Positions 1 through 64,000 of a stretch of DNA of 64,000 nucleotides are shown in pieces. The DNA lies in assembly GCA_018814405.1 (NCBI GenBank), contig JAHIZO010000004.1:1-64000 (forward strand). The letters run 5' to 3'. Every line of letters starts with the position of its first letter. Position 1 is the stretch's first letter. This stretch comes from Gammaproteobacteria bacterium (GTDB taxonomy: Bacteria > Pseudomonadota > Gammaproteobacteria > Burkholderiales > Gallionellaceae). The notes beneath the pieces were generated by a model, which was not told where the DNA came from, searched no databases, and was given only the letters and a program-made list of their open reading frames with translations. The position numbers and the translations under genes were made by a program.

Positions 1-240
1 AAAAAGCCAGCAGCCAAAAAAGTTGCAGCCAAGAAGAAAGTAGCAGCTAAAAAGCCAGCAGCCAAAAAAGTTGCAGCCAAGAAGAAAGTAGCAGCTAAAA
101 AGCCAGCAGCCAAAAAAGTTGCAGCCAAGAAGAAAGTAGCAGCTAAAAAGCCAGCAGCTAAAAAAGTTGCAGCCAAGAAGAAAGTAGCAGCTAAAAAGCC
201 AGCAGCCAAAAAAGTCGCAGCTAAGAAGCCGGTAGCTAAG
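1..240 (+). repeat. 48-bp coding minisatellite
   Basis: Copies of a 48-base unit start at positions 1, 49, 97 and 145 with almost no change, and a fifth from 193 decays part-way. The unit encodes 16 residues, so copy-number change keeps the frame. Beyond about 230 only looser AAKKP-type repeats remain. Confidence 0.9.
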
Positions 241-348
241 AAAGCAGCAGCTAAAAAGCCAGCAGCGAAAAAAGTCGCAGCTAAGAAGCCAGCAGCTCGC
301 AAAGCCGCAGCTAAGAAGGTTGCAGGAAAAGGCATTCTCGGCGCCTGA
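1..348 (+). CDS. Histone H1-like Lys/Ala-rich DNA-binding protein, C-terminal part
   Basis: Frame 1 is open from the window edge to a TGA at 346-348 and encodes 115 residues made almost only of Lys, Ala, Val and Pro, with repeats such as [16 protein letters not shown]. This is the composition of the basic tails of bacterial H1-like/AlgP-like proteins, which bind DNA through charge. The last residues (AGKGILGA) leave the repeat. The start lies outside the window, so length and any N-terminal domain are unknown. It has no ATG in view and could be missed by a gene finder that requires a start. Confidence 0.75.
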
Positions 349-375
349 GTTCGGTAGATTTGGGCGGGCGCCGAG
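337..375. other. Inverted repeat at the end of the H1-like gene
   Basis: CTCGGCGCC (337-345) pairs with GGCGCCGAG (367-375) across a 21-base loop that holds the stop codon. No T-run follows directly, so a terminator role is only possible. The rest of 376-536, up to the end of the converging mgtE, shows nothing else recognisable. Confidence 0.35.
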
Positions 376-536
376 CGGTTGCGTTTCGCCCTTTCTACCT
401 TTCTTGCTTCATGCGGGGTCTTTGAACTTCACGCAATTTCATTGCGCGGTGTTTCGTATTGCATATTCTGAATAGATATTATGGACGCGCTCCAAGCGTG
501 TCTTGTTGTTGCGTCTGTTTGATGCAGCGCAAGCGT

Positions 537-1988
537 TCAGATCAGGAAGATCGTGGCCAGCCCAAGGAAGATAAAAAAGCCCCCACTGTCCGTGATAGCG
601 GTCAGTAGCACGCTTGCTCCGATAGCTGGATCACGCCCCAGTCGTTGCATCATCAGCGGTATGCCGATACCGACCAGTGCGCCGAGTGTCAGGTTGAGCA
701 TCATGGCTGCTGTCATGACGATCCCAAGCGCGATGCTGTGATACAGGAAGTACGCAAACAGTCCAGCAAAGCCTCCCCATACCAAACCATTCAGTCCGCT
801 GATAGCCAGTTCTTTCAGCATCAGGCGTTTAGCATTGTTTTGGTTGATCTGCCCGAGTGCAAGCGAACGGATGATGATGGTCGTCGTCTGGTTGGCAGAA
901 TTTCCGGCGATCCCTGCAACGATAGGCATCAGTGCCGCCAGCGCGACCATCTGCGCGATGCTTTGTTCGAATCCGCTGATCACGCGTGAGGCAAAGAAGG
1001 CGGTCGCCAGATTCAGTGCCAGCCAAGGTCCGCGGTTTTGTGCAGACTTCCACACCGAAGCGAAGATATCTTCCTCTTCGAGCAGACCGGCCTGGTTCAG
1101 CAGTTCGGTATCTGATTCCTCACGGATGTAATCGAGCACCACGTTCACAGTCACACGGCCGAACAACTTGCCGTCTTCATTGACGACCGGCGCGGACACC
1201 AGGTCGTAGCGCTCGAATGCCTGGGCGGCATGCTCTGCCTTTTCATCGGGATGTAACTGGATGACGTCGGTGATCATTAACTGACCGACCACCGCATCCG
1301 GTTCGTTCACCACGATCAGATTGATCGGTAACACACCTTTGAAGCGCTCATCACGATCTACCACGAATACCTGGTCGGTGTGATCGGGTAGTTCGTCGAG
1401 GCGACGCAGGTAACGCGACACGGTTTCCAGCGTCACGTCTTCCCGCACATGCACGATGTTGAAATCCATCAGTGCACCGACGGAATCTTCCGGATAGGAC
1501 ATCGCTGCGCGCAGTTGCTCGCGCTCTTCGATCGGCAGCGACTTGAACACATCACGGATAACATGTTGCGGCAGATCTGGAGCAAGGTCGGCGATCTCGT
1601 CGGTGTCGAGCTGTTCGGCCGCTTCGCGTAGCTCTTCGCGGCTCATGGTGGCGATCAGCGATTCTCGTACCGAGTCGGAAACCTCGATCAGGATCTCGCC
1701 GTCGCGGTTGGCTTTGACAAGATTCCACACCAGCTGACGATGCTCGAGCGGCAACGATTCCAGAATGTAGGCGATGTCAGCAGAGTGTAATTCTTCGAGT
1801 TTGTCGCTCAGCTCGGCCAGATGTCGCTTGTGCAGCATCTTGTCCAGCAACTCGTGGCGTTCGTCGCGGGGTAGCTCCTGATTGTGAACAACGGTTTCCA
1901 CCAGCGCCTGCTTATCCAGCAGGCGCTGAACCTGGTGCAGATGTTCCTGCACGTTATCGGTGTAGTGGTGTTCGTGATTCTCGGTCAT
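537..1988 (-). CDS. mgtE: Magnesium transporter MgtE
   Basis: A 483-residue protein, normal for MgtE, a Mg2+-gated channel of the inner membrane. The first ~300 residues are cytoplasmic: a helical MgtE-N domain of short repeats (about 50-150) and a CBS pair (about 160-285), which sense intracellular Mg2+. The last ~170 residues are hydrophobic and form the membrane pore; GIAGNSANQTTT matches the conserved pore region and the C-terminus ends in AITDSGGFFIFLGLA. The ATG follows an AGGTG-like site. It is separated from mtgA by about 50 bases and transcribed the same way, converging on the H1-like gene. Confidence 0.95.
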   Translation of the reverse strand: MTENHEHHYTDNVQEHLHQVQRLLDKQALVETVVHNQELPRDERHELLDKMLHKRHLAELSDKLEELHSADIAYILESLPLEHRQLVWNLVKANRDGEILIEVSDSVRESLIATMSREELREAAEQLDTDEIADLAPDLPQHVIRDVFKSLPIEEREQLRAAMSYPEDSVGALMDFNIVHVREDVTLETVSRYLRRLDELPDHTDQVFVVDRDERFKGVLPINLIVVNEPDAVVGQLMITDVIQLHPDEKAEHAAQAFERYDLVSAPVVNEDGKLFGRVTVNVVLDYIREESDTELLNQAGLLEEEDIFASVWKSAQNRGPWLALNLATAFFASRVISGFEQSIAQMVALAALMPIVAGIAGNSANQTTTIIIRSLALGQINQNNAKRLMLKELAISGLNGLVWGGFAGLFAYFLYHSIALGIVMTAAMMLNLTLGALVGIGIPLMMQRLGRDPAIGASVLLTAITDSGGFFIFLGLATIFLI

Positions 1989-2039
1989 GGCGCACCTGGA
2001 AAAATTGCGCGCTATTGTAAGGAAAATAGCCTGGGGATG

Positions 2040-2726
2040 TCAGGGTATCTCTGCATCCGGCATGCGATCCAGGATGATCAGCGTCTTGTACAACATGCCG
2101 TTGGACTGCCGGTGGCGATCGTAATATTTAGGATTAGGAACCATGGCAGCGAGTCTGGCTGCCTGCTCGGCCGAGAGCTTGGCGGCGCTAATGCCAAAGT
2201 AATGTCGTGCCGCAGCCTCGGCACCGAACACACCGTCTCCCCATTCGATCACATTCAGATAGATCTCGAAGATGCGCTGTTTGTCCATCACCGCTTCCAG
2301 CATCAGTGTGATGATGATCTCCTCACCCTTGCGCCACGGTGTGCGCTTGGTGGAAAGGAACAGGTTCTTTGCCAGTTGCTGGCTGATGGTAGAACCGCCG
2401 GCGACGATCCGGCCTTGCTTCAGATTCTTCTTGTACGCCTTCTGGATGCCGTCCCAGTCGAAGCCTTCATGGTCGACGAACTTCGCATCCTCGGCGGCGA
2501 TGAGCGCGCGCTTGAGATTGCTGGATATCTTTTTATATGGCACCCACTTGTGTTTCAGCGTGGCTTTGGGATTCTTGTCCTGCATCACCTGCAGATGGTC
2601 TGCCATGAATGCGCTGGAGGCGGGATCGAATTTGATCCACCAGCAGATATGGGCGAACAGCCAGAGCTGATACAGCACGAACAGCAGAAGCAGCGCCAGC
2701 ACAGCGCGCCAGATGAGTTTGCGCAT
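2040..2726 (-). CDS. mtgA: Monofunctional biosynthetic peptidoglycan transglycosylase
   Basis: A 228-residue GT51-family glycosyltransferase that polymerises lipid II into glycan strands. One N-terminal membrane helix (about 8-28) anchors it in the inner membrane with the enzyme in the periplasm. The family signatures are present: EDAKFVDHEGFDW around the catalytic Glu and GGSTISQQLAKNLFLS. There is no transpeptidase domain, as expected for MtgA. The start lies 5 bases after the aroE stop, so aroE-mtgA is likely one transcript, a common proteobacterial order. Confidence 0.95.
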   Translation of the reverse strand: MRKLIWRAVLALLLLFVLYQLWLFAHICWWIKFDPASSAFMADHLQVMQDKNPKATLKHKWVPYKKISSNLKRALIAAEDAKFVDHEGFDWDGIQKAYKKNLKQGRIVAGGSTISQQLAKNLFLSTKRTPWRKGEEIIITLMLEAVMDKQRIFEIYLNVIEWGDGVFGAEAAARHYFGISAAKLSAEQAARLAAMVPNPKYYDRHRQSNGMLYKTLIILDRMPDAEIP

Positions 2727-2731
2727 GGAAG

Positions 2732-3553
2732 TTACGGGCGCAGAGTGTTGAGAACGGCGCGAGTGTCCGGTCGCACGCCACGCCAGATGAAAAATGCTTC
2801 GGCAGCCTGTTCCACCAGCATGCCGAGTCCATCTGCCACTTGCGCGCCGTGTTCACGTGCGAACGCCATGAAGGGCGTTTCCCGGCCGTACATCATGTCG
2901 TAGGCGAGGGCATCAGGTGCGAAGATAGAGTCGGGCAGCGGAATGTCTCCGCCCGTCAGACCTGTAGATGTAGCATTGATGACGATGTCGAATTGCTCGT
3001 TCCTAAGAGCACCGAATTCGGCAGCTTTGACTGAGAAGTGCCGGAAGTTGGCATGTTCAGTAACCGTCTTCTGCAGTTTGATCGCCTTTTCGAGTGTGCG
3101 GTTGTAAATCGCCAGTGGTGCCTGCGACGCTTCCAGTAATGGATGTAGCACGCCTTGTGCTGCTCCACCAGCGCCGATCAGCAAAATACGTTTCCCATTG
3201 AGCTTGAAACGTTGATTGATCTCGATATCACGCACCAGTCCGGCGCCATCTGTGTTGTCGGCGTAAACCTTTTCATCCTTGAAACTGAGTGTATTGGTTG
3301 CCTCGGCATCAATGGAACGTGAGCTATGCTCATTGGCGAGTTTCCAAGCCTCCAGCTTGAACGGCACCGTCACATTGCAGCCCTTGTAACCCTCTGCGCG
3401 CAGTCGTTCGATGGTCGCGCCGAATCCATCCAGCGGCGCTTCGATGGCTTCATAGCTGATGTCTTGGCCGGTCTGTTCGGCGAACAGGCGGTGGATCAGC
3501 GGCGACTTGCTGTGCGAGATGGGGTTGCCGATGACGGCGTAACGGTCGGTCAT
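2732..3553 (-). CDS. aroE: Shikimate dehydrogenase (NADP+)
   Basis: A 273-residue enzyme reducing 3-dehydroshikimate to shikimate in aromatic amino-acid synthesis. The substrate-binding domain carries NPISHSKSPLIH near the N-terminus and NVTVPFK with the catalytic Lys; NTDGAGL follows, then the glycine-rich nucleotide loop GAGGAAQGV and NATSTGL. Length and motif order match AroE rather than the YdiB or RifI paralogues. It is the first gene of the aroE-mtgA pair. A gap of about 40 bases separates it from the upstream permease gene on the same strand. Confidence 0.95.
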   Translation of the reverse strand: MTDRYAVIGNPISHSKSPLIHRLFAEQTGQDISYEAIEAPLDGFGATIERLRAEGYKGCNVTVPFKLEAWKLANEHSSRSIDAEATNTLSFKDEKVYADNTDGAGLVRDIEINQRFKLNGKRILLIGAGGAAQGVLHPLLEASQAPLAIYNRTLEKAIKLQKTVTEHANFRHFSVKAAEFGALRNEQFDIVINATSTGLTGGDIPLPDSIFAPDALAYDMMYGRETPFMAFAREHGAQVADGLGMLVEQAAEAFFIWRGVRPDTRAVLNTLRP

Positions 3554-3592
3554 GCTGGTATGGGAAGCGAAAGTTCGGCGGATTATAGCGGG

Positions 3593-4336
3593 TTAGTGCC
3601 GGGGTTTCAGAATGCTGAACAGCCCCCCGCAGACAGCCATCGCCCACACGATGGCCGCGCCCGCCGGCAAATCAAAACGGATCGATAACAGCAGGCCGAG
3701 CGCATAGCCCGCGATGCCGATGGCAAAAGCATAGCGCATGCGTTGCATGGAGAGACGATGTGTCGCCAGTGCAGGCACGATCAAGCTGGCGAACACCAGA
3801 TAGATGCCGACCAGTTGTACCGATGCGGTGATGGCGAGGGCGAACAGTGCGTAGAAACCGAACTCGCCCATGCACTGGCGGAACAACTGCCACACTGCGA
3901 GCAACGTGGCAGTGAGCAGCGCGGTGGCGACGAGTTGTTGCCCGTCCACCCACAGGATCTGCCCGACCAGCAGGTCTTGCAGATGTTCGCCCGCATGCAC
4001 GTCGCGACTGAGCAGCAGGATGCCTAGGCTGGCGGCGAGCACGAAGGTGAGGCCGATGACGGCTTCTTTCACATGCGGCACGCGCCGTTCTATCCAGGCC
4101 AGCAGGGCTGCACCGCATAGCGCACTGCTCGCGGCGACCCCCTGCACCAGCAGCGGCTGTCCCAGCAATCCCAATAACTCGGCGATGATCACACCCAGCC
4201 CCGCGATCTGTGCCACGGCCAGATCGGCGAAGATCACGCCGCGTTGCAGCACGCGCATGCCGAACGGGATGTGTGTGGACAGCACCAGCAGACCGGCGAT
4301 AAATGCGGGCAGCAGGATGTCGAGTTCGATGTTCAT
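3593..4336 (-). CDS. znuB: Zn/Mn-type ABC transporter permease
   Basis: A 247-residue polytopic protein of the ABC-3 permease family (ZnuB/MntB/TroC), which forms the inner-membrane channel of metal importers. The ATG at 4336 overlaps the stop of the binding-protein gene (ATGA) and is preferred over an upstream extension that is Arg-rich and unlike a membrane N-terminus. Family features include GVIFADLAVAQIAGLG and LVGIYLVFASLIVPALA. No ATPase gene (znuC-like) is adjacent, so the ATPase must be encoded elsewhere or shared. Zinc is the likeliest substrate; manganese is possible. Confidence 0.85.
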   Translation of the reverse strand: MNIELDILLPAFIAGLLVLSTHIPFGMRVLQRGVIFADLAVAQIAGLGVIIAELLGLLGQPLLVQGVAASSALCGAALLAWIERRVPHVKEAVIGLTFVLAASLGILLLSRDVHAGEHLQDLLVGQILWVDGQQLVATALLTATLLAVWQLFRQCMGEFGFYALFALAITASVQLVGIYLVFASLIVPALATHRLSMQRMRYAFAIGIAGYALGLLLSIRFDLPAGAAIVWAMAVCGGLFSILKPRH

Positions 4337-5229
4337 TGCAGTCCCTTCAGCAGCCTCGCGATCGTGTCGTCGAACAGCGCGTACAAGTCTTGCGCAGCGT
4401 CGCTGCCGCCTACGGTGTAGGGCAGTTCCACGGCGGCGATATGTGCGCGTTGCGCGATCCATGCCGAGGGCCGTTCACTCTGGTAGGCGGCGCGCAACAC
4501 CATCCGGGCGGGATGTTGCTGCAAGGTATCCAGCACTTGCGCCAGCCATGATGCGCTGGGTTCCATGCCCGGCTTGGGTTCCAGCACGGCCACTTCGTTC
4601 AGGCCCAGCCACTCGGTGAGATATGGGAAGCCCCTGTGTTGCACCACGACGGCGACCCCCTTGAGCGGGGCGGCTTGCTTCTCCCAGCGGGCGAGGGCGG
4701 CGCGCCACTTCTGTTCGAACGCGCTCAAACGTTGTTGATAGAGCGCTTTGTTGGCCGGGTCGCGTTGCATCATCTTTTGTGCGAGGGCGTGTGCGATAGG
4801 TAGGAAGTTGCGCGCGTCGGTCTGGATGTGCGGATTACCTTGTGCGTGCACATCGCCGTCACCGCGATCCAATCGCGTCGGAACTTCCAGCATATGCACG
4901 GCAGACGCGGCTTCGAAATATCCCTCGCCCCCTGGTTGCACGTTGGCGTTGCCAGATTCGCGCAGCACCACCGGCAGCCAAGCCATCTCCAACTCGGCAC
5001 CGGTGCACACCACCAAGTCGGCGCGACGTGCTTTGGCGATCAGGCTGGGACGCGCTTCGACGCGATGCGGGTCTTGCAATGCGCCGGTGGCGGTGTAGGT
5101 ATTGGCTTGGTCTCCGGCCAGTTCTTGTGTGAGCGCCGCCCACTCCGGTTCGCAGGCGAACACGTTGAGGGTGGCGTGCGCTGTGTTGCTGAGCAACAGA
5201 AAGACAAGCGTGCTGAAGATTTTGTTCAT
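4333..5229 (-). CDS. znuA: Metal ABC transporter substrate-binding protein (ZnuA-like)
   Basis: A 298-residue exported protein with a signal peptide (MNKIFSTLVFLLLSNTAHA). It looks like a cluster A-I (ZnuA/TroA) metal-binding protein: the DPHRVEARPS segment matches the first ligand region, and GNPHIQTD and QHRGFPYLTEWLGL supply further His ligands. The long His/Asp-rich loop of E. coli ZnuA is absent, so the metal is not certain. It is translationally coupled to the permease through ATGA at 4333-4336 and lies just downstream of an outer-membrane protein gene, suggesting one uptake operon. Confidence 0.85.
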   Translation of the reverse strand: MNKIFSTLVFLLLSNTAHATLNVFACEPEWAALTQELAGDQANTYTATGALQDPHRVEARPSLIAKARRADLVVCTGAELEMAWLPVVLRESGNANVQPGGEGYFEAASAVHMLEVPTRLDRGDGDVHAQGNPHIQTDARNFLPIAHALAQKMMQRDPANKALYQQRLSAFEQKWRAALARWEKQAAPLKGVAVVVQHRGFPYLTEWLGLNEVAVLEPKPGMEPSASWLAQVLDTLQQHPARMVLRAAYQSERPSAWIAQRAHIAAVELPYTVGGSDAAQDLYALFDDTIARLLKGLQ

Positions 5230-5238
5230 AACGTTCTC

Positions 5239-6426
5239 CTAGTAGCTGTGCGCGCCATGCGCGCCCAGGCTCATGAGGTATTGCACGAAGAACTGGTTGT
5301 CCGGCAGGCCTTGGCGCGAGTCGTCGCGCGCCAGTTGCAGACGGATGCGTGAGAACTCGCTGGTGCTGTAGTCCAGCATGAAAGTCGTGCGACTCGGTTT
5401 GAAGGCGTAGTCGGCGATGACGTTGCCTGCATTCGCCGCACCCACGCTGGCGATGCCGGGATCGAGACTGTCGTAGCGTAGTGCTGTACGCCAGTGGGGC
5501 TTGAACTGATACATGCCTTGCACATACCAGCCGCTTTGCGTAACGGTGTAGCTGTCGGTGATGTTCGCGCTTGCGGTGTCATAACTCAGATCACCGTTCT
5601 CGGTGCGGCGGAAATATTCGCCTTGCAGTTTCAGATAGCGTTCCTTGAGATTGCCGTTGGGCGCGTATTTCCACACCAGGTCCAGTCCGGCGGTGCGGCT
5701 GTCGCCGGTGAACTGGTTGGTGACGGCGTTGCCTTGCAGGTCGGGCACGTCGCTGCTTTCGCGTTCGATAGTGCGTGTGTGGTGCATTGAAAGACCGGCG
5801 CGCCAGCTCTGTTCGATACCGATGTCGTCGCCCACATGCACGAACAGCACCCCCGCGCCGCTGCCGTTCTTGGCGCGGTCACTGCCGGGGAAGCCGCGAC
5901 CTTTACCCATCTCGCCACCGAGCTCGACGAACATGTCGGTCGGGGCCAGCCATTTCAGTTGCACGCCGTCCTCGCCCAACTGGTTCTCCCACAGTGCGGC
6001 ATAGACCAGCGGTTGATCGACGAAGTCCCAGGCGTGCGCGTGCTGTTCGTTGAGGTAACCCAGACCGGAGAAGAAGCGGCCGAACTTGAGATTGAGGCCG
6101 TCGCCGAGCGAGGTGGTCTGCACGTAGGCGTTCTCGACGCTGATGCCGCCCGCGGGATCGAGCGCGAGCGTGGCGGCACCGCGAAACTGAGGGTCGATGT
6201 TGGCGGAGATGCCCATCTCCGATTCGCCGAGGTTGAAGCCCTGCTCGTGGCCGGGGGTGGGGTTCATGGCGAAGCCGGTGGCGGGCGTCGCCGGGTCTTG
6301 TTGCAGGCTGCCGTAGCTGCCGGAAAGGATGAGCGAGAACGCCGGATTGAAGGCGGACGCATTGTTGGCGGCGTAACCGGATTGGCATAGCAGCACAGCA
6401 GCACACAGGCTGATGGTTCTGAACAT
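5239..6426 (-). CDS. Outer-membrane beta-barrel protein linked to metal uptake
   Basis: A 395-residue protein with a signal peptide (ending near CQSGYAA). Alternating hydrophobic and polar segments rich in Gly, Tyr and Phe run through the whole chain, as in porins. Segments such as NAYVQTTSLGDGLNLKFGRF resemble zinc-operon outer-membrane proteins annotated in other proteobacteria, but I cannot name the family with certainty. AGGAG stands before the ATG. It ends 10 bases before the znuA-like start, so it probably supplies the outer-membrane step for the same metal. The C-terminus (AHGAHSY) lacks the classical terminal Phe. Confidence 0.7.
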   Translation of the reverse strand: MFRTISLCAAVLLCQSGYAANNASAFNPAFSLILSGSYGSLQQDPATPATGFAMNPTPGHEQGFNLGESEMGISANIDPQFRGAATLALDPAGGISVENAYVQTTSLGDGLNLKFGRFFSGLGYLNEQHAHAWDFVDQPLVYAALWENQLGEDGVQLKWLAPTDMFVELGGEMGKGRGFPGSDRAKNGSGAGVLFVHVGDDIGIEQSWRAGLSMHHTRTIERESSDVPDLQGNAVTNQFTGDSRTAGLDLVWKYAPNGNLKERYLKLQGEYFRRTENGDLSYDTASANITDSYTVTQSGWYVQGMYQFKPHWRTALRYDSLDPGIASVGAANAGNVIADYAFKPSRTTFMLDYSTSEFSRIRLQLARDDSRQGLPDNQFFVQYLMSLGAHGAHSY

Positions 6427-6487
6427 GGTTCACTCCTTGAATAGATGGTCGAACCTCGCCGCATCATGCGGCGAGGCAGATCGGGAT

Positions 6488-6793
6488 TCAGGCGGAGTGA
6501 GGCGGGGCGCGGGCCGCGAAGGCCGCAAGGGTGATCGGGTGCGGATCGTTGTGGGTGTTGCCGTACGTTGCAGTGAACGATGGGCTGAATTCGAAGTGCA
6601 CATCGCTGCTGCTGATCGCACTGCCGATCTGTGCATAACCGGCGCACAACTCGCACTGCGAATCATGCGGCAGTGACTGATCCTGTGTCTGTTCTGCCAG
6701 TACATGTGCGATGCCATGCGTCATCCCGCCCAGTTGTGTGAACAACAGGGCGAATGCGAGCAATATCGGCAGTAAAGGACGGGGTGTTTTCAT
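6488..6793 (-). CDS. Small exported CxxC protein (DUF2946-like)
   Basis: A 101-residue protein with an N-terminal hydrophobic segment (about 7-25) that is a signal peptide or anchor. After it comes a short periplasmic part with SQCELCAGYAQIGSA and several His residues. The CxxC pair within an HDSQCELC context resembles DUF2946-type proteins often found beside metal transport genes. A role in periplasmic metal handling is inference. It is the first gene of the metal group, about 60 bases upstream of the outer-membrane protein. I found no convincing Zur operator in the 140 bases between its start and the divergent gene. Confidence 0.65.
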   Translation of the reverse strand: MKTPRPLLPILLAFALLFTQLGGMTHGIAHVLAEQTQDQSLPHDSQCELCAGYAQIGSAISSSDVHFEFSPSFTATYGNTHNDPHPITLAAFAARAPPHSA

Positions 6794-6937
6794 GGCGGTG
6801 CCACCTTAACAAATAAGCCCATGTCATCGCAAGTGGGTAAGGCGCTGCTATCGAATGAAGGATATGGCATGCATAGGCGGTGAAGACTACAATCAACCTC
6901 AAGCGCTCGCGGTAAGAATGCGCTACCGGAGGAAGTC

Positions 6938-9718
6938 ATGGACAAAGTCGATCTATATCCTGCACAAGCAGATATCGCATATGACGCACTGAAGTCGCGT
7001 GCCGAGGCAAGGCGTTACGTGGCTGCTTGGCTTTTGCTGTTGCTCGGTCTGCTGGGTACCGGTATTGCAGTGTATGTCGCGAAGACTGACGTCGAGCGCG
7101 AGGCCTATGAACATTTCGAGGCGGACAGTGAAGAGATAAGGTTAAGGATAGAAGCGCGCCTGGAGGCGCACAAGCAGGTGTTGCTGGGCGGCGCGGCGAT
7201 GTTCGATGCGTCGGACGATGTCTCCCGCGAGGAGTGGCGTATCTACACCCGGCGCGTGCTTATCGACGAGCACTTCAACGGTATTCAGGGCTTGGGTTTT
7301 GCACAAGTCATCGCGCCTAGCCAGTTGCGCCACCATGTCGCCGAAGTACGTCGGCAGGGTTTTCCGGCGTACCGTGTGTTTCCGCAGGGGCAGCGCGACA
7401 GCTACACCTCCATCCTCTATCTGGAACCGTTCCGAGGCCGCAATCTGCGCGCTTTCGGTTATGACATGTATTCCGAGCCAGTGCGCCGTGCCGCGATGAT
7501 GCAAGCGCGCGACGATAATCTGCCCGCCTTGTCCGGAAAAGTGACGCTGCAGCAGGAGATCGGTCAGGATGTACAAGCCGGCACGCTGATGTACGTGCCG
7601 GTATACCGCAAGGGACAGCCGGTAGAGACCGTTGCTCAGCGCCGTTCCGCCCTGTACGGCTGGGTGTACAGCCCGTTCCGCATGGATGATCTGCTGAACG
7701 GGGTGATGCAGGGACGGGATGGGCATGAGACCAGTCACATCCACTTGCAGGTCCATGACACAAACGTAGGCGGCGATACTTTGTTGTATGACAACCTGCA
7801 GCACATGCTGATGACGGAACCCTTGTTCACGCTGCAGCGCGGGATCGATTTCAACGGACGGCATTGGCTGCTGCAGTTCGAACATCACAAAGGCAGTGTG
7901 AGCGGACTGGATTATGGCAAGGCATGGGGGTATCTGTGGGGCGGCCTGTTGGTGAGTCTATTGTTGTTCTTGTTGGCCTATGGATTCTTGAACACCCGCC
8001 GCCATGCTGCTCGTATCGCAGCCGATCTGACACGCACCCTGCGGCTGAAGGACCTGTCGCTGGACGCCACGGCGACGGCGGTCATCATCACCGACCGTGA
8101 CGCCAGGATCGAATGGGTCAATCATGCTTTCGTGAATCTGAGCGGGTACGAAGTCGAGGAGTGCATCGGCCACATGCCGCAGGAATTGTTGCGCTCGGGT
8201 AGTCATGACAAGGCGTTCTACGAGCATATGTGGCAGACCATCCTGGGCGGACGGGTCTGGCATGGAGAATTGATCAACCGGCGCAAGGACGGCTCACGCT
8301 TCAACGAGGAGATGACCATCACACCGGTGGTCGACGAGACGGGGGGGATATCGCATTTCATCGCGGTCAAGCAGGATATCTCGCAACGCAAACAGGATGA
8401 AGCCAAGCTGCGCGAACTCAACCTCGACTTCGTGTCGTTCCTGGAGCACACCACCGACTTCGTGTATTTCAAGGACAAGGACAGCCGCTTCCGCTTCTGC
8501 AGCCAGACGCTGGCGAAGATCACCGGTCATGCAAGCTGGCGCGACATGATCGGCAAGCATGACCGCGAAGTGTTCCCGCCGGATACCGCGCGGGTATACG
8601 TCGAGGAAGAGACCCCTGTCTTCCGTGAGGGCAAGGCGCTGCTCAATCGCACTGATCCCTACTATGACGAACAAGGCAAACAGGGTTGGGTGCTGACCAA
8701 CAAGTGGCCGTTGTTCGACACGGACGGCAAGACGGTGATCGGTATCTTCGGTATCAGCCGCGATGTCACGCCGATGGTGGAAGCACAGAATGCGCTGCGC
8801 GAGAGCGAGAGCCGTTTTCGTACGCTGGCCGACAGCGTGCCGGTGATGATCTGGATCGCCGGTGCGGACAAGCGCTGCAGCTATTTCAATCAGGTCTGGC
8901 TGGCGTTCACGGGGCGCCAGCTCGAGCAGGAACTGGGTGACGGCTGGGTGGAGGATGTGCACGAGGAGGACCGCCAGCGTTGCCTGGATACCTATACCGC
9001 GGCCTTCGAGGTGCGGCAGCCATTCACCATGGAATATCGCTTGCGCCGGCATGACGGCGAATATCGCTGGATCATCGACCACGGCGTGCCCAACCACGAT
9101 GCGGCGGGCGGGTTCATCGGCTATATCGGCTCCTGCCTGGACATCAGCGACCGTCACGAGATGGAAGCATTGATCCGGCAGATGGCGTTCTATGACGTGC
9201 TGACGCGTCTGCCTAACCGTCGCCTGCTGAACGACCGCCTGCAGCAGGCGCTGGCGGTCAGCGCGCGCAGCGGACGCTACGGCGCGCTGATGTTCCTCGA
9301 TCTGGATAACTTCAAGCCGCTCAACGACTTGCACGGACACGACATGGGCGACCTGCTGCTGACCGAAGTGGCGCGGCGCATCAGTGCTTGTGTGCGCAGG
9401 ACGGATACCGTCGCCAGACTGGGGGGCGACGAGTTCGTGGTGGTGTTGAGCGAATTGGAAGGGGATCGTTCATCGGCCATGCAGCAGGCGCGGCAGGTGG
9501 CGGAAAAGATACGCACGGAGTTGGCCGAGCCTTACCGCTTGCAGATGCAAAGTGCTTCGGGCAAGAACAAGGTGGTCGAGCACTTCTGCACTTCCAGCAT
9601 CGGTATGCTGCTGTTCCGTGACCAGGCTACGGGCGCGGACGAGTTGCTCAAGCAGGCCGATACGGCGATGTACCGCGCCAAGGAGGCGGGACGCAACCAG
9701 GTGTATGCCGAGGAATGA
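6938..9718 (+). CDS. CHASE-PAS3-GGDEF diguanylate cyclase
   Basis: A 926-residue sensor enzyme. A membrane helix (about 28-47), a periplasmic CHASE domain (about 60-310) and a second helix (about 325-348) are followed by three PAS regions (about 370-480, 490-600 and 620-735) and a C-terminal GGDEF domain. The active site RLGGDEFVVV is intact and an RxxD product-inhibition site (RRTD) lies five residues before it, so it should make c-di-GMP under feedback control. No EAL domain is present. It is divergent from the metal operon and convergent with tonB. The signal seen by CHASE is unknown. Confidence 0.92.
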   Translation: MDKVDLYPAQADIAYDALKSRAEARRYVAAWLLLLLGLLGTGIAVYVAKTDVEREAYEHFEADSEEIRLRIEARLEAHKQVLLGGAAMFDASDDVSREEWRIYTRRVLIDEHFNGIQGLGFAQVIAPSQLRHHVAEVRRQGFPAYRVFPQGQRDSYTSILYLEPFRGRNLRAFGYDMYSEPVRRAAMMQARDDNLPALSGKVTLQQEIGQDVQAGTLMYVPVYRKGQPVETVAQRRSALYGWVYSPFRMDDLLNGVMQGRDGHETSHIHLQVHDTNVGGDTLLYDNLQHMLMTEPLFTLQRGIDFNGRHWLLQFEHHKGSVSGLDYGKAWGYLWGGLLVSLLLFLLAYGFLNTRRHAARIAADLTRTLRLKDLSLDATATAVIITDRDARIEWVNHAFVNLSGYEVEECIGHMPQELLRSGSHDKAFYEHMWQTILGGRVWHGELINRRKDGSRFNEEMTITPVVDETGGISHFIAVKQDISQRKQDEAKLRELNLDFVSFLEHTTDFVYFKDKDSRFRFCSQTLAKITGHASWRDMIGKHDREVFPPDTARVYVEEETPVFREGKALLNRTDPYYDEQGKQGWVLTNKWPLFDTDGKTVIGIFGISRDVTPMVEAQNALRESESRFRTLADSVPVMIWIAGADKRCSYFNQVWLAFTGRQLEQELGDGWVEDVHEEDRQRCLDTYTAAFEVRQPFTMEYRLRRHDGEYRWIIDHGVPNHDAAGGFIGYIGSCLDISDRHEMEALIRQMAFYDVLTRLPNRRLLNDRLQQALAVSARSGRYGALMFLDLDNFKPLNDLHGHDMGDLLLTEVARRISACVRRTDTVARLGGDEFVVVLSELEGDRSSAMQQARQVAEKIRTELAEPYRLQMQSASGKNKVVEHFCTSSIGMLLFRDQATGADELLKQADTAMYRAKEAGRNQVYAEE

Positions 9719-9732
9719 GCGCAGGAACGTGA

Positions 9733-10599
9733 CTACTTGGCTTCTAGCCGGTCGCTGGTGGTGAACGTCCAGGTGCGGGTGATGCTCAGCACGTCAACTT
9801 CTTGGCGGATGTCGGGCGGGAAGGGCGAGTAGGGACCTGCGAGTCTGACGATGCGCTGGGCGGCGGCATCGAGGATGCGATGTCCGGAGGGGCGGTTGAT
9901 CTCGATGTTCTCCACGCTGCCATCGGCGCGGATGTTCACCGTCAGGGTCAGACTGCCGTACAGCTTCTGGCGCCGAGCCGCTTCTGGATAGTTCAGATTG
10001 CCGATGCGTTCGACCTTGGCGCGCCAGTCTTCGACATATTGCGCATATTTGTATTCTTCGGTGCGCGCGCCGATGAATTTTCGCTTGGGTAGTTTCTCGT
10101 AGAGCGAGATGTTTTTGCTGATCTGGGCTTCCAGACGCGCGATCTCCAAAGAACGTTGCACCAGATCTTCGCCGCTCTTGCTGCTGTCTTGGGGCTTGGG
10201 TGCCTGCTTTTGCTGCTCTACCCGATAATCACCCTTGCTGCGGGTGAGCAGCGACTTCACTTCCTGTTCGAGTGCTTTCACCCGTTTGGCGGCCTGCTCC
10301 GGGGTGTAGCGTGTGTCGTTGCTGACTACCGGGAACGGTGTGCTCGCGCGCAGGTCTTCCGGTGTGTTGCCGCCGCCATCCAGATTGCTCTGAGCATAGG
10401 CATTGGCCTTGGTCGGTTTGTTGCGCGACTGGCTGTTGACCAGTGTGACCTCAAGCGGCTCAAGCCGCTTCGCCAGCGTCTTGGCATCCGGCACGGTGTA
10501 GGTGATGCCGAACAATACGAAAGCGTGTAGCAGCAAAGAAAAACCTGTCGCGAACGAGATGCGTTCGCGCAGCAAAGCCATGAGCAAATAGCGCTTCAT
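9733..10599 (-). CDS. TonB-family energy transducer
   Basis: A 288-residue protein with one N-terminal membrane helix (about 16-36), a long charged linker with coiled-coil tendency (about 100-185) and a C-terminal TonB fold (about 200-285: NYPEAARRQKLYGSLTLTV, then DGSVENIEINRPSGHRILD). Such proteins pass proton-motive force from ExbBD to outer-membrane receptors. The linker lacks the Pro-Glu/Pro-Lys repeats of classical TonB and no exbBD or receptor is next to it, so its partner is unknown. Its start overlaps the RNase gene stop (ATGA at 10596-10599). Confidence 0.85.
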   Translation of the reverse strand: MKRYLLMALLRERISFATGFSLLLHAFVLFGITYTVPDAKTLAKRLEPLEVTLVNSQSRNKPTKANAYAQSNLDGGGNTPEDLRASTPFPVVSNDTRYTPEQAAKRVKALEQEVKSLLTRSKGDYRVEQQKQAPKPQDSSKSGEDLVQRSLEIARLEAQISKNISLYEKLPKRKFIGARTEEYKYAQYVEDWRAKVERIGNLNYPEAARRQKLYGSLTLTVNIRADGSVENIEINRPSGHRILDAAAQRIVRLAGPYSPFPPDIRQEVDVLSITRTWTFTTSDRLEAK

Positions 10600-12443
10600 C
10601 CCTCAATAGCGGCGACCGCGACGGGACGCGCTTCAAAGTTGAGGTCGAGCAGGTCGACGGAAACGATCTCCAGCGCCACCTGTGTATTGGCTTCGGTCTC
10701 GGGCAGCGCGGAGATGCGCCCGACCAGCGGGATGTCCACGAACTTGACCAGATTCTCGCGCAGTACCGTGACATTGACCTGCGAGATATTCTCCTGCTGC
10801 AGCCAGCGCAGACACCAGTAGCGCTCCATGTTGCGCTGGAACTCGTTGTAGGTGGTGTAGGCAGTATCGAAGTCTCTAAGGATGGCGAACAAGGCGGTGT
10901 CGTTCTTGGTGTAGGAAGGTTCTTCACCGCGCAACACGCTCATGATCTGACGCTGATTCACTAGGTCGACATAGCGGCGCAGTGGTGAGCTGGACCATGC
11001 GTAATGCGCCACACCCAATCCCTGATGCGGCGCGGCGACGGTGCTCATCTTCACCTTGCCGTTGTTCTGCGTGCGATAGAGGCCGGCGACACCGTTGTCA
11101 TCCAGCAACTTACCCCAACTGCTATTGGCGAGGATCATCAACTCCGACACCACCTTGTCAATGGGCGAACCACGCAGACGGTGGCCGATGGTGACGCGCT
11201 CGTTCTCGATGGTGAAGGTATAGTCGACCTGCTGTTGGTTGTTGTCGGACGATTTGCCACGTCCGGCTTCCAGCTTGTTGGCGAAGTCCCACAGTAGTTC
11301 AAGTTCTGGGCCGTAGCTGAAGTCGAACTGGCGCGCGGCCACGGACTCATCGTTGAACAGCGGCTCCAGTGTGTCATGGCGCAGGTTGGCGGCGATATGC
11401 AGGCGTTCGATGCGGCTCTCGCTGTTCACGATCTCCAGCGCTTCGTTCACTTCTACATATAAAGAGAGTGCGGGGCATACCTTGTCGGCGCACAGCGTGA
11501 ACGCTTGCACCACGTTATCCGGCAGCATGGTGATCTTGTCGCCCGGCATGTACACGGTGGACATGCGCTGTGCGGCGATGGCGTCGATCTCTGAACCGGG
11601 TGCGATGCCGAGTGCGGGTGCGGCGATGTGGATGCCGATGCGGCGGTTGCCGTTCGCCAGTGTCTCGATCGAGAAGGCGTCGTCGATCTCGGTGGTGGCG
11701 GCATCGTCGATGCTGAATGCATTGACGGTCGCCTTTGGTAGTTCGGGATGTTCTTCCACGGTCACGTCAGGGAAGCCGGTGCCGCGCGGGAAGTTCTCGA
11801 ACAGGAACTTGTTCAGATGGAAGTCATGCGAAGAGGGTAGTGCGCCACATTTCTCGAGCAGATGGGCGATGGAAAGATGGGTGGCGGCACAGGCCGCTTC
11901 CAGCGCTTTGACCTCGAGAGTGTTGCGGTCCGGCTGGTACAGGATGGCTTTGAGTTTGTCTGCGAATTCGGCGGGGAGTTTGAACTGGGTGAGTTCATCC
12001 GTGTAGCGCGCCTGTAGCTCGGCTTGGATGCGTTTCTTCTCCACACTGGCCAGTGCCGCTTTCAGTGCATCGGCCGGCGCGGCTTTATAGCGCCCCTTGC
12101 CCTTCTTATAGAAATGCATGGGCGAGCCATGCAGTCGGATCAGCGCACCGGCCGCTTCGATGGGCGTGGGCTTATGGCCATAGTAATCTTGTGCCAATTC
12201 CTCGAAGGCGAATTCCTCCGGAGGACAAGCTTCCCACAGAAAGTCCAGATCGATGTCGTTGGCGGCCAGTTCGGCCTGTGTCATGAATTCACTCAGGCCG
12301 GGCTGTTCGAAGCGCAACATGACGTTGGCGGCCTTGATCTTGCAGCGTTTGCCGTGGAGGTTCTCGACCTGCAGGGAGGTGGTGTTATCGGTCATGATGT
12401 TGCCGACCTTGAAACTGCCGTCTTCTTCGTAGAATATGTTCAT
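10596..12443 (-). CDS. RNase II-family (RNB) exoribonuclease
   Basis: A 615-residue 3'-5' exoribonuclease of the RNase II/RNase R type. The catalytic domain begins near residue 260 with SIDDAATTEIDDAFSIE, whose Asp cluster binds the catalytic metals. The N-terminal part is a divergent RNA-binding region and the C-terminal S1 domain is short. The ATG at 12443 is chosen because codons further upstream encode an unlikely Arg/Cys-rich stretch. A TATAAT -10 (minus strand, 12471-12476) sits about 28 bases upstream, though I see no good -35. The tonB-family gene is coupled downstream. RNase II and R cannot be told apart here. Confidence 0.85.
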   Translation of the reverse strand: MNIFYEEDGSFKVGNIMTDNTTSLQVENLHGKRCKIKAANVMLRFEQPGLSEFMTQAELAANDIDLDFLWEACPPEEFAFEELAQDYYGHKPTPIEAAGALIRLHGSPMHFYKKGKGRYKAAPADALKAALASVEKKRIQAELQARYTDELTQFKLPAEFADKLKAILYQPDRNTLEVKALEAACAATHLSIAHLLEKCGALPSSHDFHLNKFLFENFPRGTGFPDVTVEEHPELPKATVNAFSIDDAATTEIDDAFSIETLANGNRRIGIHIAAPALGIAPGSEIDAIAAQRMSTVYMPGDKITMLPDNVVQAFTLCADKVCPALSLYVEVNEALEIVNSESRIERLHIAANLRHDTLEPLFNDESVAARQFDFSYGPELELLWDFANKLEAGRGKSSDNNQQQVDYTFTIENERVTIGHRLRGSPIDKVVSELMILANSSWGKLLDDNGVAGLYRTQNNGKVKMSTVAAPHQGLGVAHYAWSSSPLRRYVDLVNQRQIMSVLRGEEPSYTKNDTALFAILRDFDTAYTTYNEFQRNMERYWCLRWLQQENISQVNVTVLRENLVKFVDIPLVGRISALPETEANTQVALEIVSVDLLDLNFEARPVAVAAIEG

Positions 12444-12573
12444 GGGGTAGTACTGAAAAGATTGCGGCGGATTATAACCTGCCGTCCGGCAGCGAACTTC
12501 CATCGTGTTAGTCTGTCCATGAAACCGACGCCTGCATGCGGGTGTATCCATCAATCACATAAGGAGAATCACA

Positions 12574-13065
12574 ATGAAGACTATCGTTGCACTGATCGCC
12601 GCGGGCGGACTGATGGCGTTCGCCCAGCAAGCATCTGCATGCCCGGGCAAGGCTCATGGCCCCAGTGATGCCTGTCCGACAGGCGGTGGCATGATTCAGC
12701 AGATGGACAAGGATGGCGACGGTGCTGTCAGTAAGCAGGAATTCAACGCCTTCCATGAGGAACGTTTCAAGGATATGGATAGCAACAAGGATGGCAAGGT
12801 CAGCAGCGAAGAGATGGGTGGCATGTATAAAAAAGGCATGCACGGGCAGATGAAAAGTATGCGCCATATGAGTATCGAGCAGCATTTCGATGCGGCGGAT
12901 ACCAATCATGATGGCGCTTTGAGCAAGGAAGAGGCCGAAAAGGGGATGCCTATCCTGTTCGCGCGTTTCGATGAGAACGATGCCAACAAGGACGGCAAGA
13001 TCACCAAGGACGAGGTGATGCGTGAACCCAAACGCGGGCCGGGTATGATGCGAATGAATCCTTGA
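12574..13065 (+). CDS. Secreted four-EF-hand calcium-binding protein
   Basis: A 163-residue protein with a signal peptide (cleavage likely after ASA near residue 22). Four EF-hand loops are visible: DKDGDGAVSKQE, DSNKDGKVSSEE, DTNHDGALSKEE and DANKDGKITKDE, each with Asp/Asn at positions 1, 3 and 5, Gly at 6 and Glu at 12, so all should bind Ca2+. The linkers are Met/His-rich (GMHGQMKSMRHM) and two Cys lie near the mature N-terminus. AAGGAG precedes the ATG. It is monocistronic, ending in a strong terminator. A periplasmic calcium buffer or sensor is likely; no partner is evident. Confidence 0.88.
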   Translation: MKTIVALIAAGGLMAFAQQASACPGKAHGPSDACPTGGGMIQQMDKDGDGAVSKQEFNAFHEERFKDMDSNKDGKVSSEEMGGMYKKGMHGQMKSMRHMSIEQHFDAADTNHDGALSKEEAEKGMPILFARFDENDANKDGKITKDEVMREPKRGPGMMRMNP

Positions 13066-13080
13066 TATATTTAAGTAATA

Positions 13081-13110
13081 GAAAAGGGCCGGTTCAAACC
13101 GGCCCTTTTC
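13081..13110. terminator. Bidirectional intrinsic terminator
   Basis: GAAAAGGGCCGGTT and AACCGGCCCTTTTC form a perfect 14-bp stem with a two-base centre, with an A-run on one side and a T-run on the other. It serves both the EF-hand gene and the converging cytochrome gene. Confidence 0.93.
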
Positions 13111-13126
13111 TATGGTGCAGCTGAAC

Positions 13127-13444
13127 TTACTTGATGGCGAGGATGTGGGAAACCATCGACTTGATGTCTGCATCAGAGGCCTTGTCCGGTGTGGCTGGCA
13201 TCGGCATGGTGCCGAAGCTGCCGGAACCGCCAACGCGTACTTTCTTCTCCAGCATGGCCGCTGCGCCGGCATCGCCTGCGTATTTGGCTGCGATAGCCTT
13301 CAGGGCAGGGCCGACAGTTTTCTTGTCAAGCTGATGGCAGGTTCCGCAATTGTTCTTCTTCAATAGGGCTGCGCCGTCATCGGCCAGGACCGGTGCCGAC
13401 AACATCAAGCCAGCGGTCAGCATCAGTGCGTGTTGGACTTTCAT
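13127..13444 (-). CDS. Small monohaem cytochrome c
   Basis: A 105-residue c551/c552-type cytochrome: signal peptide (to about residue 21, ending VLA), one haem site CGTCH, and a distal Met in GTMPMPAT as sixth ligand. Such proteins shuttle electrons in the periplasm to terminal oxidases or from donors. The ATG at 13444 is preferred over a TTG six bases earlier because GGAG stands six bases upstream of it. It is a lone gene between a shared terminator and the yebC region. Confidence 0.92.
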
Positions 13445-13585
13445 GATCAACTCCTTCGGTGGTTAAGAAAACGTTTGAGGGCATTCTACTCCCGTTTATT
13501 ACGTCGGGGCAGGGGAGGTTTGAATTTTGGCAATACATGCCTCGGTGTTACCATGCGCGCGGCAAATAATGCATGGGGAAGCAAC

Positions 13586-14311
13586 ATGGCAGGACACAGT
13601 AAATGGGCCAATATTCAACACCGCAAAGGGCGGCAGGACGCCAAGCGCGGTCAGATATTCACGCGCCTGATAAAAGAGATCACGGTTGCATCCAAACTGG
13701 GCGGAAGCGATCCGGATACCAATCCGCGCCTGCGTACGGCAATGGAGAAAGCCTACGACCAGAATATGCCCAAGGACAACGTCGAGCGCGCCATCAAGCG
13801 CGGGGCGGGCGAACTGGAAGGCGTGGACTATATGGAGCTGCGCTACGAAGGCTACGGCATCAACGGTGCGGCGGTGATGGTCGATTGCATGACCGACAAC
13901 AAGACACGCACCGTGGCCGATGTGCGCCATGCCTTCACCAAGTACGGCGGCAACCTCGGTACCGACGGATCGGTGGCGTTCTTGTTCAAACATTGCGGTC
14001 AGATGATCTTCGCGCCGGGTACCGACGAGGACGCACTGATGGAAGTGGCGCTGGACGCGGGGGCGGAAGATATTGTCAACAACGACGACGGCAGTATCGA
14101 AGTCATCACCGAGCCGAATGATTTCGTGGCGGTGAAACAGCGTCTGGAAAGTGCTGGATTCAAGCCGGAGATGGGCGAAGTCACCATGAAGCCGGAAAAC
14201 GAAGTCAGCTTCACCGGCGACGATGCGGTGAAGATGCAGAAGCTGCTGGATGCGCTGGAAGATTTGGGCGATGTTCAGGAGGTCTACACCAATGCGGTGA
14301 TCGAGGAGTAA
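13586..14311 (+). CDS. yebC: YebC/PmpR-family regulatory or translation-related protein
   Basis: A 241-residue protein beginning [18 protein letters not shown], the signature of YebC/TACO1 proteins. These are described as DNA-binding regulators and, more recently, as factors easing ribosome stalling at proline runs. The start at 13586 is fixed by this signature; longer upstream readings are not conserved in type. Length is typical. Its stop overlaps the ruvC start (TAATG), so it heads the Holliday-junction gene block, a widespread arrangement. Confidence 0.95.
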
Positions 14312-14832
14312 TGCGTATCCTCGGCATCGATCCCGGCCTGCGTATCACCGGGTTCGGGGTGATCGATAAGGAAGGTCAGAAGTTGCATTACGTTGCCAGC
14401 GGTTGCATCAAGACGCCGGCGGGCGAGTTGCCGGAAAGATTGAAAGTCATCCTGTCTTCGCTGGGCGAGGTCATCGCGCAGCACCAGCCGGAACTGGCAG
14501 CGGTGGAGAAAGTATTCGTGAACGTGAATCCGCAATCCACATTGTTACTCGGCCAAGCGCGCGGTGCGGCGATCTGTGCGGCGGTGCAGGCGGGTCTGCC
14601 GGTGGCAGAATACACGGCCTTGCAGATCAAACAGGCGGTGGTCGGCAACGGCCATGCCGACAAGGAGCAGGTGCAGGCCATGGTGCAAAGATTGTTGAAT
14701 CTGTCCGGCACGCCCAGTCCGGATGCGGCGGATGCGCTGGCTTGTGCGATCTGTCATGCACACGGTGGTCTGGGCGGATTGGGCGCGCATGCGAGCAAGG
14801 GATATAAGGTACGGGGAGGAAGGCTGGTATGA
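14311..14832 (+). CDS. ruvC: Holliday-junction resolvase RuvC
   Basis: A 173-residue endonuclease that cuts Holliday junctions symmetrically with RuvAB. The four catalytic acids are at D7 ([16 protein letters not shown]), E66, D138 and D141 ([10 protein letters not shown]), as in E. coli. Translation is coupled to yebC by TAATG and to the next gene by ATGA. The odd point is that ruvA does not follow directly: a prenyltransferase gene is placed between them. Confidence 0.97.
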
Positions 14833-15779
14833 CGCAACCGCTGGAACCGACACTGGAGTTATTCGCCAATCCTGCGGCACGCTATTTCGCTGCCACACGC
14901 CCGGCATTTCTGACCGCCAGTCTGATGGCATGCCTGATCGGATTGGCCATCGCCTGGCAGAGCGGTCTGGCTTTTGACGTCCCGCTCGCACTGGTCACAC
15001 TGTTGTTCGCCCTGTTGGCGCATGCCGGAGTGAACGTGCTGAACGATTACTACGATGCGCTCAACGGCACCGATGCGCAGAACACCCAACGCATCTTCCC
15101 CTTCACCGGCGGCAGCCGCTTCATTCAGAACGGTGTGCTGAGCCTCACCCAGACGCGTAATTTCGGTTTCGCCTTGATGGCGGGCGTAGTCGCAGCCGGT
15201 CTTTGGTTGATGGCGTGCACCGATGCACAACTGATGTATGTCGGCGTGGCGGGGCTGTTCATCGGCTGGGCGTACTCTGCACCACCGTTCCGCCTCAATA
15301 GTCGGGGTTGGGGCGAGCTTTGCGTGGCGGCAGGTTTTTTGGCGATCACCGTGGGTTCCGATTTTGTGCAGCGCAAGGGCTTCGACTTCTTCCCTTTCGT
15401 TGCAGGATTGTCTTACGCATTGCTGGTGACCAATCTGTTGTACATCAACCAGTTTCCTGATCGTGCAGCCGACACTGCAGCAGGCAAGCTGCACTGGGTG
15501 GCGCGGCTGGAAGTGAGCAAGGCGCGCTGGGGTTATGGTCTGATCGTGGCGCTGGCTTATATATGGCTGGTGGCCTGCGTGATGTTGGGCTGGCTACCCG
15601 TGCTGGCTTTGCTGGCAATGTTCGCTTTGCCGCTGAGCATCAAAGCGTCACGCGAGTTGCTGCGCCACGCTGCACAACCGCAACAACTGGCCGATGCGAT
15701 CAAACTCACTATCGCCGCGATGATGGTGCACGGTACTTTGCTGTCGCTGGCATTGATATTCAGTAAAGGAAATACATGA
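14829..15779 (+). CDS. UbiA-superfamily prenyltransferase (MenA-like)
   Basis: A 316-residue integral membrane protein with about eight or nine helices. Both Asp-rich motifs of UbiA enzymes are present: [14 protein letters not shown] and NQFPDRAAD, which bind the prenyl diphosphate through Mg2+. NDYYD and the overall layout are closer to MenA (1,4-dihydroxy-2-naphthoate prenyltransferase) than to UbiA. No other quinone gene is in view, so the acceptor is unknown. It overlaps ruvC (14829-14832) and ruvA (15776-15779) by four bases each, so it is tightly built into the ruv operon. Confidence 0.85.
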
Positions 15780-16354
15780 TCGGAAGACTGAGCGGTACAC
15801 TGCTGGAGAAGAATCCCCCGCAGATATTGTTGGATGTGCAAGGTGTCGGTTACGAGGTGGACGTGCCGATGAGTACGTTCTACAACCTGCCCGCACTGAA
15901 CGAAAAAGTCGTCCTGCTCACCGAGTTCATCGTGCGCGAGGATGCACATCTGCTGTACGGTTTCCTGACGCAGGAGGAGCGTATCGCCTTTCGCCAATTG
16001 CTGAAGATCAGCGGCGTGGGCCCCAAGTTGGCATTGTCGGTTCTTTCCGGACTGAGCATGAGCGATCTGGCGATGGCAGTGGCGAACAAGGATGCGACGC
16101 GTCTGACCAAGATCCCCGGGGTGGGCAAGAAGACGGCCGAGCGTTTGTTGCTGGAACTGCAAGGCAAGTTCGTGGCCGCTGCTGGCGCGACAACAGCGGT
16201 AGTGTTGGAATCCGCAGGCAATGACATCGTCAATGCCTTGCTGGGCTTGGGCTACAAGGACAAAGAGGCGGAATGGGCGGCAAAGCAATTGCCCAAGGAT
16301 GCCAGTCTCTCAGACGGCATCCGCCAAGCGCTTAAGTTATTATCCAAGGCATGA
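15776..16354 (+). CDS. ruvA: Holliday-junction-binding subunit RuvA
   Basis: A 192-residue protein with the normal three parts: an OB-fold N-terminus ([20 protein letters not shown]), two helix-hairpin-helix motifs ([19 protein letters not shown] and [19 protein letters not shown]) and a C-terminal domain that contacts RuvB. It holds the junction in a square plane for branch migration. Its ATGA overlap with the upstream and downstream genes shows translational coupling. Confidence 0.97.
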
Positions 16355-17403
16355 TCCAGCACGACGACCTAACCGCCGCACCACGCATCATCTCCGCTGC
16401 GCCCGCTTCCCAGCAGGAAGAGGCGCTGGAGCGCGCGTTGCGCCCAAAGCAGCTCGAAGAATATGTCGGGCAGGAGAAGATACGCGGGCAGTTGGAAATA
16501 TTCATTCAAGCCGCTAAGAAGCGTAAAGAACCGCTCGATCACGTGTTGCTGTTCGGCCCGCCCGGACTGGGAAAGACCACATTGGCGCAGATCATCGCGC
16601 GCGAGATGGGCGTCAATATTCGCCATACCTCCGGACCGGTGCTGGAGCGCGCGGGAGATCTGGCGGCGCTACTGACCAATCTTGAGCCGCATGATGTGCT
16701 GTTCATCGATGAGATCCATCGTTTGTCGCCGGTGGTGGAGGAGATCCTCTATCCCGCGCTGGAGGATTATCAGATCGACATCATGATCGGTGAAGGGCCT
16801 GGCGCGCGTTCGGTGAAGATCGATCTGCCGCCGTTCACGCTGGTGGGCGCAACCACACGCGCTGGCATGCTGACCAATCCGCTGCGCGACCGTTTCGGCA
16901 TCGTGGCTCGGCTGGAGTTCTATACGCCGCAGGAGTTGCAGCGCATCGTGACGCGTTCGTCCGGCCTGTTGGAATTGCCGATCTCGCCGGACGGCGCGTT
17001 GGAGATCGCCAACCGTTCGCGCGGTACACCGCGTATCGCCAACCGCTTGTTGCGTCGTGTGCGTGACTACGCCGATGTGCGCGCCGACGGCAATGCCACG
17101 CGCGAAGTGGCGGATGCCGCGCTGACCATGCTGGATGTGGATTCGCGCGGGCTGGATGTGATGGACAGAAAACTGCTGCAGACCGTGATCGAGAAATTCA
17201 TGGGTGGGCCGGTGGGAGTGGACAACCTGGCCGCCGCCATTGGAGAAGAGCGCGACACTATTGAAGATGTGCTGGAACCCTACTTGATCCAGCAGGGCTA
17301 TCTACAACGCACGCCGCGCGGCCGCATGGCGACGGCGAATGCTTATGAGCACTTCGGGCTGACGGTGGTTAAAAGTGGCAACAAGGAATTGTGGGATGAA
17401 TAA
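16351..17403 (+). CDS. ruvB: Holliday-junction branch-migration ATPase RuvB
   Basis: A 350-residue AAA+ helicase motor. It has Walker [14 protein letters not shown], Walker B DEIHRLSP, the sensor region [19 protein letters not shown] and a C-terminal winged helix with RTPRGRMAT. Length is typical. It overlaps ruvA by four bases (ATGA) and the next gene by eight. Confidence 0.97.
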
Positions 17404-17803
17404 GTCGCACAAGCCATTCACCTGGCCGGTGCGCGTTTACTATCAGGATACCGATGCGGGTGGTGTGGTGTATCACACCAATTATGTGAACTTTATGGAG
17501 CGCGCGCGGACTGAGTGGCTGCGCAGCTTTGGCCACAGCAATGCCGGACTGATGAAAGAGTTGGGTGTGATGTTCGTGGTGCGCTCGGTCAAGATCGATT
17601 ACCTCAAGCCGGCCTTGCTGGATGACATGCTGGAAGTGACGGCCCACCTCACCAAGGTGGGGCGCAGCCAGATGACGCTGGCGCAAGAGGTGAAACGGGG
17701 TGATGAGGTGCTGACGCAGGCCGATGTGCATCTGGTCTGCGTGGGTAAAGACAGTTTTAAGCCGGTCAGTGTGCCGGAAATGTTACGCAAACAATGGGGT
17801 TGA
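17396..17803 (+). CDS. ybgC: Tol-Pal system acyl-CoA thioesterase YbgC
   Basis: A 135-residue hotdog-fold thioesterase. The motif [20 protein letters not shown] holds the catalytic Asp and the conserved VVYH turn. YbgC hydrolyses short acyl-CoA or acyl-ACP and travels with the Tol genes. The ATG at 17396, eight bases inside the ruvB end, is preferred over a GTG at 17375. It leads into tolQ four bases later, so the ruv and tol blocks appear to be transcribed together. Confidence 0.93.
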
Positions 17804-17807
17804 ACGC

Positions 17808-18485
17808 ATGGATCTGATACGGGATTTGTCTCTGGTGCAACTCATCGGCAACGCCAGCCTGCTGGTGCAGTTGGTGATGGGCTTGCTGTTGGGGGTGTCG
17901 CTGATGTCGTGGTGGTACATCTTCCTCAAGATGTTCGCCGTGCGGGCCGCGAAATCACAGACCAGAGAGTTCGAAGATGCTTTTTGGGGCAACCCGAATC
18001 TGGTGGCCTTGTATCAGCAGGCGGGTAGTAAGTTGCGTCATGATCAGGGGGCACTGGAACATATCTTCGCCGCGGGTTTTGCCGAGTTCGTCAAGTTGAA
18101 GAAGACGCATGGTGTGGATAGTGCGGCACTGATGGAAGGCACGCGCCGTGCGATGCGCGCGCGCTACCAGCGCGAGATGGACCATCTGGAGTCGCACCTT
18201 TCTTTTCTTGCGACGGTCGGTTCGGTCAGCCCCTATGTCGGTCTGCTGGGTACGGTGTGGGGCATCATGAATGCATTCCGCGGTCTGTCCAGTGTGGGGC
18301 AGGCGACCTTGGCGCAAGTGGCTCCCGGTATCGCCGAAGCGTTGGTGGCGACGGCGATGGGCTTGTTCGCTGCGATCCCGGCAGTAGTGGCGTATAACCG
18401 CTACGTGCATGACGTGGCGCGACTATCATCCCGTTTCGAAAGCTTCATTGAAGAGTTCTCCAACGTGTTGCAGAGGCAGCCATGA
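17808..18485 (+). CDS. tolQ: Tol-Pal motor subunit TolQ
   Basis: A 225-residue inner-membrane protein with three helices: about 18-40, and the pair formed by VGSVSPYVGLLGTVWGIM and VATAMGLFAAIPAVVAYNRY. TolQ with TolR forms the proton-driven stator that energises TolA for outer-membrane invagination at division. The start is at MDLIRDLS, four bases after ybgC. Unlike most genomes, tolQ does not touch tolR: 145 bases containing several palindromes lie between. Confidence 0.96.
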   Translation: MDLIRDLSLVQLIGNASLLVQLVMGLLLGVSLMSWWYIFLKMFAVRAAKSQTREFEDAFWGNPNLVALYQQAGSKLRHDQGALEHIFAAGFAEFVKLKKTHGVDSAALMEGTRRAMRARYQREMDHLESHLSFLATVGSVSPYVGLLGTVWGIMNAFRGLSSVGQATLAQVAPGIAEALVATAMGLFAAIPAVVAYNRYVHDVARLSSRFESFIEEFSNVLQRQP

Positions 18486-18489
18486 CGCG

Positions 18490-18603
18490 GTGCGCGATAG
18501 CGCTAGGTGTGGGACAACGAAGTTGCGGTGTAGGCTCATGCGCGAAGCGCGTTATGCCGGAACCAATGGCTGCGGTGCACCTCCGTCGCCAATCTATATA
18601 TCT
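18490..18603. repeat. REP-like palindromic spacer between tolQ and tolR
   Basis: Three short palindromes stand in a row: GCGC-GATA-GCGC (18492-18503), CAAC-GAA-GTTG (18515-18525) and GCGC-GAA-GCGC (18540-18550). The last lies inside a larger imperfect one, GGCTCATGCGCG/CGCGTTATGCC (18533-18558). The text is not like tolQ or tolR coding sequence and resembles dispersed REP-type elements with GAA turns. No protein is supported here. Confidence 0.45.
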
Positions 18604-18630
18604 CGTAACTAACTTAACGGAGGGGCAGCC

Positions 18631-19050
18631 ATGATGAATTCACGTCGCGTGGCGAATCGTCCGTTGAGTCAGATCAACGTGGTGCCATATATCGACGTGA
18701 TGCTGGTGCTGTTGGTGATCTTTATGGTCACTGCGCCGATGATGAATCCCGGTCAGATCGAACTGCCCAGTGTGGGAAAGTCTTCAGCGCCGCCTGTCGC
18801 GCCACTGGAAGTGATGATCAAAAAAGATTCGACGCTGGTGCTGCGCGATCATACGCAAGGCGGTGCTGAAAAGCCGGTGTCGGCTAAAGAGTTGGCGGCG
18901 TTGATCCAGCAGAAGCTGGCGAAGAATCCGGAACAGTCGGTGGTGATCTCCGCCGACAAGAAGATCCGCTACGAGGAAGTCATCAACGTGATGGATATGC
19001 TGCAGCAGCAGAACGTCAAGAAAGTCGGTCTGCTCACCAAGGTGCGATGA
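18631..19050 (+). CDS. tolR: Tol-Pal motor subunit TolR
   Basis: A 139-residue ExbD/TolR-family protein. One N-terminal helix carries the proton-carrying Asp in YIDVMLVLLVIFMVTAP; a periplasmic domain follows. GGAGG precedes a double ATG. Its stop overlaps the tolA start (ATGA at 19047-19050). It works with TolQ as the stator of the Tol-Pal machine. Confidence 0.95.
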   Translation: MMNSRRVANRPLSQINVVPYIDVMLVLLVIFMVTAPMMNPGQIELPSVGKSSAPPVAPLEVMIKKDSTLVLRDHTQGGAEKPVSAKELAALIQQKLAKNPEQSVVISADKKIRYEEVINVMDMLQQQNVKKVGLLTKVR

Positions 19051-19799
19051 GCGCGACACTCCGCTACCGTGACCCCTATCGCTTTTCAGCAGGTATGCTG
19101 GCGATGGTGGTGCACATCGCATTCTTTGCCATGCTGGTGATGGGGGTACGCTGGCAGACCCACCAACCTGATCGCTTTTCGGTTGAATTGTGGGATAACC
19201 TGCCGATGCAACAGCCGACTGAAGAACCGGCTCAACAACCTGCTGAAGCGCCGGTGCAGGAGATTGTGGCGGCAAAGAAAGTGGTCGAGCAGCAGGCGTC
19301 CAGTTCGAATGTGCCGCAAAAGGCTGATATCGAACTGCGTGATAAAAAGTTACGCAAACCGATAAAGCCCCAGCCGAGTGCCAAAGAATTGCGCCAGAAG
19401 CAATTGCGCCAGAAGCAATTGCGCGAGGAGCAACGCGTGATGGAAGCTTATGTCGAGAAGCAGCGTTTGGCTGAACGAGAACGGGTGCGTGCGGAGGTGC
19501 TGGCCGCCACATCTGCCGAGATGGGGCGTTACCAGGACATGATACGCAGCAAGATCAGACACAATATCGTGATGCCGCCGGACGTTTTGCCGACAGCCGC
19601 CGCTGAATTCCAAGTGACGCTGCTGCCTGATGGGTCCGTGCTGGATGCGGTGTTGCGAAAGAGTAGTGGTAATGCAGCTTATGATGAGGCGACCGAGCGT
19701 GCGATCTACAAGGCCCAGCCTTTGCCGATACCAAGCGACCCAGTGCTGAAGAAGCGCTTTCGCGAATTACGCCTGACGATCAGGCCGGAGGATAGATAA
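19047..19799 (+). CDS. tolA: Tol-Pal spanning protein TolA
   Basis: A 250-residue protein with an N-terminal anchor (about 12-35), a long Gln/Lys/Glu/Arg-rich helical stretch (about 55-165, including a repeat of LRQKQ) and a C-terminal TonB-like domain (about 165-250, LLPDGSVLDAVLRKSSGN). It bridges the inner membrane to TolB and Pal. It is shorter than E. coli TolA (about 420 residues), mainly through a shorter helix. Confidence 0.9.
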   Translation: MSATLRYRDPYRFSAGMLAMVVHIAFFAMLVMGVRWQTHQPDRFSVELWDNLPMQQPTEEPAQQPAEAPVQEIVAAKKVVEQQASSSNVPQKADIELRDKKLRKPIKPQPSAKELRQKQLRQKQLREEQRVMEAYVEKQRLAERERVRAEVLAATSAEMGRYQDMIRSKIRHNIVMPPDVLPTAAAEFQVTLLPDGSVLDAVLRKSSGNAAYDEATERAIYKAQPLPIPSDPVLKKRFRELRLTIRPEDR

Positions 19800-19802
19800 G
19801 GA

Positions 19803-21056
19803 ATGAGACGCTGGATATTGTTGTGCCTGATGTTTTTTGTGATGCCGGCGCATGCCGTGTTGAACATTGAGATCACCGGAGCAGGGGAGCATCAGACGCC
19901 GGTTTCTTTAGTGCGTTTTTCTGGTGATGCCGCTATCGCGCAGGGTTTGCTCGATCTGGTGGGGAACGACTTGACCCGTACCGGCTTATTCAAATTGATC
20001 GATCCGGCAGGAAAATCACCGCGTGAACCGCGCGATATCCGGCCCGCCGAATGGGCGGGCGTGGAGGCGGTACTCATCGGCAGCATAGAGTCGCAGGCTG
20101 AAGGCAAGGTGGCAGTCAAGTTTCGTTTGCTCGATCTGGTGCGCAATGCAGAACTTATGTCGCAAGTGGTGACGGCCAGAGCGGATCAGGTGCGGGCAAT
20201 CGGCCACCGTATCGCGGACCTGGTGTATGAACGTTTGACGGGTAGTCCAGGCGTGTTTAGTACGCGTATCGCCTATGTCAGTCGCGATACGGGTGTCTAC
20301 CGACTGGTCGTGGCGGACAGCGACGGTGACAACGAACAGGCCTTGCTCACTTCAAAAGAACCCATCATGTCTCCTGCTTGGTCTCCGGATGGCCAGCAGA
20401 TCGCGTATGTCAGTTTCGAGAAGCGACGCGCTATGGTGTACGTGCAATCACTAACCTCTCGCAAACGTACGTTGATAGCAGACTTCCCGGGCAGCAATAG
20501 CGCGCCTGCTTGGTCCCCGGATGGTAAGCTGCTCGCCATGGTGCTGACGCGTGATGAAGAATCACAAATATATCTTGCCAACACCAATGGCGGCCAACTG
20601 CGCCGTATCACCTATAGCGACGCGATCGATACAGAACCGTCTTTTTCGCCGGACGGTAAATCCCTGCTTTTTACCTCTGATCGGGGCGGCAGTCCGCAGA
20701 TATATCGGGTTTCTATTGAAAACAATGAAGTTCAGCGTCTGACCTTTGAATCGGGCAATGCCTTTTCCCCCCGTTTCCATCCGGATGGAAACAGCTTTGT
20801 ATTTGCACATTTCAGGGATGGCGTATTCCATATTGCCGTGCACGATATGGAAAGCAGGCAAACACAGATACTCACAGCGGGTGGATGGGAGAAAAAACCG
20901 AGCTATGCGCCAAATGGAAAGATGATCCTGTTTGCAACTGAAGTGCAGGGTCGTGGTATATTGGCAACCGTTTCAAGCGATGGCCGAGTGAAGCAAAAGA
21001 TGGTTGCCCAGAGCGGTGATATCCGCGAACCGATGTGGGGCCCGTTCCTGAAATAG
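19803..21056 (+). CDS. tolB: Tol-Pal periplasmic beta-propeller TolB
   Basis: A 417-residue protein with a signal peptide (to about residue 18), an N-terminal alpha/beta domain (about 20-150) and a six-bladed propeller. The blades show the repeated PAWSPDG, PSFSPDGKSLLF and PSYAPNGK motifs. TolB binds Pal and TolA. It starts three bases after tolA and is followed by pal after 24 bases. Confidence 0.97.
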   Translation: MRRWILLCLMFFVMPAHAVLNIEITGAGEHQTPVSLVRFSGDAAIAQGLLDLVGNDLTRTGLFKLIDPAGKSPREPRDIRPAEWAGVEAVLIGSIESQAEGKVAVKFRLLDLVRNAELMSQVVTARADQVRAIGHRIADLVYERLTGSPGVFSTRIAYVSRDTGVYRLVVADSDGDNEQALLTSKEPIMSPAWSPDGQQIAYVSFEKRRAMVYVQSLTSRKRTLIADFPGSNSAPAWSPDGKLLAMVLTRDEESQIYLANTNGGQLRRITYSDAIDTEPSFSPDGKSLLFTSDRGGSPQIYRVSIENNEVQRLTFESGNAFSPRFHPDGNSFVFAHFRDGVFHIAVHDMESRQTQILTAGGWEKKPSYAPNGKMILFATEVQGRGILATVSSDGRVKQKMVAQSGDIREPMWGPFLK

Positions 21057-21080
21057 ATAAATTTAGAAGGAGTATGCGTG

Positions 21081-21614
21081 ATGAAAAAATTGATCCTCAG
21101 TGTGTTGTTGTTGAACTTGTTGGCTGCATGTAGCAGCAATCCGCCGAAAGAAGAAGTCACGGAGCCCGCAACAACTTCTGCAGCAGCAGTATCTACTACT
21201 GATGCTGACGCTCAAGCCGCTGCTGATGCGCAAGCCGCTGCTGAGGCACAGGCTGCAGCCGATGCAGAGGCTGCAATGATGCAAAAGAATAGCGTTTACT
21301 TCCCGTTCGATGTGGATGCTGTGCAGGATGCAGACCGCGAGACAATCATGAATCATGCTGAATATCTTGCAAGCCACCCCGATGCAAAGGTGCGTGTCGA
21401 AGGTAATGCAGATGAGCGCGGTAGCAGCGAGTACAACCTTGGACTTGGCCAGCGTCGCGCGAACAACACCAAGCGTGCATTGGTGTTGGGTGGTGCTTCG
21501 GCTTCCCAGATCGAGACTGTCAGCTACGGCGAAGAAAAGCCTCGTTGCAGTGAGCATAACGAAGCTTGCTGGGCTCAGAATCGCCGCGCAGACATCAACT
21601 ACAGCGCGCAGTAA
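21081..21614 (+). CDS. pal: Peptidoglycan-associated lipoprotein Pal
   Basis: A 177-residue lipoprotein with lipobox LLNLLAAC for acylation and sorting to the outer membrane. An unusually repetitive Ala/Asp/Gln linker follows (DADAQAAADAQAAAEAQAAA), then an OmpA-type peptidoglycan-binding domain (YFPFDVDAVQDADRETI, GNADERGSSEYNLGLGQRRA). The ATG at 21081 has GGAG eight bases upstream; an in-frame GTG three bases earlier is possible. Confidence 0.96.
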   Translation: MKKLILSVLLLNLLAACSSNPPKEEVTEPATTSAAAVSTTDADAQAAADAQAAAEAQAAADAEAAMMQKNSVYFPFDVDAVQDADRETIMNHAEYLASHPDAKVRVEGNADERGSSEYNLGLGQRRANNTKRALVLGGASASQIETVSYGEEKPRCSEHNEACWAQNRRADINYSAQ

Positions 21615-21616
21615 AC

Positions 21617-22390
21617 ATGAAGATCGCAGCCTCCCGATTGCTGGGCGGTCTGTTGTTGGTGTGCAGCCCCGCTTATGCGGGGCTGTTCGCTGATGATGAC
21701 GCTCGGCAACAGGTCAAAAAGCTGGAGGTGCGAATCATCTCGTTGGAGAAGCAGCTTGCCGAGATTGAGTTGCAGAACAAACTCGCTGTTCGTTCCCTGC
21801 TGAACTTGCAGATGCAGCTTGAGATGCAGTCTAGCGAGATGCGTAAGCAACGCGGGCTGTTCGAAGAGTTCGGTCATGCCCAGCAGGAAGCAGAGAAGCG
21901 GCAGAAGGATTTCTACATCGATCTCGATTCCAGGTTGAGGCAATTGGAGTCGGGCAGTGGCGGTGGGGCATCTCGCGCCGCTGCCGTGCCTTCCGGAGGC
22001 TCGGATAACGGATCCTCGGGAGAGAATCGGGCATTCGAGACCGCCTACGGTTTTTATCGCGCAGAGAGTTATCGTGAGGCGGCACTTTCCTTCCGTGATT
22101 TCTTGCGCCAGTATCCGCAGTCGGTGCATGAGGCGAATGTCTATTACTGGTTGGGGAACGCCAATTTCCTGTCGCGTGAATATGCGGGCAGTTTTGCGGC
22201 ATACAGCAATCTATTGAGTAAGTACCCGGATCACCCGCGAGCTCCCGAGGCTATGTTGAATATGGCTGAATGCCAGTTGTCGTTAAAGAAAAGAACCGCA
22301 GCTCGCAGCACTTTGAAAAAACTCATCTCACAGTTCCCTGGCAGCGATGCCTCGGATAAAGCCAAGAAGCGTCTGGCTACTATCAAGTAA
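21617..22390 (+). CDS. cpoB: Cell-division coordinator CpoB (YbgF)
   Basis: A 257-residue periplasmic protein: signal peptide (to about residue 21), an N-terminal trimerising coiled coil (about 30-110), a Gly/Ser-rich linker and a C-terminal TPR domain (about 140-257, AYGFYRAESYREAALSFRDF, then VYYWLGNANF). CpoB links Tol-Pal with peptidoglycan synthesis at division. The start is two bases after the pal stop. Length and order match the family. Confidence 0.95.
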   Translation: MKIAASRLLGGLLLVCSPAYAGLFADDDARQQVKKLEVRIISLEKQLAEIELQNKLAVRSLLNLQMQLEMQSSEMRKQRGLFEEFGHAQQEAEKRQKDFYIDLDSRLRQLESGSGGGASRAAAVPSGGSDNGSSGENRAFETAYGFYRAESYREAALSFRDFLRQYPQSVHEANVYYWLGNANFLSREYAGSFAAYSNLLSKYPDHPRAPEAMLNMAECQLSLKKRTAARSTLKKLISQFPGSDASDKAKKRLATIK

Positions 22391-22403
22391 TCCACTGTAG
22401 TTC

Positions 22404-23060
22404 ATGTCATCAGATCTCGGCAGTACGCTGCGTATCAGCGAAATATTTTTCTCGTTACAAGGTGAAAGCTCCCGCATCGGTTTGCCGACGGTATTTGTGC
22501 GTCTTACGGGGTGCCCTTTGCGTTGTGAATACTGCGACAGCGCACATGCATTCACTGGCGGCAAAAGTATGTCGGTACAGGAGGTTCTTGATGCCGTGGC
22601 GAAGTTTGACCCACACTATGTCTGTGTCACTGGCGGCGAGCCTTTGGCGCAGAAGCATAGCCTGACATTGCTGCGCGCATTGAGTGATGCCGGGTATGCC
22701 GTTTCGCTGGAGACAAGCGGGGCATTGGATGTCAGCGGAGTGGATGCGCGCGTGATGAAGGTGCTTGATATCAAGACGCCTGGCTCTGGAGAAGAAAGCA
22801 AGAACCTTTGGGAGAATCTGCAATATCTCTCTGGCAAAGATGAGATCAAATTCGTGTTGTGCAACGAAGCGGATTATCAGTGGGCCAAGCAGGTTCTGAG
22901 TGATCGGGATCTGGCGCGTCGCTGCGAAGTGACGTTCTCCCCGGTTCATGATGATTTGACTGCACGTGACCTGGCGGAATGGATATTGCGAGATCATCTT
23001 CCGGTGCGTATGCAGGTGCAGTTGCATAAGATATTGTGGGGCAATGAGGTGGGGCGTTGA
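22404..23060 (+). CDS. queE: 7-carboxy-7-deazaguanine synthase (radical SAM)
   Basis: A 218-residue radical-SAM enzyme in queuosine/preQ0 synthesis. The cluster motif is CPLRCEYC (CX3CX2C), as is usual for radical SAM, and the SAM-binding TGGEP follows at residue 73. The N-terminal [12 protein letters not shown] is typical of QueE. The final TGA is shared with the start of queC, so both steps of preQ0 formation are translated together. Confidence 0.96.
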
Positions 23061-23737
23061 GCGAAAAACGAGCAGTGGTGTTGTTGTCGGGGGGGCTGGA
23101 TTCGGCCACGGTACTGGCGCAGGCGTGTGCACAAGGCTTTCAGTGTCATGCATTGAGTGTCGACTATGGTCAGCGTCACCATGCAGAACTGGCGGCTGCA
23201 CAGCGTGTGGCAAGAGAGCTGGGTGCGCATGAGCACCGCGTCATCAATATCGATCTGACTGCCTTCGGCGGGTCTGCCCTGACAGATGCCAACATCGCCG
23301 TACCGGAAGCGGCTACAAGCGGGATTCCGCTGACCTATGTGCCAGCGCGCAATACCATCATGCTTTCGCTTGCCTTGGCTTGGGCGGAGGTGTTGCAGGC
23401 GCAGGATATATTCTTCGGTGTGAATGCAGTGGATTACTCCGGCTATCCGGATTGCCGTCCTGAATTCGTCGATGCATTCGAGCGCATGGCGAATCTGGCG
23501 ACCAAAGCGGCAGTCGAAGGTAAATCACTGACTCTGCATGCGCCGCTATTGCATTTGAGTAAGGCGGAGATCATTCAGGCGGGTATGCAGCTCGGTGTCG
23601 ATTACGCGCTGACTGTTTCCTGTTATCAGGCAGACGAATCCGGGCATGCTTGTGGTCGCTGCGATTCATGTCGTTTGAGACAAGAGGGGTTTCGTGCTGC
23701 GCAAGTTGAAGACCCAACGCGCTATCAAAATACATAA
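23057..23737 (+). CDS. queC: 7-cyano-7-deazaguanine synthase
   Basis: A 226-residue ATP-dependent enzyme making preQ0. It has the PP-loop [13 protein letters not shown] and a C-terminal zinc site ([21 protein letters not shown], four Cys). The first codon is TTG (23057), overlapping the queE stop as TTGA; no ATG lies between it and the PP-loop, so the weak start is probably real and keeps QueC dependent on queE translation. Confidence 0.95.
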
Positions 23738-23752
23738 ATCGTATTTGATGCT

Positions 23753-23780
23753 TTGACACTCGAGAGCAAACCCGTATAAT
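23753..23780 (+). promoter_or_regulatory. Consensus sigma-70 promoter for the tRNA pair
   Basis: TTGACA (23753-23758) and TATAAT (23775-23780) are both perfect hexamers with a 16-base spacer. They are followed by the GC-rich discriminator GCGCGC, typical of stable-RNA promoters under stringent control. Confidence 0.92.
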
Positions 23781-23799
23781 GCGCGCTCTCAATTTTACC

Positions 23800-23875
23800 G
23801 GGTCGGTAGCTCAGCCGGTAGAGCAGCGGACTTTTAATCCGTTGGTCCCGAGTTCGAATCTCGGCCGACCCACCA
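23800..23875 (+). tRNA. tRNA-Lys (anticodon TTT)
   Basis: The 76 bases fold as a cloverleaf: acceptor GGGTCGG/CCGACCC, D-arm GCTC/GAGC, anticodon loop CTTTTAA with TTT at 23833-23835, T-loop TTCGAAT and an encoded CCA. It is the first gene after a perfect promoter. Confidence 0.98.
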
Positions 23876-23889
23876 GTTTTTGTATTACC

Positions 23890-23965
23890 GCCGCTTTAGC
23901 TCAGTTGGTAGAGCAACCGCCTTGTAAGCGGTAGGTCGTCAGTTCGAATCCGACAAGCGGCACCA
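23890..23965 (+). tRNA. tRNA-Thr (anticodon TGT)
   Basis: The 76 bases fold as a cloverleaf: acceptor GCCGCTT/AAGCGGC, D-arm GCTC/GAGC, anticodon loop CTTGTAA with TGT at 23923-23925, T-loop TTCGAAT and encoded CCA. It shares the transcript of tRNA-Lys and ends just before a terminator. Confidence 0.98.
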
Positions 23966-23968
23966 ATT

Positions 23969-24002
23969 AAAAAAGGCCTGCAAAATTTGCAGGCCTTTTT
24001 GC
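23969..24002 (+). terminator. Intrinsic terminator after the tRNAs
   Basis: AAAAAGGCCTGCAAA pairs with TTTGCAGGCCTTTTT, a near-perfect palindrome with a T-run. Its symmetry lets it also stop transcription of the converging oxidoreductase gene, which ends at 24020. Confidence 0.93.
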
Positions 24003-24019
24003 TTTCTGATGCCGGAAGG

Positions 24020-25327
24020 TCAGGTTGTGCCGAACTTGGTATCCACCATCACGCCGATCTGCTTCAGGAAAGGTGTTGGCAAGGTACCACCAGCGCACAC
24101 GATGATGCCATCGTTCTTGATCTCCGCTTCCTCGTCGCCGAATTTGATCACTGCCGTATCCTGATTTATCTCTTTGACGCCAGACTTCAGATATATCTTC
24201 AATTTGCCAGCTTCGGACATGGCTTTTAGTTTGTCGCGGTTCTTTGGTTTCGCACCGCCGAATGCCTTACCGAACTCATCACCGCGTGCGAGCAGAGATA
24301 CGTTAGTGCCTTGCTCTTCAGCAACTGCCATGGCGGCTTCCACCGCGCTATCACCACCGCCGACCACGATCACATGCATGTTGCGATATTGTTCGGGGTC
24401 GATCAGGCGATAGACCACTTTCGGCAGCTCTTCGCCGGGCACGCCGAGCTTGCGCGGCGTGCCACGTCGGCCGATGGCCAGCAGGACTGCGCGTGTTTTG
24501 TATTCTTCCTTGCTGGTCTTGACGATGAAGCCATTGTCGGTCGGTGTCACATTCTCCATGCGCTCGTTGTAATTCAGTTTGATGCCGGTCTTTTCGATGA
24601 TGCCCAACCACCATTCCAGTAGGCGTTCTTTGCTGACTTCCTTGAAGTGCATCTCGCCGACGACTGGCAGCTTGACTGGCGCGGTCATCGCGACCTTGTT
24701 GCGCGGATACTGGAAGATGGCACCACCCAGTGAGCTTTCTTGCTCTATGACGAGGTAGCGAAGCTTGTGCTGGATAGCGCCCAGTGCCGCTCCCATACCC
24801 GCTGGGCCGGCACCAACGATGATGACGTCATAATCATTGTTGCTGCCTTTTAGCTTGGCGATGGAATCCATCGCCTGCGAACCTTGGCTGGCTGACTTGC
24901 GGATCAAGCCCATTCCTCCCAGTTCGCCGGCGATGAACAGTCCTTTGACGTTGGTCTCGAAATTTGGATCAACTTGCGGGATGTCCATGCCGCGCTTTTC
25001 AGTGCCAAATACCAAGGTGATCGCATCGTGCGGGCAAGATGCGGCACAGGCGCCGTGACCGATACAGTGGGTGGGGTTGATGAGCACCGCCTTGCCCTTG
25101 ATCATGCCTATGGCACCTTCCGGACAGGCTTTGATGCAGCTGCCTGAACCCAAACATAAGCGCGGATCGATCACAGGGTGAAGAGAGGAGGGCTCAGTCA
25201 AACCTTGGGTGATCGCCTCTTTCATTTGTTCAGTGGCGCTCGTTTCTTTCTTTTTTCTGCTGCCCAGATAGAAGAACATGATGATGATCAATGGGATCAG
25301 GTAAACGGATAGATCGATGATGTCCAT
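24020..25327 (-). CDS. Membrane-anchored ferredoxin/FAD/NAD(P) oxidoreductase
   Basis: A 435-residue protein: N-terminal helix (about 5-21), a two-cluster ferredoxin region (about 54-103), a GLFIAGELGG segment (about 129-138), then a thioredoxin-reductase-like unit with FAD loop VGAGPAGMGAA (about 171) and nucleotide loop VVGGGDSAVEAAMA (about 325). The cluster motifs are C58-x2-S-x2-C64-x3-C68-P and C88-x2-H-x2-C94-x3-C98-P: in each, the second Cys is replaced, by Ser and by His. [3Fe-4S] or His-ligated clusters are therefore likely. It is divergent from the cytochrome operon and could pass electrons between NAD(P)H and the membrane cytochrome. The direction is unknown. Confidence 0.85.
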   Translation of the reverse strand: MDIIDLSVYLIPLIIIMFFYLGSRKKKETSATEQMKEAITQGLTEPSSLHPVIDPRLCLGSGSCIKACPEGAIGMIKGKAVLINPTHCIGHGACAASCPHDAITLVFGTEKRGMDIPQVDPNFETNVKGLFIAGELGGMGLIRKSASQGSQAMDSIAKLKGSNNDYDVIIVGAGPAGMGAALGAIQHKLRYLVIEQESSLGGAIFQYPRNKVAMTAPVKLPVVGEMHFKEVSKERLLEWWLGIIEKTGIKLNYNERMENVTPTDNGFIVKTSKEEYKTRAVLLAIGRRGTPRKLGVPGEELPKVVYRLIDPEQYRNMHVIVVGGGDSAVEAAMAVAEEQGTNVSLLARGDEFGKAFGGAKPKNRDKLKAMSEAGKLKIYLKSGVKEINQDTAVIKFGDEEAEIKNDGIIVCAGGTLPTPFLKQIGVMVDTKFGTT

Positions 25328-25378
25328 AGCTTGTCGTCTTTGAGTTGTTGAATGGGGTGCGCCACTGGTCTGAATGAC

Positions 25379-25410
25379 TTGGCCGCCTGTCGGACTATTT
25401 CATATATAAA
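25379..25410 (+). promoter_or_regulatory. Possible promoter of the cytochrome operon
   Basis: TTGGCC (25379-25384) and the overlapping hexamers TATATA/TATAAA (25403-25410) lie in the 209-base divergent region with a spacer of 18-20 bases, giving a leader of about 120 bases. The match is moderate and could also serve the opposite strand. Nothing else in 25328-25536 is recognisable. Confidence 0.4.
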
Positions 25411-25536
25411 GCGAACTTTATTGTACAAAGCCTTGTCGCAGGCAGCGGCATTCTAGGGTTGTCGCGTAATTAAGACAAATTTATTCAGACAGGTTCAGTG
25501 AACGCAGTTAAAATTTGCGGGGCTTGAGGGAAGCTT

Positions 25537-26448
25537 TTGGATTTGGAAACTATGAGAACAAAAAAACAATCAGAACACCTGATGTGGATGATCTTCATCG
25601 GCATCGTCGGCGTGATCACTATTGCCGGCTACTTCGTCGTTTATCCACAGACTTATTATAAGCCGGGTGAGGAGTTGTTCGATTTTGGATACAACCTAGG
25701 GCTGGCCGGCGGCATTATGATGCTGTTGCTGTTGCTGTATCCCCTTCGTAAGCGTTGGTCCCTGCTGGAGAATGTTGGCTTCTTGCCGACCTGGTTCAAA
25801 TGGCACATGGTGCTGGGCATCATGGGGCCGCTGTTCATCATCTTCCATTCCACCTATCACGTTTATATTCCCTTCATCCATCCGACTGGGTCGATCAATG
25901 CGGCGGTGGCGATGTACTGCATGCTGCTCGTTTCGGGTAGCGGTACTTTTGGGCGTTTCTTCTACACCAAGATCCACCACGGTCTGTATGGCCGTCAGGC
26001 AACGGTGAACGAATTGCGTGCTCAGATGGAGCAGACTGGGGATATCAAGTCGATGTTCGGCTTTGCGCCGAATGTCGAGCAGCAACTTCAGGCATTTCAC
26101 GATATGGCGGAGAAATATGCCAAGGAGACTGGCTACGGTTTTCTTAGTTTTGCAAAGATGGGCATCCGATCGGCAATACTGTCCCGCCGTTTGCCTGTCG
26201 AGTTGCATCAGGTGATGCGTGCCCAAGGGGCGGAGAAGCACTTTAGTGCGGATCAGAACAAAGGCATGGAGAAACTGTTCGAGGAATACAAGGAAAAGAT
26301 CACTTCCTACTTGCATGCTGTCCGTGATGCCGCCCAGTTCCATACTTACGAGCGCCTGTTTTCCTGGTGGCACATCTTCCATATCCCGCTGGTGTTCATG
26401 ATGGTGTTCAGCGCCTTCTATCACGTCTATGCGGTCCACGCTTACTGA
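25537..26448 (+). CDS. Inner-membrane b-type cytochrome, ferric-reductase-like
   Basis: A 303-residue membrane protein with about five helices (about 17-36, 52-70, 88-112, 120-137 and 277-300) and a soluble helical loop (about 150-275). His90 and His104 lie in one helix and His282 and His296 in another. Both pairs have 14-residue spacing, the pattern by which ferric-reductase/NOX-type proteins hold two stacked haems b across the membrane. It has no flavin domain of its own. The TTG at 25537 has GAGGG six bases upstream; an ATG at 25552 is the alternative. Being first in the cytochrome operon, it probably links the cytoplasm or quinone pool to the periplasmic haems. Confidence 0.75.
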   Translation: MDLETMRTKKQSEHLMWMIFIGIVGVITIAGYFVVYPQTYYKPGEELFDFGYNLGLAGGIMMLLLLLYPLRKRWSLLENVGFLPTWFKWHMVLGIMGPLFIIFHSTYHVYIPFIHPTGSINAAVAMYCMLLVSGSGTFGRFFYTKIHHGLYGRQATVNELRAQMEQTGDIKSMFGFAPNVEQQLQAFHDMAEKYAKETGYGFLSFAKMGIRSAILSRRLPVELHQVMRAQGAEKHFSADQNKGMEKLFEEYKEKITSYLHAVRDAAQFHTYERLFSWWHIFHIPLVFMMVFSAFYHVYAVHAY

Positions 26449-26465
26449 TTGAATTGATACCGACT

Positions 26466-28286
26466 ATGCTGCTACGTACCTTAGCCCTCATCTTCTTCCT
26501 GTTCGCGCTGCCCATGCAGGCGAACGCCAACAAACTGCTGATGCCCGGCGATGTCATCAAGGGGCACGCCAAGGAAGAGGAGAAGTGCGAGCTTTGCCAT
26601 AAGAAGTTCGACAAGAAAGCGCAGAATCGTCTGTGTATGGACTGTCACAAGGATGTGGGCAAGGATGTTGACGAGAAGAAGGGCCACCATGGCCGTATCG
26701 ATACAACAAAGGATTGCAAGGAATGTCACGCGGAACACAAAGGACGTGATTTCAAAGCAGCTGAATTCGATGAGAAGAAATTCGATCACAAGCTGACTGA
26801 TTTTGAGCTTAAGGGCGGGCACCTCGTCAACAAAAAGCAGGAACAGGTCAAGTGCGAGAGCTGTCACAAGGCCGGTAAGAAGTTCCGCGAGGCACCGCAG
26901 CTTTGCTTCAGCTGCCACAAGAAAGATGACAAACACAAAGGCGGTCTGGGTGAGGATTGCGGAAAGTGTCACGTAGACAAAGATTGGAAGACTACCGACT
27001 TTGATCACGACAAGACCAAGTTCAAGCTGGAAGGCAAACACATCGATGTGAAGTGTTTGAAGTGCCACATCGACCACAAGTACAAAGATACACCGATGGC
27101 TTGCGTGTCCTGTCACAAGAAAGATGACGACAAGGCTCACAACGGCAAGCTGGGTAAGAAGTGTGAGACTTGCCATACGGCCAAGGACTGGAAGAAGACC
27201 AAATTCGACCACGATAAGACCAAGTTCAAATTGTTAGGCAAGCACGATGAAGTGAAGTGCGACAAGTGCCACATCAACAAGAAATACAAAGGCACGCCGA
27301 CGAAGTGTAACGAGTGCCACAAGAAGGATGACGACAAGGCCCACAAGGGCAAGTTCGGTCCCAAGTGCGAGACTTGCCACACCGAGAAAGAGTGGAAGGA
27401 CATCAAGTTCGATCACGACAAGGAGACCAAATTCGATCTGCTCGGTAAGCACAAGAAGACCAAGTGCACGGATTGCCATAAGGGCGACCTGTACAAAGAC
27501 AAGTTGAAGATGACTTGCGTCTCCTGTCACAAAAAGGACGACGACAAGGCGCACAAGGGAAATTTCGGCATCAAGTGCGAAAGCTGTCACGTAGCGGACG
27601 ACTGGAAGGACATCAAGTTCGATCACGACAAGAAGACGAAATTCCCATTGCTGGGCAAGCACAAGTCGCCTTCACCGCTGAAGTGCGAGAAGTGTCACAA
27701 GGGCGACCTGTACAAAGACAAGCTACAGAAAGATTGCATCAGCTGCCACCAGAAGGATGATGACAAGTCGCACAAAGGCCAAGAAGGCAAGAAGTGCGAG
27801 ACTTGCCACGTAGAGGACGATTGGAAGAAGACAGACAAGTTCAACCACAATCGCATGTCCACCTTCCCATTGTTGGGACGGCACGCGCTGGTCGCTTGCA
27901 AGAAATGCCACGAAAAACCGACCTTCAAGGATGCCAAGTCGGACTGCTGGTCATGTCATGAGAAAGACGATGAGGATGTCCATCGCCGCCGGCTGGGAAC
28001 CGAATGCCAAGTTTGCCACTCTACGCGCTCGTGGGCGGCATGGGACTTCGATCACAACAAGACAGACTTCAAGCTGGATGGGCCGCACAAGAAGACCGCC
28101 AACAAGTGCTATGCCTGCCACTCAAAACCGATGGACAAGAAGGTGGTAGCACCAACGGCATGCGGCAGTTGTCACGAACGTGATGATGTGCACAACGGTA
28201 ACTTTGGTGATCGTTGCGAGCGCTGTCATGAGGGTAATGATTGGAAAACGGTAAAGATGGGTGTAGTCGTGCCACAGAAGAAATAG
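26466..28286 (+). CDS. 24-haem c-type cytochrome
   Basis: A 606-residue exported protein (signal peptide MLLRTLALIFFLFALPMQANA) with 24 CxxCH sites, one per 25 residues. They form about eight imperfect repeats of three haems. A typical unit runs FDHDKTKFKLLGKH..CxxCH..CxxCHKKDDDKAHKGKFG..CETCH..DW. The chain is extremely Lys/Asp-rich, so it is soluble. Repeats suggest growth by duplication into a long haem wire. The ATG at 26466 starts a good signal peptide; a longer reading into the previous gene has none. It is likely the periplasmic or membrane-spanning part of the conduit encoded with the porin gene downstream. Confidence 0.93.
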   Translation: MLLRTLALIFFLFALPMQANANKLLMPGDVIKGHAKEEEKCELCHKKFDKKAQNRLCMDCHKDVGKDVDEKKGHHGRIDTTKDCKECHAEHKGRDFKAAEFDEKKFDHKLTDFELKGGHLVNKKQEQVKCESCHKAGKKFREAPQLCFSCHKKDDKHKGGLGEDCGKCHVDKDWKTTDFDHDKTKFKLEGKHIDVKCLKCHIDHKYKDTPMACVSCHKKDDDKAHNGKLGKKCETCHTAKDWKKTKFDHDKTKFKLLGKHDEVKCDKCHINKKYKGTPTKCNECHKKDDDKAHKGKFGPKCETCHTEKEWKDIKFDHDKETKFDLLGKHKKTKCTDCHKGDLYKDKLKMTCVSCHKKDDDKAHKGNFGIKCESCHVADDWKDIKFDHDKKTKFPLLGKHKSPSPLKCEKCHKGDLYKDKLQKDCISCHQKDDDKSHKGQEGKKCETCHVEDDWKKTDKFNHNRMSTFPLLGRHALVACKKCHEKPTFKDAKSDCWSCHEKDDEDVHRRRLGTECQVCHSTRSWAAWDFDHNKTDFKLDGPHKKTANKCYACHSKPMDKKVVAPTACGSCHERDDVHNGNFGDRCERCHEGNDWKTVKMGVVVPQKK

Positions 28287-28364
28287 TAGAAAAAGTCAAG
28301 TTTGCCAACAACATAAGTTGAGGCAGAATTATCGAATAGCTAGTGAACTATCGAGGAGGTTGTC

Positions 28365-29567
28365 ATGGAGAGAAGATCAGGTTTTATCGGTGCAATGTTC
28401 GCCGTGTTGTTGGCAGTGTTGTCGCTGCAGGCAGATGCTGCCCAGCAGATCGGGCGCGATTTCAATCACATGACCACCGGCTTCACCTTGACCGGAGGAC
28501 ACGCGGCGGCGGCATGCGAGACCTGTCACGTAGGTGGTGTGTTCAAGGGGACGCCACGCAACTGCGATGGTTGCCATGCAGTCGGTCAGCGTGTGGTAGC
28601 TACGCCCAAGAACGACAAGCACATCGTGACCGATGCACCATGCGAGAGCTGCCACTTCAATACAGCTACTTGGCTGGGTGCGCGCTATAACCATGGCTCC
28701 GCTGTGCCGGGACAATGCCGCAGCTGCCACAACGGGCGACAGGCATCTGCCAAAGCGCCTAGCCATAGCACGGGTAGTAAGGCGACAAAATCCTGCGATA
28801 GCTGTCACCGCACATTTGCGTGGTTCCCCGCAAGCTGGAATCACGTGGGCGTGGCTCCCGGAAGCTGCGTGACTTGTCATGATGGTGCTACTGCTATCGG
28901 TAAGTCGGCGAGCCATACTACGGTCGCCAAAGCCACTTATGCCTGTGATGAATGCCATAGCTTCGTAGGCTGGACACCCGCCAGATACAAACACAACACG
29001 GCAGCGGCATGTTCTAGCTGCCACAATACAACTGTTGCAGTCGGCAAGCCGGTGAGTCATGGAGCGGCTACCATCAAGGGGCAGAACGAATGCAGTGATT
29101 GCCATACCAATGTCGCTTGGTTACCCGGCACCTATAAACATACGAGTGCAGCAGCATGTTCTTCCTGCCACGATGGCGTGAAGGCAGTTGGAAAAAGCTC
29201 GGGTCACATCGCGACGACTGCAGAGTGCAATCAGTGTCATACCACCACCACTACTTGGCTGGGGGCATTGGGTGCGAAACCTGCAAAACACATTCCATAT
29301 GCGAATGCGAGTGAACCATGCACTTCCTGCCATATAGGTACCAGCGTTAAGCGTGGCACTGCGCTGCATGTACCTTATCTGGCCGGCATCGCCTGTTATA
29401 CCTGCCATGGCAGCAACACCGCCTATTCGGGCCAAGGGCAAAAAACCGAGCGTTGGCCGAATTTCCATGAGAGCAGCAAGAACCCTTCTGCGACAGACTG
29501 TTCTTCCAGTAACTGTCATAAACCCGGATCGAATGGTAAGGGCGCCTTGTATAGCGTTTGGGATTGA
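28365..29567 (+). CDS. Multihaem c-type cytochrome (13 CxxCH plus one CxxxxCH)
   Basis: A 400-residue exported protein (signal peptide ending near ADA) with 13 CxxCH motifs and a C-terminal CSSSNCH (CX4CH), a spacing known for some unusual haem sites. Repeats of about 60 residues combine CxxCH, an aromatic W-x(2-3)-Y/W and a distal H (WLGARYNHG, WFPASWNHVG, WTPARYKH, WLPGTYKH). It is rich in Ser, Thr, Ala and Gly, unlike the Lys/Asp-rich partner, which would suit a surface-exposed cytochrome. No lipobox is present. GAGGAGG precedes the ATG. It lies between the 24-haem protein and the porin. Confidence 0.92.
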   Translation: MERRSGFIGAMFAVLLAVLSLQADAAQQIGRDFNHMTTGFTLTGGHAAAACETCHVGGVFKGTPRNCDGCHAVGQRVVATPKNDKHIVTDAPCESCHFNTATWLGARYNHGSAVPGQCRSCHNGRQASAKAPSHSTGSKATKSCDSCHRTFAWFPASWNHVGVAPGSCVTCHDGATAIGKSASHTTVAKATYACDECHSFVGWTPARYKHNTAAACSSCHNTTVAVGKPVSHGAATIKGQNECSDCHTNVAWLPGTYKHTSAAACSSCHDGVKAVGKSSGHIATTAECNQCHTTTTTWLGALGAKPAKHIPYANASEPCTSCHIGTSVKRGTALHVPYLAGIACYTCHGSNTAYSGQGQKTERWPNFHESSKNPSATDCSSSNCHKPGSNGKGALYSVWD

Positions 29568-29575
29568 TATCGCAT

Positions 29576-29605
29576 GATCCGTGCAAGCTTACGCGTGCAC
29601 GGATC
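29576..29605 (+). other. Perfect hairpin between cytochrome and porin genes
   Basis: GATCCGTGCA (29576-29585) pairs fully with TGCACGGATC (29596-29605) around a 10-base loop. No T-run follows, so it is more likely an mRNA-stability or processing element than a terminator. It could set the ratio of cytochrome to porin. Confidence 0.6.
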
Positions 29606-29653
29606 AATGTTTAAGCTGGAACGACAATAAAACAGATAATTCGGGAGTAGAGC

Positions 29654-31789
29654 ATGAACCAGACACTTAAACGATGTCTTTTGGCGCTAACTTTGTTGTG
29701 GGGAGCGAGTAGTGGCGTTGCCTCTGCCCAGCCACTGGATGAAGTGACGCTTGAATACCAGACCGACGGTATCGTTGCGACGATCAGCATGACGGCTCCC
29801 GTGCGTTACATACGCCACTTTCCGGCAACTAACGGTAAGACGCTAGAGATCTTCTATGAGCGGGTACAGGGCGCGACTGTGGATGAGAAGTGGGTGGATA
29901 ACGAGACGCGTAATTCGCCACCTTCCAGCCTGATCCCTGCATTCACGGTGACGACGCGTGACCAGCAGACCAGGCCGCGTCTGGTGATCGAGTTCGAGCG
30001 CAATGCCAACTACTCGGTGTCGCCGGGCAAGGATCAGCGTAGCCTGTTGATCACGATACGTCCTGATCGTTCGACTGCAGAAGTCGCCTTGCCTTTCTTG
30101 CCTGTTGTGGGTGCATTGCGGCCGACACCGGATGATGCCAATCTGGCTGGGAACAACAAACAGGCTTATGAGTTGATGGGGCAGGCGCGTACTGCCTTGT
30201 CTGTCAAGAAGAACGAAGACGCGGTTGCTGTATTGAACAAGCTGTTGATGTTGCCGCCTAATGATTACACGGAAGATGCGCAAGAGTGGGTGGGTGTGGC
30301 GCGTGAACGTGCAGGCCAGTTCGATAAAGCGAAGACTGAGTACGATCTATATCTGAACCTCTATCCGCAAGGTGCCGGGGTGCCGCGTGTAGTACAACGT
30401 CTCGCGGGCTTGTCGGGTACTTCCAGTAAACCGGGTATCGTGGAAGTGAGCGAGAAGAAACAGGCAGCGCGCTGGTCAACATTCGGCGGAATCTCCGGAC
30501 GCTACTATTTTGGATCCAGCAAGGTCGATTCAACCACCGTATTCAACGGCGTGAGCGATACGCAATCCACGTCTTTCACCGACCAGTCCATGCTGATAAC
30601 GACCGAGGACGTGTCGGCGCGCTATATGAGTGACGAGTTCGACGGGCGCGTGGTGTTTCGTGGCAACAACACCATGAACTTCCTGGCCGATCAGAGTAGC
30701 CAGAATCGTTTGCACTCGTTGTACGGTGAGATCAAGGGGCGCAAGCAGGATTACCTGCTGCGCGTAGGTCGCCAGTCATCCAGTGGAGCAGGGGTGTTGG
30801 GCCGTTTCGATGGACTGGCTGGTTCGTATGGAGATGCTTCAGATTGGCGAGTGAATGTGACGACCGGCAAACTGGCGGATTACAGCGATAGTACTACCCC
30901 GTCGTTCGTCGGAGCCAGTGTCGATAGTGGTGATTTCACTGTCTATGGCATCAATCAGGCGGTCGATGGTTTGCAGGATCGCCGCGCAATCGGCGGCGAA
31001 TGGCGCTATTTCAAGGACAAGCATTCAGCCTTCGCTCTGGTTGATTACGACATTCTCTTCAAGGCGCTGAATGCAGCTCAGGTGATGGGCACGGTAGGTA
31101 TGTATGATGCGTCCTTCAACTTCATGCTGGATCACCGCAAGACGCCATCATTGAGTATCAGATCGGCGTTGTATGGTGCAACGACATCTTCGATAAGTGT
31201 GTTGCAGCAGGCTATGTCCACCAGTGCATTGCGTCAATTGGCTTTGGAGCGAACGGCCACGACCAATATGGCACAGATCGGTGTAACCAAGCCTATGAGT
31301 GACAAGTGGCAGGTGGGCGGAGATGTGAGATTGACGAACACAACAGCAACGGCGGCAAGCAGTGTTGTCGGAGTGCCTGAGGCCGGTGTACTGGATGCTA
31401 ATCCTGGCCGGGGAACGGAAAAGAGTGTGACCGGGCAATTGATCGGCAGCGGTCTGTACAAGGCAGGAGACATCTGGTCGTTCAGCGCTACTTTGAATAC
31501 CAGCAGCAATGTCAAAGGCAATTCCTTCTTTGTGTATAACCACACGGATATGCAATATGGCCAATACGTTTGGGGGCTGGATAGTTCAGTGCAACTTTAC
31601 AAGCAGACAGACCAGTTCAATGCCGTGACGACCCGCTTCTCACCAATGGTCCGCGGTACATACCGGTTGAAGGAGCAACTTACCTTCGATGCTGACCTGG
31701 GTTTTGAAAGCACAAAGAGCGAAGGCGCCAATGTGACGACAAAGATCACTCGCTTCTTTGGTTCTGCTGGTCTGCGCTGGGATTTTTAA
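29654..31789 (+). CDS. TPR plus beta-barrel outer-membrane protein (porin of the conduit)
   Basis: A 711-residue exported protein (signal peptide ending ASA). After a periplasmic beta region (about 27-155) come TPR-like helices (about 165-255, including AVAVLNKLLMLPPNDYTEDA and FDKAKTEYDLYLNLYP). From about 280 to the end there are many amphipathic strands ending in GSAGLRWDF, the terminal Phe expected of barrels inserted by BAM. By position it should hold a multihaem cytochrome in the outer membrane, as porins do in MtrB/PioB-type conduits, though the sequence is not obviously MtrB-like. The TPR part may dock the periplasmic cytochrome. Confidence 0.82.
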   Translation: MNQTLKRCLLALTLLWGASSGVASAQPLDEVTLEYQTDGIVATISMTAPVRYIRHFPATNGKTLEIFYERVQGATVDEKWVDNETRNSPPSSLIPAFTVTTRDQQTRPRLVIEFERNANYSVSPGKDQRSLLITIRPDRSTAEVALPFLPVVGALRPTPDDANLAGNNKQAYELMGQARTALSVKKNEDAVAVLNKLLMLPPNDYTEDAQEWVGVARERAGQFDKAKTEYDLYLNLYPQGAGVPRVVQRLAGLSGTSSKPGIVEVSEKKQAARWSTFGGISGRYYFGSSKVDSTTVFNGVSDTQSTSFTDQSMLITTEDVSARYMSDEFDGRVVFRGNNTMNFLADQSSQNRLHSLYGEIKGRKQDYLLRVGRQSSSGAGVLGRFDGLAGSYGDASDWRVNVTTGKLADYSDSTTPSFVGASVDSGDFTVYGINQAVDGLQDRRAIGGEWRYFKDKHSAFALVDYDILFKALNAAQVMGTVGMYDASFNFMLDHRKTPSLSIRSALYGATTSSISVLQQAMSTSALRQLALERTATTNMAQIGVTKPMSDKWQVGGDVRLTNTTATAASSVVGVPEAGVLDANPGRGTEKSVTGQLIGSGLYKAGDIWSFSATLNTSSNVKGNSFFVYNHTDMQYGQYVWGLDSSVQLYKQTDQFNAVTTRFSPMVRGTYRLKEQLTFDADLGFESTKSEGANVTTKITRFFGSAGLRWDF

Positions 31790-31813
31790 AATCTGCTGAA
31801 GCATTGTGTGTAA

Positions 31814-31843
31814 GGCTGCCGGAGTGATCCGGCAGCCTTTTTT
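31814..31843 (+). terminator. Intrinsic terminator of the cytochrome operon
   Basis: GGCTGCCGGA, loop GTGA and TCCGGCAGCC form a 10-bp stem followed by TTTTTT. It separates the electron-transfer operon from sucCD. Confidence 0.93.
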
Positions 31844-31911
31844 ATAGTGATCATTACGACACGGGTTGCCATGCTCTGGTAAATTGCGGACTCGTCTCAT
31901 CAGGGGGTTTT

Positions 31912-33077
<1,166 letters not shown>

Positions 33078-33081
<4 letters not shown>

Positions 33082-33959
33082 GCATCCTCATCAATAAAGA
33101 TACAAGAGTTATCACGCAAGGCATGACCGGCAAGGTCGGCCAGTTCCACACCCAGCAATGCAAAGCCTATGCGAATGGTGCGAACTGTTTCGTTGCTGGG
33201 GTGAACCCCAAGAAAGCGGGCGAGGAATTTGAAGGCATCCCGGTCTACGCTTCGGTGCGCGATGCAAAGCAGGCGACCGGTGCGACCGTGTCCGTGATCT
33301 ATGTGCCGCCTGCGGGAGCGGCGGCGGCTATCGATGAAGCCGTCGAGGCTGAGCTGGATCTGGTGATCTGTATCACCGAGGGTATCCCGGTGCATGACAT
33401 GATCAAGACGCGCTACAAGATGCAAGGCAAGAAGACTTTGCTGATCGGGCCGAACTGTCCGGGGCTGATCACGCCAGACGAGATCAAGATTGGCATCATG
33501 CCGGGTCATATCCACAAGAAAGGCCGTATCGGTGTGGTGTCGCGCTCCGGTACGTTGACCTATGAAGCGGTCGGGCAATTGACCGCGCTGGGCTATGGCC
33601 AGTCCTCATGCGTGGGCATCGGCGGCGATCCGATCAATGGCCTGAAGCATATCGATGTGTTGCGCATGTTCAATGACGATCCCGAGACGGATGCGGTGGT
33701 CATGGTCGGCGAGATCGGCGGTAGCGACGAAGAGGAATGCGCACGCTGGATCAAGAACAATATGCAGAAACCTGTGGTCGGCTTCATCGCGGGTATCACT
33801 GCACCGCCGGGTAAGCGTATGGGACATGCGGGGGCGATCATCTCGGGCGGACAAGGTGGGGCTGAAGACAAATTGTCAGTGATGGAAGCAAGCGGAATAT
33901 TCATCACACGCAATCCGGCGGAGATGGGCCGCACGATGCAAAAAATTCTAAAGGGATGA
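33078..33959 (+). CDS. sucD: Succinyl-CoA ligase, alpha subunit
   Basis: A 293-residue CoA-binding subunit. It has the N-terminal [15 protein letters not shown] loop, [10 protein letters not shown] and the phosphohistidine region [11 protein letters not shown] that carries the reaction phosphate. Length is normal. The stop is followed one base later by the TerC-type gene, which is not usually part of this operon. Confidence 0.97.
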
Positions 33960-33960
33960 C

Positions 33961-34713
33961 ATGCTGGAAATGATGCAGGCCCCCCAGTTTTGGGCAGATG
34001 TATTCAAGATCATCCTGATCGATTTGTTGCTGTCTGGTGACAATGCCGTGGTCATCGCGCTCGCCTGTCGTAATCTGCCGGAAGCGCAGCGCAGGAAAGG
34101 CATCCTGTACGGTGTGGGCGGTGCCATCGGCTTGCGCGTGGTGCTGACTTTCTTTGCGGTCAGCCTGTTGGCGTTACCGTATCTCAAACTGGTCGGTGCA
34201 TTACTGTTGCTGTGGATAGGTATCAAGCTGCTCCTGCCAGAGGAGGAGGCGCACGGCGAGGGTGCTATCAAAGCCGAAGCGCACCTGTGGGGGGCGGTGA
34301 AGACCATCATCGTTGCCGACTTTGTGATGAGTCTGGATAACGTGCTGGGCGTGGCGGCGGTAGCCAAGGACAACGTATGGCTGCTGGTGTTCGGTCTGCT
34401 GGTCAGCATCCCGATGATTGCCTGGAGCAGCCAGCTGGTGCTCAAGCTGATCGACCGCTACCCGGTGATCATCTACGCGGGCGGAGCATTGCTAGGTTAT
34501 GTGGCGGGTGAGATGTTGCTCGGCGAGGCGTTGTTCAAACCGTTGGTCGAAGCGCAACATGTCTTGCACTGGATGGTGCCTGTTGTGTGCGCGCTGTTAG
34601 TGCTGGGCATCGGCAAGTGGCTGGCAGCGCGCAAGGTGGCAGTTGCCGCCGTGCGCGATTTGGCTGACGGCGTAGTGGCGGCCAGAAAGAATTCGCAGGA
34701 GGGAGAGGCATGA
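33961..34713 (+). CDS. TerC/YjbE-family membrane transporter
   Basis: A 250-residue protein with about seven helices and the two family motifs LLLSGDNAVVIALA and VADFVMSLDNVLGVAAVA, whose Asp/Asn residues lie in the membrane. TerC-family proteins are linked to Mn2+ export and metal homeostasis, partly for metalation of secreted proteins. The middle loop is acidic (PEEEAHGEG). It begins one base after sucD and overlaps the stress-protein gene, so it may be co-transcribed with sucCD. Confidence 0.88.
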   Translation: MLEMMQAPQFWADVFKIILIDLLLSGDNAVVIALACRNLPEAQRRKGILYGVGGAIGLRVVLTFFAVSLLALPYLKLVGALLLLWIGIKLLLPEEEAHGEGAIKAEAHLWGAVKTIIVADFVMSLDNVLGVAAVAKDNVWLLVFGLLVSIPMIAWSSQLVLKLIDRYPVIIYAGGALLGYVAGEMLLGEALFKPLVEAQHVLHWMVPVVCALLVLGIGKWLAARKVAVAAVRDLADGVVAARKNSQEGEA

Positions 34714-35138
34714 TGAAGATACTGGTTCCGGTGGATGGCTCCGAGCATTCCCTGCATGCGTTGCAGCATGCATTGAGCCTGATCGACTCGTTGAAGGTGC
34801 CACCACAGCTGGTGTTGCTCAATGTGCAACGCAGTGTGGCGAAGGGTAACGTCAAACTGTTGATCGATGCGCAGACCATAGATGACTACCAGCGCGAACA
34901 GGGAATGACTGCGTTGAAGCCAGCGCGTCAAATACTGGACACAAGCGGGTTCGCTTATCAGTATCACCTGAGTGTCGGACAACCGGCTGAAGCGATCGCG
35001 CAGTTCGCGGCTGAGCATGGCGTATCGCACATTGTGATCGGGGCACGCGGCGAGGGAGGATTGGGCAAGCGATTGCTCGGTTCGGTAGTGGCACAGGTGC
35101 TGGAAACTTCAGAGGTTCCGGTGACGGTCGTCCACTGA
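34710..35138 (+). CDS. Universal stress protein (UspA family)
   Basis: A 142-residue single-domain Usp. It has the N-terminal KILVPVDGSEHS and the ATP-binding pattern G-x2-G-x9-G-S (GARGEGGLGKRLLGS), so it probably binds ATP. AGGAGGG precedes a double ATG overlapping the terC-type stop. Its target is unknown. Confidence 0.93.
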   Translation: MMKILVPVDGSEHSLHALQHALSLIDSLKVPPQLVLLNVQRSVAKGNVKLLIDAQTIDDYQREQGMTALKPARQILDTSGFAYQYHLSVGQPAEAIAQFAAEHGVSHIVIGARGEGGLGKRLLGSVVAQVLETSEVPVTVVH

Positions 35139-35170
35139 GGCAAAGCGCTGATAAATCAATCAGGTATGGA

Positions 35171-35198
35171 TTGACATTCAAATTTGTTTTAGTATCTG
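35171..35198 (+). promoter_or_regulatory. Probable promoter of the kinase-cyclase island
   Basis: TTGACA (35171-35176) and TATCTG (35193-35198) are separated by 16 bases, within the 100-base gap before the CHASE2 kinase. The -35 is perfect; the -10 matches four of six. Confidence 0.5.
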
Positions 35199-35240
35199 CC
35201 CAGCAAGTTCACAAAAGTTGAATAAAAGCTCAGGGCAAAC

Positions 35241-37763
35241 ATGAGAAAAACATCATTTTGGAAGGCAGACTGGTTCACTGCATTGGTGGTGGTGTTTGTC
35301 TTTCTGTTCAGCGCCAACACCGATCTGATCCAAAGTTTGGAGCGCAAAGCCTATGACTGGGGGGTGTTGGCTTCTGCACGCCAAGCGAGCGATAAGATCG
35401 TTGTCATTGCGATCGATGATGAGAGCATTGCCAATCTCGGACGCTGGCCTTGGCCACGCGAGATTCAAGGCCAGTTGTTGGATGTGCTGGCAGAAGGCAA
35501 GCCCAAGGTGGTCGGACAGACGGCTCTATTCTTTGAGCCGCAGGTTGATGCAGGTCTGGATTACATCCTGAATATTGCAGCCGTACTCGAGCAGACCAAG
35601 CTGGCAGAGACGAATCCCGAGCAGTGGCTCGAACTGCAAGGTTTGATGCAGGAAGCGTTACTGCATCTGGATAACGACCAGAAGCTGGCAGAAAGTATGG
35701 GTCATATCCATAACGTTCTGCTGGGCATGTATTTCGAATTGGGCGAACCGCAAGGCAATCCGGATGCGCCCCTGCCTGACTACGTACTTAAAAACAATCT
35801 ACTGAGCGTGCAGGGCGGGGCTGAAGCGGCTTTTCCTATCCCATCGTTCAATGCGCTGGTGCCTATTCCAATGTTGGGCCAGCCGGCACTTGCGTTGGGT
35901 CACTTGAATGTGACGCCCGATGTGGATGGGGCGATCCGCACCGAGCCACTGGTGATAAGTTATTACGACCAGTTCTATCCATCCTTGTCGCTGATGCTTG
36001 CCGCAAAGAGTCTGAATCTCGGCCCGCAGGACATTCAGGTCACCTTGGGTGAAGGCGTGCGAGTGGGCAACCTTAAGATCACGACCGATTCTGCTCTGCG
36101 TATGAATACGTATTTTTACGCGAATCAAGAAGGACGCCCCGCTTTTCAGGTGGACTCCTTCTATGATGTTTTGACCGGCAAGATCCCAGCAGAAAAATAC
36201 CGCGACAAGATCGTACTGATCGGTGCCACTGCAGCAGGGGTCGGTTCGTCACAAGTTACGCCCGTGTCGGCGGCAACACCTCCGGTTGTGACCTTGGCGC
36301 ATTCGGTGTCCAGTATTTTGAAGCAGGACTTTTTCATCGTACCTTCATGGGGCTTGTGGGCCGAGATCGGCGTGTTCTCTCTGATTGCGATCTATTTGAT
36401 CGTATTGTTGCCCCGTCTTGGTGCGGGACTGGGGGCGGCGATCACCGGCGGGATGTTCATTGCCTTGCTTGGTGTGCACTTTGCATTGATGACTACGCAA
36501 GCGATGTGGCTACAGCTGATGCTGCCCGCAGCCCTGCTGTTGGTAGGCCATCTGCTGCTGACCACTAAACGCTTCCTAGTGACAGAGAAGGGCAAAGAAA
36601 AGTCGGATGCCGATTCGGCTGAGAGCAATCGCATGTTGGGCCTAGCCTTTCAGGGGCAGGGCCAACTGGATATCGCGTTCGACAAATTCCGCAAGGTGCC
36701 GCTGGACGACAGTTTGATGGATGTGTTGTACAACCTCGGGTTGGATTTTGAGCGCAAGCGCCAGTTCAACAAGGCTGAAGCTGTATTCAAATATATGTCC
36801 GAATACAATCCGAAGTTCCGCGATTTGGAACAGCGCATGAGCCAGGCCAAGACGATGTCGGAAACCATCATCCTCGGCGGCAGTTCTGGTCGCGGTAATG
36901 ACAGCACGATGAAGCTCGATCAGGCGGGCATCTCCAAGCCGATGTTGGGCCGTTATCAGATTGATAAAGAATTGGGTAAAGGGGCGATGGGCGTGGTCTA
37001 TTTGGGTAAGGATCCCAAGATCAGCCGTGTCGTCGCGATCAAGACCATGGCGTTGGCGCAGGAGTTTGAGCCCGATGAACTGGAAGATGTGAAAGCGCGC
37101 TTCTTCCGTGAAGCTGAAACCGCGGGTCGTCTGAATCATCCCAACATCGTCACCATGTACGATGCAGGCGAGGAACATGACCTAGCGTATATCGCGATGG
37201 AATTCCTCAAGGGCAAGGACTTGGTGTCCTATACCAAGCCCGATGCATTGCTGCCTTTGCCACAAGTACTGTCAATCGTAGCGCGTGTGGCGGATGCATT
37301 GGGCTATGCCCACGGTTTGAATGTGGTGCACCGTGACATCAAACCAGCCAACATCATGTACGACAGCGAGAGTGATACGGTGAAGGTCACGGACTTCGGT
37401 ATCGCGCGCATCACTGACTCTTCGAAGACCAAGACCGGAATGGTCTTGGGCACGCCTTCATATATGTCACCCGAGCAATTGTCTGGAGCCAAGATCGAGG
37501 GCCATTCCGATCTGTTCTCTTTAGGTGTGAGTCTGTATCAATTGGCCTGTGGTAAGCTCCCGTTCGAGGGGGATTCCATGGCGCAATTGATGTTCAAGAT
37601 CGCCAATGAGGCACCCAAAGACATCCTGAGTATCAATGCGGACATTCCCCCGTGTGTAGTTGCCATCATCAATAAAGCTTTGGCCAAGAAAGTGGAAGAG
37701 CGCTATGAGAGCGGTGCCGCGATGGCAGATGCCATCCGCCAGTGTGCAGCCTCGTTGAAGTGA
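35241..37763 (+). CDS. CHASE2-sensor Ser/Thr protein kinase
   Basis: An 840-residue membrane kinase. One helix (about 10-28) and an extracytoplasmic CHASE2 domain (about 30-345) are followed by three helices (about 370-440), a TPR-like cytoplasmic linker (about 460-545) and a Hanks-type kinase (about 570-835). The kinase has the GKGAMGVVYLG loop, AIKTM Lys, HRDIKPANIMYD, TDFGIARI and GTPSYMSPEQL, all intact, so it should be active. It lacks PASTA repeats. It heads a run of signalling genes with its likely antagonist (PP2C) directly downstream. The CHASE2 ligand is not known. Confidence 0.93.
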   Translation: MRKTSFWKADWFTALVVVFVFLFSANTDLIQSLERKAYDWGVLASARQASDKIVVIAIDDESIANLGRWPWPREIQGQLLDVLAEGKPKVVGQTALFFEPQVDAGLDYILNIAAVLEQTKLAETNPEQWLELQGLMQEALLHLDNDQKLAESMGHIHNVLLGMYFELGEPQGNPDAPLPDYVLKNNLLSVQGGAEAAFPIPSFNALVPIPMLGQPALALGHLNVTPDVDGAIRTEPLVISYYDQFYPSLSLMLAAKSLNLGPQDIQVTLGEGVRVGNLKITTDSALRMNTYFYANQEGRPAFQVDSFYDVLTGKIPAEKYRDKIVLIGATAAGVGSSQVTPVSAATPPVVTLAHSVSSILKQDFFIVPSWGLWAEIGVFSLIAIYLIVLLPRLGAGLGAAITGGMFIALLGVHFALMTTQAMWLQLMLPAALLLVGHLLLTTKRFLVTEKGKEKSDADSAESNRMLGLAFQGQGQLDIAFDKFRKVPLDDSLMDVLYNLGLDFERKRQFNKAEAVFKYMSEYNPKFRDLEQRMSQAKTMSETIILGGSSGRGNDSTMKLDQAGISKPMLGRYQIDKELGKGAMGVVYLGKDPKISRVVAIKTMALAQEFEPDELEDVKARFFREAETAGRLNHPNIVTMYDAGEEHDLAYIAMEFLKGKDLVSYTKPDALLPLPQVLSIVARVADALGYAHGLNVVHRDIKPANIMYDSESDTVKVTDFGIARITDSSKTKTGMVLGTPSYMSPEQLSGAKIEGHSDLFSLGVSLYQLACGKLPFEGDSMAQLMFKIANEAPKDILSINADIPPCVVAIINKALAKKVEERYESGAAMADAIRQCAASLK

Positions 37764-37779
37764 TTGACAGGGGGAATGA

Positions 37780-38607
37780 GTGAATCTTAACCAAGCGCTT
37801 GAAATCGTCGGGCAAACAAACCCGGGTATGGTGCGTTCCCATAATGAGGACAGCATCACATTCGATGCCGAATATGGCTTGGCAGTGTTGGCGGATGGCA
37901 TGGGCGGATATAACGCTGGCGAGGTGGCTAGCGGGATAGCGGTTTCGGTGCTGGCGAGTGAGATACGCCATCGTTTGGACTCGGATTCGCCCGAACAGAA
38001 AGAAGCAGGCAGCGAAGAGGAACTCGGTGTTGTACTGTTGCGCGAGAATGTGAAGAAGGCCAACCTATCCATTTTCAATGCTGCGCAAAGCCAGCCGCAA
38101 TATGCGGGTATGGGCACCACCATCGTTGCGGGATTGTTCTACGATAATCGCGTTGCCGTGGCGCATGTGGGCGATTCGCGCATGTACCGTCTGCGCGGCG
38201 AGGTGTTCGAGACAATCACGCGTGACCACTCTCTGCTCCAGGAACAGATCGACAGTGGTGTCATCAGTAAAGAATTGGCAAGGCTATCGCAGAACAAGAA
38301 TCTTGTGACGCGTGCTGTCGGTATAGATGCCGATGTTGTGCCGGAAGTCCATGTGTATGAAGTCGAAGTGGGCGACATTTACCTGTTCTGCTCCGATGGT
38401 CTGAACGACATGGTGGAGGATGAGGATATCGGTGCGACAGTGCAGATGTTGCAAGGCAATCTGTCCTTGGCAGTCAGCCAGTTGATCGAGCAGGCGAACG
38501 ACAACGGTGGCCGGGACAATGTGTCAGTTATTTTGGTAAAAATTAAGAGCAGCTACGCTGCGCCGCGAGGCTTGTGGGCGAAGTTGGTTTCGTGGTTTGG
38601 GAATTGA
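37780..38607 (+). CDS. PP2C-family Ser/Thr phosphatase
   Basis: A 275-residue phosphatase. It has GMVRSHNEDSI, VLADGMGGYNAGEVAS, AHVGDSRMYRLR, FCSDGLNDM and NGGRDNVSVILV, which together hold the metal-binding Asp residues of PP2C. The start is GTG at 37780 behind AGGGGG; an ATG four bases earlier runs into a stop after four codons. It probably reverses phosphorylation by the kinase 16 bases upstream. The last residues are Trp/Phe-rich and may touch the membrane. Confidence 0.93.
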   Translation: MNLNQALEIVGQTNPGMVRSHNEDSITFDAEYGLAVLADGMGGYNAGEVASGIAVSVLASEIRHRLDSDSPEQKEAGSEEELGVVLLRENVKKANLSIFNAAQSQPQYAGMGTTIVAGLFYDNRVAVAHVGDSRMYRLRGEVFETITRDHSLLQEQIDSGVISKELARLSQNKNLVTRAVGIDADVVPEVHVYEVEVGDIYLFCSDGLNDMVEDEDIGATVQMLQGNLSLAVSQLIEQANDNGGRDNVSVILVKIKSSYAAPRGLWAKLVSWFGN

Positions 38608-38632
38608 ATAAAAGCTAATACGGGGAAATAAA

Positions 38633-39367
38633 ATGCCGGCAAAATTGATACTCAGCATGGACGGTTCGGTGATCAAGGAATATCCGCTGACCAAGGAGCG
38701 GACCACTATCGGGCGCAAGCCGCATAACGATATCGCTATCGATAATCTGGCTGTAAGTAGCGAGCATGCTGCCGTTATCACCATTCTCAATGACTCTTTC
38801 TTTGAGGATCTGAACAGTACGAATGGTTCGATGGTGAATGGCTCGCCGACTCAGAAGCATTTCTTGCAGAGCAATGATGTGATCGAGATCGGCAAATACA
38901 AGCTGAAGTATCTTAACGATCAGCCGACGCAGACTTCTGCGGCAGATTTCGAGAAGACCATGGTGCTGCGGGCGCCAATCAAGCCTTCTCCGGCTTCTGT
39001 TGTGCCCGTGGCAGAGTCAGGCGCGAAATTCGAGTCGACTACGCAATACAATGCGACAGCTCCCAAGCCGGTTTCTGCTGTAGCCCCGGCGGCGGTACCG
39101 ACTCCGGTAGCGGTGATTCAGATTCTGAATGGACCGAATCTCGGCAAGGAGTTGGAGCTGAGCAAGAATCTGACAACATTGGGTAAGCCGGGTGTCCAAG
39201 TGGCTGTCCTCGCACGTCGTCCGCATGGCTACTTCATCACGCACGTGGAGGGAGGGAACTTCCCGCTGGTAAATGGCGCTTCAATCGGTGAACAACCTCA
39301 TCAACTGAATGATCACGACGTGATCGAATTGGCCAGTATCAAGATGGAGTTTTACCTCAAGAACTGA
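38633..39367 (+). CDS. Tandem FHA-domain protein
   Basis: A 244-residue protein with a canonical N-terminal FHA domain (about 5-92) that should bind phosphothreonine: TTIGRKPHNDI, SSEHA and NSTNGSMVNG are complete. A Pro/Ala linker (about 100-155) contains FEKTMVL, a possible phosphorylated Thr. A second FHA-like fold (about 160-243) lacks the Ser-x-x-His and Asn-Gly set and probably does not bind phosphate. Encoded after a kinase and a phosphatase, it is the likely reader of their marks. Confidence 0.9.
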   Translation: MPAKLILSMDGSVIKEYPLTKERTTIGRKPHNDIAIDNLAVSSEHAAVITILNDSFFEDLNSTNGSMVNGSPTQKHFLQSNDVIEIGKYKLKYLNDQPTQTSAADFEKTMVLRAPIKPSPASVVPVAESGAKFESTTQYNATAPKPVSAVAPAAVPTPVAVIQILNGPNLGKELELSKNLTTLGKPGVQVAVLARRPHGYFITHVEGGNFPLVNGASIGEQPHQLNDHDVIELASIKMEFYLKN

Positions 39368-39428
39368 CAGGGGCTGAAATGACCTTGTCGCCCGCCTTCC
39401 TTAGCATCGCCTGCGTAGCGAGTGAACC

Positions 39429-41660
39429 ATGAAGAAGCATGCCCTGTTGATCATGTTGGGCATGTTTGCTGTGTTGCTGTTTCTTGGCGATGCGGCGGGG
39501 TTCTATCGTCTCGGCTTTGTCCAGTATGGCGATGCCCAGCTATATGATTATCGCTTGCGGCTTTCGTTGCCGAACAAAGCAGATGATCGCATCGTGATCC
39601 TTGATATAGACGAGAAGAGCTTAAAACAGGAAGGCCGTTGGCCTTGGAGCAGGGACAAGATGGCGAGACTGATGGACTCGCTTTTCGATGAGTACGGTGT
39701 TGCTGCGGTAGGCTTCGACGTCGTATTTGCTGAGCCGGACAACAGTTCCGGTCTTAACGTTCTGCAAGCTTTGGGAGCAAAGCAATTTCGTGATGTCGAA
39801 CAATTTCAAACCGTACTGAATCAGATCAAACCCTCCTTGCAATACGATGCCTTGTTTGCGGAAAAGTTGAAAGGGCGCAAGGTAGTGCTTGGATACTATT
39901 TCAGCAACAGCGAAGGGGGTAAGTCGGCCAGCAAATCTGGGGCTTTGCCTGAAGCGGTATTCTCTGCCGACCAGTTCCGCGGACGAACTGTGGGATTGGC
40001 ATCCTGGGACGGATTTGGTGCGAACCTCAGCGAGCTGCAGTCGAGTGCTGCATCCGCGGGTCACTTCAATCCTCTGGTGGATTTTGACGGTGTGGTGCGA
40101 AGAATCCCAATGCTGGTTGAACATGAAGGCCGGATTTACGAATCCCTATCGCTCGCTGTCGTGCGTAGCGTGCTGGATATGCCGAAGCTGACACCGGGTT
40201 TCGCGGGTGAACAAAACAAAGGGTATGGAGGGCTGGAATGGTTGTCGGTGGAGTCTGCTCAAGGCGGATTGACCATACCGGTTGACGCCGAGCTCAGTGC
40301 CTTGATCCCGTATCGCGGCCTGCGCAATACCTTCAAGTACATTTCGGTGACGGATGTGTTGCACGGCAGAACGGAGCTGCCTGCATTGCAAAACAAGATC
40401 GTGTTGGTGGGGACCTCAGCCCCGGGGCTGATGGATATGCGGAGTACGCCAGTTGGAGAGGTCTATCCTGGGGTGGAGGTGCACGCGAACATGATCAGCG
40501 GCATCCTCAATCAGGATATCAAGCAGCATCCGCCCTATATGCTCGGCGCCAATGTGGTCCTGATGTTGTTCATCGGCATCTGTTTAAGCGCCTTGCTTCC
40601 GTTGCTGAGCCCGATACGCGGCATGTTGCTGTCTTTGATATTCCTTTCGGGTGATGTCGCGCTCAATCTTGCGCTCTGGAATTATGCCGATCTCGCCATG
40701 CCGATGGCGGGCGGGATATTGATCATCCTTACTCTGTTCGCGTTGAATATGAGCTTTGGTTACTTTGTGGAATCTCGGGCCAAACGCCAGATCACCGGCT
40801 TGTTCGGGCAATATGTTCCAGGTGAATTGGTGGATGAGATGGCGAAGCGCCCGGAGAGTGTTTCGATGGAAGGCGATAGTCGGGAGATGACTATCCTTTT
40901 CTCGGACGTGCGCAGCTTCACCACTATTTCCGAAGGATTGGATCCCAAGGAACTTTCGCTGTTAATGAATGAGTTCCTTACTCCGTTGTCGCGCGTGATC
41001 TATAAGCAGCGCGGCACGATTGATAAATACATGGGCGACTGTATCATGGCATTCTGGGGTGCGCCGCTGCCGGACTTGGAGCATGCCCAGCATGCTGTGC
41101 TAGCGGGTATGGAGATGCAGCGTGCTTTGAATGATTTGCAGCCTCAATTCAAGGCGCGTGGCTGGCCTGAGATACATATCGGTGTCGGGGTCAATACAGG
41201 TCGCGTCAGTGTCGGCAACATGGGCTCCGAGGTGCGAGTGGCTTATACGGTGATGGGTGACGCGGTGAACCTCGCCTCGCGATTGGAAGGGATCACCAAG
41301 GAGTACGGCGTCTTGATGTTGGTGGGTGAGTCCACCAAACAAGCCACACCGCAGATCGTCTACCGTGAGGTGGATCTGGTGCGAGTCAAAGGCAAGGAGC
41401 AGCCTGTCGCCATCTTCGAGCCGCATGGCCTGAGTGGGGAGGTCGAAAAATCGAAACTCGACGAGATCAAATTGTTCCATCAGGCATTACGAACCTATCG
41501 CAAGCAGGATTGGGACAAAGCAGACTTGGAACTGCTAAGTTTGCAAAACATGTCTCCAGACTGCAAGTTGTATCGCGTCTACGCAGAGCGTGTGACTTTT
41601 TACCGAAACAATCCACCCGGCGAGGACTGGGATGGCGTGTTCACTTTCAAAACGAAATGA
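39429..41660 (+). CDS. CHASE2-sensor class III adenylate cyclase
   Basis: A 743-residue membrane cyclase. After a first helix, a CHASE2 domain (about 35-345) and three helices (about 368-440), the catalytic domain (about 480-665) has ILFSDVRSFTTIS and YMGDCIMAFWG, giving both metal Asp residues. Lys in GTIDKYMGD and Asp in VMGDAVNLASRLE are the residues that select ATP over GTP, so the product should be cAMP. A helical tail follows. Its sensor type is the same as that of the kinase in the same gene run, suggesting one signal feeding two outputs. Confidence 0.93.
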   Translation: MKKHALLIMLGMFAVLLFLGDAAGFYRLGFVQYGDAQLYDYRLRLSLPNKADDRIVILDIDEKSLKQEGRWPWSRDKMARLMDSLFDEYGVAAVGFDVVFAEPDNSSGLNVLQALGAKQFRDVEQFQTVLNQIKPSLQYDALFAEKLKGRKVVLGYYFSNSEGGKSASKSGALPEAVFSADQFRGRTVGLASWDGFGANLSELQSSAASAGHFNPLVDFDGVVRRIPMLVEHEGRIYESLSLAVVRSVLDMPKLTPGFAGEQNKGYGGLEWLSVESAQGGLTIPVDAELSALIPYRGLRNTFKYISVTDVLHGRTELPALQNKIVLVGTSAPGLMDMRSTPVGEVYPGVEVHANMISGILNQDIKQHPPYMLGANVVLMLFIGICLSALLPLLSPIRGMLLSLIFLSGDVALNLALWNYADLAMPMAGGILIILTLFALNMSFGYFVESRAKRQITGLFGQYVPGELVDEMAKRPESVSMEGDSREMTILFSDVRSFTTISEGLDPKELSLLMNEFLTPLSRVIYKQRGTIDKYMGDCIMAFWGAPLPDLEHAQHAVLAGMEMQRALNDLQPQFKARGWPEIHIGVGVNTGRVSVGNMGSEVRVAYTVMGDAVNLASRLEGITKEYGVLMLVGESTKQATPQIVYREVDLVRVKGKEQPVAIFEPHGLSGEVEKSKLDEIKLFHQALRTYRKQDWDKADLELLSLQNMSPDCKLYRVYAERVTFYRNNPPGEDWDGVFTFKTK

Positions 41661-41671
41661 GCTGACGGACG

Positions 41672-42436
41672 ATGAAACTACGTGTGCTTGGATGTAGTGG
41701 TGGGATCGGTGGCAATTTTCGCACCACTTCGCTGCTGATCGATCATGATGTACTGATCGATGCCGGGACCGGACTGGGAGATCTCAGTCTGGCCGAGATG
41801 AGCGTGATTGACCATGTATTCGTGACCCACTCCCACCTTGATCATATAGCCTGCCTACCTTTGCTGGTGGATAGCGTCGGTTTCATGCGCGACAAACCTT
41901 TGCTGATCCATGCGACAGCTGAGACACTGGCAATTCTGCAGCAGCATGTATTCAACTGGGAGATTTGGCCCGATTTTGCGGAGATTCCCAATCTTCACCA
42001 ACCCGTGATGCGTTATGAAGAGATCAAGATGGGCGAAACGATTGATGTCGGGGGGCGCAAGCTGACGCCACTCCCCGTCAATCACGTGGTGCCCGCAGTC
42101 GGTTTTCGCATCGACAGTGGCAAGGCGAGTCTGGCGTTCAGTGGTGATACCACGACCTGTGACGAATTGTGGGAGGCGGTGAATCAAATACCGAACCTGC
42201 GCTATTTGATCGTTGAGACCGCGTTCTCCGATGCGGAAAAAGAACTGGCCGTGCTTTCCAAGCATCTTTGTCCCAGCATGCTGGCCGATGAGTTGAAGAA
42301 ATTGAAACTTGATCCCGAAATATATATCACCCATTTGAAGCCCGGAGAGGTGGAACTGACCATGCGCGAGATCAGCGAAAGAGTACAGGGAGTAAATCCA
42401 AGGATTCTGCAGAACGGACAGACGTTCGAATTCTGA
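41672..42436 (+). CDS. Metallo-beta-lactamase-fold phosphodiesterase, probably for cAMP
   Basis: A 254-residue cytoplasmic protein. THSHLDHIACLP (about residues 52-63) is the metal-binding HxHxDH of the fold, with further ligands at NHVVPA, SGDTT and a C-terminal THLKPGE. The H-S-H-L-D-H form and the overall layout match class II cyclic-nucleotide phosphodiesterases (PDE1/CpdP type). Its place between an adenylate cyclase and a cyclic-nucleotide-binding protein supports cAMP as substrate, but this is inference. Confidence 0.82.
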   Translation: MKLRVLGCSGGIGGNFRTTSLLIDHDVLIDAGTGLGDLSLAEMSVIDHVFVTHSHLDHIACLPLLVDSVGFMRDKPLLIHATAETLAILQQHVFNWEIWPDFAEIPNLHQPVMRYEEIKMGETIDVGGRKLTPLPVNHVVPAVGFRIDSGKASLAFSGDTTTCDELWEAVNQIPNLRYLIVETAFSDAEKELAVLSKHLCPSMLADELKKLKLDPEIYITHLKPGEVELTMREISERVQGVNPRILQNGQTFEF

Positions 42437-42448
42437 GCCATTGAAGAT

Positions 42449-43525
42449 ATGAACGACATACTGGACATACGAGTACTTGCTGCTTTGGAGCCCATCTCCA
42501 GCTTCAGCCCTGCGCGGCTACGCGAGCTATTGGACTATTGTCATGTTGAGAACGTGGCACCAGGAGAGAATCCGTTTGCCAATCGGCCGCTGCATGGTCA
42601 GTCAGTCTATCTGTTGCGCGGCGAGATCGAATTGGATTATGCGGACGATAACAAGATGACCATGCGCGCAGACTCTGAATGGGCACGCCATCCGATAGGC
42701 AAGCGTCAGCCCGAAATCCGCAACGCAAATGCGTTAAGCAACGTGATGCTGCTGCGTGTGGATGATGATCTGCTGGATCGCATGGTGACATGGGATCAGT
42801 TCGCCAGCCATGACGACATCAAACCGAGGATGGATAAAGGTGGCACTGATGCCGCTGTGCGGCGGCTGCTCAATTCAGGCATGTTCAGTGCAGAGAATCT
42901 GAACCACGGTCCGTTCGCACATTTGCCGCCGGCCAATATCGGGAAGTTGCTCAACAGAGTTGAAGCTATCGCGGTTTGGGAAAAGGACGTGATCATCCGC
43001 GAGGGTGAAGAGGGTGACTATTACTATCTGGTCGAGAGTGGCCGGGCCCAAGTCACACGTCTGGTGGGTGGTGCCAATCTGGTGCTGGCGGAGCTGAAAG
43101 CGGGGGATGTGTTCGGAGAAGAAGCCCTGATCTCTGATACCAAGCGCAACGCCACCGTGACCATGCGCAGCAACGGCGTGCTATTGCGCCTTAAGAAGCA
43201 GGACTTTCTCGAGTTGATGCAGGAGCCGCTCCTGCATCGCATATCTTTTGTGGATGCGAAAGAAAAGGTAAAGCAGGGAGCGGTATGGCTGGATGTGCGT
43301 CATCCGCCCGAGTATCGCTATGACAAATTGCCCGGTGCCATCAATGTGCCACTTAACGACATCCGCAATGCGATAGGCGTGTTGAGCAAGGTGACGCCGT
43401 ATATTGCATATTGTCAAAGCGGACGCCGAAGCGCCGCTGCCGCATTTATTCTGGCTCAGGCCGGTTACGACGTATACGTGCTGGAGAACGGCCTCTGGTC
43501 GGTGCCCAAGGCACTTCAGCAGTAA
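42449..43525 (+). CDS. Cyclic-nucleotide-binding/rhodanese protein
   Basis: A 358-residue soluble protein with a degenerate cNMP fold (about 5-110), a canonical one (about 150-262) and a C-terminal rhodanese domain (about 268-355). The second fold's phosphate cassette FGEEALISDTKRNATVTM closely resembles that of PKA regulatory subunits, so cAMP binding is likely. The rhodanese loop CQSGRRS keeps its active Cys. There is no DNA-binding domain, so this is not a CRP. Beside a cyclase and a phosphodiesterase it is the probable cAMP effector; the sulfur or persulfide output is unusual. Confidence 0.88.
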   Translation: MNDILDIRVLAALEPISSFSPARLRELLDYCHVENVAPGENPFANRPLHGQSVYLLRGEIELDYADDNKMTMRADSEWARHPIGKRQPEIRNANALSNVMLLRVDDDLLDRMVTWDQFASHDDIKPRMDKGGTDAAVRRLLNSGMFSAENLNHGPFAHLPPANIGKLLNRVEAIAVWEKDVIIREGEEGDYYYLVESGRAQVTRLVGGANLVLAELKAGDVFGEEALISDTKRNATVTMRSNGVLLRLKKQDFLELMQEPLLHRISFVDAKEKVKQGAVWLDVRHPPEYRYDKLPGAINVPLNDIRNAIGVLSKVTPYIAYCQSGRRSAAAAFILAQAGYDVYVLENGLWSVPKALQQ

Positions 43526-43539
43526 GAGGAGATGAAGGA

Positions 43540-45936
43540 ATGAATAGTCCGGTGCAAGGCAATTCGAATGAAATGAGTGTGCGACTTGAGTTCACCAAGA
43601 ACCTCAATCACGTCACCAACAAGATCCATGCAACCAGCAACATCGACGAGATCATGCTCGATGTCAGCAAGGATATCTGTTCCCTATTCAATGCCGACCG
43701 TCTGACTATCTATGTGGTGGGAGATGACAAAGCTTCGCTGGTTTCCAAGGTAAAGACCGGCCTGAATTCGTTCAAGGATCTGAAGCTGCCGATCGCCGAA
43801 CAAAGTATCGCCGGCTTCAGTGCTGTAAACAAGAAGTTGCTCAACATCAAGGATGTGTACGACCAGCAAGAACTGGTTGCGCATAGCCCAACCTTGCGCT
43901 TCCTGCAGGATGTGGATAAACGCACCGGCTATCGCACCAAGCACATGCTGGTTGCCCCTATCGTGGACGAAGGTGGCGAGCTGGTCGGGGTGATGCAAGT
44001 CATCAACAATAAAGCCGGTGTGCCTTTCCCGAGCATGGTAGAGGAAGGTGTGAAGGAGTTGGCGCAGACTCTGGCCGTGGCTTTGCGCCAGCGTCAGCAG
44101 CAGAACGGTGCCATCAAGACCAAATACGACTATCTGGTGGCGGATGCCATCATGTCAGCTGCAGAATTCGAACTGGCCACACGTACTGCGCGGCGTAAGG
44201 GCGTAGATGTCGAGAATGTATTGATCGACGAATTCCAGATCAAGTTGGATGGATTGGGGAATGCGCTCTCCAAATTCTTTGGCGTTCCTTATGAGCCCTT
44301 CCAGGCAGACCGAGTCAAGCCAAGCGAGCTGTTGCGCAACCTGCGCCGGGAATATGTAGAAAGCAGTCACTGGGTTCCCATTGACGACACGCCCGAAGGG
44401 CTGGTCATTCTGACTACCGATCCCGAGCGGATACAGGCCTCCCGTGTCGTTAACAACATCTTCCCCAAGAATCGCCTGATCTACAAGGTCTGTTCACAGC
44501 GTGAATTCAAGATGACGCTGGACCATTTCTATGGCGGCGGCAGCACGGCAGGGGAAGGCACCGGCGTCTTCGGCACCATGGACGATTCTTCAGTGGACGA
44601 TCTGCTCACTTCATTGGGCGGAGAGGACGAGGAGGATTCGGGTAGCATCAATCAGGATGACCTGAATGCAGCGGCGGACAACGAGTTGGTCAAGCTGGTC
44701 AACAAGATCATCGTTGATGCTTACAAGATGGGTGCATCCGATATCCATATCGAGCCTGGCCCGGGCAAGATGAAGACACAGATCCGTGTGCGCAAGGACG
44801 GCTCGTTGCTGAACTATATCGAGATCCCCTCCACCTATCGGAATGCACTGGTCACCCGTCTCAAGATCATGTGCGATCTTGATATCTCGGAGAAGCGCCG
44901 TCCGCAGGATGGCAAGATCAAGTTCAAGAAGTTTGGACCGTTGGATATCGAATTGCGTGTAGCGACCATTCCTTCACAGGGCGGTGTGGAAGACGTGGTG
45001 ATGCGTATCCTCGCATCGGGCGAGCCGATTCCGTTGGACAAGATGGGCTTCTCGGACCGTAATCTTGATTTGATCAAAAAGACAGTGTCCAAGCCCTATG
45101 GCTTGTTCTTTGTGTGCGGCCCGACCGGTTCCGGTAAGACCACCACACTGCACTCCATCCTGAAACACATCAATACGCCAGACACCAAGATATGGACGGC
45201 GGAAGACCCGGTGGAAATCACGCAAAAAGGTTTGCGCCAGGTGCAGATCAATAAAAAAGCGGGATTGGATTTCGCCACCATCATGCGCGCTTTCCTGCGT
45301 GCCGACCCAGACGTGATCATGGTCGGTGAGATGCGTGACAAGGAAACTGTATCCACAGGTATTGAAGCATCACTTACCGGTCACCTGGTGTTTGCCACGC
45401 TGCACACCAACAGTGCGCCGGAATCCATCATCCGTTTGCTGGACATGGGCATGGACCCGTTCAACTTTGCTGATGCGTTGTTGGGCATTCTGGCGCAACG
45501 CTTGGCAAAGCGACTGTGTAAGCATTGCAAAAAACCGCATATCGCCACGCAGGACGACATCAAGGCTTTGCTGTCCGAGTACGCTGAAGAGCTTAAGAGC
45601 ACAGAGACTTGGAAAAAAGATCCCGGTGCCGCCAGCAAGGCGCAGTACGCGGAGTGGCTGAAGCTGTTTGGCGACGACAAGGGGCAGATCACGCTGTATG
45701 AAAAAGTCGGTTGCGAGAAATGTTCCAACACCGGCTATGCAGGTCGTGTCGGTTTGCATGAACTGCTGATCGGTACAGACCCAGTGAAAAAAGCCATTCA
45801 GGAGCATGCCCGTGTCGCTGAGCTGTTTGCCATCGCATTGGAAGAGGGCATGCGCACACTGAAGCAGGACGGTATCGAGAAGGTGCTGCTGGGTATCACC
45901 GATATCCATCAAGTGCGGGCAGTCTGTATCAAGTAA
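43540..45936 (+). CDS. GAF-fused type II secretion/type IV pilus-type ATPase
   Basis: A 798-residue protein. A GAF domain (about 10-190) precedes a GspE/PilB N-terminal-like region (about 200-345), an acidic linker (about 350-390) and a secretion ATPase core (about 395-798). Walker A is GPTGSGKTTTLHS (about 525), the Walker B region is DVIMVGEMRDKET, and the zinc-type pairs CKHC and CEKC are present. GAF fusions to this ATPase are unusual and suggest control by a small ligand. The ATG at 43540 has AGGAG upstream; a longer reading is Arg-rich. No platform or secretin genes are adjacent. Confidence 0.9.
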   Translation: MNSPVQGNSNEMSVRLEFTKNLNHVTNKIHATSNIDEIMLDVSKDICSLFNADRLTIYVVGDDKASLVSKVKTGLNSFKDLKLPIAEQSIAGFSAVNKKLLNIKDVYDQQELVAHSPTLRFLQDVDKRTGYRTKHMLVAPIVDEGGELVGVMQVINNKAGVPFPSMVEEGVKELAQTLAVALRQRQQQNGAIKTKYDYLVADAIMSAAEFELATRTARRKGVDVENVLIDEFQIKLDGLGNALSKFFGVPYEPFQADRVKPSELLRNLRREYVESSHWVPIDDTPEGLVILTTDPERIQASRVVNNIFPKNRLIYKVCSQREFKMTLDHFYGGGSTAGEGTGVFGTMDDSSVDDLLTSLGGEDEEDSGSINQDDLNAAADNELVKLVNKIIVDAYKMGASDIHIEPGPGKMKTQIRVRKDGSLLNYIEIPSTYRNALVTRLKIMCDLDISEKRRPQDGKIKFKKFGPLDIELRVATIPSQGGVEDVVMRILASGEPIPLDKMGFSDRNLDLIKKTVSKPYGLFFVCGPTGSGKTTTLHSILKHINTPDTKIWTAEDPVEITQKGLRQVQINKKAGLDFATIMRAFLRADPDVIMVGEMRDKETVSTGIEASLTGHLVFATLHTNSAPESIIRLLDMGMDPFNFADALLGILAQRLAKRLCKHCKKPHIATQDDIKALLSEYAEELKSTETWKKDPGAASKAQYAEWLKLFGDDKGQITLYEKVGCEKCSNTGYAGRVGLHELLIGTDPVKKAIQEHARVAELFAIALEEGMRTLKQDGIEKVLLGITDIHQVRAVCIK

Positions 45937-47612
45937 TGCAATTTCGCCTAGTCGGCGAAAAGAAATACGAGGGATTCGTGGATACGACCAAGGTCAAGGC
46001 TTATATGGCGCAAGAACAAGAGCAGCGAACCATGCTGGAAAGTCTGCTCAATCGCCTGAACGACCTCAACGCGATCGGTGCATCGCTGTCCAGTGAGCGT
46101 AACATCGACAAGCTGCTGGAGAACATCCTGAGCGCCTCGATGAAGATCACCAATGCCGATGCCGGTACGCTGTATCTGCTCGACGTTGAAAAGCAGGAGC
46201 TCACTTTCGAGATTTTGCGCAACCGCTCACTCGGCATCAGCATGGGCGGCACTTCCGGCGAGAAGATCCCGTTCTACCCCATCCACTTGATCGGGAAAGA
46301 AGGCGAGCCGAACCATGCCATGGTAGTGAGCCATGCCGCCCTGAGTGGAGAGACGGTCAACATCCCGGATGCCTACATCGCTGAAGGTTTCGACTTCACC
46401 GGCACCAAACATTTCGATGCCAAGACCGGTTATCACTCGCGTTCTTTTCTGGCTGTGCCGATGCGTGACCATGAACACGAAGTCATCGGCGTCTTGCAGC
46501 TCATCAATGCGCTGGATGAACAGGGCGGGGTGCTGCAATTCTCGCTGGACGACCAGAAGCTGCTGGAATCTCTCGCTTCGCAGGCGGCAATCGCCATCAG
46601 CAACCGGCGGCTGATCCTGCAGATGGAAGAGCTGTTCGAGTCCTTCATCAAACTCATCAACACCGCGATCGACGATAAATCTCCCTACACAGGGGGCCAC
46701 TGTGCGCGGGTTCCTGCGCTGACCATGATGCTGGCCGAGGCGGCCAGCCGGACTGATCAAGGCGAGCTAAAGCCATTCAAACTGACCGATCAGGATAGAT
46801 ACGAACTCAAGATGGCCGGCTTGCTGCACGACTGTGGCAAGATCACCACGCCAGTCCACGTAGTGGATAAGGCCACAAAATTGCACACCCTGTTCGACCG
46901 TATCCAGTTACTGGACACACGTTTCGAGGTGCTCAAGCGTGATGCTGAGATTGCACTGCTGCGAGGTGAATTGAATCAGGGGGAATACGATTCGCGCGTG
47001 AGCCAGCTTGATGAGGATCGCGAGTTCTTGCGGCGCACCAATATCGGTGGCGAGAAGATGTCGGATACCGACATTGAAAGGGTGCGCGCCATCGCTGCCT
47101 ATCCTTGGCGCGATGTGGAGGGTGAGATGCGCGATTTCCTGTCTGCAGAGGAAACCGAGAACCTGACCATTCGCGCCGGCACACTGACAGCGGAAGAGCG
47201 TGAGATCATCAACCACCACATCGTGGTGACCATCAAGATGCTGGAGTCGCTGCCCTGGCCCAAGCACCTCAAACGCGTGCCCGAATACGCAGGCGGCCAT
47301 CACGAACGCATGGATGGCAAGGGCTACCCCAAAGGCCTGACCAAAGAACAGATGTCTATTCAGGCAAGATTGATGGGGATAGCGGACATCTTCGAGGCAC
47401 TTACCGCCAAAGATCGCCCCTACAAGCCCGGCAAGACGCTGACCGAATCGCTAAACATCCTCGGCAACTTCAAACTGAACGGGCATATCGACCCCGAGCT
47501 GTTCGATGCCTTTATTCGTGAAAAAGTCTATCTTGAATACGCGCACCGCTTCCTGTCTCCCGAGCAGATCGATGATGTGGACGTGAACAAGATACCTGGC
47601 TACCAGTCTTGA
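45936..47612 (+). CDS. GAF/HD-GYP cyclic-di-GMP phosphodiesterase
   Basis: A 558-residue soluble protein translated by TAATG coupling with the ATPase. A GAF domain (about 35-222) precedes an HD-GYP domain. GLLHDCGK (HD at 298-299), INHH (427-428) and HHERMDGKGYP (455-465) are complete, so c-di-GMP hydrolysis is expected. Between the HD and the GYP motif there are about 155 residues, roughly 80 more than usual, with charged helical sequence at about 315-415. This insertion may bind a partner such as the ATPase encoded in front of it. Confidence 0.9.
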   Translation: MQFRLVGEKKYEGFVDTTKVKAYMAQEQEQRTMLESLLNRLNDLNAIGASLSSERNIDKLLENILSASMKITNADAGTLYLLDVEKQELTFEILRNRSLGISMGGTSGEKIPFYPIHLIGKEGEPNHAMVVSHAALSGETVNIPDAYIAEGFDFTGTKHFDAKTGYHSRSFLAVPMRDHEHEVIGVLQLINALDEQGGVLQFSLDDQKLLESLASQAAIAISNRRLILQMEELFESFIKLINTAIDDKSPYTGGHCARVPALTMMLAEAASRTDQGELKPFKLTDQDRYELKMAGLLHDCGKITTPVHVVDKATKLHTLFDRIQLLDTRFEVLKRDAEIALLRGELNQGEYDSRVSQLDEDREFLRRTNIGGEKMSDTDIERVRAIAAYPWRDVEGEMRDFLSAEETENLTIRAGTLTAEEREIINHHIVVTIKMLESLPWPKHLKRVPEYAGGHHERMDGKGYPKGLTKEQMSIQARLMGIADIFEALTAKDRPYKPGKTLTESLNILGNFKLNGHIDPELFDAFIREKVYLEYAHRFLSPEQIDDVDVNKIPGYQS

Positions 47613-47699
47613 GTGACGAAATACGTCACTCTATGGGCGTAATGGGGCAGCCTAGGGGGGGTGTTTGCACGGAAAGCCATCCAATTCAGCCTTTGATGC

Positions 47700-47715
47700 T
47701 GGCACGCAACCTGCT
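47700..47715 (+). promoter_or_regulatory. Sigma-54 promoter of the pilin gene
   Basis: TGGCACGCAACCTGCT matches the -24/-12 consensus in all but one key base, with exactly ten bases between GG (47701-47702) and GC (47713-47714). Pilin genes in other proteobacteria use sigma-54 with PilR, so the location is apt. Confidence 0.85.
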
Positions 47716-47781
47716 ACTATTCGTCCACACACCTCGTGTGTGCCCTTAAAGGCAACGATAAACCCGCAAAGGAGATAAACA

Positions 47782-48237
47782 ATGAAGCAAGTTCAAAAAG
47801 GTTTTACCCTGATCGAACTGATGATCGTGGTCGCGATTATCGGTATTCTGGCTGCTGTGGCGATCCCCGCTTACAGCGACTACACCAAAAAAGCCAAGTT
47901 CACCGAAGTGGTGCAGGCTACACAGGCTCTGAAAACAGCGATTGAAGTGTGCTTGTCTGAAAACAACGGTCAAATCGAAGAGTGCGGCCAAGGATCTGGT
48001 GGTGTACCTTTGGATCGTGGTGCTAACGGCAAGCTCGTGGCATCGGTTATTACTTCTGTTACAGGAACAGGCACAGCAGACGGTACGAACATGTACATTG
48101 AGGCAGCCGCTGTTGCCACAAATGGTCTGAATAGCCAAACCTACCGTTTGGCACCTACATTCAGCGATGTGAACGGTGTGACATGGACACTCGATACGAC
48201 CAACAGCACCTGCTACGGTGAGTCTATCTGTAAGTAA
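47782..48237 (+). CDS. Type IV pilin (PilA/PilE-like)
   Basis: A 151-residue prepilin with a seven-residue leader (MKQVQKG) and [20 protein letters not shown], the signature cut and methylated by PilD. Glu5 of the mature protein is present. Four Cys (two near the middle, two at the end) could form disulfides. AAGGAG stands before the ATG, and a sigma-54 promoter and a strong terminator frame it as a single-gene unit. It follows an ATPase gene of the matching family. Confidence 0.95.
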
Positions 48238-48256
48238 TAGGTTTTTGCAGGTCGAT

Positions 48257-48284
48257 AAAAGCCCCTCTCCGGAGGGGCTTTTTC
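48257..48284 (+). terminator. Intrinsic terminator after the pilin gene
   Basis: GCCCCTC-TCCG-GAGGGGC (48261-48278) with AAAA before and TTTTT after. Reading into the next gene would need escape from this strong site. Confidence 0.92.
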
Positions 48285-48297
48285 TTGGGGGAAGAAG

Positions 48298-49905
48298 ATG
48301 TCAATAAAGTTGAAATCCGGGTATACAGGGCTGCTGATTCTAGCCATCACACTTCTTTATGGTCAGTTCCTGTGGAATCCGATCTTGTTCGATGATCTTC
48401 AATTCTTTTTGATAGATGCCAGCGGGCATCAGCCGGTGGATGACTATCGTTATTCGCCTTTTGAATTGCGTTCTTTGCCTTACGCGACCCTGACCTGGGG
48501 CAAAGCACTGTTCGGCCTCGATCTGTTGCATTTCCGTATCGAGAATCTGTTGCTACACGCGGCGGTTGCCGTGGCGTTGTTCTTTTTCCTGATGCGTTTG
48601 TTTGAATCGGTGCTGCATACACGCATCGCCGGGCAATTGTCTTTTGCCGGTTTGGCTTTTGCAGCGGCATTGTTATTTGCATTGCATCCGGTTGCTGTGT
48701 ATGCGGTAGGTTATCTGGTGCAGCGCACCATGCTGATGGCGACTTTGTTCGGCCTGCTTGCTATGTTGTCTTGGTTGCACGGGAGTGAACGCGCCAGCAA
48801 ACCCTGGTTGTGGGGGAGTGTGCTTTTTTACTATCTGGCCGTATTTTGCAAAGAGCATGCAATCATGCTGCCTGCGGTACTGTTGGCATTGACAGTGCTG
48901 CTGCATGAAGATTGGAAAGGAAAAATCCGTTCCAGTTGGCAGGTCTTGGTGGCAATGGGCTGTCTGGCGCTTTTCGTTCTGTTCTCAAAGATTGGCATTT
49001 TGGGTTCAATGTATGAGGTAGGCGCTCCAGAGATGCTGAATGATGTTGAAAGCAACCTTAACTATCCCTTGAGTGTATTGACCCAGAGCGCTTTGTTTTT
49101 CAAGTATGCCGGTCTTTGGTTGTTACCGAATCCGAACTGGATGGCGGTAGATATGCGTGAACCCTTCGCGCCATCCATATGGTCTGGCTATCTTGCCGCC
49201 TTGCTCGCATTCTTGGCATGGGGTGCATTGGCGCTTTGGTTGTTGTTGAAACGCAGTCAAATGGGACTGCTTGGATTTGCATTGTTGTTTCCGTGGCTGA
49301 TGTTCATGCCGGAGTTTTCCACTATCCGCATCCAAGAGAGTTTTGTGCTGTATCGCAGCTATCTGTGGGCGGTAGGTGCGGGTGCTTTATTACCCTTGTT
49401 GTTGGACAAGTTGGACAAACAAATGGCCGGGGTAGTGATCACTGCGATTGCCTTGGCAATGTTGCCCATATCAATGGATAGGCTGGCATCATTCTCTCAT
49501 CCACTGACACTCTGGGATGATGCCGCTAAACTGTTAAAAAATGATGAGCCTTTGCACGGGAGCGCTCGTATCTACAACAATCGCGGTCTGGAGCATCTCA
49601 AGGTTCAAAACTATGTAGAGGCATTGCAAGACTTTCAACTTTCAATCCGGTTGAATCCCAACATGCCGTCTGCTTATACCAACATGGGGGCTGTCTATCT
49701 CAAAGTTGGGCAACCCAAACAGGCAATGGCTGCATTTGATGAGGCTATTGCCATCATGCAAAGAGCAGGCAAGGTCGATAGTTCGCATCCATTCTATGGC
49801 AAAGCCAAGGCGTATGAGGCAATGGGGGAGCTTGATGAAGCCAGGAACCATTATGAAATATCCTGCAAGCTCGGAAATAAAGGCTGCGAAAAACTGGTCG
49901 AATGA
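48298..49905 (+). CDS. Polytopic GT-C-like membrane protein with C-terminal TPRs
   Basis: A 535-residue protein with about ten to twelve helices (about 8-390) and TPR repeats at the end (about 405-535, ARIYNNRGLEHLKVQNYVEAL, AYTNMGAVYLKVGQPKQAM). An Asp-Asp pair (PILFDDLQFF) lies just after the first helix, where PMT/TMTC-type glycosyltransferases have their catalytic acids. Its place directly after a pilin gene suggests pilin or surface-protein glycosylation, which is inference. The start is 20 bases after the pilin terminator. Confidence 0.72.
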   Translation: MSIKLKSGYTGLLILAITLLYGQFLWNPILFDDLQFFLIDASGHQPVDDYRYSPFELRSLPYATLTWGKALFGLDLLHFRIENLLLHAAVAVALFFFLMRLFESVLHTRIAGQLSFAGLAFAAALLFALHPVAVYAVGYLVQRTMLMATLFGLLAMLSWLHGSERASKPWLWGSVLFYYLAVFCKEHAIMLPAVLLALTVLLHEDWKGKIRSSWQVLVAMGCLALFVLFSKIGILGSMYEVGAPEMLNDVESNLNYPLSVLTQSALFFKYAGLWLLPNPNWMAVDMREPFAPSIWSGYLAALLAFLAWGALALWLLLKRSQMGLLGFALLFPWLMFMPEFSTIRIQESFVLYRSYLWAVGAGALLPLLLDKLDKQMAGVVITAIALAMLPISMDRLASFSHPLTLWDDAAKLLKNDEPLHGSARIYNNRGLEHLKVQNYVEALQDFQLSIRLNPNMPSAYTNMGAVYLKVGQPKQAMAAFDEAIAIMQRAGKVDSSHPFYGKAKAYEAMGELDEARNHYEISCKLGNKGCEKLVE

Positions 49906-49909
49906 AGTG

Positions 49910-49939
49910 TCGGGCCGCATTGCAAAAGATACGGCCCGA
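49910..49939 (+). other. Inverted repeat after the TPR membrane protein
   Basis: TCGGGCCG (49910-49917) pairs with CGGCCCGA (49932-49939) over a 14-base loop. No T-run follows; it may act as a weak terminator. Confidence 0.45.
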
Positions 49940-50054
49940 TATCCCGTGCTATTCACCGTTTGAACAGGCAACAAAATTCATACAATGCAATCCGTTGGCT
50001 TGAGTGAAAAAGTTTCTGTGTCCCCTCGCAGTTGCACTCATGCCGGCAATCGCC

Positions 50055-50140
50055 CCTGTCTGGCTGATCAGACAGGCTGGGGCGGCCCCCCAGTCTTGTA
50101 GGATTTTTTCCTACTAAAAAATCGGAAGTCATCCGATTTT
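50055..50140 (+). promoter_or_regulatory. Paired inverted repeats in the flhDC leader
   Basis: The 306 bases before flhD hold CCTGTCTG-gctgat-CAGACAGG (50055-50076, perfect 8-bp arms), a G/C palindrome CTGGGG..CCCCAG close after it, and AAAATCGGA-agtca-TCCGATTTT (50118-50140, perfect 9-bp arms with a T-run). They could be operators or an attenuator of the flagellar master operon. I see no clear -35/-10 pair. Confidence 0.5.
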
Positions 50141-50211
50141 CCTATGTCCATTGCGCCCGCAAAATGCAACCGTCGAATCAAGACATCAATGTTTTTTGCG
50201 AGGGGACTGCA

Positions 50212-50532
50212 ATGAATACGAATCAAGTACACGAAGAGATCCGGGAAATAAATCTTTCATACATGATGTTGGCGCAGCAGATGATCCGTAGCGATAAAGC
50301 CAGTGCGATCTTCCGTCTTGGCGTGAGCGAAGAGCTGGCCGAGCTGATCGATGGACTGTCGCCCGCTCAGATGCTGAAGATGACAGGCGCCAATATGCTG
50401 TTGTGCCGCTTCCGCTTCGATGAGCAGCTGTTGCTGAACATGATCACCGATTACAACAAGGACCGCATGATGTCCCATGCACATGCCACCATCCTGATGG
50501 CCGGGCAACAAGTCGAAGCACTGGCTGCATAG
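50212..50532 (+). CDS. flhD: Flagellar master regulator subunit FlhD
   Basis: A 106-residue protein beginning MNTNQVHEEIREINLSYM with the helical FlhD fold (LNLSYLMLAQQMI-like segment, then FRLGVSEELAELIDGLS). FlhD with FlhC activates flagellar class II genes with sigma-70. The ATG at 50212 has GAGGGG upstream; an extension to 50164 is not like the family. flhC follows after 11 bases. Confidence 0.95.
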   Translation: MNTNQVHEEIREINLSYMMLAQQMIRSDKASAIFRLGVSEELAELIDGLSPAQMLKMTGANMLLCRFRFDEQLLLNMITDYNKDRMMSHAHATILMAGQQVEALAA

Positions 50533-50543
50533 GAGACACGATC

Positions 50544-51089
50544 ATGCGCAACAAGAGTGTGGTGAACGAGGCACGCGAGATCCAGATCGCGGTGGATTTG
50601 ATCAATCTGGGTGCACGTCTGCAGTTGTTGCAGGAAGAGACGCACCTGAGCCGCGAGCGCTTGCTCAAGCTCTATAAGGAAGTCAAAGGGGAATCTCCTT
50701 CCAAAGGCATGCTGCCTTATTCCACCGACTGGTTCATGAGCTGGTTGCCGAATATCCACTCTTCGCTGTTCATGGGCATCCATCAGTTTTTGGTGAAGAA
50801 TGCGAATGTCTCCGGTGTCGAGGCACTCATAAAAAGTTACCGTTTGTATCTTGAGCAGGCTGAAGTGACCGACGACGAGCCGACGCTTAGTGTCACTCGC
50901 GCCTGGTTCCTGATCCGCTTCTTTGAGGCAGGTATGATGCAGCTGACGCGCTGCAAAGAGTGCGGCGGTCAGTTCGTGGTGCACACCAACGAATTGTGCG
51001 AGGACTATAGTTGCGGTATCTGCCGTCCCCCGTCGCGCGCGGGCAAGACCCGCAAGGCGGCCCAAGCCGCTGCCGTTGCAATGGCATGA
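50544..51089 (+). CDS. flhC: Flagellar master regulator subunit FlhC
   Basis: A 181-residue DNA-binding partner of FlhD. Its zinc site is intact: CKEC (about 140) and, further on, CEDYSCGIC (Cys set of the family). It ends in a basic, Ala-rich tail. FlhC4FlhD2-type hexamers direct class II flagellar promoters. Confidence 0.95.
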   Translation: MRNKSVVNEAREIQIAVDLINLGARLQLLQEETHLSRERLLKLYKEVKGESPSKGMLPYSTDWFMSWLPNIHSSLFMGIHQFLVKNANVSGVEALIKSYRLYLEQAEVTDDEPTLSVTRAWFLIRFFEAGMMQLTRCKECGGQFVVHTNELCEDYSCGICRPPSRAGKTRKAAQAAAVAMA

Positions 51090-51122
51090 TCAATAGATAA
51101 ATGTGTCTGGCTACTGAAAATT

Positions 51123-51170
51123 AATCGCCGCCAATTCTGGGAAATACCTAGGCTTGGCGGCGATTGTTTT
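51123..51170 (+). terminator. Terminator between flhC and motA
   Basis: AATCGCCGCCAA (51123-51134) pairs perfectly over 12 bases with TTGGCGGCGATT (51154-51165) and is followed by GTTTTGGG. The loop is 19 bases. The next 115 bases show no sigma-28 site that I could accept. Confidence 0.75.
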
Positions 51171-51285
51171 GGGAATGGTGAAAGCCTGAATAGCTGTAGA
51201 TATGCCGGTTTGTTCGGGTAATGAAGCCAAAATGCTCCTGCTAGGATACGATTGAGCCTTGGATAGGCATAAGTAGAGGTGAACC

Positions 51286-52140
51286 ATGCTGGTGATTGTT
51301 GGATATGTAGTGGTGCTGGGCGCGGTTTTTGGCGGCTACGCGATGGCGGGCGGCCATCTGGGCGGGCTATATCAGCCGCTTGAGTTGCTGATGATCGGCG
51401 GTGGAGCCGGGGGCGCATTTCTGGTCGGAAACAACATGACGGCTATTAAGGCGACCTTGAAATCCATTCCCGTATTGTTCAAAGGTGCCAAGTACAACAA
51501 AGAGACTTACATGGAGCTGATGGCGCTCATGTATGAACTGTTGGGCAAGGTGCGCAAGGAAGGCATGATGTCCATCGAGGGCGATGTCGAGAACCCCAAT
51601 GAAAGTGCCATTTTTGCCAAGTATCCCAAGATCCTTGGCGATCATCATGTAGTCGAATTCATCACCGATTATCTGCGCATCATGGTTAGCGGAAACTTGA
51701 ATGCGATGGAGATCGAGAACCTGATGGATGTGGAGATCGAGACACACCATCATGAAGCCATGGTGCCGTCACACGTTATCGCCAAACTGGGAGATGGCAT
51801 GCCGGCTTTCGGTATCGTTGCGGCGGTGATGGGCGTGGTGCACACCATGGAGTCTGTGGGTATCCCGCCGGCTGAGCTGGGTATTTTGATCGCGCATGCC
51901 TTGGTCGGTACTTTCCTCGGCATCTTGCTGGCCTATGGTTTCGTAGGCCCTTTGGCTGGATTGCTGGAACAAAAGGCAGACGAGGAAGGCAAGATCTATC
52001 AGGCAACCAAGGTGGTGTTATTGGCTAATTTGAACGGATACGCGCCGGCCATGGCGGTCGAGTTCGGGCGCAAGGTGCTGAACTCCACCGACCGTCCAGG
52101 CTTTGCCGAGCTTGAAGAGCACGTCAAGCAGAAGCGCTGA
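51286..52140 (+). CDS. motA: Flagellar stator protein MotA
   Basis: A 284-residue proton-channel subunit with four helices (two near 2-50, two near 170-225) and a large cytoplasmic domain between. PAFGIVAAVMGVVHTMESVG and GTFLGILLAYGFVGPLA are the conserved helix 3/4 sequences. With MotB it forms the torque-generating stator. It is followed by motB after 18 bases. Confidence 0.96.
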   Translation: MLVIVGYVVVLGAVFGGYAMAGGHLGGLYQPLELLMIGGGAGGAFLVGNNMTAIKATLKSIPVLFKGAKYNKETYMELMALMYELLGKVRKEGMMSIEGDVENPNESAIFAKYPKILGDHHVVEFITDYLRIMVSGNLNAMEIENLMDVEIETHHHEAMVPSHVIAKLGDGMPAFGIVAAVMGVVHTMESVGIPPAELGILIAHALVGTFLGILLAYGFVGPLAGLLEQKADEEGKIYQATKVVLLANLNGYAPAMAVEFGRKVLNSTDRPGFAELEEHVKQKR

Positions 52141-52158
52141 TCCGGGAAACGTTGAATC

Positions 52159-53187
52159 ATGGCTGAAGACAAGAACAAACGCCCCATCGTCATCAAGCGC
52201 ATCAAAAAGGTGGCGGGTGGTCACCATGGTGGCGCGTGGAAGATCGCCTACGCCGACTTCGTGACGGCGATGATGGCCTTCTTCTTGTTGATGTGGCTGC
52301 TGGGTTCTACCGCCAAAGGCGACCTTGTGGGGATCGCCGAATATTTCAAGACGCCTCTCAAAGTGGCGTTGATGGGCGGTTCGGGCAGTGGTGACAGTTC
52401 AAGCATCATCAAAGGTGGCGGGCAGGATCTGACTCGTACAGAAGGTCAGGTGAAGAAGGGTGACATTGAGGCTGAGAAGAAGATCATCAACCTTAAAGCC
52501 GCCAAGCAAGAGTTCCTGCGCTTGGCAGCAAAGAAAGAGATTGATCAATTGCGTCAGTTGAAGAAGAACATCACGGCAGCGATCGAGAACAACAAGAAGC
52601 TCGAGAAGTTCAAGAACCAGATATTGCTCGATCTGACTACTGAAGGGCTGCGTATCCAGATCGTTGACGAGAAGAATCGCCCCATGTTCCAGAGTGGCAG
52701 TGCGCAACTGGAAGATTACACGCGCGACATTTTGCGCGAGATCGGTCAGACGTTGAACGAAATGCCGAACAAGGTCAGCCTGTCAGGTCATACCGATGCG
52801 CAGCCCTTTGGCGCAAAGGGAGGGCGTTACAGCAACTGGGAGTTGTCGGCTGACCGTGCCAATGCATCACGCCGTGAATTGATCGCCGGCGGACTGGCAG
52901 ATGACAAGATCGTGCGTGTGGTTGGCCTGTCTTCAGCGGTGTTGTTCGACAAGACAGAGCCGCTGAACCCGATCAACCGACGTATCAGCATCATTGTGAT
53001 GAACAAGAAGGCTGAAGAGGCTGCACAGCAGGATGGTGGTACGGTGCAGATCGATGCCGAGAACGGAGAGGCGTCTGATGCGCTGGGTGTTTCCGGAGTC
53101 GAGGCAGCCTCGCCGGAGGGGGATTTAGCTGCGAGTGGCATGCAAGAAACCCCGCCACATGAGGCTTTGCCAGTCGAGACACATTAA
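52159..53187 (+). CDS. motB: Flagellar stator protein MotB
   Basis: A 342-residue protein with a basic N-terminus, one helix (about 30-50) carrying the proton-binding Asp in YADFVTAMMAFFLLMWLL, and a C-terminal OmpA-like peptidoglycan-binding domain (SGHTDAQPFGAKGGRYSNW). Its TAA stop overlaps the -35 of a sigma-28 promoter. Confidence 0.96.
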   Translation: MAEDKNKRPIVIKRIKKVAGGHHGGAWKIAYADFVTAMMAFFLLMWLLGSTAKGDLVGIAEYFKTPLKVALMGGSGSGDSSSIIKGGGQDLTRTEGQVKKGDIEAEKKIINLKAAKQEFLRLAAKKEIDQLRQLKKNITAAIENNKKLEKFKNQILLDLTTEGLRIQIVDEKNRPMFQSGSAQLEDYTRDILREIGQTLNEMPNKVSLSGHTDAQPFGAKGGRYSNWELSADRANASRRELIAGGLADDKIVRVVGLSSAVLFDKTEPLNPINRRISIIVMNKKAEEAAQQDGGTVQIDAENGEASDALGVSGVEAASPEGDLAASGMQETPPHEALPVETH

Positions 53188-53211
53188 AGAAGCCTGAAAA
53201 TCGGCCGTTAG
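53185..53211 (+). promoter_or_regulatory. Sigma-28 (FliA) promoter overlapping the motB stop
   Basis: TAAA (53185-53188), exactly 15 bases, then GCCGTTAG (53204-53211), against consensus TAAA-N15-GCCGATAA: ten of twelve bases match. It lies 38 bases before the first chemoreceptor and would drive the chemotaxis genes as class III. Confidence 0.8.
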
Positions 53212-53248
53212 CTAGACATAAGCAATAATTAACGCAGGGGGAATGGAC

Positions 53249-54874
53249 ATGAACAAGTGGTGGAGCAAACTTTCTCTGAAGAGCAAACTTCAGATTCCGA
53301 TTCAGCTGATCTTGCTGGCAATCATGATCCTTGCGCAGCGTTCGGCCCTGAATACTTTTGAAGAGCGCATCCTTGAAGAGGCGCGCCAAAAGGCTGTCGT
53401 TTCTGCGGACGGTGTGTTGAACGGTCTGAATATGTTGATGCTGAACGGCATCATCAGCGATGCAGAGCAGCGCAAACTTTATGTAGAGAAGATGGGCGCC
53501 TCGAATCGGGTGGTCGATCTGCGCGTCATGCGCCATACACCCGTGATCGAGCAATTCGGTCCCGGCTTGCCTTCTGAGCAGGCCAAGGACGAGATGGACC
53601 AAGCGGCATTGACAACCGCGAAGCAGCAGACGCGCGTAGAAAAGCAGGGTGACCTGCATACTTTGCGTGTCGTCGTGCCGTTCATCGCGCAGGCGGATTT
53701 TCGCGGCACCAACTGTCTGATGTGCCACATCGTGCCCGAAGGTTCGGTCAACGGTGCTGCCAGTATTACACTCGATGTATCCGAAGAATTCGATCTGATG
53801 GCACGTGCCGATACGATACTGTGGGGTATACAGATCGCGATCCAAGTGTTCCTGTATTTCATGATCGGTTGGCTGATCGGATTCGTCACGCGTCCCACGC
53901 GTGATCTGCAGCAAGCCATGCTGGCAATGCAGGCGACAGGCGATCTGTCCAAGCGCGCACCGGTGAATACAGAAGACGAAGTGGGGCAGACCGTGCAGGC
54001 CTTCAATGCCCTCGCCAACAACTTCCAAGTGATCGTATCTCAAGTTGATGGTCAGGCCACGCAAGTGGCGAATGCAGCCCACTCCTTGTCAGGCGATGCT
54101 GCCACGCTTGCGACAAGTGTGCAGAAGCAAAGCGATGCCGCTGCAGTCGTGGCGAGCGCAGTCTCACAGGTAAGTGGCAGCATCAGTCAGGTCGCTGAAA
54201 GCACCAGTCGTGTGGCAAAACTCTCTCTCGAGAGCTTGGAGCGCGCCAACCGCGGTCAGGAGAGCCTGCAGGAAATGGTGCAGGAGTTGAGCAATGTCGA
54301 GCGCGCAGTGGGAGAGATCGCCAGCTCGGTCAACCAATTCGTTGCCAATACGCAAAGCATCACCAGCATGACGCAGCAAGTGCGCGATATCGCCGAGCAG
54401 ACCAACTTGTTGGCACTGAATGCAGCGATCGAGGCGGCTCGTGCGGGTGAACAAGGACGTGGCTTTGCTGTGGTGGCCGATGAAGTGCGCAAGCTGGCAG
54501 AGAAATCTGCGCAATCAGCGACACAGATCGACGAAGTGACCCAGTCATTGGGCAGCCAGTCCGAGCAAGTCGAACGCACAGTGCAAACCGGTATGAGTGC
54601 GTTGCAGACGAGTCAGACTCATGTGGGTGATGTGACCAAGATCCTGATCGAATCAAATAAATCGGTCGGCGGCGTGAATGAGGGGCTGGAAGAGATCTCC
54701 CGATCCATCAATTCGCAACGTGATGCGGCGCAGGAGATCGCGCGCAATGTCGAGAATATCGCGACCATGGCTGAGCAAAGCAATGCTGTGGTGCAGCGTA
54801 CCGTGGCATCCGCACAAACGATGGAGCAGGTTGCTGAAAGCCTGAAATCGACAGTGGGTAAATTCAAGGTTTGA
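53249..54874 (+). CDS. Chemoreceptor with periplasmic c-type haem site
   Basis: A 541-residue methyl-accepting protein. Two helices (about 15-32 and 190-215) flank a periplasmic sensor whose end contains [15 protein letters not shown], a CxxCH haem-attachment site. A HAMP region and a signalling domain with the [20 protein letters not shown] tip follow. Such haem sensor folds (Tll0287/DUF3365-like, DcrA-type) detect redox state or gases. The ATG at 53249 is preferred over 53243 because AGGGGG stands seven bases before it. It is behind a sigma-28 promoter. Confidence 0.92.
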
Positions 54875-54901
54875 TGTACCGGCAGTACCAGGAGGAAGAT
54901 C

Positions 54902-56986
54902 ATGCAAAATAAAAACGCGTATGTATCACAGAAAGAGGTCACCTTTCATGACGGCGAGGTGCTGATCTCCAAGACGGATACCAAGGGGGTCATCACCTAC
55001 TGTAATGATGCATTTGAGCGTCTATCCGGTTATTCGCGTGACGAGCTGATCGGTAAAAGCCACAATATCGTGCGTCATCCCGATATGCCCAAGCAGGCGT
55101 TCAAGTGGTTGTGGGACACACTGAAAGCAGAACGTCCATGGCGTGGGCTGGTCAAGAATCGCTGCAAGAATGGCGATCACTATTGGGTACGAGCAACGGT
55201 CGCGCCCATCTTGGAGGGCGGGAACATCGTGGGCTACGTCTCGGTGCGCCGGCCGCCTAGTCGCGCGCAGATATCCAAGGCAGAATCGATATATCGGGAT
55301 CTTAATCAGAATGGCAGCGAGATCATCTCTCGCTATGAGAAGCTCAAGCTCAAGAACTGGTCTTTGAAAGCAAAGTTGCAGGCTGCGATCCAGATTCCGC
55401 TGCTGCTCATTTTGACCGTGGCGCAGATGTATCTGACCGGCAGCATGCAAGATGAGGCTAGCCTGCAGGCGCAATCCAAGGGTGCTCAGATCGCAACCCA
55501 GATCATCGACAATGCCAATATGTTGATGGTGACTGGGCAGATCGGCATAGAGGAAAACCGAAACTTACTGATCGAAAAAGTTACCGCTTCAGGAAATGTG
55601 AAATCTGCAGTCATCCTGAGGTCGGATCATCTGGTGTCACAATATGGTCCGGGCTCGTCTGGGCAGAAAGCCAAAGATGATGTGCAGCGTGAGGTGCTGA
55701 AATCCGGTCAGCAAAAAGTGATATTTGGTTCCGACAGTTCCGGTTCGCCCGTCTTGCGCATCGTCACGCCCTATCTGGCCAGCAAAGACTTTCACGGTAC
55801 GGATTGCACCCTGTGTCATGCAGGGCCGGATAATTGGGTAACCGGCGCTTCCGACATTTCGATCGATCTCAAAGATGATTTTGAGCGTATCCATGTGATG
55901 GAAATGAAAGTGCTGGCCGGGCAGATCGCTCTGCAACTGTTCCTGTTCTTCTTCATCGGCTACTGTGTGGATAGATTCATCCATCGTCCGCTGTCGCAGG
56001 TGGAGAAAGAGTTCCGCAACATCATGGAAGGCAATCTGGATACCGAGCTGGACATCACCATCCAGGATGAGATGGGCAAGCTGTTGTGCGCGATCCAAAC
56101 CATGCAGACATATTTGCGCACCATGGTGGATGAGATCGTCACGCCGGTGGTGAAGATGCGTGATCGCGTCAGGGCCGTGGATGAAAAGGTCACCGTGGTG
56201 GCAAACAATGCCGTGACCGAGCAGGAGCAGATACAGAGCATTGCTGCGACCATGGAGCAGTTCAGCCAGTCCATCGCTGAAGTGGCGAATATGGCGGCTG
56301 ATTCGCTGACCGAAATGAAGCGTACCCAAGGTATCGTGGAGGAGAACGATGCCAATATGAGCCTCAGTATCGACGCAACCAGCAAGGTGGCTGAGACCGT
56401 GCAGCGCTCCAGCAAGACAATCTCTGATTTGGGGGCATCGATCGAAAGAATCGGTAAAATCGCGAACTCGATCAAGGAAATCGCCGATCAAACCAACTTG
56501 CTGGCATTGAACGCTGCTATCGAGGCGGCACGGGCGGGAGAGCAGGGGCGCGGTTTCGCAGTGGTGGCAGACGAAGTGCGTAAATTGGCAGAACGTACCG
56601 CTTCCAGCACCAAGGACATCACCAAGACGATCGCAGAAATCACGGCCATATCTGATGAAGCGGTCAAGTCCATGGGTGAGGCGGTGAATGAGGTCGAGAG
56701 CGGGATCACGTTGATCAGAAGCAATGGTGCGCGTTTGAAGGAAGTGATGGCGGCTACGGTAACTATGTCGCAGCGCATCGATCACATCACCGTGTCGTCC
56801 AAAGAGCAATCAGAGGCCGGAGAGAATGTGGCAAAGAGCCTTGAGCACATCACCGGTTTGGTGGACGAGAATGCACTTTCTTCCCAACAGACGCGAGCTG
56901 CAGCTGCAGAGCTGGCGAAATCGGCCGATGAATTAAGTAGAGCTGGCTATCCGCTTACCAAGTGTGGCATGCGGAACAATGGTTGA
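54902..56986 (+). CDS. PAS plus haem-site chemoreceptor
   Basis: A 694-residue methyl-accepting protein joining two redox inputs. An Aer-like PAS domain at the N-terminus (about 15-120, [32 protein letters not shown]) is cytoplasmic and should hold FAD. After a helix (about 160-178), a periplasmic domain ends with [16 protein letters not shown], a CxxCH site. A second helix (about 340-358), HAMP and signalling domain follow. The periplasmic part is related to that of the preceding receptor, which indicates duplication. AGGAGG precedes the ATG. Confidence 0.92.
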
Positions 56987-57000
56987 GCGAGGAGAGAGTA

Positions 57001-57945
57001 ATGTCTGATCTGTTAAAGAATATCGATGCGCGTACCAAGTTGGCAGGTACCAACAAGCTGGAGATACTGATGTTCTCTCTGGGTAAAGACCTGCGTACCG
57101 GCCGTGAAGAGACCTTCGGCATCAACGTTTTCAAAGTGCGCGAGGTGATGCGTATCCCGGAGATCACTCGGGCACCGGAAATGCCGCCCTCGGTTGAGGG
57201 CATGGTGAGCTTGCGCGGTGTATTGGTGCCGGTGATCGATCTGGCCAAATATATCGGCATGGAATCGGACAGCAAACCCGACATCATGATCGTGACCGAA
57301 TATAACGGACATACGCAAGGCTTTCTGGTGAGGTCTGTGGACAATATTCTGCGTTTGGACTGGTCGGCGATGCGCGTGCCGCCCGAGATGCTGGCTGCCG
57401 AGATGGGCGGTCTGGTGACCGCCATTACGGAGTTGAAGGACAAACGGCTGGTGATGATGATGGACGTGGAGAAGGTGTTGGCCGAAACCGGGCATTTTGG
57501 TTCGGACGAGATGATCTTCAAGGCAGTTCAGCCGATCAGCAAGGAGAATCGTACCGTGTTCTATGCGGATGACTCATCGGTCGCCCGCAATCAGATCGCC
57601 CGCACTCTGGAAGCGATGGGTGTCAATTCCATCTCGGCTATCAATGGTCGGAAAGCTTGGGAGGAACTGGCACGCATGGCGGATTATGCGGAGTCGTCCA
57701 ATACCCCGCTGAAGGATATGGTGCAGGTGATCCTGACGGACGTTGAGATGCCAGAGATGGACGGCTATATGCTGACGCGCAAGATCAAGGCGGATAAACG
57801 CTTCAACGGCATTCCGGTGCTTATGCATTCTTCGTTGTCCAGTAATTCCAATCAGCAGCTGGGTAAGGCTGTAGGCGTGGATGAATATGTGCCCAAGTTC
57901 GAGCCGCAGAAACTATCGCAGACGCTAGCGCGTCTGTTGGGATAA
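57001..57945 (+). CDS. cheV: CheV coupling protein, first copy
   Basis: A 314-residue protein with a CheW-like domain (about 15-170, FGINVFKVREVMR, VSLRGVLVPVIDLA) and a receiver domain (about 185-312) with phosphoacceptor Asp in VILTDVEMPEMDGY. CheV couples receptors to CheA and tunes adaptation. The ATG at 57001 has GAGGAG upstream. Two copies in tandem suggest separate receptor sets. Confidence 0.94.
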   Translation: MSDLLKNIDARTKLAGTNKLEILMFSLGKDLRTGREETFGINVFKVREVMRIPEITRAPEMPPSVEGMVSLRGVLVPVIDLAKYIGMESDSKPDIMIVTEYNGHTQGFLVRSVDNILRLDWSAMRVPPEMLAAEMGGLVTAITELKDKRLVMMMDVEKVLAETGHFGSDEMIFKAVQPISKENRTVFYADDSSVARNQIARTLEAMGVNSISAINGRKAWEELARMADYAESSNTPLKDMVQVILTDVEMPEMDGYMLTRKIKADKRFNGIPVLMHSSLSSNSNQQLGKAVGVDEYVPKFEPQKLSQTLARLLG

Positions 57946-57958
57946 GGGGGAGTTCAAG

Positions 57959-58909
57959 ATGGCTTACAACGAAGATATGCTGGCAAACAGTGAGAACGAT
58001 GGGCTGCTCGATCATATCGATGCCCGCACGAGCCTGGCCGGTACCAACAAGATGGAGATTCTGCTGTTCAATCTGGGAACAGAGGAAAAGTTCGGCATCA
58101 ACGTGTTCAAAGTGAAGGAAGTGTCACAGGCAGGCAAGGTCACGCGCACGCCCAATATGCCTCAGGGAGTAGACGGTATTGTCAGTTTGCGCGGGCACGT
58201 GATGCCGGTATTGAATCTGGCGAAGTTCATGGGCATACAGGAAGAAGAGCCGCACCAGACCATGATGGTGGCTGAATATAACAACCACATCCTCGGATTC
58301 ATGGTGAAGGATGTGGATCGCATCATCCGTGTTGACTGGGATAGGGTGCGCCCGACCGAGGGCATGTTGTCGGATAAGGATGCGTTGATCACGGCGCTTA
58401 CCAATCTTGATGACGGCTCTTTGGTATCGATCCTTGATGTGGAACAGATTCTCTCGAATGCCTTCGGTGAAGCCATCGTCGGCAACGTAGAGCGCATTGA
58501 GTCCGGCCATGATCTGTGTGTGTTCTTCGCAGACGACTCCATGGTGGCGCGACGCAAGATCATCGAGGTTCTGGATCGTATGGGTGTAAAGCACATCCAG
58601 TCCAACAATGGGCAAGAGGCTTGGGATCGCTTGCGCACGATGGCAGATGCCGCCCAAAGCAGCGGACAGGACCTGCACGACCAGATACAGGTCATCTTGA
58701 CCGATGCCGAAATGCCCGCGATGGACGGATATGTATTGACCCAGTACGTCAAGAACGACAGGCGCTTCGAGGGCATACCAGTGGTGATGCATTCATCTTT
58801 GTCGTCTGATGCCAATCGGGCCATGGGTAAGCGCGTGGGTGTGGATTATTACGTGCCCAAGTTCGATTCGATGGTGTTGTCGTCGACATTGAGACCGTTG
58901 CTGACATAA
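57959..58909 (+). CDS. cheV: CheV coupling protein, second copy
   Basis: A 316-residue paralogue of the upstream gene: CheW-like domain (about 25-175, FGINVFKVKEVSQ, VSLRGHVMPVLNLA) and receiver (about 190-315) with Asp in VILTDAEMPAMDGY. It differs in the receptor-facing segment (QAGKVTRTPNMPQG), so it may serve different receptors. It begins 13 bases after the first copy. Confidence 0.94.
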   Translation: MAYNEDMLANSENDGLLDHIDARTSLAGTNKMEILLFNLGTEEKFGINVFKVKEVSQAGKVTRTPNMPQGVDGIVSLRGHVMPVLNLAKFMGIQEEEPHQTMMVAEYNNHILGFMVKDVDRIIRVDWDRVRPTEGMLSDKDALITALTNLDDGSLVSILDVEQILSNAFGEAIVGNVERIESGHDLCVFFADDSMVARRKIIEVLDRMGVKHIQSNNGQEAWDRLRTMADAAQSSGQDLHDQIQVILTDAEMPAMDGYVLTQYVKNDRRFEGIPVVMHSSLSSDANRAMGKRVGVDYYVPKFDSMVLSSTLRPLLT

Positions 58910-58943
58910 CAAGCTGTAAAGAAGTTGTATTAAGGAGATTGAG

Positions 58944-59342
58944 ATGGGTATAGAGAATACAAAATTTCTGGTGGTGGATGATTTTTCCACGATGCGTCGC
59001 ATCGTGCGCAATCTCCTTAAAGAACTGGGTTTCGTCAATGTGCAAGAGGCTGAGGACGGTGTCGATGCACTGGAAAAACTGCGCGGCGACCAGTTCGAAT
59101 TCGTCGTGTCGGACTGGAATATGCCGAACATGACGGGTATCGAACTGTTGCGTGCGATCCGTGCTGATGCGGCCCTCAAACATCTGCCCGTGTTGATGGT
59201 GACAGCGGAAGCAAAGAAGGAAAACATCATCGAGGCAGCGCAAGCAGGTGCATCCGGGTATGTCGTCAAGCCCTTCACGGCAGCGACGCTAGACGAAAAA
59301 TTGAAAAAGATATTTGCGGCTAATCCGCATCTGAACAAGTGA
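58944..59342 (+). CDS. cheY: Chemotaxis response regulator CheY
   Basis: A 132-residue single receiver. Asp12 and Asp13 ([10 protein letters not shown]), phosphoacceptor Asp57 ([10 protein letters not shown]), the switch Thr in MVTAEAKKE and Lys in GYVVKPF are present. It binds FliM when phosphorylated. AAGGAG precedes the ATG; cheZ follows after 8 bases. Confidence 0.97.
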
Positions 59343-59350
59343 GGTGAACC

Positions 59351-60073
59351 ATGGCAAATCCAGCAAATAATGATTCAGACGATCTCGAAGCCCTGTTCGA
59401 CAGCATCATTTCGGCCAATACGGATGAACCCAAAGCGCCGGCGAAAGTGATCCAGCTGAATGCGGATGCAGAGCCTGCCAAGGTCATCAATCAAGTGGGC
59501 CAGATGGCGCGCAAACTGCATGACACCTTGCGTGAGCTTGGCTTGGATAAGGGGATCGAGAAGGCGACTGCAACCATCCCCGATGCCCGTGATCGCCTCA
59601 ACTATGTGGCGACGCTGACACAGCAGGCGGCGGAGCGCGTGTTGAACGCCACAGAATCGGCACAGCCTTTGGTAGACAAGCTATCCGATGAGTCGCAACG
59701 TTTGGCTGCGCAATGGGATCTGCTGTTTCAGAAGAAGTTGGATGTGCAGCAGTTCAAGGAACTGGTCACACAGACTCACGCACATCTGCATGAGACGCCC
59801 AAGCAGGGTAAGGAAGTGAATGCCTATCTGCTGGAGATCATGATGGCGCAGGATTTCCAGGATCTGACCGGGCAGGTCATCAAAAAGATCATTCAGTTGA
59901 CGCAAGAGATGGAGAAGCAACTGGTGGAACTGTTGCTGGAGAACGCGCCACCCGCGGTACGTGCCGAGAACTCAGGCCTGTTGAATGGCCCGGTGATCAA
60001 TGCAAAGGGAAGAGACGATGTGGTCACCAGCCAGGATCAGGTGGACGATCTATTGGAAAGCTTGGGATTTTAA
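59351..60073 (+). CDS. cheZ: CheY-P phosphatase CheZ
   Basis: A 240-residue helical protein. The conserved QDFQDLTGQVIKK region includes the catalytic Gln and acidic neighbour that clear phosphate from CheY-P. The C-terminal TSQDQVDDLLESLGF is the CheY-binding peptide joined by a flexible linker. Length is slightly above E. coli CheZ. Confidence 0.95.
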   Translation: MANPANNDSDDLEALFDSIISANTDEPKAPAKVIQLNADAEPAKVINQVGQMARKLHDTLRELGLDKGIEKATATIPDARDRLNYVATLTQQAAERVLNATESAQPLVDKLSDESQRLAAQWDLLFQKKLDVQQFKELVTQTHAHLHETPKQGKEVNAYLLEIMMAQDFQDLTGQVIKKIIQLTQEMEKQLVELLLENAPPAVRAENSGLLNGPVINAKGRDDVVTSQDQVDDLLESLGF

Positions 60074-60126
60074 GCGGTGCTGGATGCTGAGTACGCAGTG
60101 CTGAGTGTTCGATTGAGGAGAAGAGC

Positions 60127-61965
60127 ATGAACGACTTTGCCGGAATGGAAGATCTACTGAGTGATTTCCTGATGGAAGCGGGAGATATGCTGTCCGATGT
60201 GGACAGTAAGTTGATGGAGCTTGAGAAAACGCCTGATGACAGTGGATTGCTGAACGAGATATTCCGTGGTTTCCACACCATCAAAGGTGGCGCTGGATTC
60301 TTGAATGCGGGTGAGTTGGTCACCTTGTGTCACCTGACAGAGAACCTGTTCGACAAGCTGCGCAACAAGGAACTGACGCTCAGCGCCGAGCTGATGGATG
60401 TGATCTTTGCCGCCACGGCGGAAGTGCGCCATATGTTCAGTGCATTGCAGCAGAATCAACAACCGCAGGCAGCGCCAGCAGAGATCATCAGCGCATTGAA
60501 GGATGCGCTGGAGGGCAAAGCTGTGGCGGCCATCAAGTCGGAAAATACACCCGCTGCAGAAAAACCAAGCCTGCCGACCATCGAAGCGGATAACGTAGAT
60601 TGGGAGGCCTTGCATAAAGCGCTGGTTGGTAGTGACATCGTCGAGCAAGTCGGGGCCAAGCGCGATCCGGAAGCGGTCAAGAAGGCTATCAACGAAGAAG
60701 AATCCACGCGCAAGGCATTCGGTCGGCGTTCTACCGACGTTCCGGGTAGCACGGTCGGTCGGCGCGGTGGCGATGTGCCTGCCACCGAAGCGAAAGAAAC
60801 CACTATTCGCGTGGATACCGAGCGCTTGGACCAGGTGCTCAATCTGTCCGGCGAGATCGGTCTGACCAAGAACCGTTTGACTCACTTGCGCTCAGATATC
60901 TTGCAAGGGAGAAGTGATAGCGAAACGCTGCGCGAGCTGGATCTGTCGGTGACGCAACTCGATATGCTGGTTGTGAATCTGCAGAATGCCGTCATGAAGA
61001 CGCGTATGCAGCCCATTGGCCGCCTGTTCAAAAAATATCCCCGCTTGGCGCGCGATCTGGCGCGTTCACTGAGCAAGGATGTCGAGCTGGTGTTGATCGG
61101 TGAAGAGACCGAGATGGACAAGACCATGATCGAAGACTTGAACGATCCGCTGGTGCACTTGGTGCGCAACGCGGTCGATCACGGTGTAGAAACCATCGCG
61201 GAACGTCGGGCAGCAGGCAAGCCTGAAAAGAGCATGGTCGAGTTGGCAGCGCGCCAAGAAGGGGACCACATCCTGATCACCATCACCGATGACGGCAAAG
61301 GTATGCGTCCAGAAGTGATTCGCAACAAGGCGGTGGAAAAGGGCTTGATCACCAATGAAGTGGCCAATACGCTGGATGAGAACCAGTGCCTGGAGTTGGT
61401 TTTCCTGCCCGGTTTCTCCACTAAAGAAGAGATATCCAGTGTGTCAGGGCGCGGCGTCGGTATGGATGTGGTGAAGACCAACATCCAGAAACTGAACGGC
61501 AGCATCCAGATCCAGTCCGAGGTCGGCAAGGGTTCGGTCTTCTCCATCTCGCTGCCACTGACCTTGGCTATCCTGCCAGTGCTGGTGCTGCGTCTTGGCG
61601 ACCAGTCGTTTGCCGTGCCGCTGTCCATGGTGCGCGAGATCCTGCCGGTCACGCCGGATGCGTTGCAACAAGTTTCCGGCAAGGCCACCATGATCGTTCG
61701 CGGTGAGGTGTTGCCAGTTCTGCCGCTTACCCAGCTCATCGGTTGGGGCAGTAATGCGCGTTCAGAGGTCGGGGTGTTGATGCAGTTCGGTAGCAATAGC
61801 TTCATTCTCACAGCAGATGGTTTCGTGGGCCATGAAGATGTGGTGATCAAGTCATTGGATACCTTCCGTCCTAAAGGTGTGGCAGGCGTCACCATGTCCA
61901 GCGAGGGCGATATCGTGCTGATCTTGGATATCAAGGAACTGCTGAGCGACGTGCGCGGCAGTTGA
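60127..61965 (+). CDS. cheA: Chemotaxis histidine kinase CheA
   Basis: A 612-residue kinase. The HPt domain carries His50 in FRGFHTIKGGAGF. Residues about 115-225 are an unstructured-looking linker with no clear P2 (CheY-binding) fold. P3 dimerisation (about 230-290), P4 ATPase (LVRNAVDHGVE, TDDGKGM, GRGVGMDVVKTNI) and P5 CheW-like (about 470-605) follow. It is the central kinase of the cluster; cheW is not in the window, though two cheV are. Confidence 0.96.
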   Translation: MNDFAGMEDLLSDFLMEAGDMLSDVDSKLMELEKTPDDSGLLNEIFRGFHTIKGGAGFLNAGELVTLCHLTENLFDKLRNKELTLSAELMDVIFAATAEVRHMFSALQQNQQPQAAPAEIISALKDALEGKAVAAIKSENTPAAEKPSLPTIEADNVDWEALHKALVGSDIVEQVGAKRDPEAVKKAINEEESTRKAFGRRSTDVPGSTVGRRGGDVPATEAKETTIRVDTERLDQVLNLSGEIGLTKNRLTHLRSDILQGRSDSETLRELDLSVTQLDMLVVNLQNAVMKTRMQPIGRLFKKYPRLARDLARSLSKDVELVLIGEETEMDKTMIEDLNDPLVHLVRNAVDHGVETIAERRAAGKPEKSMVELAARQEGDHILITITDDGKGMRPEVIRNKAVEKGLITNEVANTLDENQCLELVFLPGFSTKEEISSVSGRGVGMDVVKTNIQKLNGSIQIQSEVGKGSVFSISLPLTLAILPVLVLRLGDQSFAVPLSMVREILPVTPDALQQVSGKATMIVRGEVLPVLPLTQLIGWGSNARSEVGVLMQFGSNSFILTADGFVGHEDVVIKSLDTFRPKGVAGVTMSSEGDIVLILDIKELLSDVRGS

Positions 61966-61998
61966 TAAAAAAAACAATAGCAGAATCCAGGAGGATTA

Positions 61999-62721
61999 AT
62001 GTTTGCCAACCTGTCTTTGAAAGGCAAATTCATAGCGCTCGAGTTAGTTTCGTTCATCATGTTTCTGGCGATGGCGATCTTTGGTTTGGTCCTGATGTAG
62101 GGCGCCGTTGATGATGAGAAGACAAACATCCGGCAGCTGGAGATCGCGGGCGAGATTGAAAGTGCCTCGGGCGAGGTTTCGCGACTCGGTGAGGATGCAT
62201 CGCTTATCAGTGATGTGGTGAAAGTGATCAAGGAGATCGCCGATCAGACCAACTTGTTGGCATTGAATGCCGCGATCGAAGCTGCGCGAGCCGGCGAACA
62301 GGGCCGAGGTTTTGCTGTGGTGGCGGATGAAGTGCGGAAACTGGCCGAGCGTACAGCTGGTGCGACCAGCGAGATCAGCCAGATGTCGGGCAAGATCGGT
62401 GCAGTGGCAGCGAATGCATTGTCGGGTATGGACAAGGTGGTCAATACCACCCGGCAGGGGGTCGGCGATGCCGAGACCGCGCAGGCTTCGATCAAACATA
62501 TCCAGAAGAGCTTCGGCGAAGTCGCCAGTGTGATCGACGATATCGCTGGGGCCCTTGAAGAGCAGAACTCTGCAGCTTCGGAACTTGCCAAGAGTACCGA
62601 ACGCGTATCGCAGATGTCGGAAGAGAATGCCGGGGCAGCAAGAGGATTGCTTGAACTGGCGAATGCGTTGGAAGTGAAATCAAGAGAGGTCAGGCAGTCT
62701 GTGGAAGTATTCAAGGTTTGA
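61999..62721 (+). pseudogene. Chemoreceptor remnant: amber stop plus internal deletion
   Basis: An ATG at 61999 behind AGGAGG opens MFANLSLKGKFIALELVSF and one helix. TAG at 62098-62100 (codon 34) interrupts the frame, which then runs on unbroken to 62721 as [14 protein letters not shown] and a full signalling tip ([20 protein letters not shown]). The periplasmic sensor, second helix and HAMP are missing, so TM1 is joined almost directly to the signalling domain. The context ATG-TAG-GGC suggests CAG (Gln) turned to TAG. The open part from 62215 lacks a convincing ribosome site but could be made at low level. Confidence 0.85.
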
Positions 62722-62758
62722 TCTTGTTATAGAACAATAATAAATTCTGGAGGAAGTC

Positions 62759-63886
62759 ATGTTTGGCGGAAAAATGAAGCAGGACTATCAAGCAGCACAG
62801 AATCGTCTGGTAGAGACGGAGCGTGATATCAGCAGCCTGCGCGAAGAGCTGGCCAAGCTGGAGAGCCAGCGAGATGGCTATCGCAAAGAGGCGGAACAGG
62901 CGAAGCAGAAATGTGAAGTGGCTGACAAGATCTACGCCAACATGCAGGGCTTCGGAGAGTCGTTTATCGCGCTACAAACCTCCCAGGTCGAAGCCGCCAC
63001 ATCTTTGCGCGAAGAGAAGCAGCATGCTGTTGAGGCGGCAACTGTCTCGGTCAATAACCGCGAAGCGGTACTTAACATTGCATCCAGCTTGGAGTCTCTT
63101 TCCGGCGATACCCTGCGCACCTCCAAGAACGTGCAAGGTCTGACGGAACGTGCGGCTCAGATCGGCAGCATCGTGCAGCTGATCAAAGAGATCGCCGACC
63201 AAACCAATCTACTGGCACTGAATGCAGCGATCGAAGCCGCCCGTGCCGGCGAGCAAGGACGAGGCTTTGCGGTAGTGGCCGATGAAGTGCGCAAGTTGGC
63301 GGAGCGTACTGCCAAAGCGACCAGTGAGATATCGGTAATCGTCACCGCGATCCAGGACGAGACCCATCATGCCAAGACGCAGATGGAAGAATGGGCGGAG
63401 AAGTCGCAGGTGTTCAGCAAGGATGTCGGCACAGTGATGGAGAACATGAAGCACCTGCTGGATCTGTCCCATACCATGGAGGGCACCATATCGGCGGCGG
63501 CGCTGCGCAGTTTCGTCGAGGTCGCCAAGATCGATCACATCCTCTACAAGTTCGAGATCTACAAGGTATTCATGGGTATCTCCGATCGGCAGCCGGATAG
63601 CTTCGCATCCCATACCGCTTGCCGTTTGGGTAAGTGGTATTTTGAAGGTGAAGGCAAGGATTGTTTTTCAAAACTGGATGGTTATCAGGCTGTGGCTGCC
63701 CCGCATCAGGGCTTTCACAATAGCGGTAAAGAGGCTGTGGCCGCTTTCCATTCCGGCAATCCATTGCGCGGTATGGAATTGGTGAGCAAGATGGAGGCGG
63801 ACAGTATGGCTGTCTTGTCTGCCCTGGAGCGCATCGCTATTGCAGGAGAAGGTGACAATAGTCTGTTGTGTGCTTCGCCTAACTGA
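62759..63886 (+). CDS. Soluble chemoreceptor with C-terminal CZB zinc domain
   Basis: A 375-residue cytoplasmic receptor without membrane helices. An N-terminal coiled coil (about 8-65) leads into a signalling domain with the usual tip (about 140-180). The C-terminal CZB domain (about 255-355) has His in [12 protein letters not shown], then [15 protein letters not shown] and PHQGFHNSG, the His/Cys set that binds zinc with high affinity. CZB receptors are linked to zinc and oxidant (HOCl) sensing. GGAGG precedes the ATG. Confidence 0.93.
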
Positions 63887-63895
63887 CAGTGCACT

Positions 63896-63928
63896 GAGTT
63901 CCGGTTGGCCCCTATCGAACCGGAACTC
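63896..63928 (+). other. Perfect 11-bp hairpin before cheR
   Basis: GAGTTCCGGTT (63896-63906) pairs with AACCGGAACTC (63918-63928) over an 11-base loop. There is no T-run, so it may be a weak terminator or an mRNA boundary between mcp and cheR. Confidence 0.6.
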
Positions 63929-63942
63929 GCTACAACCTCTAT

Positions 63943-64000
63943 ATGCATCGTGAATTCTCCTTTACCGACCAGGATTTCCAAAAGATACGCACGCTGATCC
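63943..64000 (+). CDS. cheR: Chemotaxis methyltransferase CheR, N-terminal fragment
   Basis: The last 58 bases open with ATG and encode MHREFSFTDQDFQKIRTLI, the form of CheR N-termini (F-x-x-x-D-F-x-x-I-x-x-L). The position after the mcp genes fits. The window ends here, so the catalytic domain is not seen. Confidence 0.75.
   Translation, partial: MHREFSFTDQDFQKIRTLI

Follow-up and report, generated by a model that had tools for sequence, protein, structure and literature searches.

Five genes occupy positions 24,020 to 31,789 of the window, i.e., the whole stretch of 64,000 nucleotides that was analysed. As the sequence-only reading had placed them, a four-gene cluster lies on the forward strand next to a divergent flavoprotein gene, and the products are here referred to as FLP, IMP, MHCp, MHCe, and POR:

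24020-25327, reverse strand: FLP, 435 aa, predicted Fe-S flavoprotein with a membrane anchor (Pyr_redox_3, 7.7e-46; Fer4_10, 2.3e-11)
24023-24838, reverse strand: FAD plus NAD(P) core of FLP (residues 164-435), without a CXXC disulfide
24839-24994, reverse strand: FAD-binding segment of FLP (residues 112-163), ahead of the flavin core; C-terminal in thioredoxin reductase and YpdA
25007-25180, reverse strand: ferredoxin part of FLP (residues about 50-107) with two Fe-S motifs
25328-25551: divergent promoter region, the 224 bp between FLP and IMP
25552-26448, forward strand: IMP, predicted b-type inner-membrane protein, 298 aa counted from the ATG
26466-28286, forward strand: MHCp (cytochrome 1), 606 aa, 24-haem, signal-peptide-like start
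28365-29567, forward strand: MHCe (cytochrome 2), 400 aa, 14-haem, signal-peptide-like start
29499-29519, forward strand: terminal CX4CH haem motif of MHCe
29654-31789, forward strand: POR, 711 aa, predicted porin with a TPR segment and a C-terminal Phe
31814-31843, forward strand: hairpin and T-run downstream of POR, a likely operon terminator, read by eye

Owing to the short intergenic gaps (17 bp between IMP and MHCp, 78 bp between MHCp and MHCe, and 86 bp between MHCe and POR) and the hairpin with a T-run after the porin gene, IMP, MHCp, MHCe, and POR likely form one operon. The ORF listing opens IMP at a TTG 15 bp upstream of the ATG used here, the position at which several close relatives begin (alignment A2). 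The 224 bp between FLP and IMP were also considered for a regulator site, an idea rejected because an alignment of eight sequences revealed no clear palindrome by eye.

Clusters of the PCC3 type have been described by He et al. 2017 (PMC5566968) and in a Gallionellaceae pangenome study (PMC10734462); these papers list an IMP, a 21-27-haem and a 10-35-haem cytochrome, and a porin in the order that is also found here, namely, IMP, periplasmic MHC, extracellular MHC, and porin. The IMP of the window has the length (about 300 aa), the five TM-like regions, the two WX3HX13H motifs, and the SGXXG motif of PCC3 IMPs, while MHCp carries 24 haem motifs (21, 24, or 27 in PCC3) and MHCe carries 14, within the range of 10-35. 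In the host family, MHCp adjoins IMP in 29 of the 31 loci that hold IMP. The PCC3 outline proposed earlier was borne out on every testable sequence feature (IMP, haem counts, gene order), and, judged by these features, the operon of this host, itself related to iron oxidisers, is a new member of PCC3, a cluster type that is itself already published and whose role is putative. What differs from the published description is FLP as a near-constant fifth gene. The searchable PCC3 papers do not mention a flavoprotein in their main text, in agreement with the earlier remark that it is little discussed, yet it is a near-constant partner of IMP.

The predicted haem-motif counts of both cytochromes were confirmed. 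MHCp contains 24 CXXCH motifs and exactly 48 Cys, and is built of eight triplet units of 63-89 aa each; all 27 family proteins longer than 500 aa have a haem number of 21, 24, or 27. MHCe contains 13 CXXCH motifs and one CX4CH, and its 28 Cys and 28 His amount to two of each per haem for 14 haems; no lipobox was seen in it. CX4CH occurs in 23 of the 30 family relatives of MHCe longer than 290 aa, in 20 of these no further than about 21 residues from the end. These counts are not due to chance, since 2000 shuffles per cytochrome yielded at most 3 CXXCH for MHCp and 2 for MHCe. The chaining of three-haem modules on one polypeptide is reminiscent of the multi-triheme periplasmic cytochromes of Geobacter (GSU1996, 12 haems; GSU2210, 27 haems); however, MHCp belongs to a porin cluster, and the triheme nanowire model TIGR04257 did not match it at E-values up to 0.1.

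POR has a signal-peptide-like start and ends in Phe, and OMP_b-brl is matched by 2 of 25 relatives. Its TPR segment, which the sequence-only reading had recognised, scores below the Pfam cut-off in the window protein (22.9 vs 35 bits), and TPR_9 is matched by 19 of the 25 relatives (E up to 0.01). The porin had also been called unlike MtrB. Indeed, no MtrB/PioB model was found among its Pfam or NCBIfam matches, and kinship with MtrB was rejected on this ground. The cluster resembles MtrCAB/MtoAB in combining a porin with multihaem cytochromes, but it contains neither an MtrB-type porin nor a DmsE/MtrA-type decahaem cytochrome, both cytochromes scoring far below the cut-off of the DmsE/MtrA model.

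By hydropathy, IMP has five TM-like regions, with SGTFG at position 130. Its two WX3HX13H motifs (W81...H99 and W273...H291) provide the His pairs H85/H99 and H277/H291, and all four His are invariant across 42 aligned relatives; from these motifs, IMP would be a cytochrome b. By analogy, two HX13H pairs that would bind two b haems, together with a flavin donor on the cytoplasmic side, are the arrangement of NADPH oxidases and ferric reductases; here, in contrast, the flavin donor is encoded separately, belongs to a different type of fold, and carries Fe-S motifs, and the ferric reductase model PF01794 has no significant match to IMP (E 0.02, 15.2 bits vs a cut-off of 28; 1 of 42 members). A comparison with solved structures returned four weak matches, all receptor-cytochrome b562 fusions (best E 0.018), which were dismissed as chance.

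The association of FLP with IMP was assessed at three taxonomic levels. Among 158 genomes of the host family, IMP is present in 64, FLP in 67, both in 63, and neither in 90, so that FLP accompanies IMP in 63/64 IMP genomes and IMP accompanies FLP in 63/67 FLP genomes (Fisher p 5e-38, uncorrected for kinship). FLP lies within 5 kb of IMP in 57 of 70 FLP entries of the family, and all 57 pairs are divergent. In an order-level sample of 300 genomes, FLP and IMP each occur in 17, the identical 17, representing 10 of 134 genera. In a phylum sample, the 6 of 398 genomes with FLP are the same 6 that have a strong IMP (E below 1e-75), three of them already counted in the order sample. That FLP is a chance neighbour was rejected, as it co-occurs with IMP even where the two lie on different contigs, as in two of these six carriers. 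FLP is very probably a functional part of PCC3.

The wider set of 80 named FLP loci gives a similar picture: IMP is present in 61 (divergent within 1.5 kb in 54, same strand in 5), and IMP, the porin, or a cytochrome with 8 or more haems in 70, while the other 10 show none of these three in the surrounding DNA examined. Some FLPs stand alone. Conversely, 23 IMP entries of the family have no FLP within 5 kb; for 13 of these the genome has another IMP with a nearby FLP, for 8 FLP lies elsewhere in the genome, and the remaining 2 are both in G145, a genome without FLP. Because of these 23 entries, one FLP may not necessarily be docked to each conduit. On a plasmid of Emticicia (Bacteroidota), IMP, FLP, two MHCs (23 and 40 haems), and a barrel-like protein are encoded in this order on one strand, with FLP inside the operon; the IMP match has an hhalign probability of 99.7, and a comparison of the barrel-like protein with the PCC3 porin revealed no homology.

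FLP begins with a TM-like stretch (residues 3-21), and such an N-terminus is present in 123 of 126 FLP sequences. In the ferredoxin part, the second Cys is replaced in both Fe-S motifs, C58-x5-C64-x3-C68P and C88-I-G-H91-G-x-C94-x3-C98P, and the window protein consequently lacks the canonical 2[4Fe-4S] pattern of two CXXCXXCXXXCP. Across 127 aligned sequences, residue 91 is His in all, while residue 61 is S in 86, A in 25, C in 12, G in 3, and a gap in 1; the second Cys is kept in motif 1 by 12/127 and in motif 2 by 0/127. Residues 167-433 have the FAD and NAD(P) domains in common with the bacillithiol disulfide reductase YpdA and thioredoxin reductase (7a76, 7a7b, 3f8p), and the GGGD motif is retained in the alignment. 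Unlike these enzymes, FLP carries the extra ferredoxin part and membrane anchor, its C-terminal FAD segment has by sequence moved to the front, and CXXC occurs in the flavin part of none of the 127 sequences, on which ground a thioredoxin reductase was rejected. FLP resembles a circular permutation of the YpdA/thioredoxin-reductase fold that lacks the redox disulfide. In a phmmer search, query residues 121-137 aligned to residues 281-297 of the matched chain, a match that is not significant alone. The permuted order scored higher against YpdA and, overall, against 14 of 23 solved chains, and was 0.1-0.8 bits lower in 8 of the 23. Further evidence for the segment order came from hhalign profile comparison. 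With a narrow thioredoxin reductase model, the permuted order scored above the core alone in just 35 of 61; in a shuffled-linker control, the observed profile score was reached by 1 of 100 shuffles and the same thioredoxin reductase region was hit by 14 of 100. A literature search for a circularly permuted Fe-S flavoprotein of this type found no report, the matches being unrelated judging by title; a presumed locus tag for FLP in S. lithotrophicus ES-1, guessed from its neighbours, likewise led to no publication.

The missing CXXC also speaks against the idea that FLP is a maturation reductase, which keeps haem or cysteines reduced during the assembly of very large cytochromes. This idea would suit the cytochrome-maturation-like genes that stand beside or near FLP in loci from Nitrospira, in Emticicia, and in one alphaproteobacterium: L188 and L196, both from Nitrospira, have a CcmI-like gene directly before FLP, L194 has a CcmF-like gene in the space separating IMP from FLP (both recognised by eye), and ccsA is located two genes ahead of FLP in Emticicia. 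In a selective annotation of neighbours across the 80 loci, such genes were noticed in these loci only; moreover, FLP tracks IMP across the genome samples, and this role is considered improbable.

The cluster had been proposed to move electrons between extracellular Fe(II) or a mineral and the cell. Trans-envelope electron transfer is plausible; Fe(II) as its substrate is not supported. FLP relatives were found in methylotrophs, Rhodoferax, Nitrospira, and Emticicia, most of which are not known as iron oxidisers. The published data are mixed. PCC3 is present in many iron oxidisers, with a function described as putative, and the IMP of one PCC3 copy increased with iron-oxidising ability in CL21; in Sideroxydans lithotrophicus ES-1, however, both PCC3 clusters were lower on Fe(II) than on thiosulfate, and no clear rise could be read for the listed PCC3 proteins on magnetite vs Fe-citrate. 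In the model published by He et al. 2017 (PMC5566968), an outside donor (Fe(II), mineral) supplies PCC3 with electrons that IMP passes on to the quinone pool; FLP would then be a regulatory or side input. The bis-HX13H pattern of IMP, the many Gallionellaceae among the carriers, and the increase in CL21 agree with this model, but the drop in ES-1 does not, and the near one-to-one tracking of IMP by an NAD(P)H-type flavoprotein is left unexplained; the model appears rather unlikely.

The presence of FLP alongside PCC3 in nearly every genome checked suggests, instead, a link between the conduit and NAD(P)H in the cytoplasm. Leaving direction aside, we modestly favour PCC3 as a trans-envelope conduit with FLP as its cytoplasmic, NAD(P)H-linked end, and direct electron exchange between FLP and IMP is probable. 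The mechanism that we infer, including cofactors, topology, FLP-IMP contact, NAD(P)H partner, and flow direction, would run as follows. FLP, anchored via its N-terminal helix on the cytoplasmic side of the inner membrane, would use FAD to trade electrons with NAD(P)H and, by way of two Fe-S clusters with unusual ligands, feed the IMP haem nearest the cytoplasm. The two b haems of IMP (H85/H277 and H99/H291) would take the electrons across the membrane, like a split NADPH oxidase/ferric reductase, to MHCp, a periplasmic wire of eight triplet modules, from which they may reach the cell exterior via the TPR-porin and MHCe. Possible outside acceptors are Fe(III) crust, humics, or others; the flow would serve as redox overflow or to gain access to minerals by reduction.

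Outward flow from NAD(P)H is the thermodynamically easy direction and, given direct FLP-IMP exchange, would be the likelier net direction. The five parts might also run inwards, with Fe(0), green rust, or clay-bound Fe(II) reducing NAD(P)+ via FLP and sparing reverse electron transport. A candidate for each carrier of such a chain is present, many Gallionellaceae are autotrophs, and growth of CL21 with Fe(0) is reported. With ordinary Fe(II) as the donor, however, inward flow to NAD(P)+ would have to go energetically uphill and work against the membrane potential, and no ion-pump-like gene is among the five; this direction has little probability. As a whole, PCC3 is put forward tentatively, as possible rather than probable, as a five-part trans-envelope NAD(P)H oxidoreductase that wires the NAD(P)H pool directly to outside solids, with a new permuted flavoenzyme end of thioredoxin reductase type (its two Fe-S clusters being non-canonical and one of them probably having a His ligand), and not primarily as a quinone-linked Fe(II) oxidase.

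The four-gene PCC3 operon being already known, the new part is FLP as a probable, previously unnoticed fifth core subunit. A constant NAD(P)H-type partner would offer PCC3 a testable electron entry or exit point at the cytoplasm, and would alter the reading of PCC3 in metagenomes, where current discussion treats it as a putative iron oxidase. The permuted thioredoxin reductase fold with unusual Fe-S ligands, if true, would be an enzyme architecture of which no report was found. As for its distribution, FLP occurs in Proteobacteria, in Nitrospira, and on a Bacteroidota plasmid.

All five genes that the sequence-only reading had assigned to one electron conduit lie exactly where it had placed them in the window, arranged as follows:

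24020-25327, minus strand: FLP, the predicted membrane-anchored Fe-S flavoprotein, leftmost gene of the cluster
rightward of the FLP-IMP intergenic gap (224 bp), to 31789, plus strand: IMP (predicted b-type inner-membrane protein), MHCp (24-haem cytochrome), MHCe (14-haem cytochrome) and the predicted TPR-porin, in that order

A hairpin and a T-run are found right of the porin end at 31789. The cluster is flanked by tRNA-Lys and tRNA-Thr genes (23800-23965), which adjoin FLP on its left, and by a sucCD-like gene pair named by eye. CHASE2 also occurs in two proteins encoded elsewhere in the window, combined with a protein-kinase domain in the first (35241-37763) and with a guanylate/adenylate cyclase domain in the second (39429-41660).

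The PCC3 type of porin-cytochrome cluster was described by He et al. 2017 (PMC5566968), and a Gallionellaceae pangenome study (PMC10734462) reports periplasmic subunits with 21, 24 and 27 haems and extracellular subunits with 10-35 haems. All testable sequence features of PCC3 were found in the window; on these features the cluster is PCC3, and the four-gene operon is thus one more, newly recognised example of an already known kind whose function is putative. Its porin differs from MtrB by both Pfam and NCBIfam. The host genome contains one IMP and one FLP, and no MtrA/MtoA-type decahaem cytochrome above the cut-off, the two weak matches both falling within MHCe.

Haem motifs number 24 in MHCp and 13+1 in MHCe; of the 13 or 14 haems first suggested for the latter, 14 is retained, given its 28 Cys and 28 His, i.e., two of each per haem. 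A CX4CH motif is present in 23 of the 30 family relatives of MHCe longer than 290 aa, located at most about 21 residues from the end in 20 and elsewhere in 3. MHCp consists of eight triplet units of 63-89 aa each (mean pairwise identity 48%), a triplet-module wire similar in kind to Geobacter GSU1996 and GSU2210 (PMC10138318). Haem numbers of 21, 24 or 27 were obtained for 27/27 MHCp-type family proteins longer than 500 aa, and among the 51 MHCp-type proteins above 550 bits in named loci the count is divisible by three in 50 (range 18 to 33) and is 20 in the remaining one, though contig ends may cut some. Next to a 24-haem cytochrome, second cytochromes with 58, 58, 75 and 58 CXXCH motifs were seen in L134, L135, L136 and L140, respectively (loci titled Azonexaceae for L136 and beta- or gammaproteobacteria for the others).

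The flavoprotein partner had been thought little discussed, and this is upheld: "flavoprotein" or "flavo" occurs 0 times in the main text of the PCC3 papers PMC5566968, PMC10734462, PMC12442390, PMC12016527, PMC8788666 and PMC13386937, where an unlabelled neighbour may still appear in a figure or table. In the main text of PMC5566968, FAD occurs 0 times and "flavin" 4 times, as electron shuttles or in references.

FLP tracks IMP across the genome samples. Among 158 family genomes, IMP is present in 64, FLP in 67 and both in 63, counts that disregard kinship, include FLP fragments and take FLP as the orthologue type (identity at least 53%), leaving aside 17 weaker FLP-like rows (identity 31-36%, E 1e-31 to 1e-36). 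Four genomes have FLP only; in three (G010, G091, G150) the contig stops on the expected IMP side, and the fourth, G143, is a 69% complete draft with a solitary FLP. As to conserved synteny, one of the checks named in the sequence-only reading, 57 of the 70 family FLP rows have IMP no more than 5 kb away, and each of these 57 pairs is divergent. In the order sample (300 genomes), FLP and IMP occur in the identical 17 genomes, 12 of them outside the family; as read from the gene positions, 16 of these pairs are divergent with no more than about 370 bp between the genes, and in the remaining pair both genes are on the same strand at a distance of 8.4 kb. In the phylum sample (398 genomes), FLP at E 1e-60 or better was found in 6 genomes, the only ones with a strong IMP; three are shared with the order sample, and in two FLP and IMP are on separate contigs. 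Weak IMP-like matches only (E 1e-16 to 4e-11), without FLP, occur in 12 further genomes. Both sets of counts disregard kinship, and since scoring in each genome covered only the 4-5 top FLP candidates, an FLP may be missed. Solitary copies were also seen within the genus, namely, IMP paralogues (about 59% identical) in two genomes (L049, L072) with no multihaem cytochrome adjoining, and FLP in three (L059, L060, L063) with no PCC3 gene in the stretch examined.

A species-genome scan with FLP returned at least 593 stretches, at least 569 of them encoding relatives. Among the best 80 of at least 569 loci, IMP (>100 bits) is present in 61, a cytochrome with no fewer than 8 haems in 58, and a porin match in 36 at E 1e-8 and in 34 at >200 bits; 70 have at least one of the three, and 10 have none in the stretch examined. 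In the 61 IMP-bearing loci of this best 80, IMP is divergent within 1.5 kb of FLP in 54, on the same strand in 5 (L159, L176, L181, L182, L206), and 4.7-6.3 kb away in L188 and L194. Titles of the same best 80 include 18 Gallionella/Sideroxydans/Gallionellaceae, 9 Methylotenera and kin, 6 Rhodoferax or Comamonadaceae and 4 Nitrospira-type, many others giving a phylum, class or order name only. TonB-like genes near FLP were recognised by eye in L173 and L185, with ExbB/ExbD-like genes also in L173.

In the midpoint-rooted FLP tree, the window row clusters with Sideroxydans and Gallionellaceae rows, and the four Nitrospira-type FLPs (L188, L196, L198, L202) fall inside the Proteobacteria, next to Methylophilaceae (supports 99/94), a placement suggesting lateral transfer. 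L188 also carries IMP, a 17-haem cytochrome and a porin match, and L198 a 33-haem MHCp-type cytochrome. In another phylum, plasmid pEMTOL02 of Emticicia oligotrophica (Bacteroidota; L247, 9998-21796) encodes on one strand ccsA, IMP (match probability 99.7), FLP, a 23-haem cytochrome, a 40-haem cytochrome and a barrel-like protein, for which neither kinship to the PCC3 porin nor any Pfam match was found. Thus, the linkage of FLP and IMP with two large cytochromes persists in that phylum even with a different final protein.

FLP is ordered as an N-terminal hydrophobic helix (in 123/126 rows), a ferredoxin part and an FAD/NAD(P) core. Both ferredoxin motifs of the window FLP miss the second cysteine; in an alignment of 127 rows, some genes being included twice from two collections, 12 rows have C at position 61 and most have S, A or G there, and His is invariant at position 91. 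In ferredoxins bearing replacements of this kind, clusters of the [3Fe-4S] type whose redox properties are altered have been demonstrated (Child et al. 2018, PMC6237146).

The core aligns to residues 5-274 of YpdA-type (bacillithiol disulfide reductase) chains, and FLP residues 121-137, ahead of the core, match the terminal FAD segment 281-297, a stretch that is not significant alone. When residues 112-163 were moved behind the core, phmmer scores against solved chains rose from 106.4 to 114.4 bits (7a76), 103.8 to 112.4 (7a7b), 61.0 to 67.3 (3f8p), 41.6 to 52.1 (7jyp) and 38.8 to 48.2 (2q0k). Both listings share 23 chains, 14 of which went up by 1.9-10.5 bits, 8 went down by 0.1-0.8 and 1 was equal. 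Against a profile of 30 Gallionellaceae thioredoxin reductases (TrxRs), the segment alone was placed at TrxR 275-288 with a score of 25.4 (maximum of 100 column shuffles, 21.3), a region where 14 of the 100 shuffles were also placed, and segment plus core scored 115.9, equalled or passed by 1/100 shuffles. With a plain TrxR model, permuted FLP exceeded core-only in 35/61 and the shuffled segment in 59/61. From these gains and profile comparisons, FLP is read, on good but not final grounds, as a probable circular permutation of the TrxR/YpdA-type order.

Electrons could hop from NAD(P)H via FAD, two Fe-S clusters, two b haems, 24 haems and 14 haems to the outside, each step having a candidate. 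Flow outward from NAD(P)H is downhill, whereas flow inward from Fe(II) to NAD(P)+ is not. The proposed role in Fe(II) oxidation is not shown by published expression, which is mixed as far as these reports go: in ES-1 both PCC3 clusters were lowered on Fe(II), on magnetite the listed PCC3 proteins gave no clear increase, and in CL21 one IMP gene was up with iron-oxidising ability.
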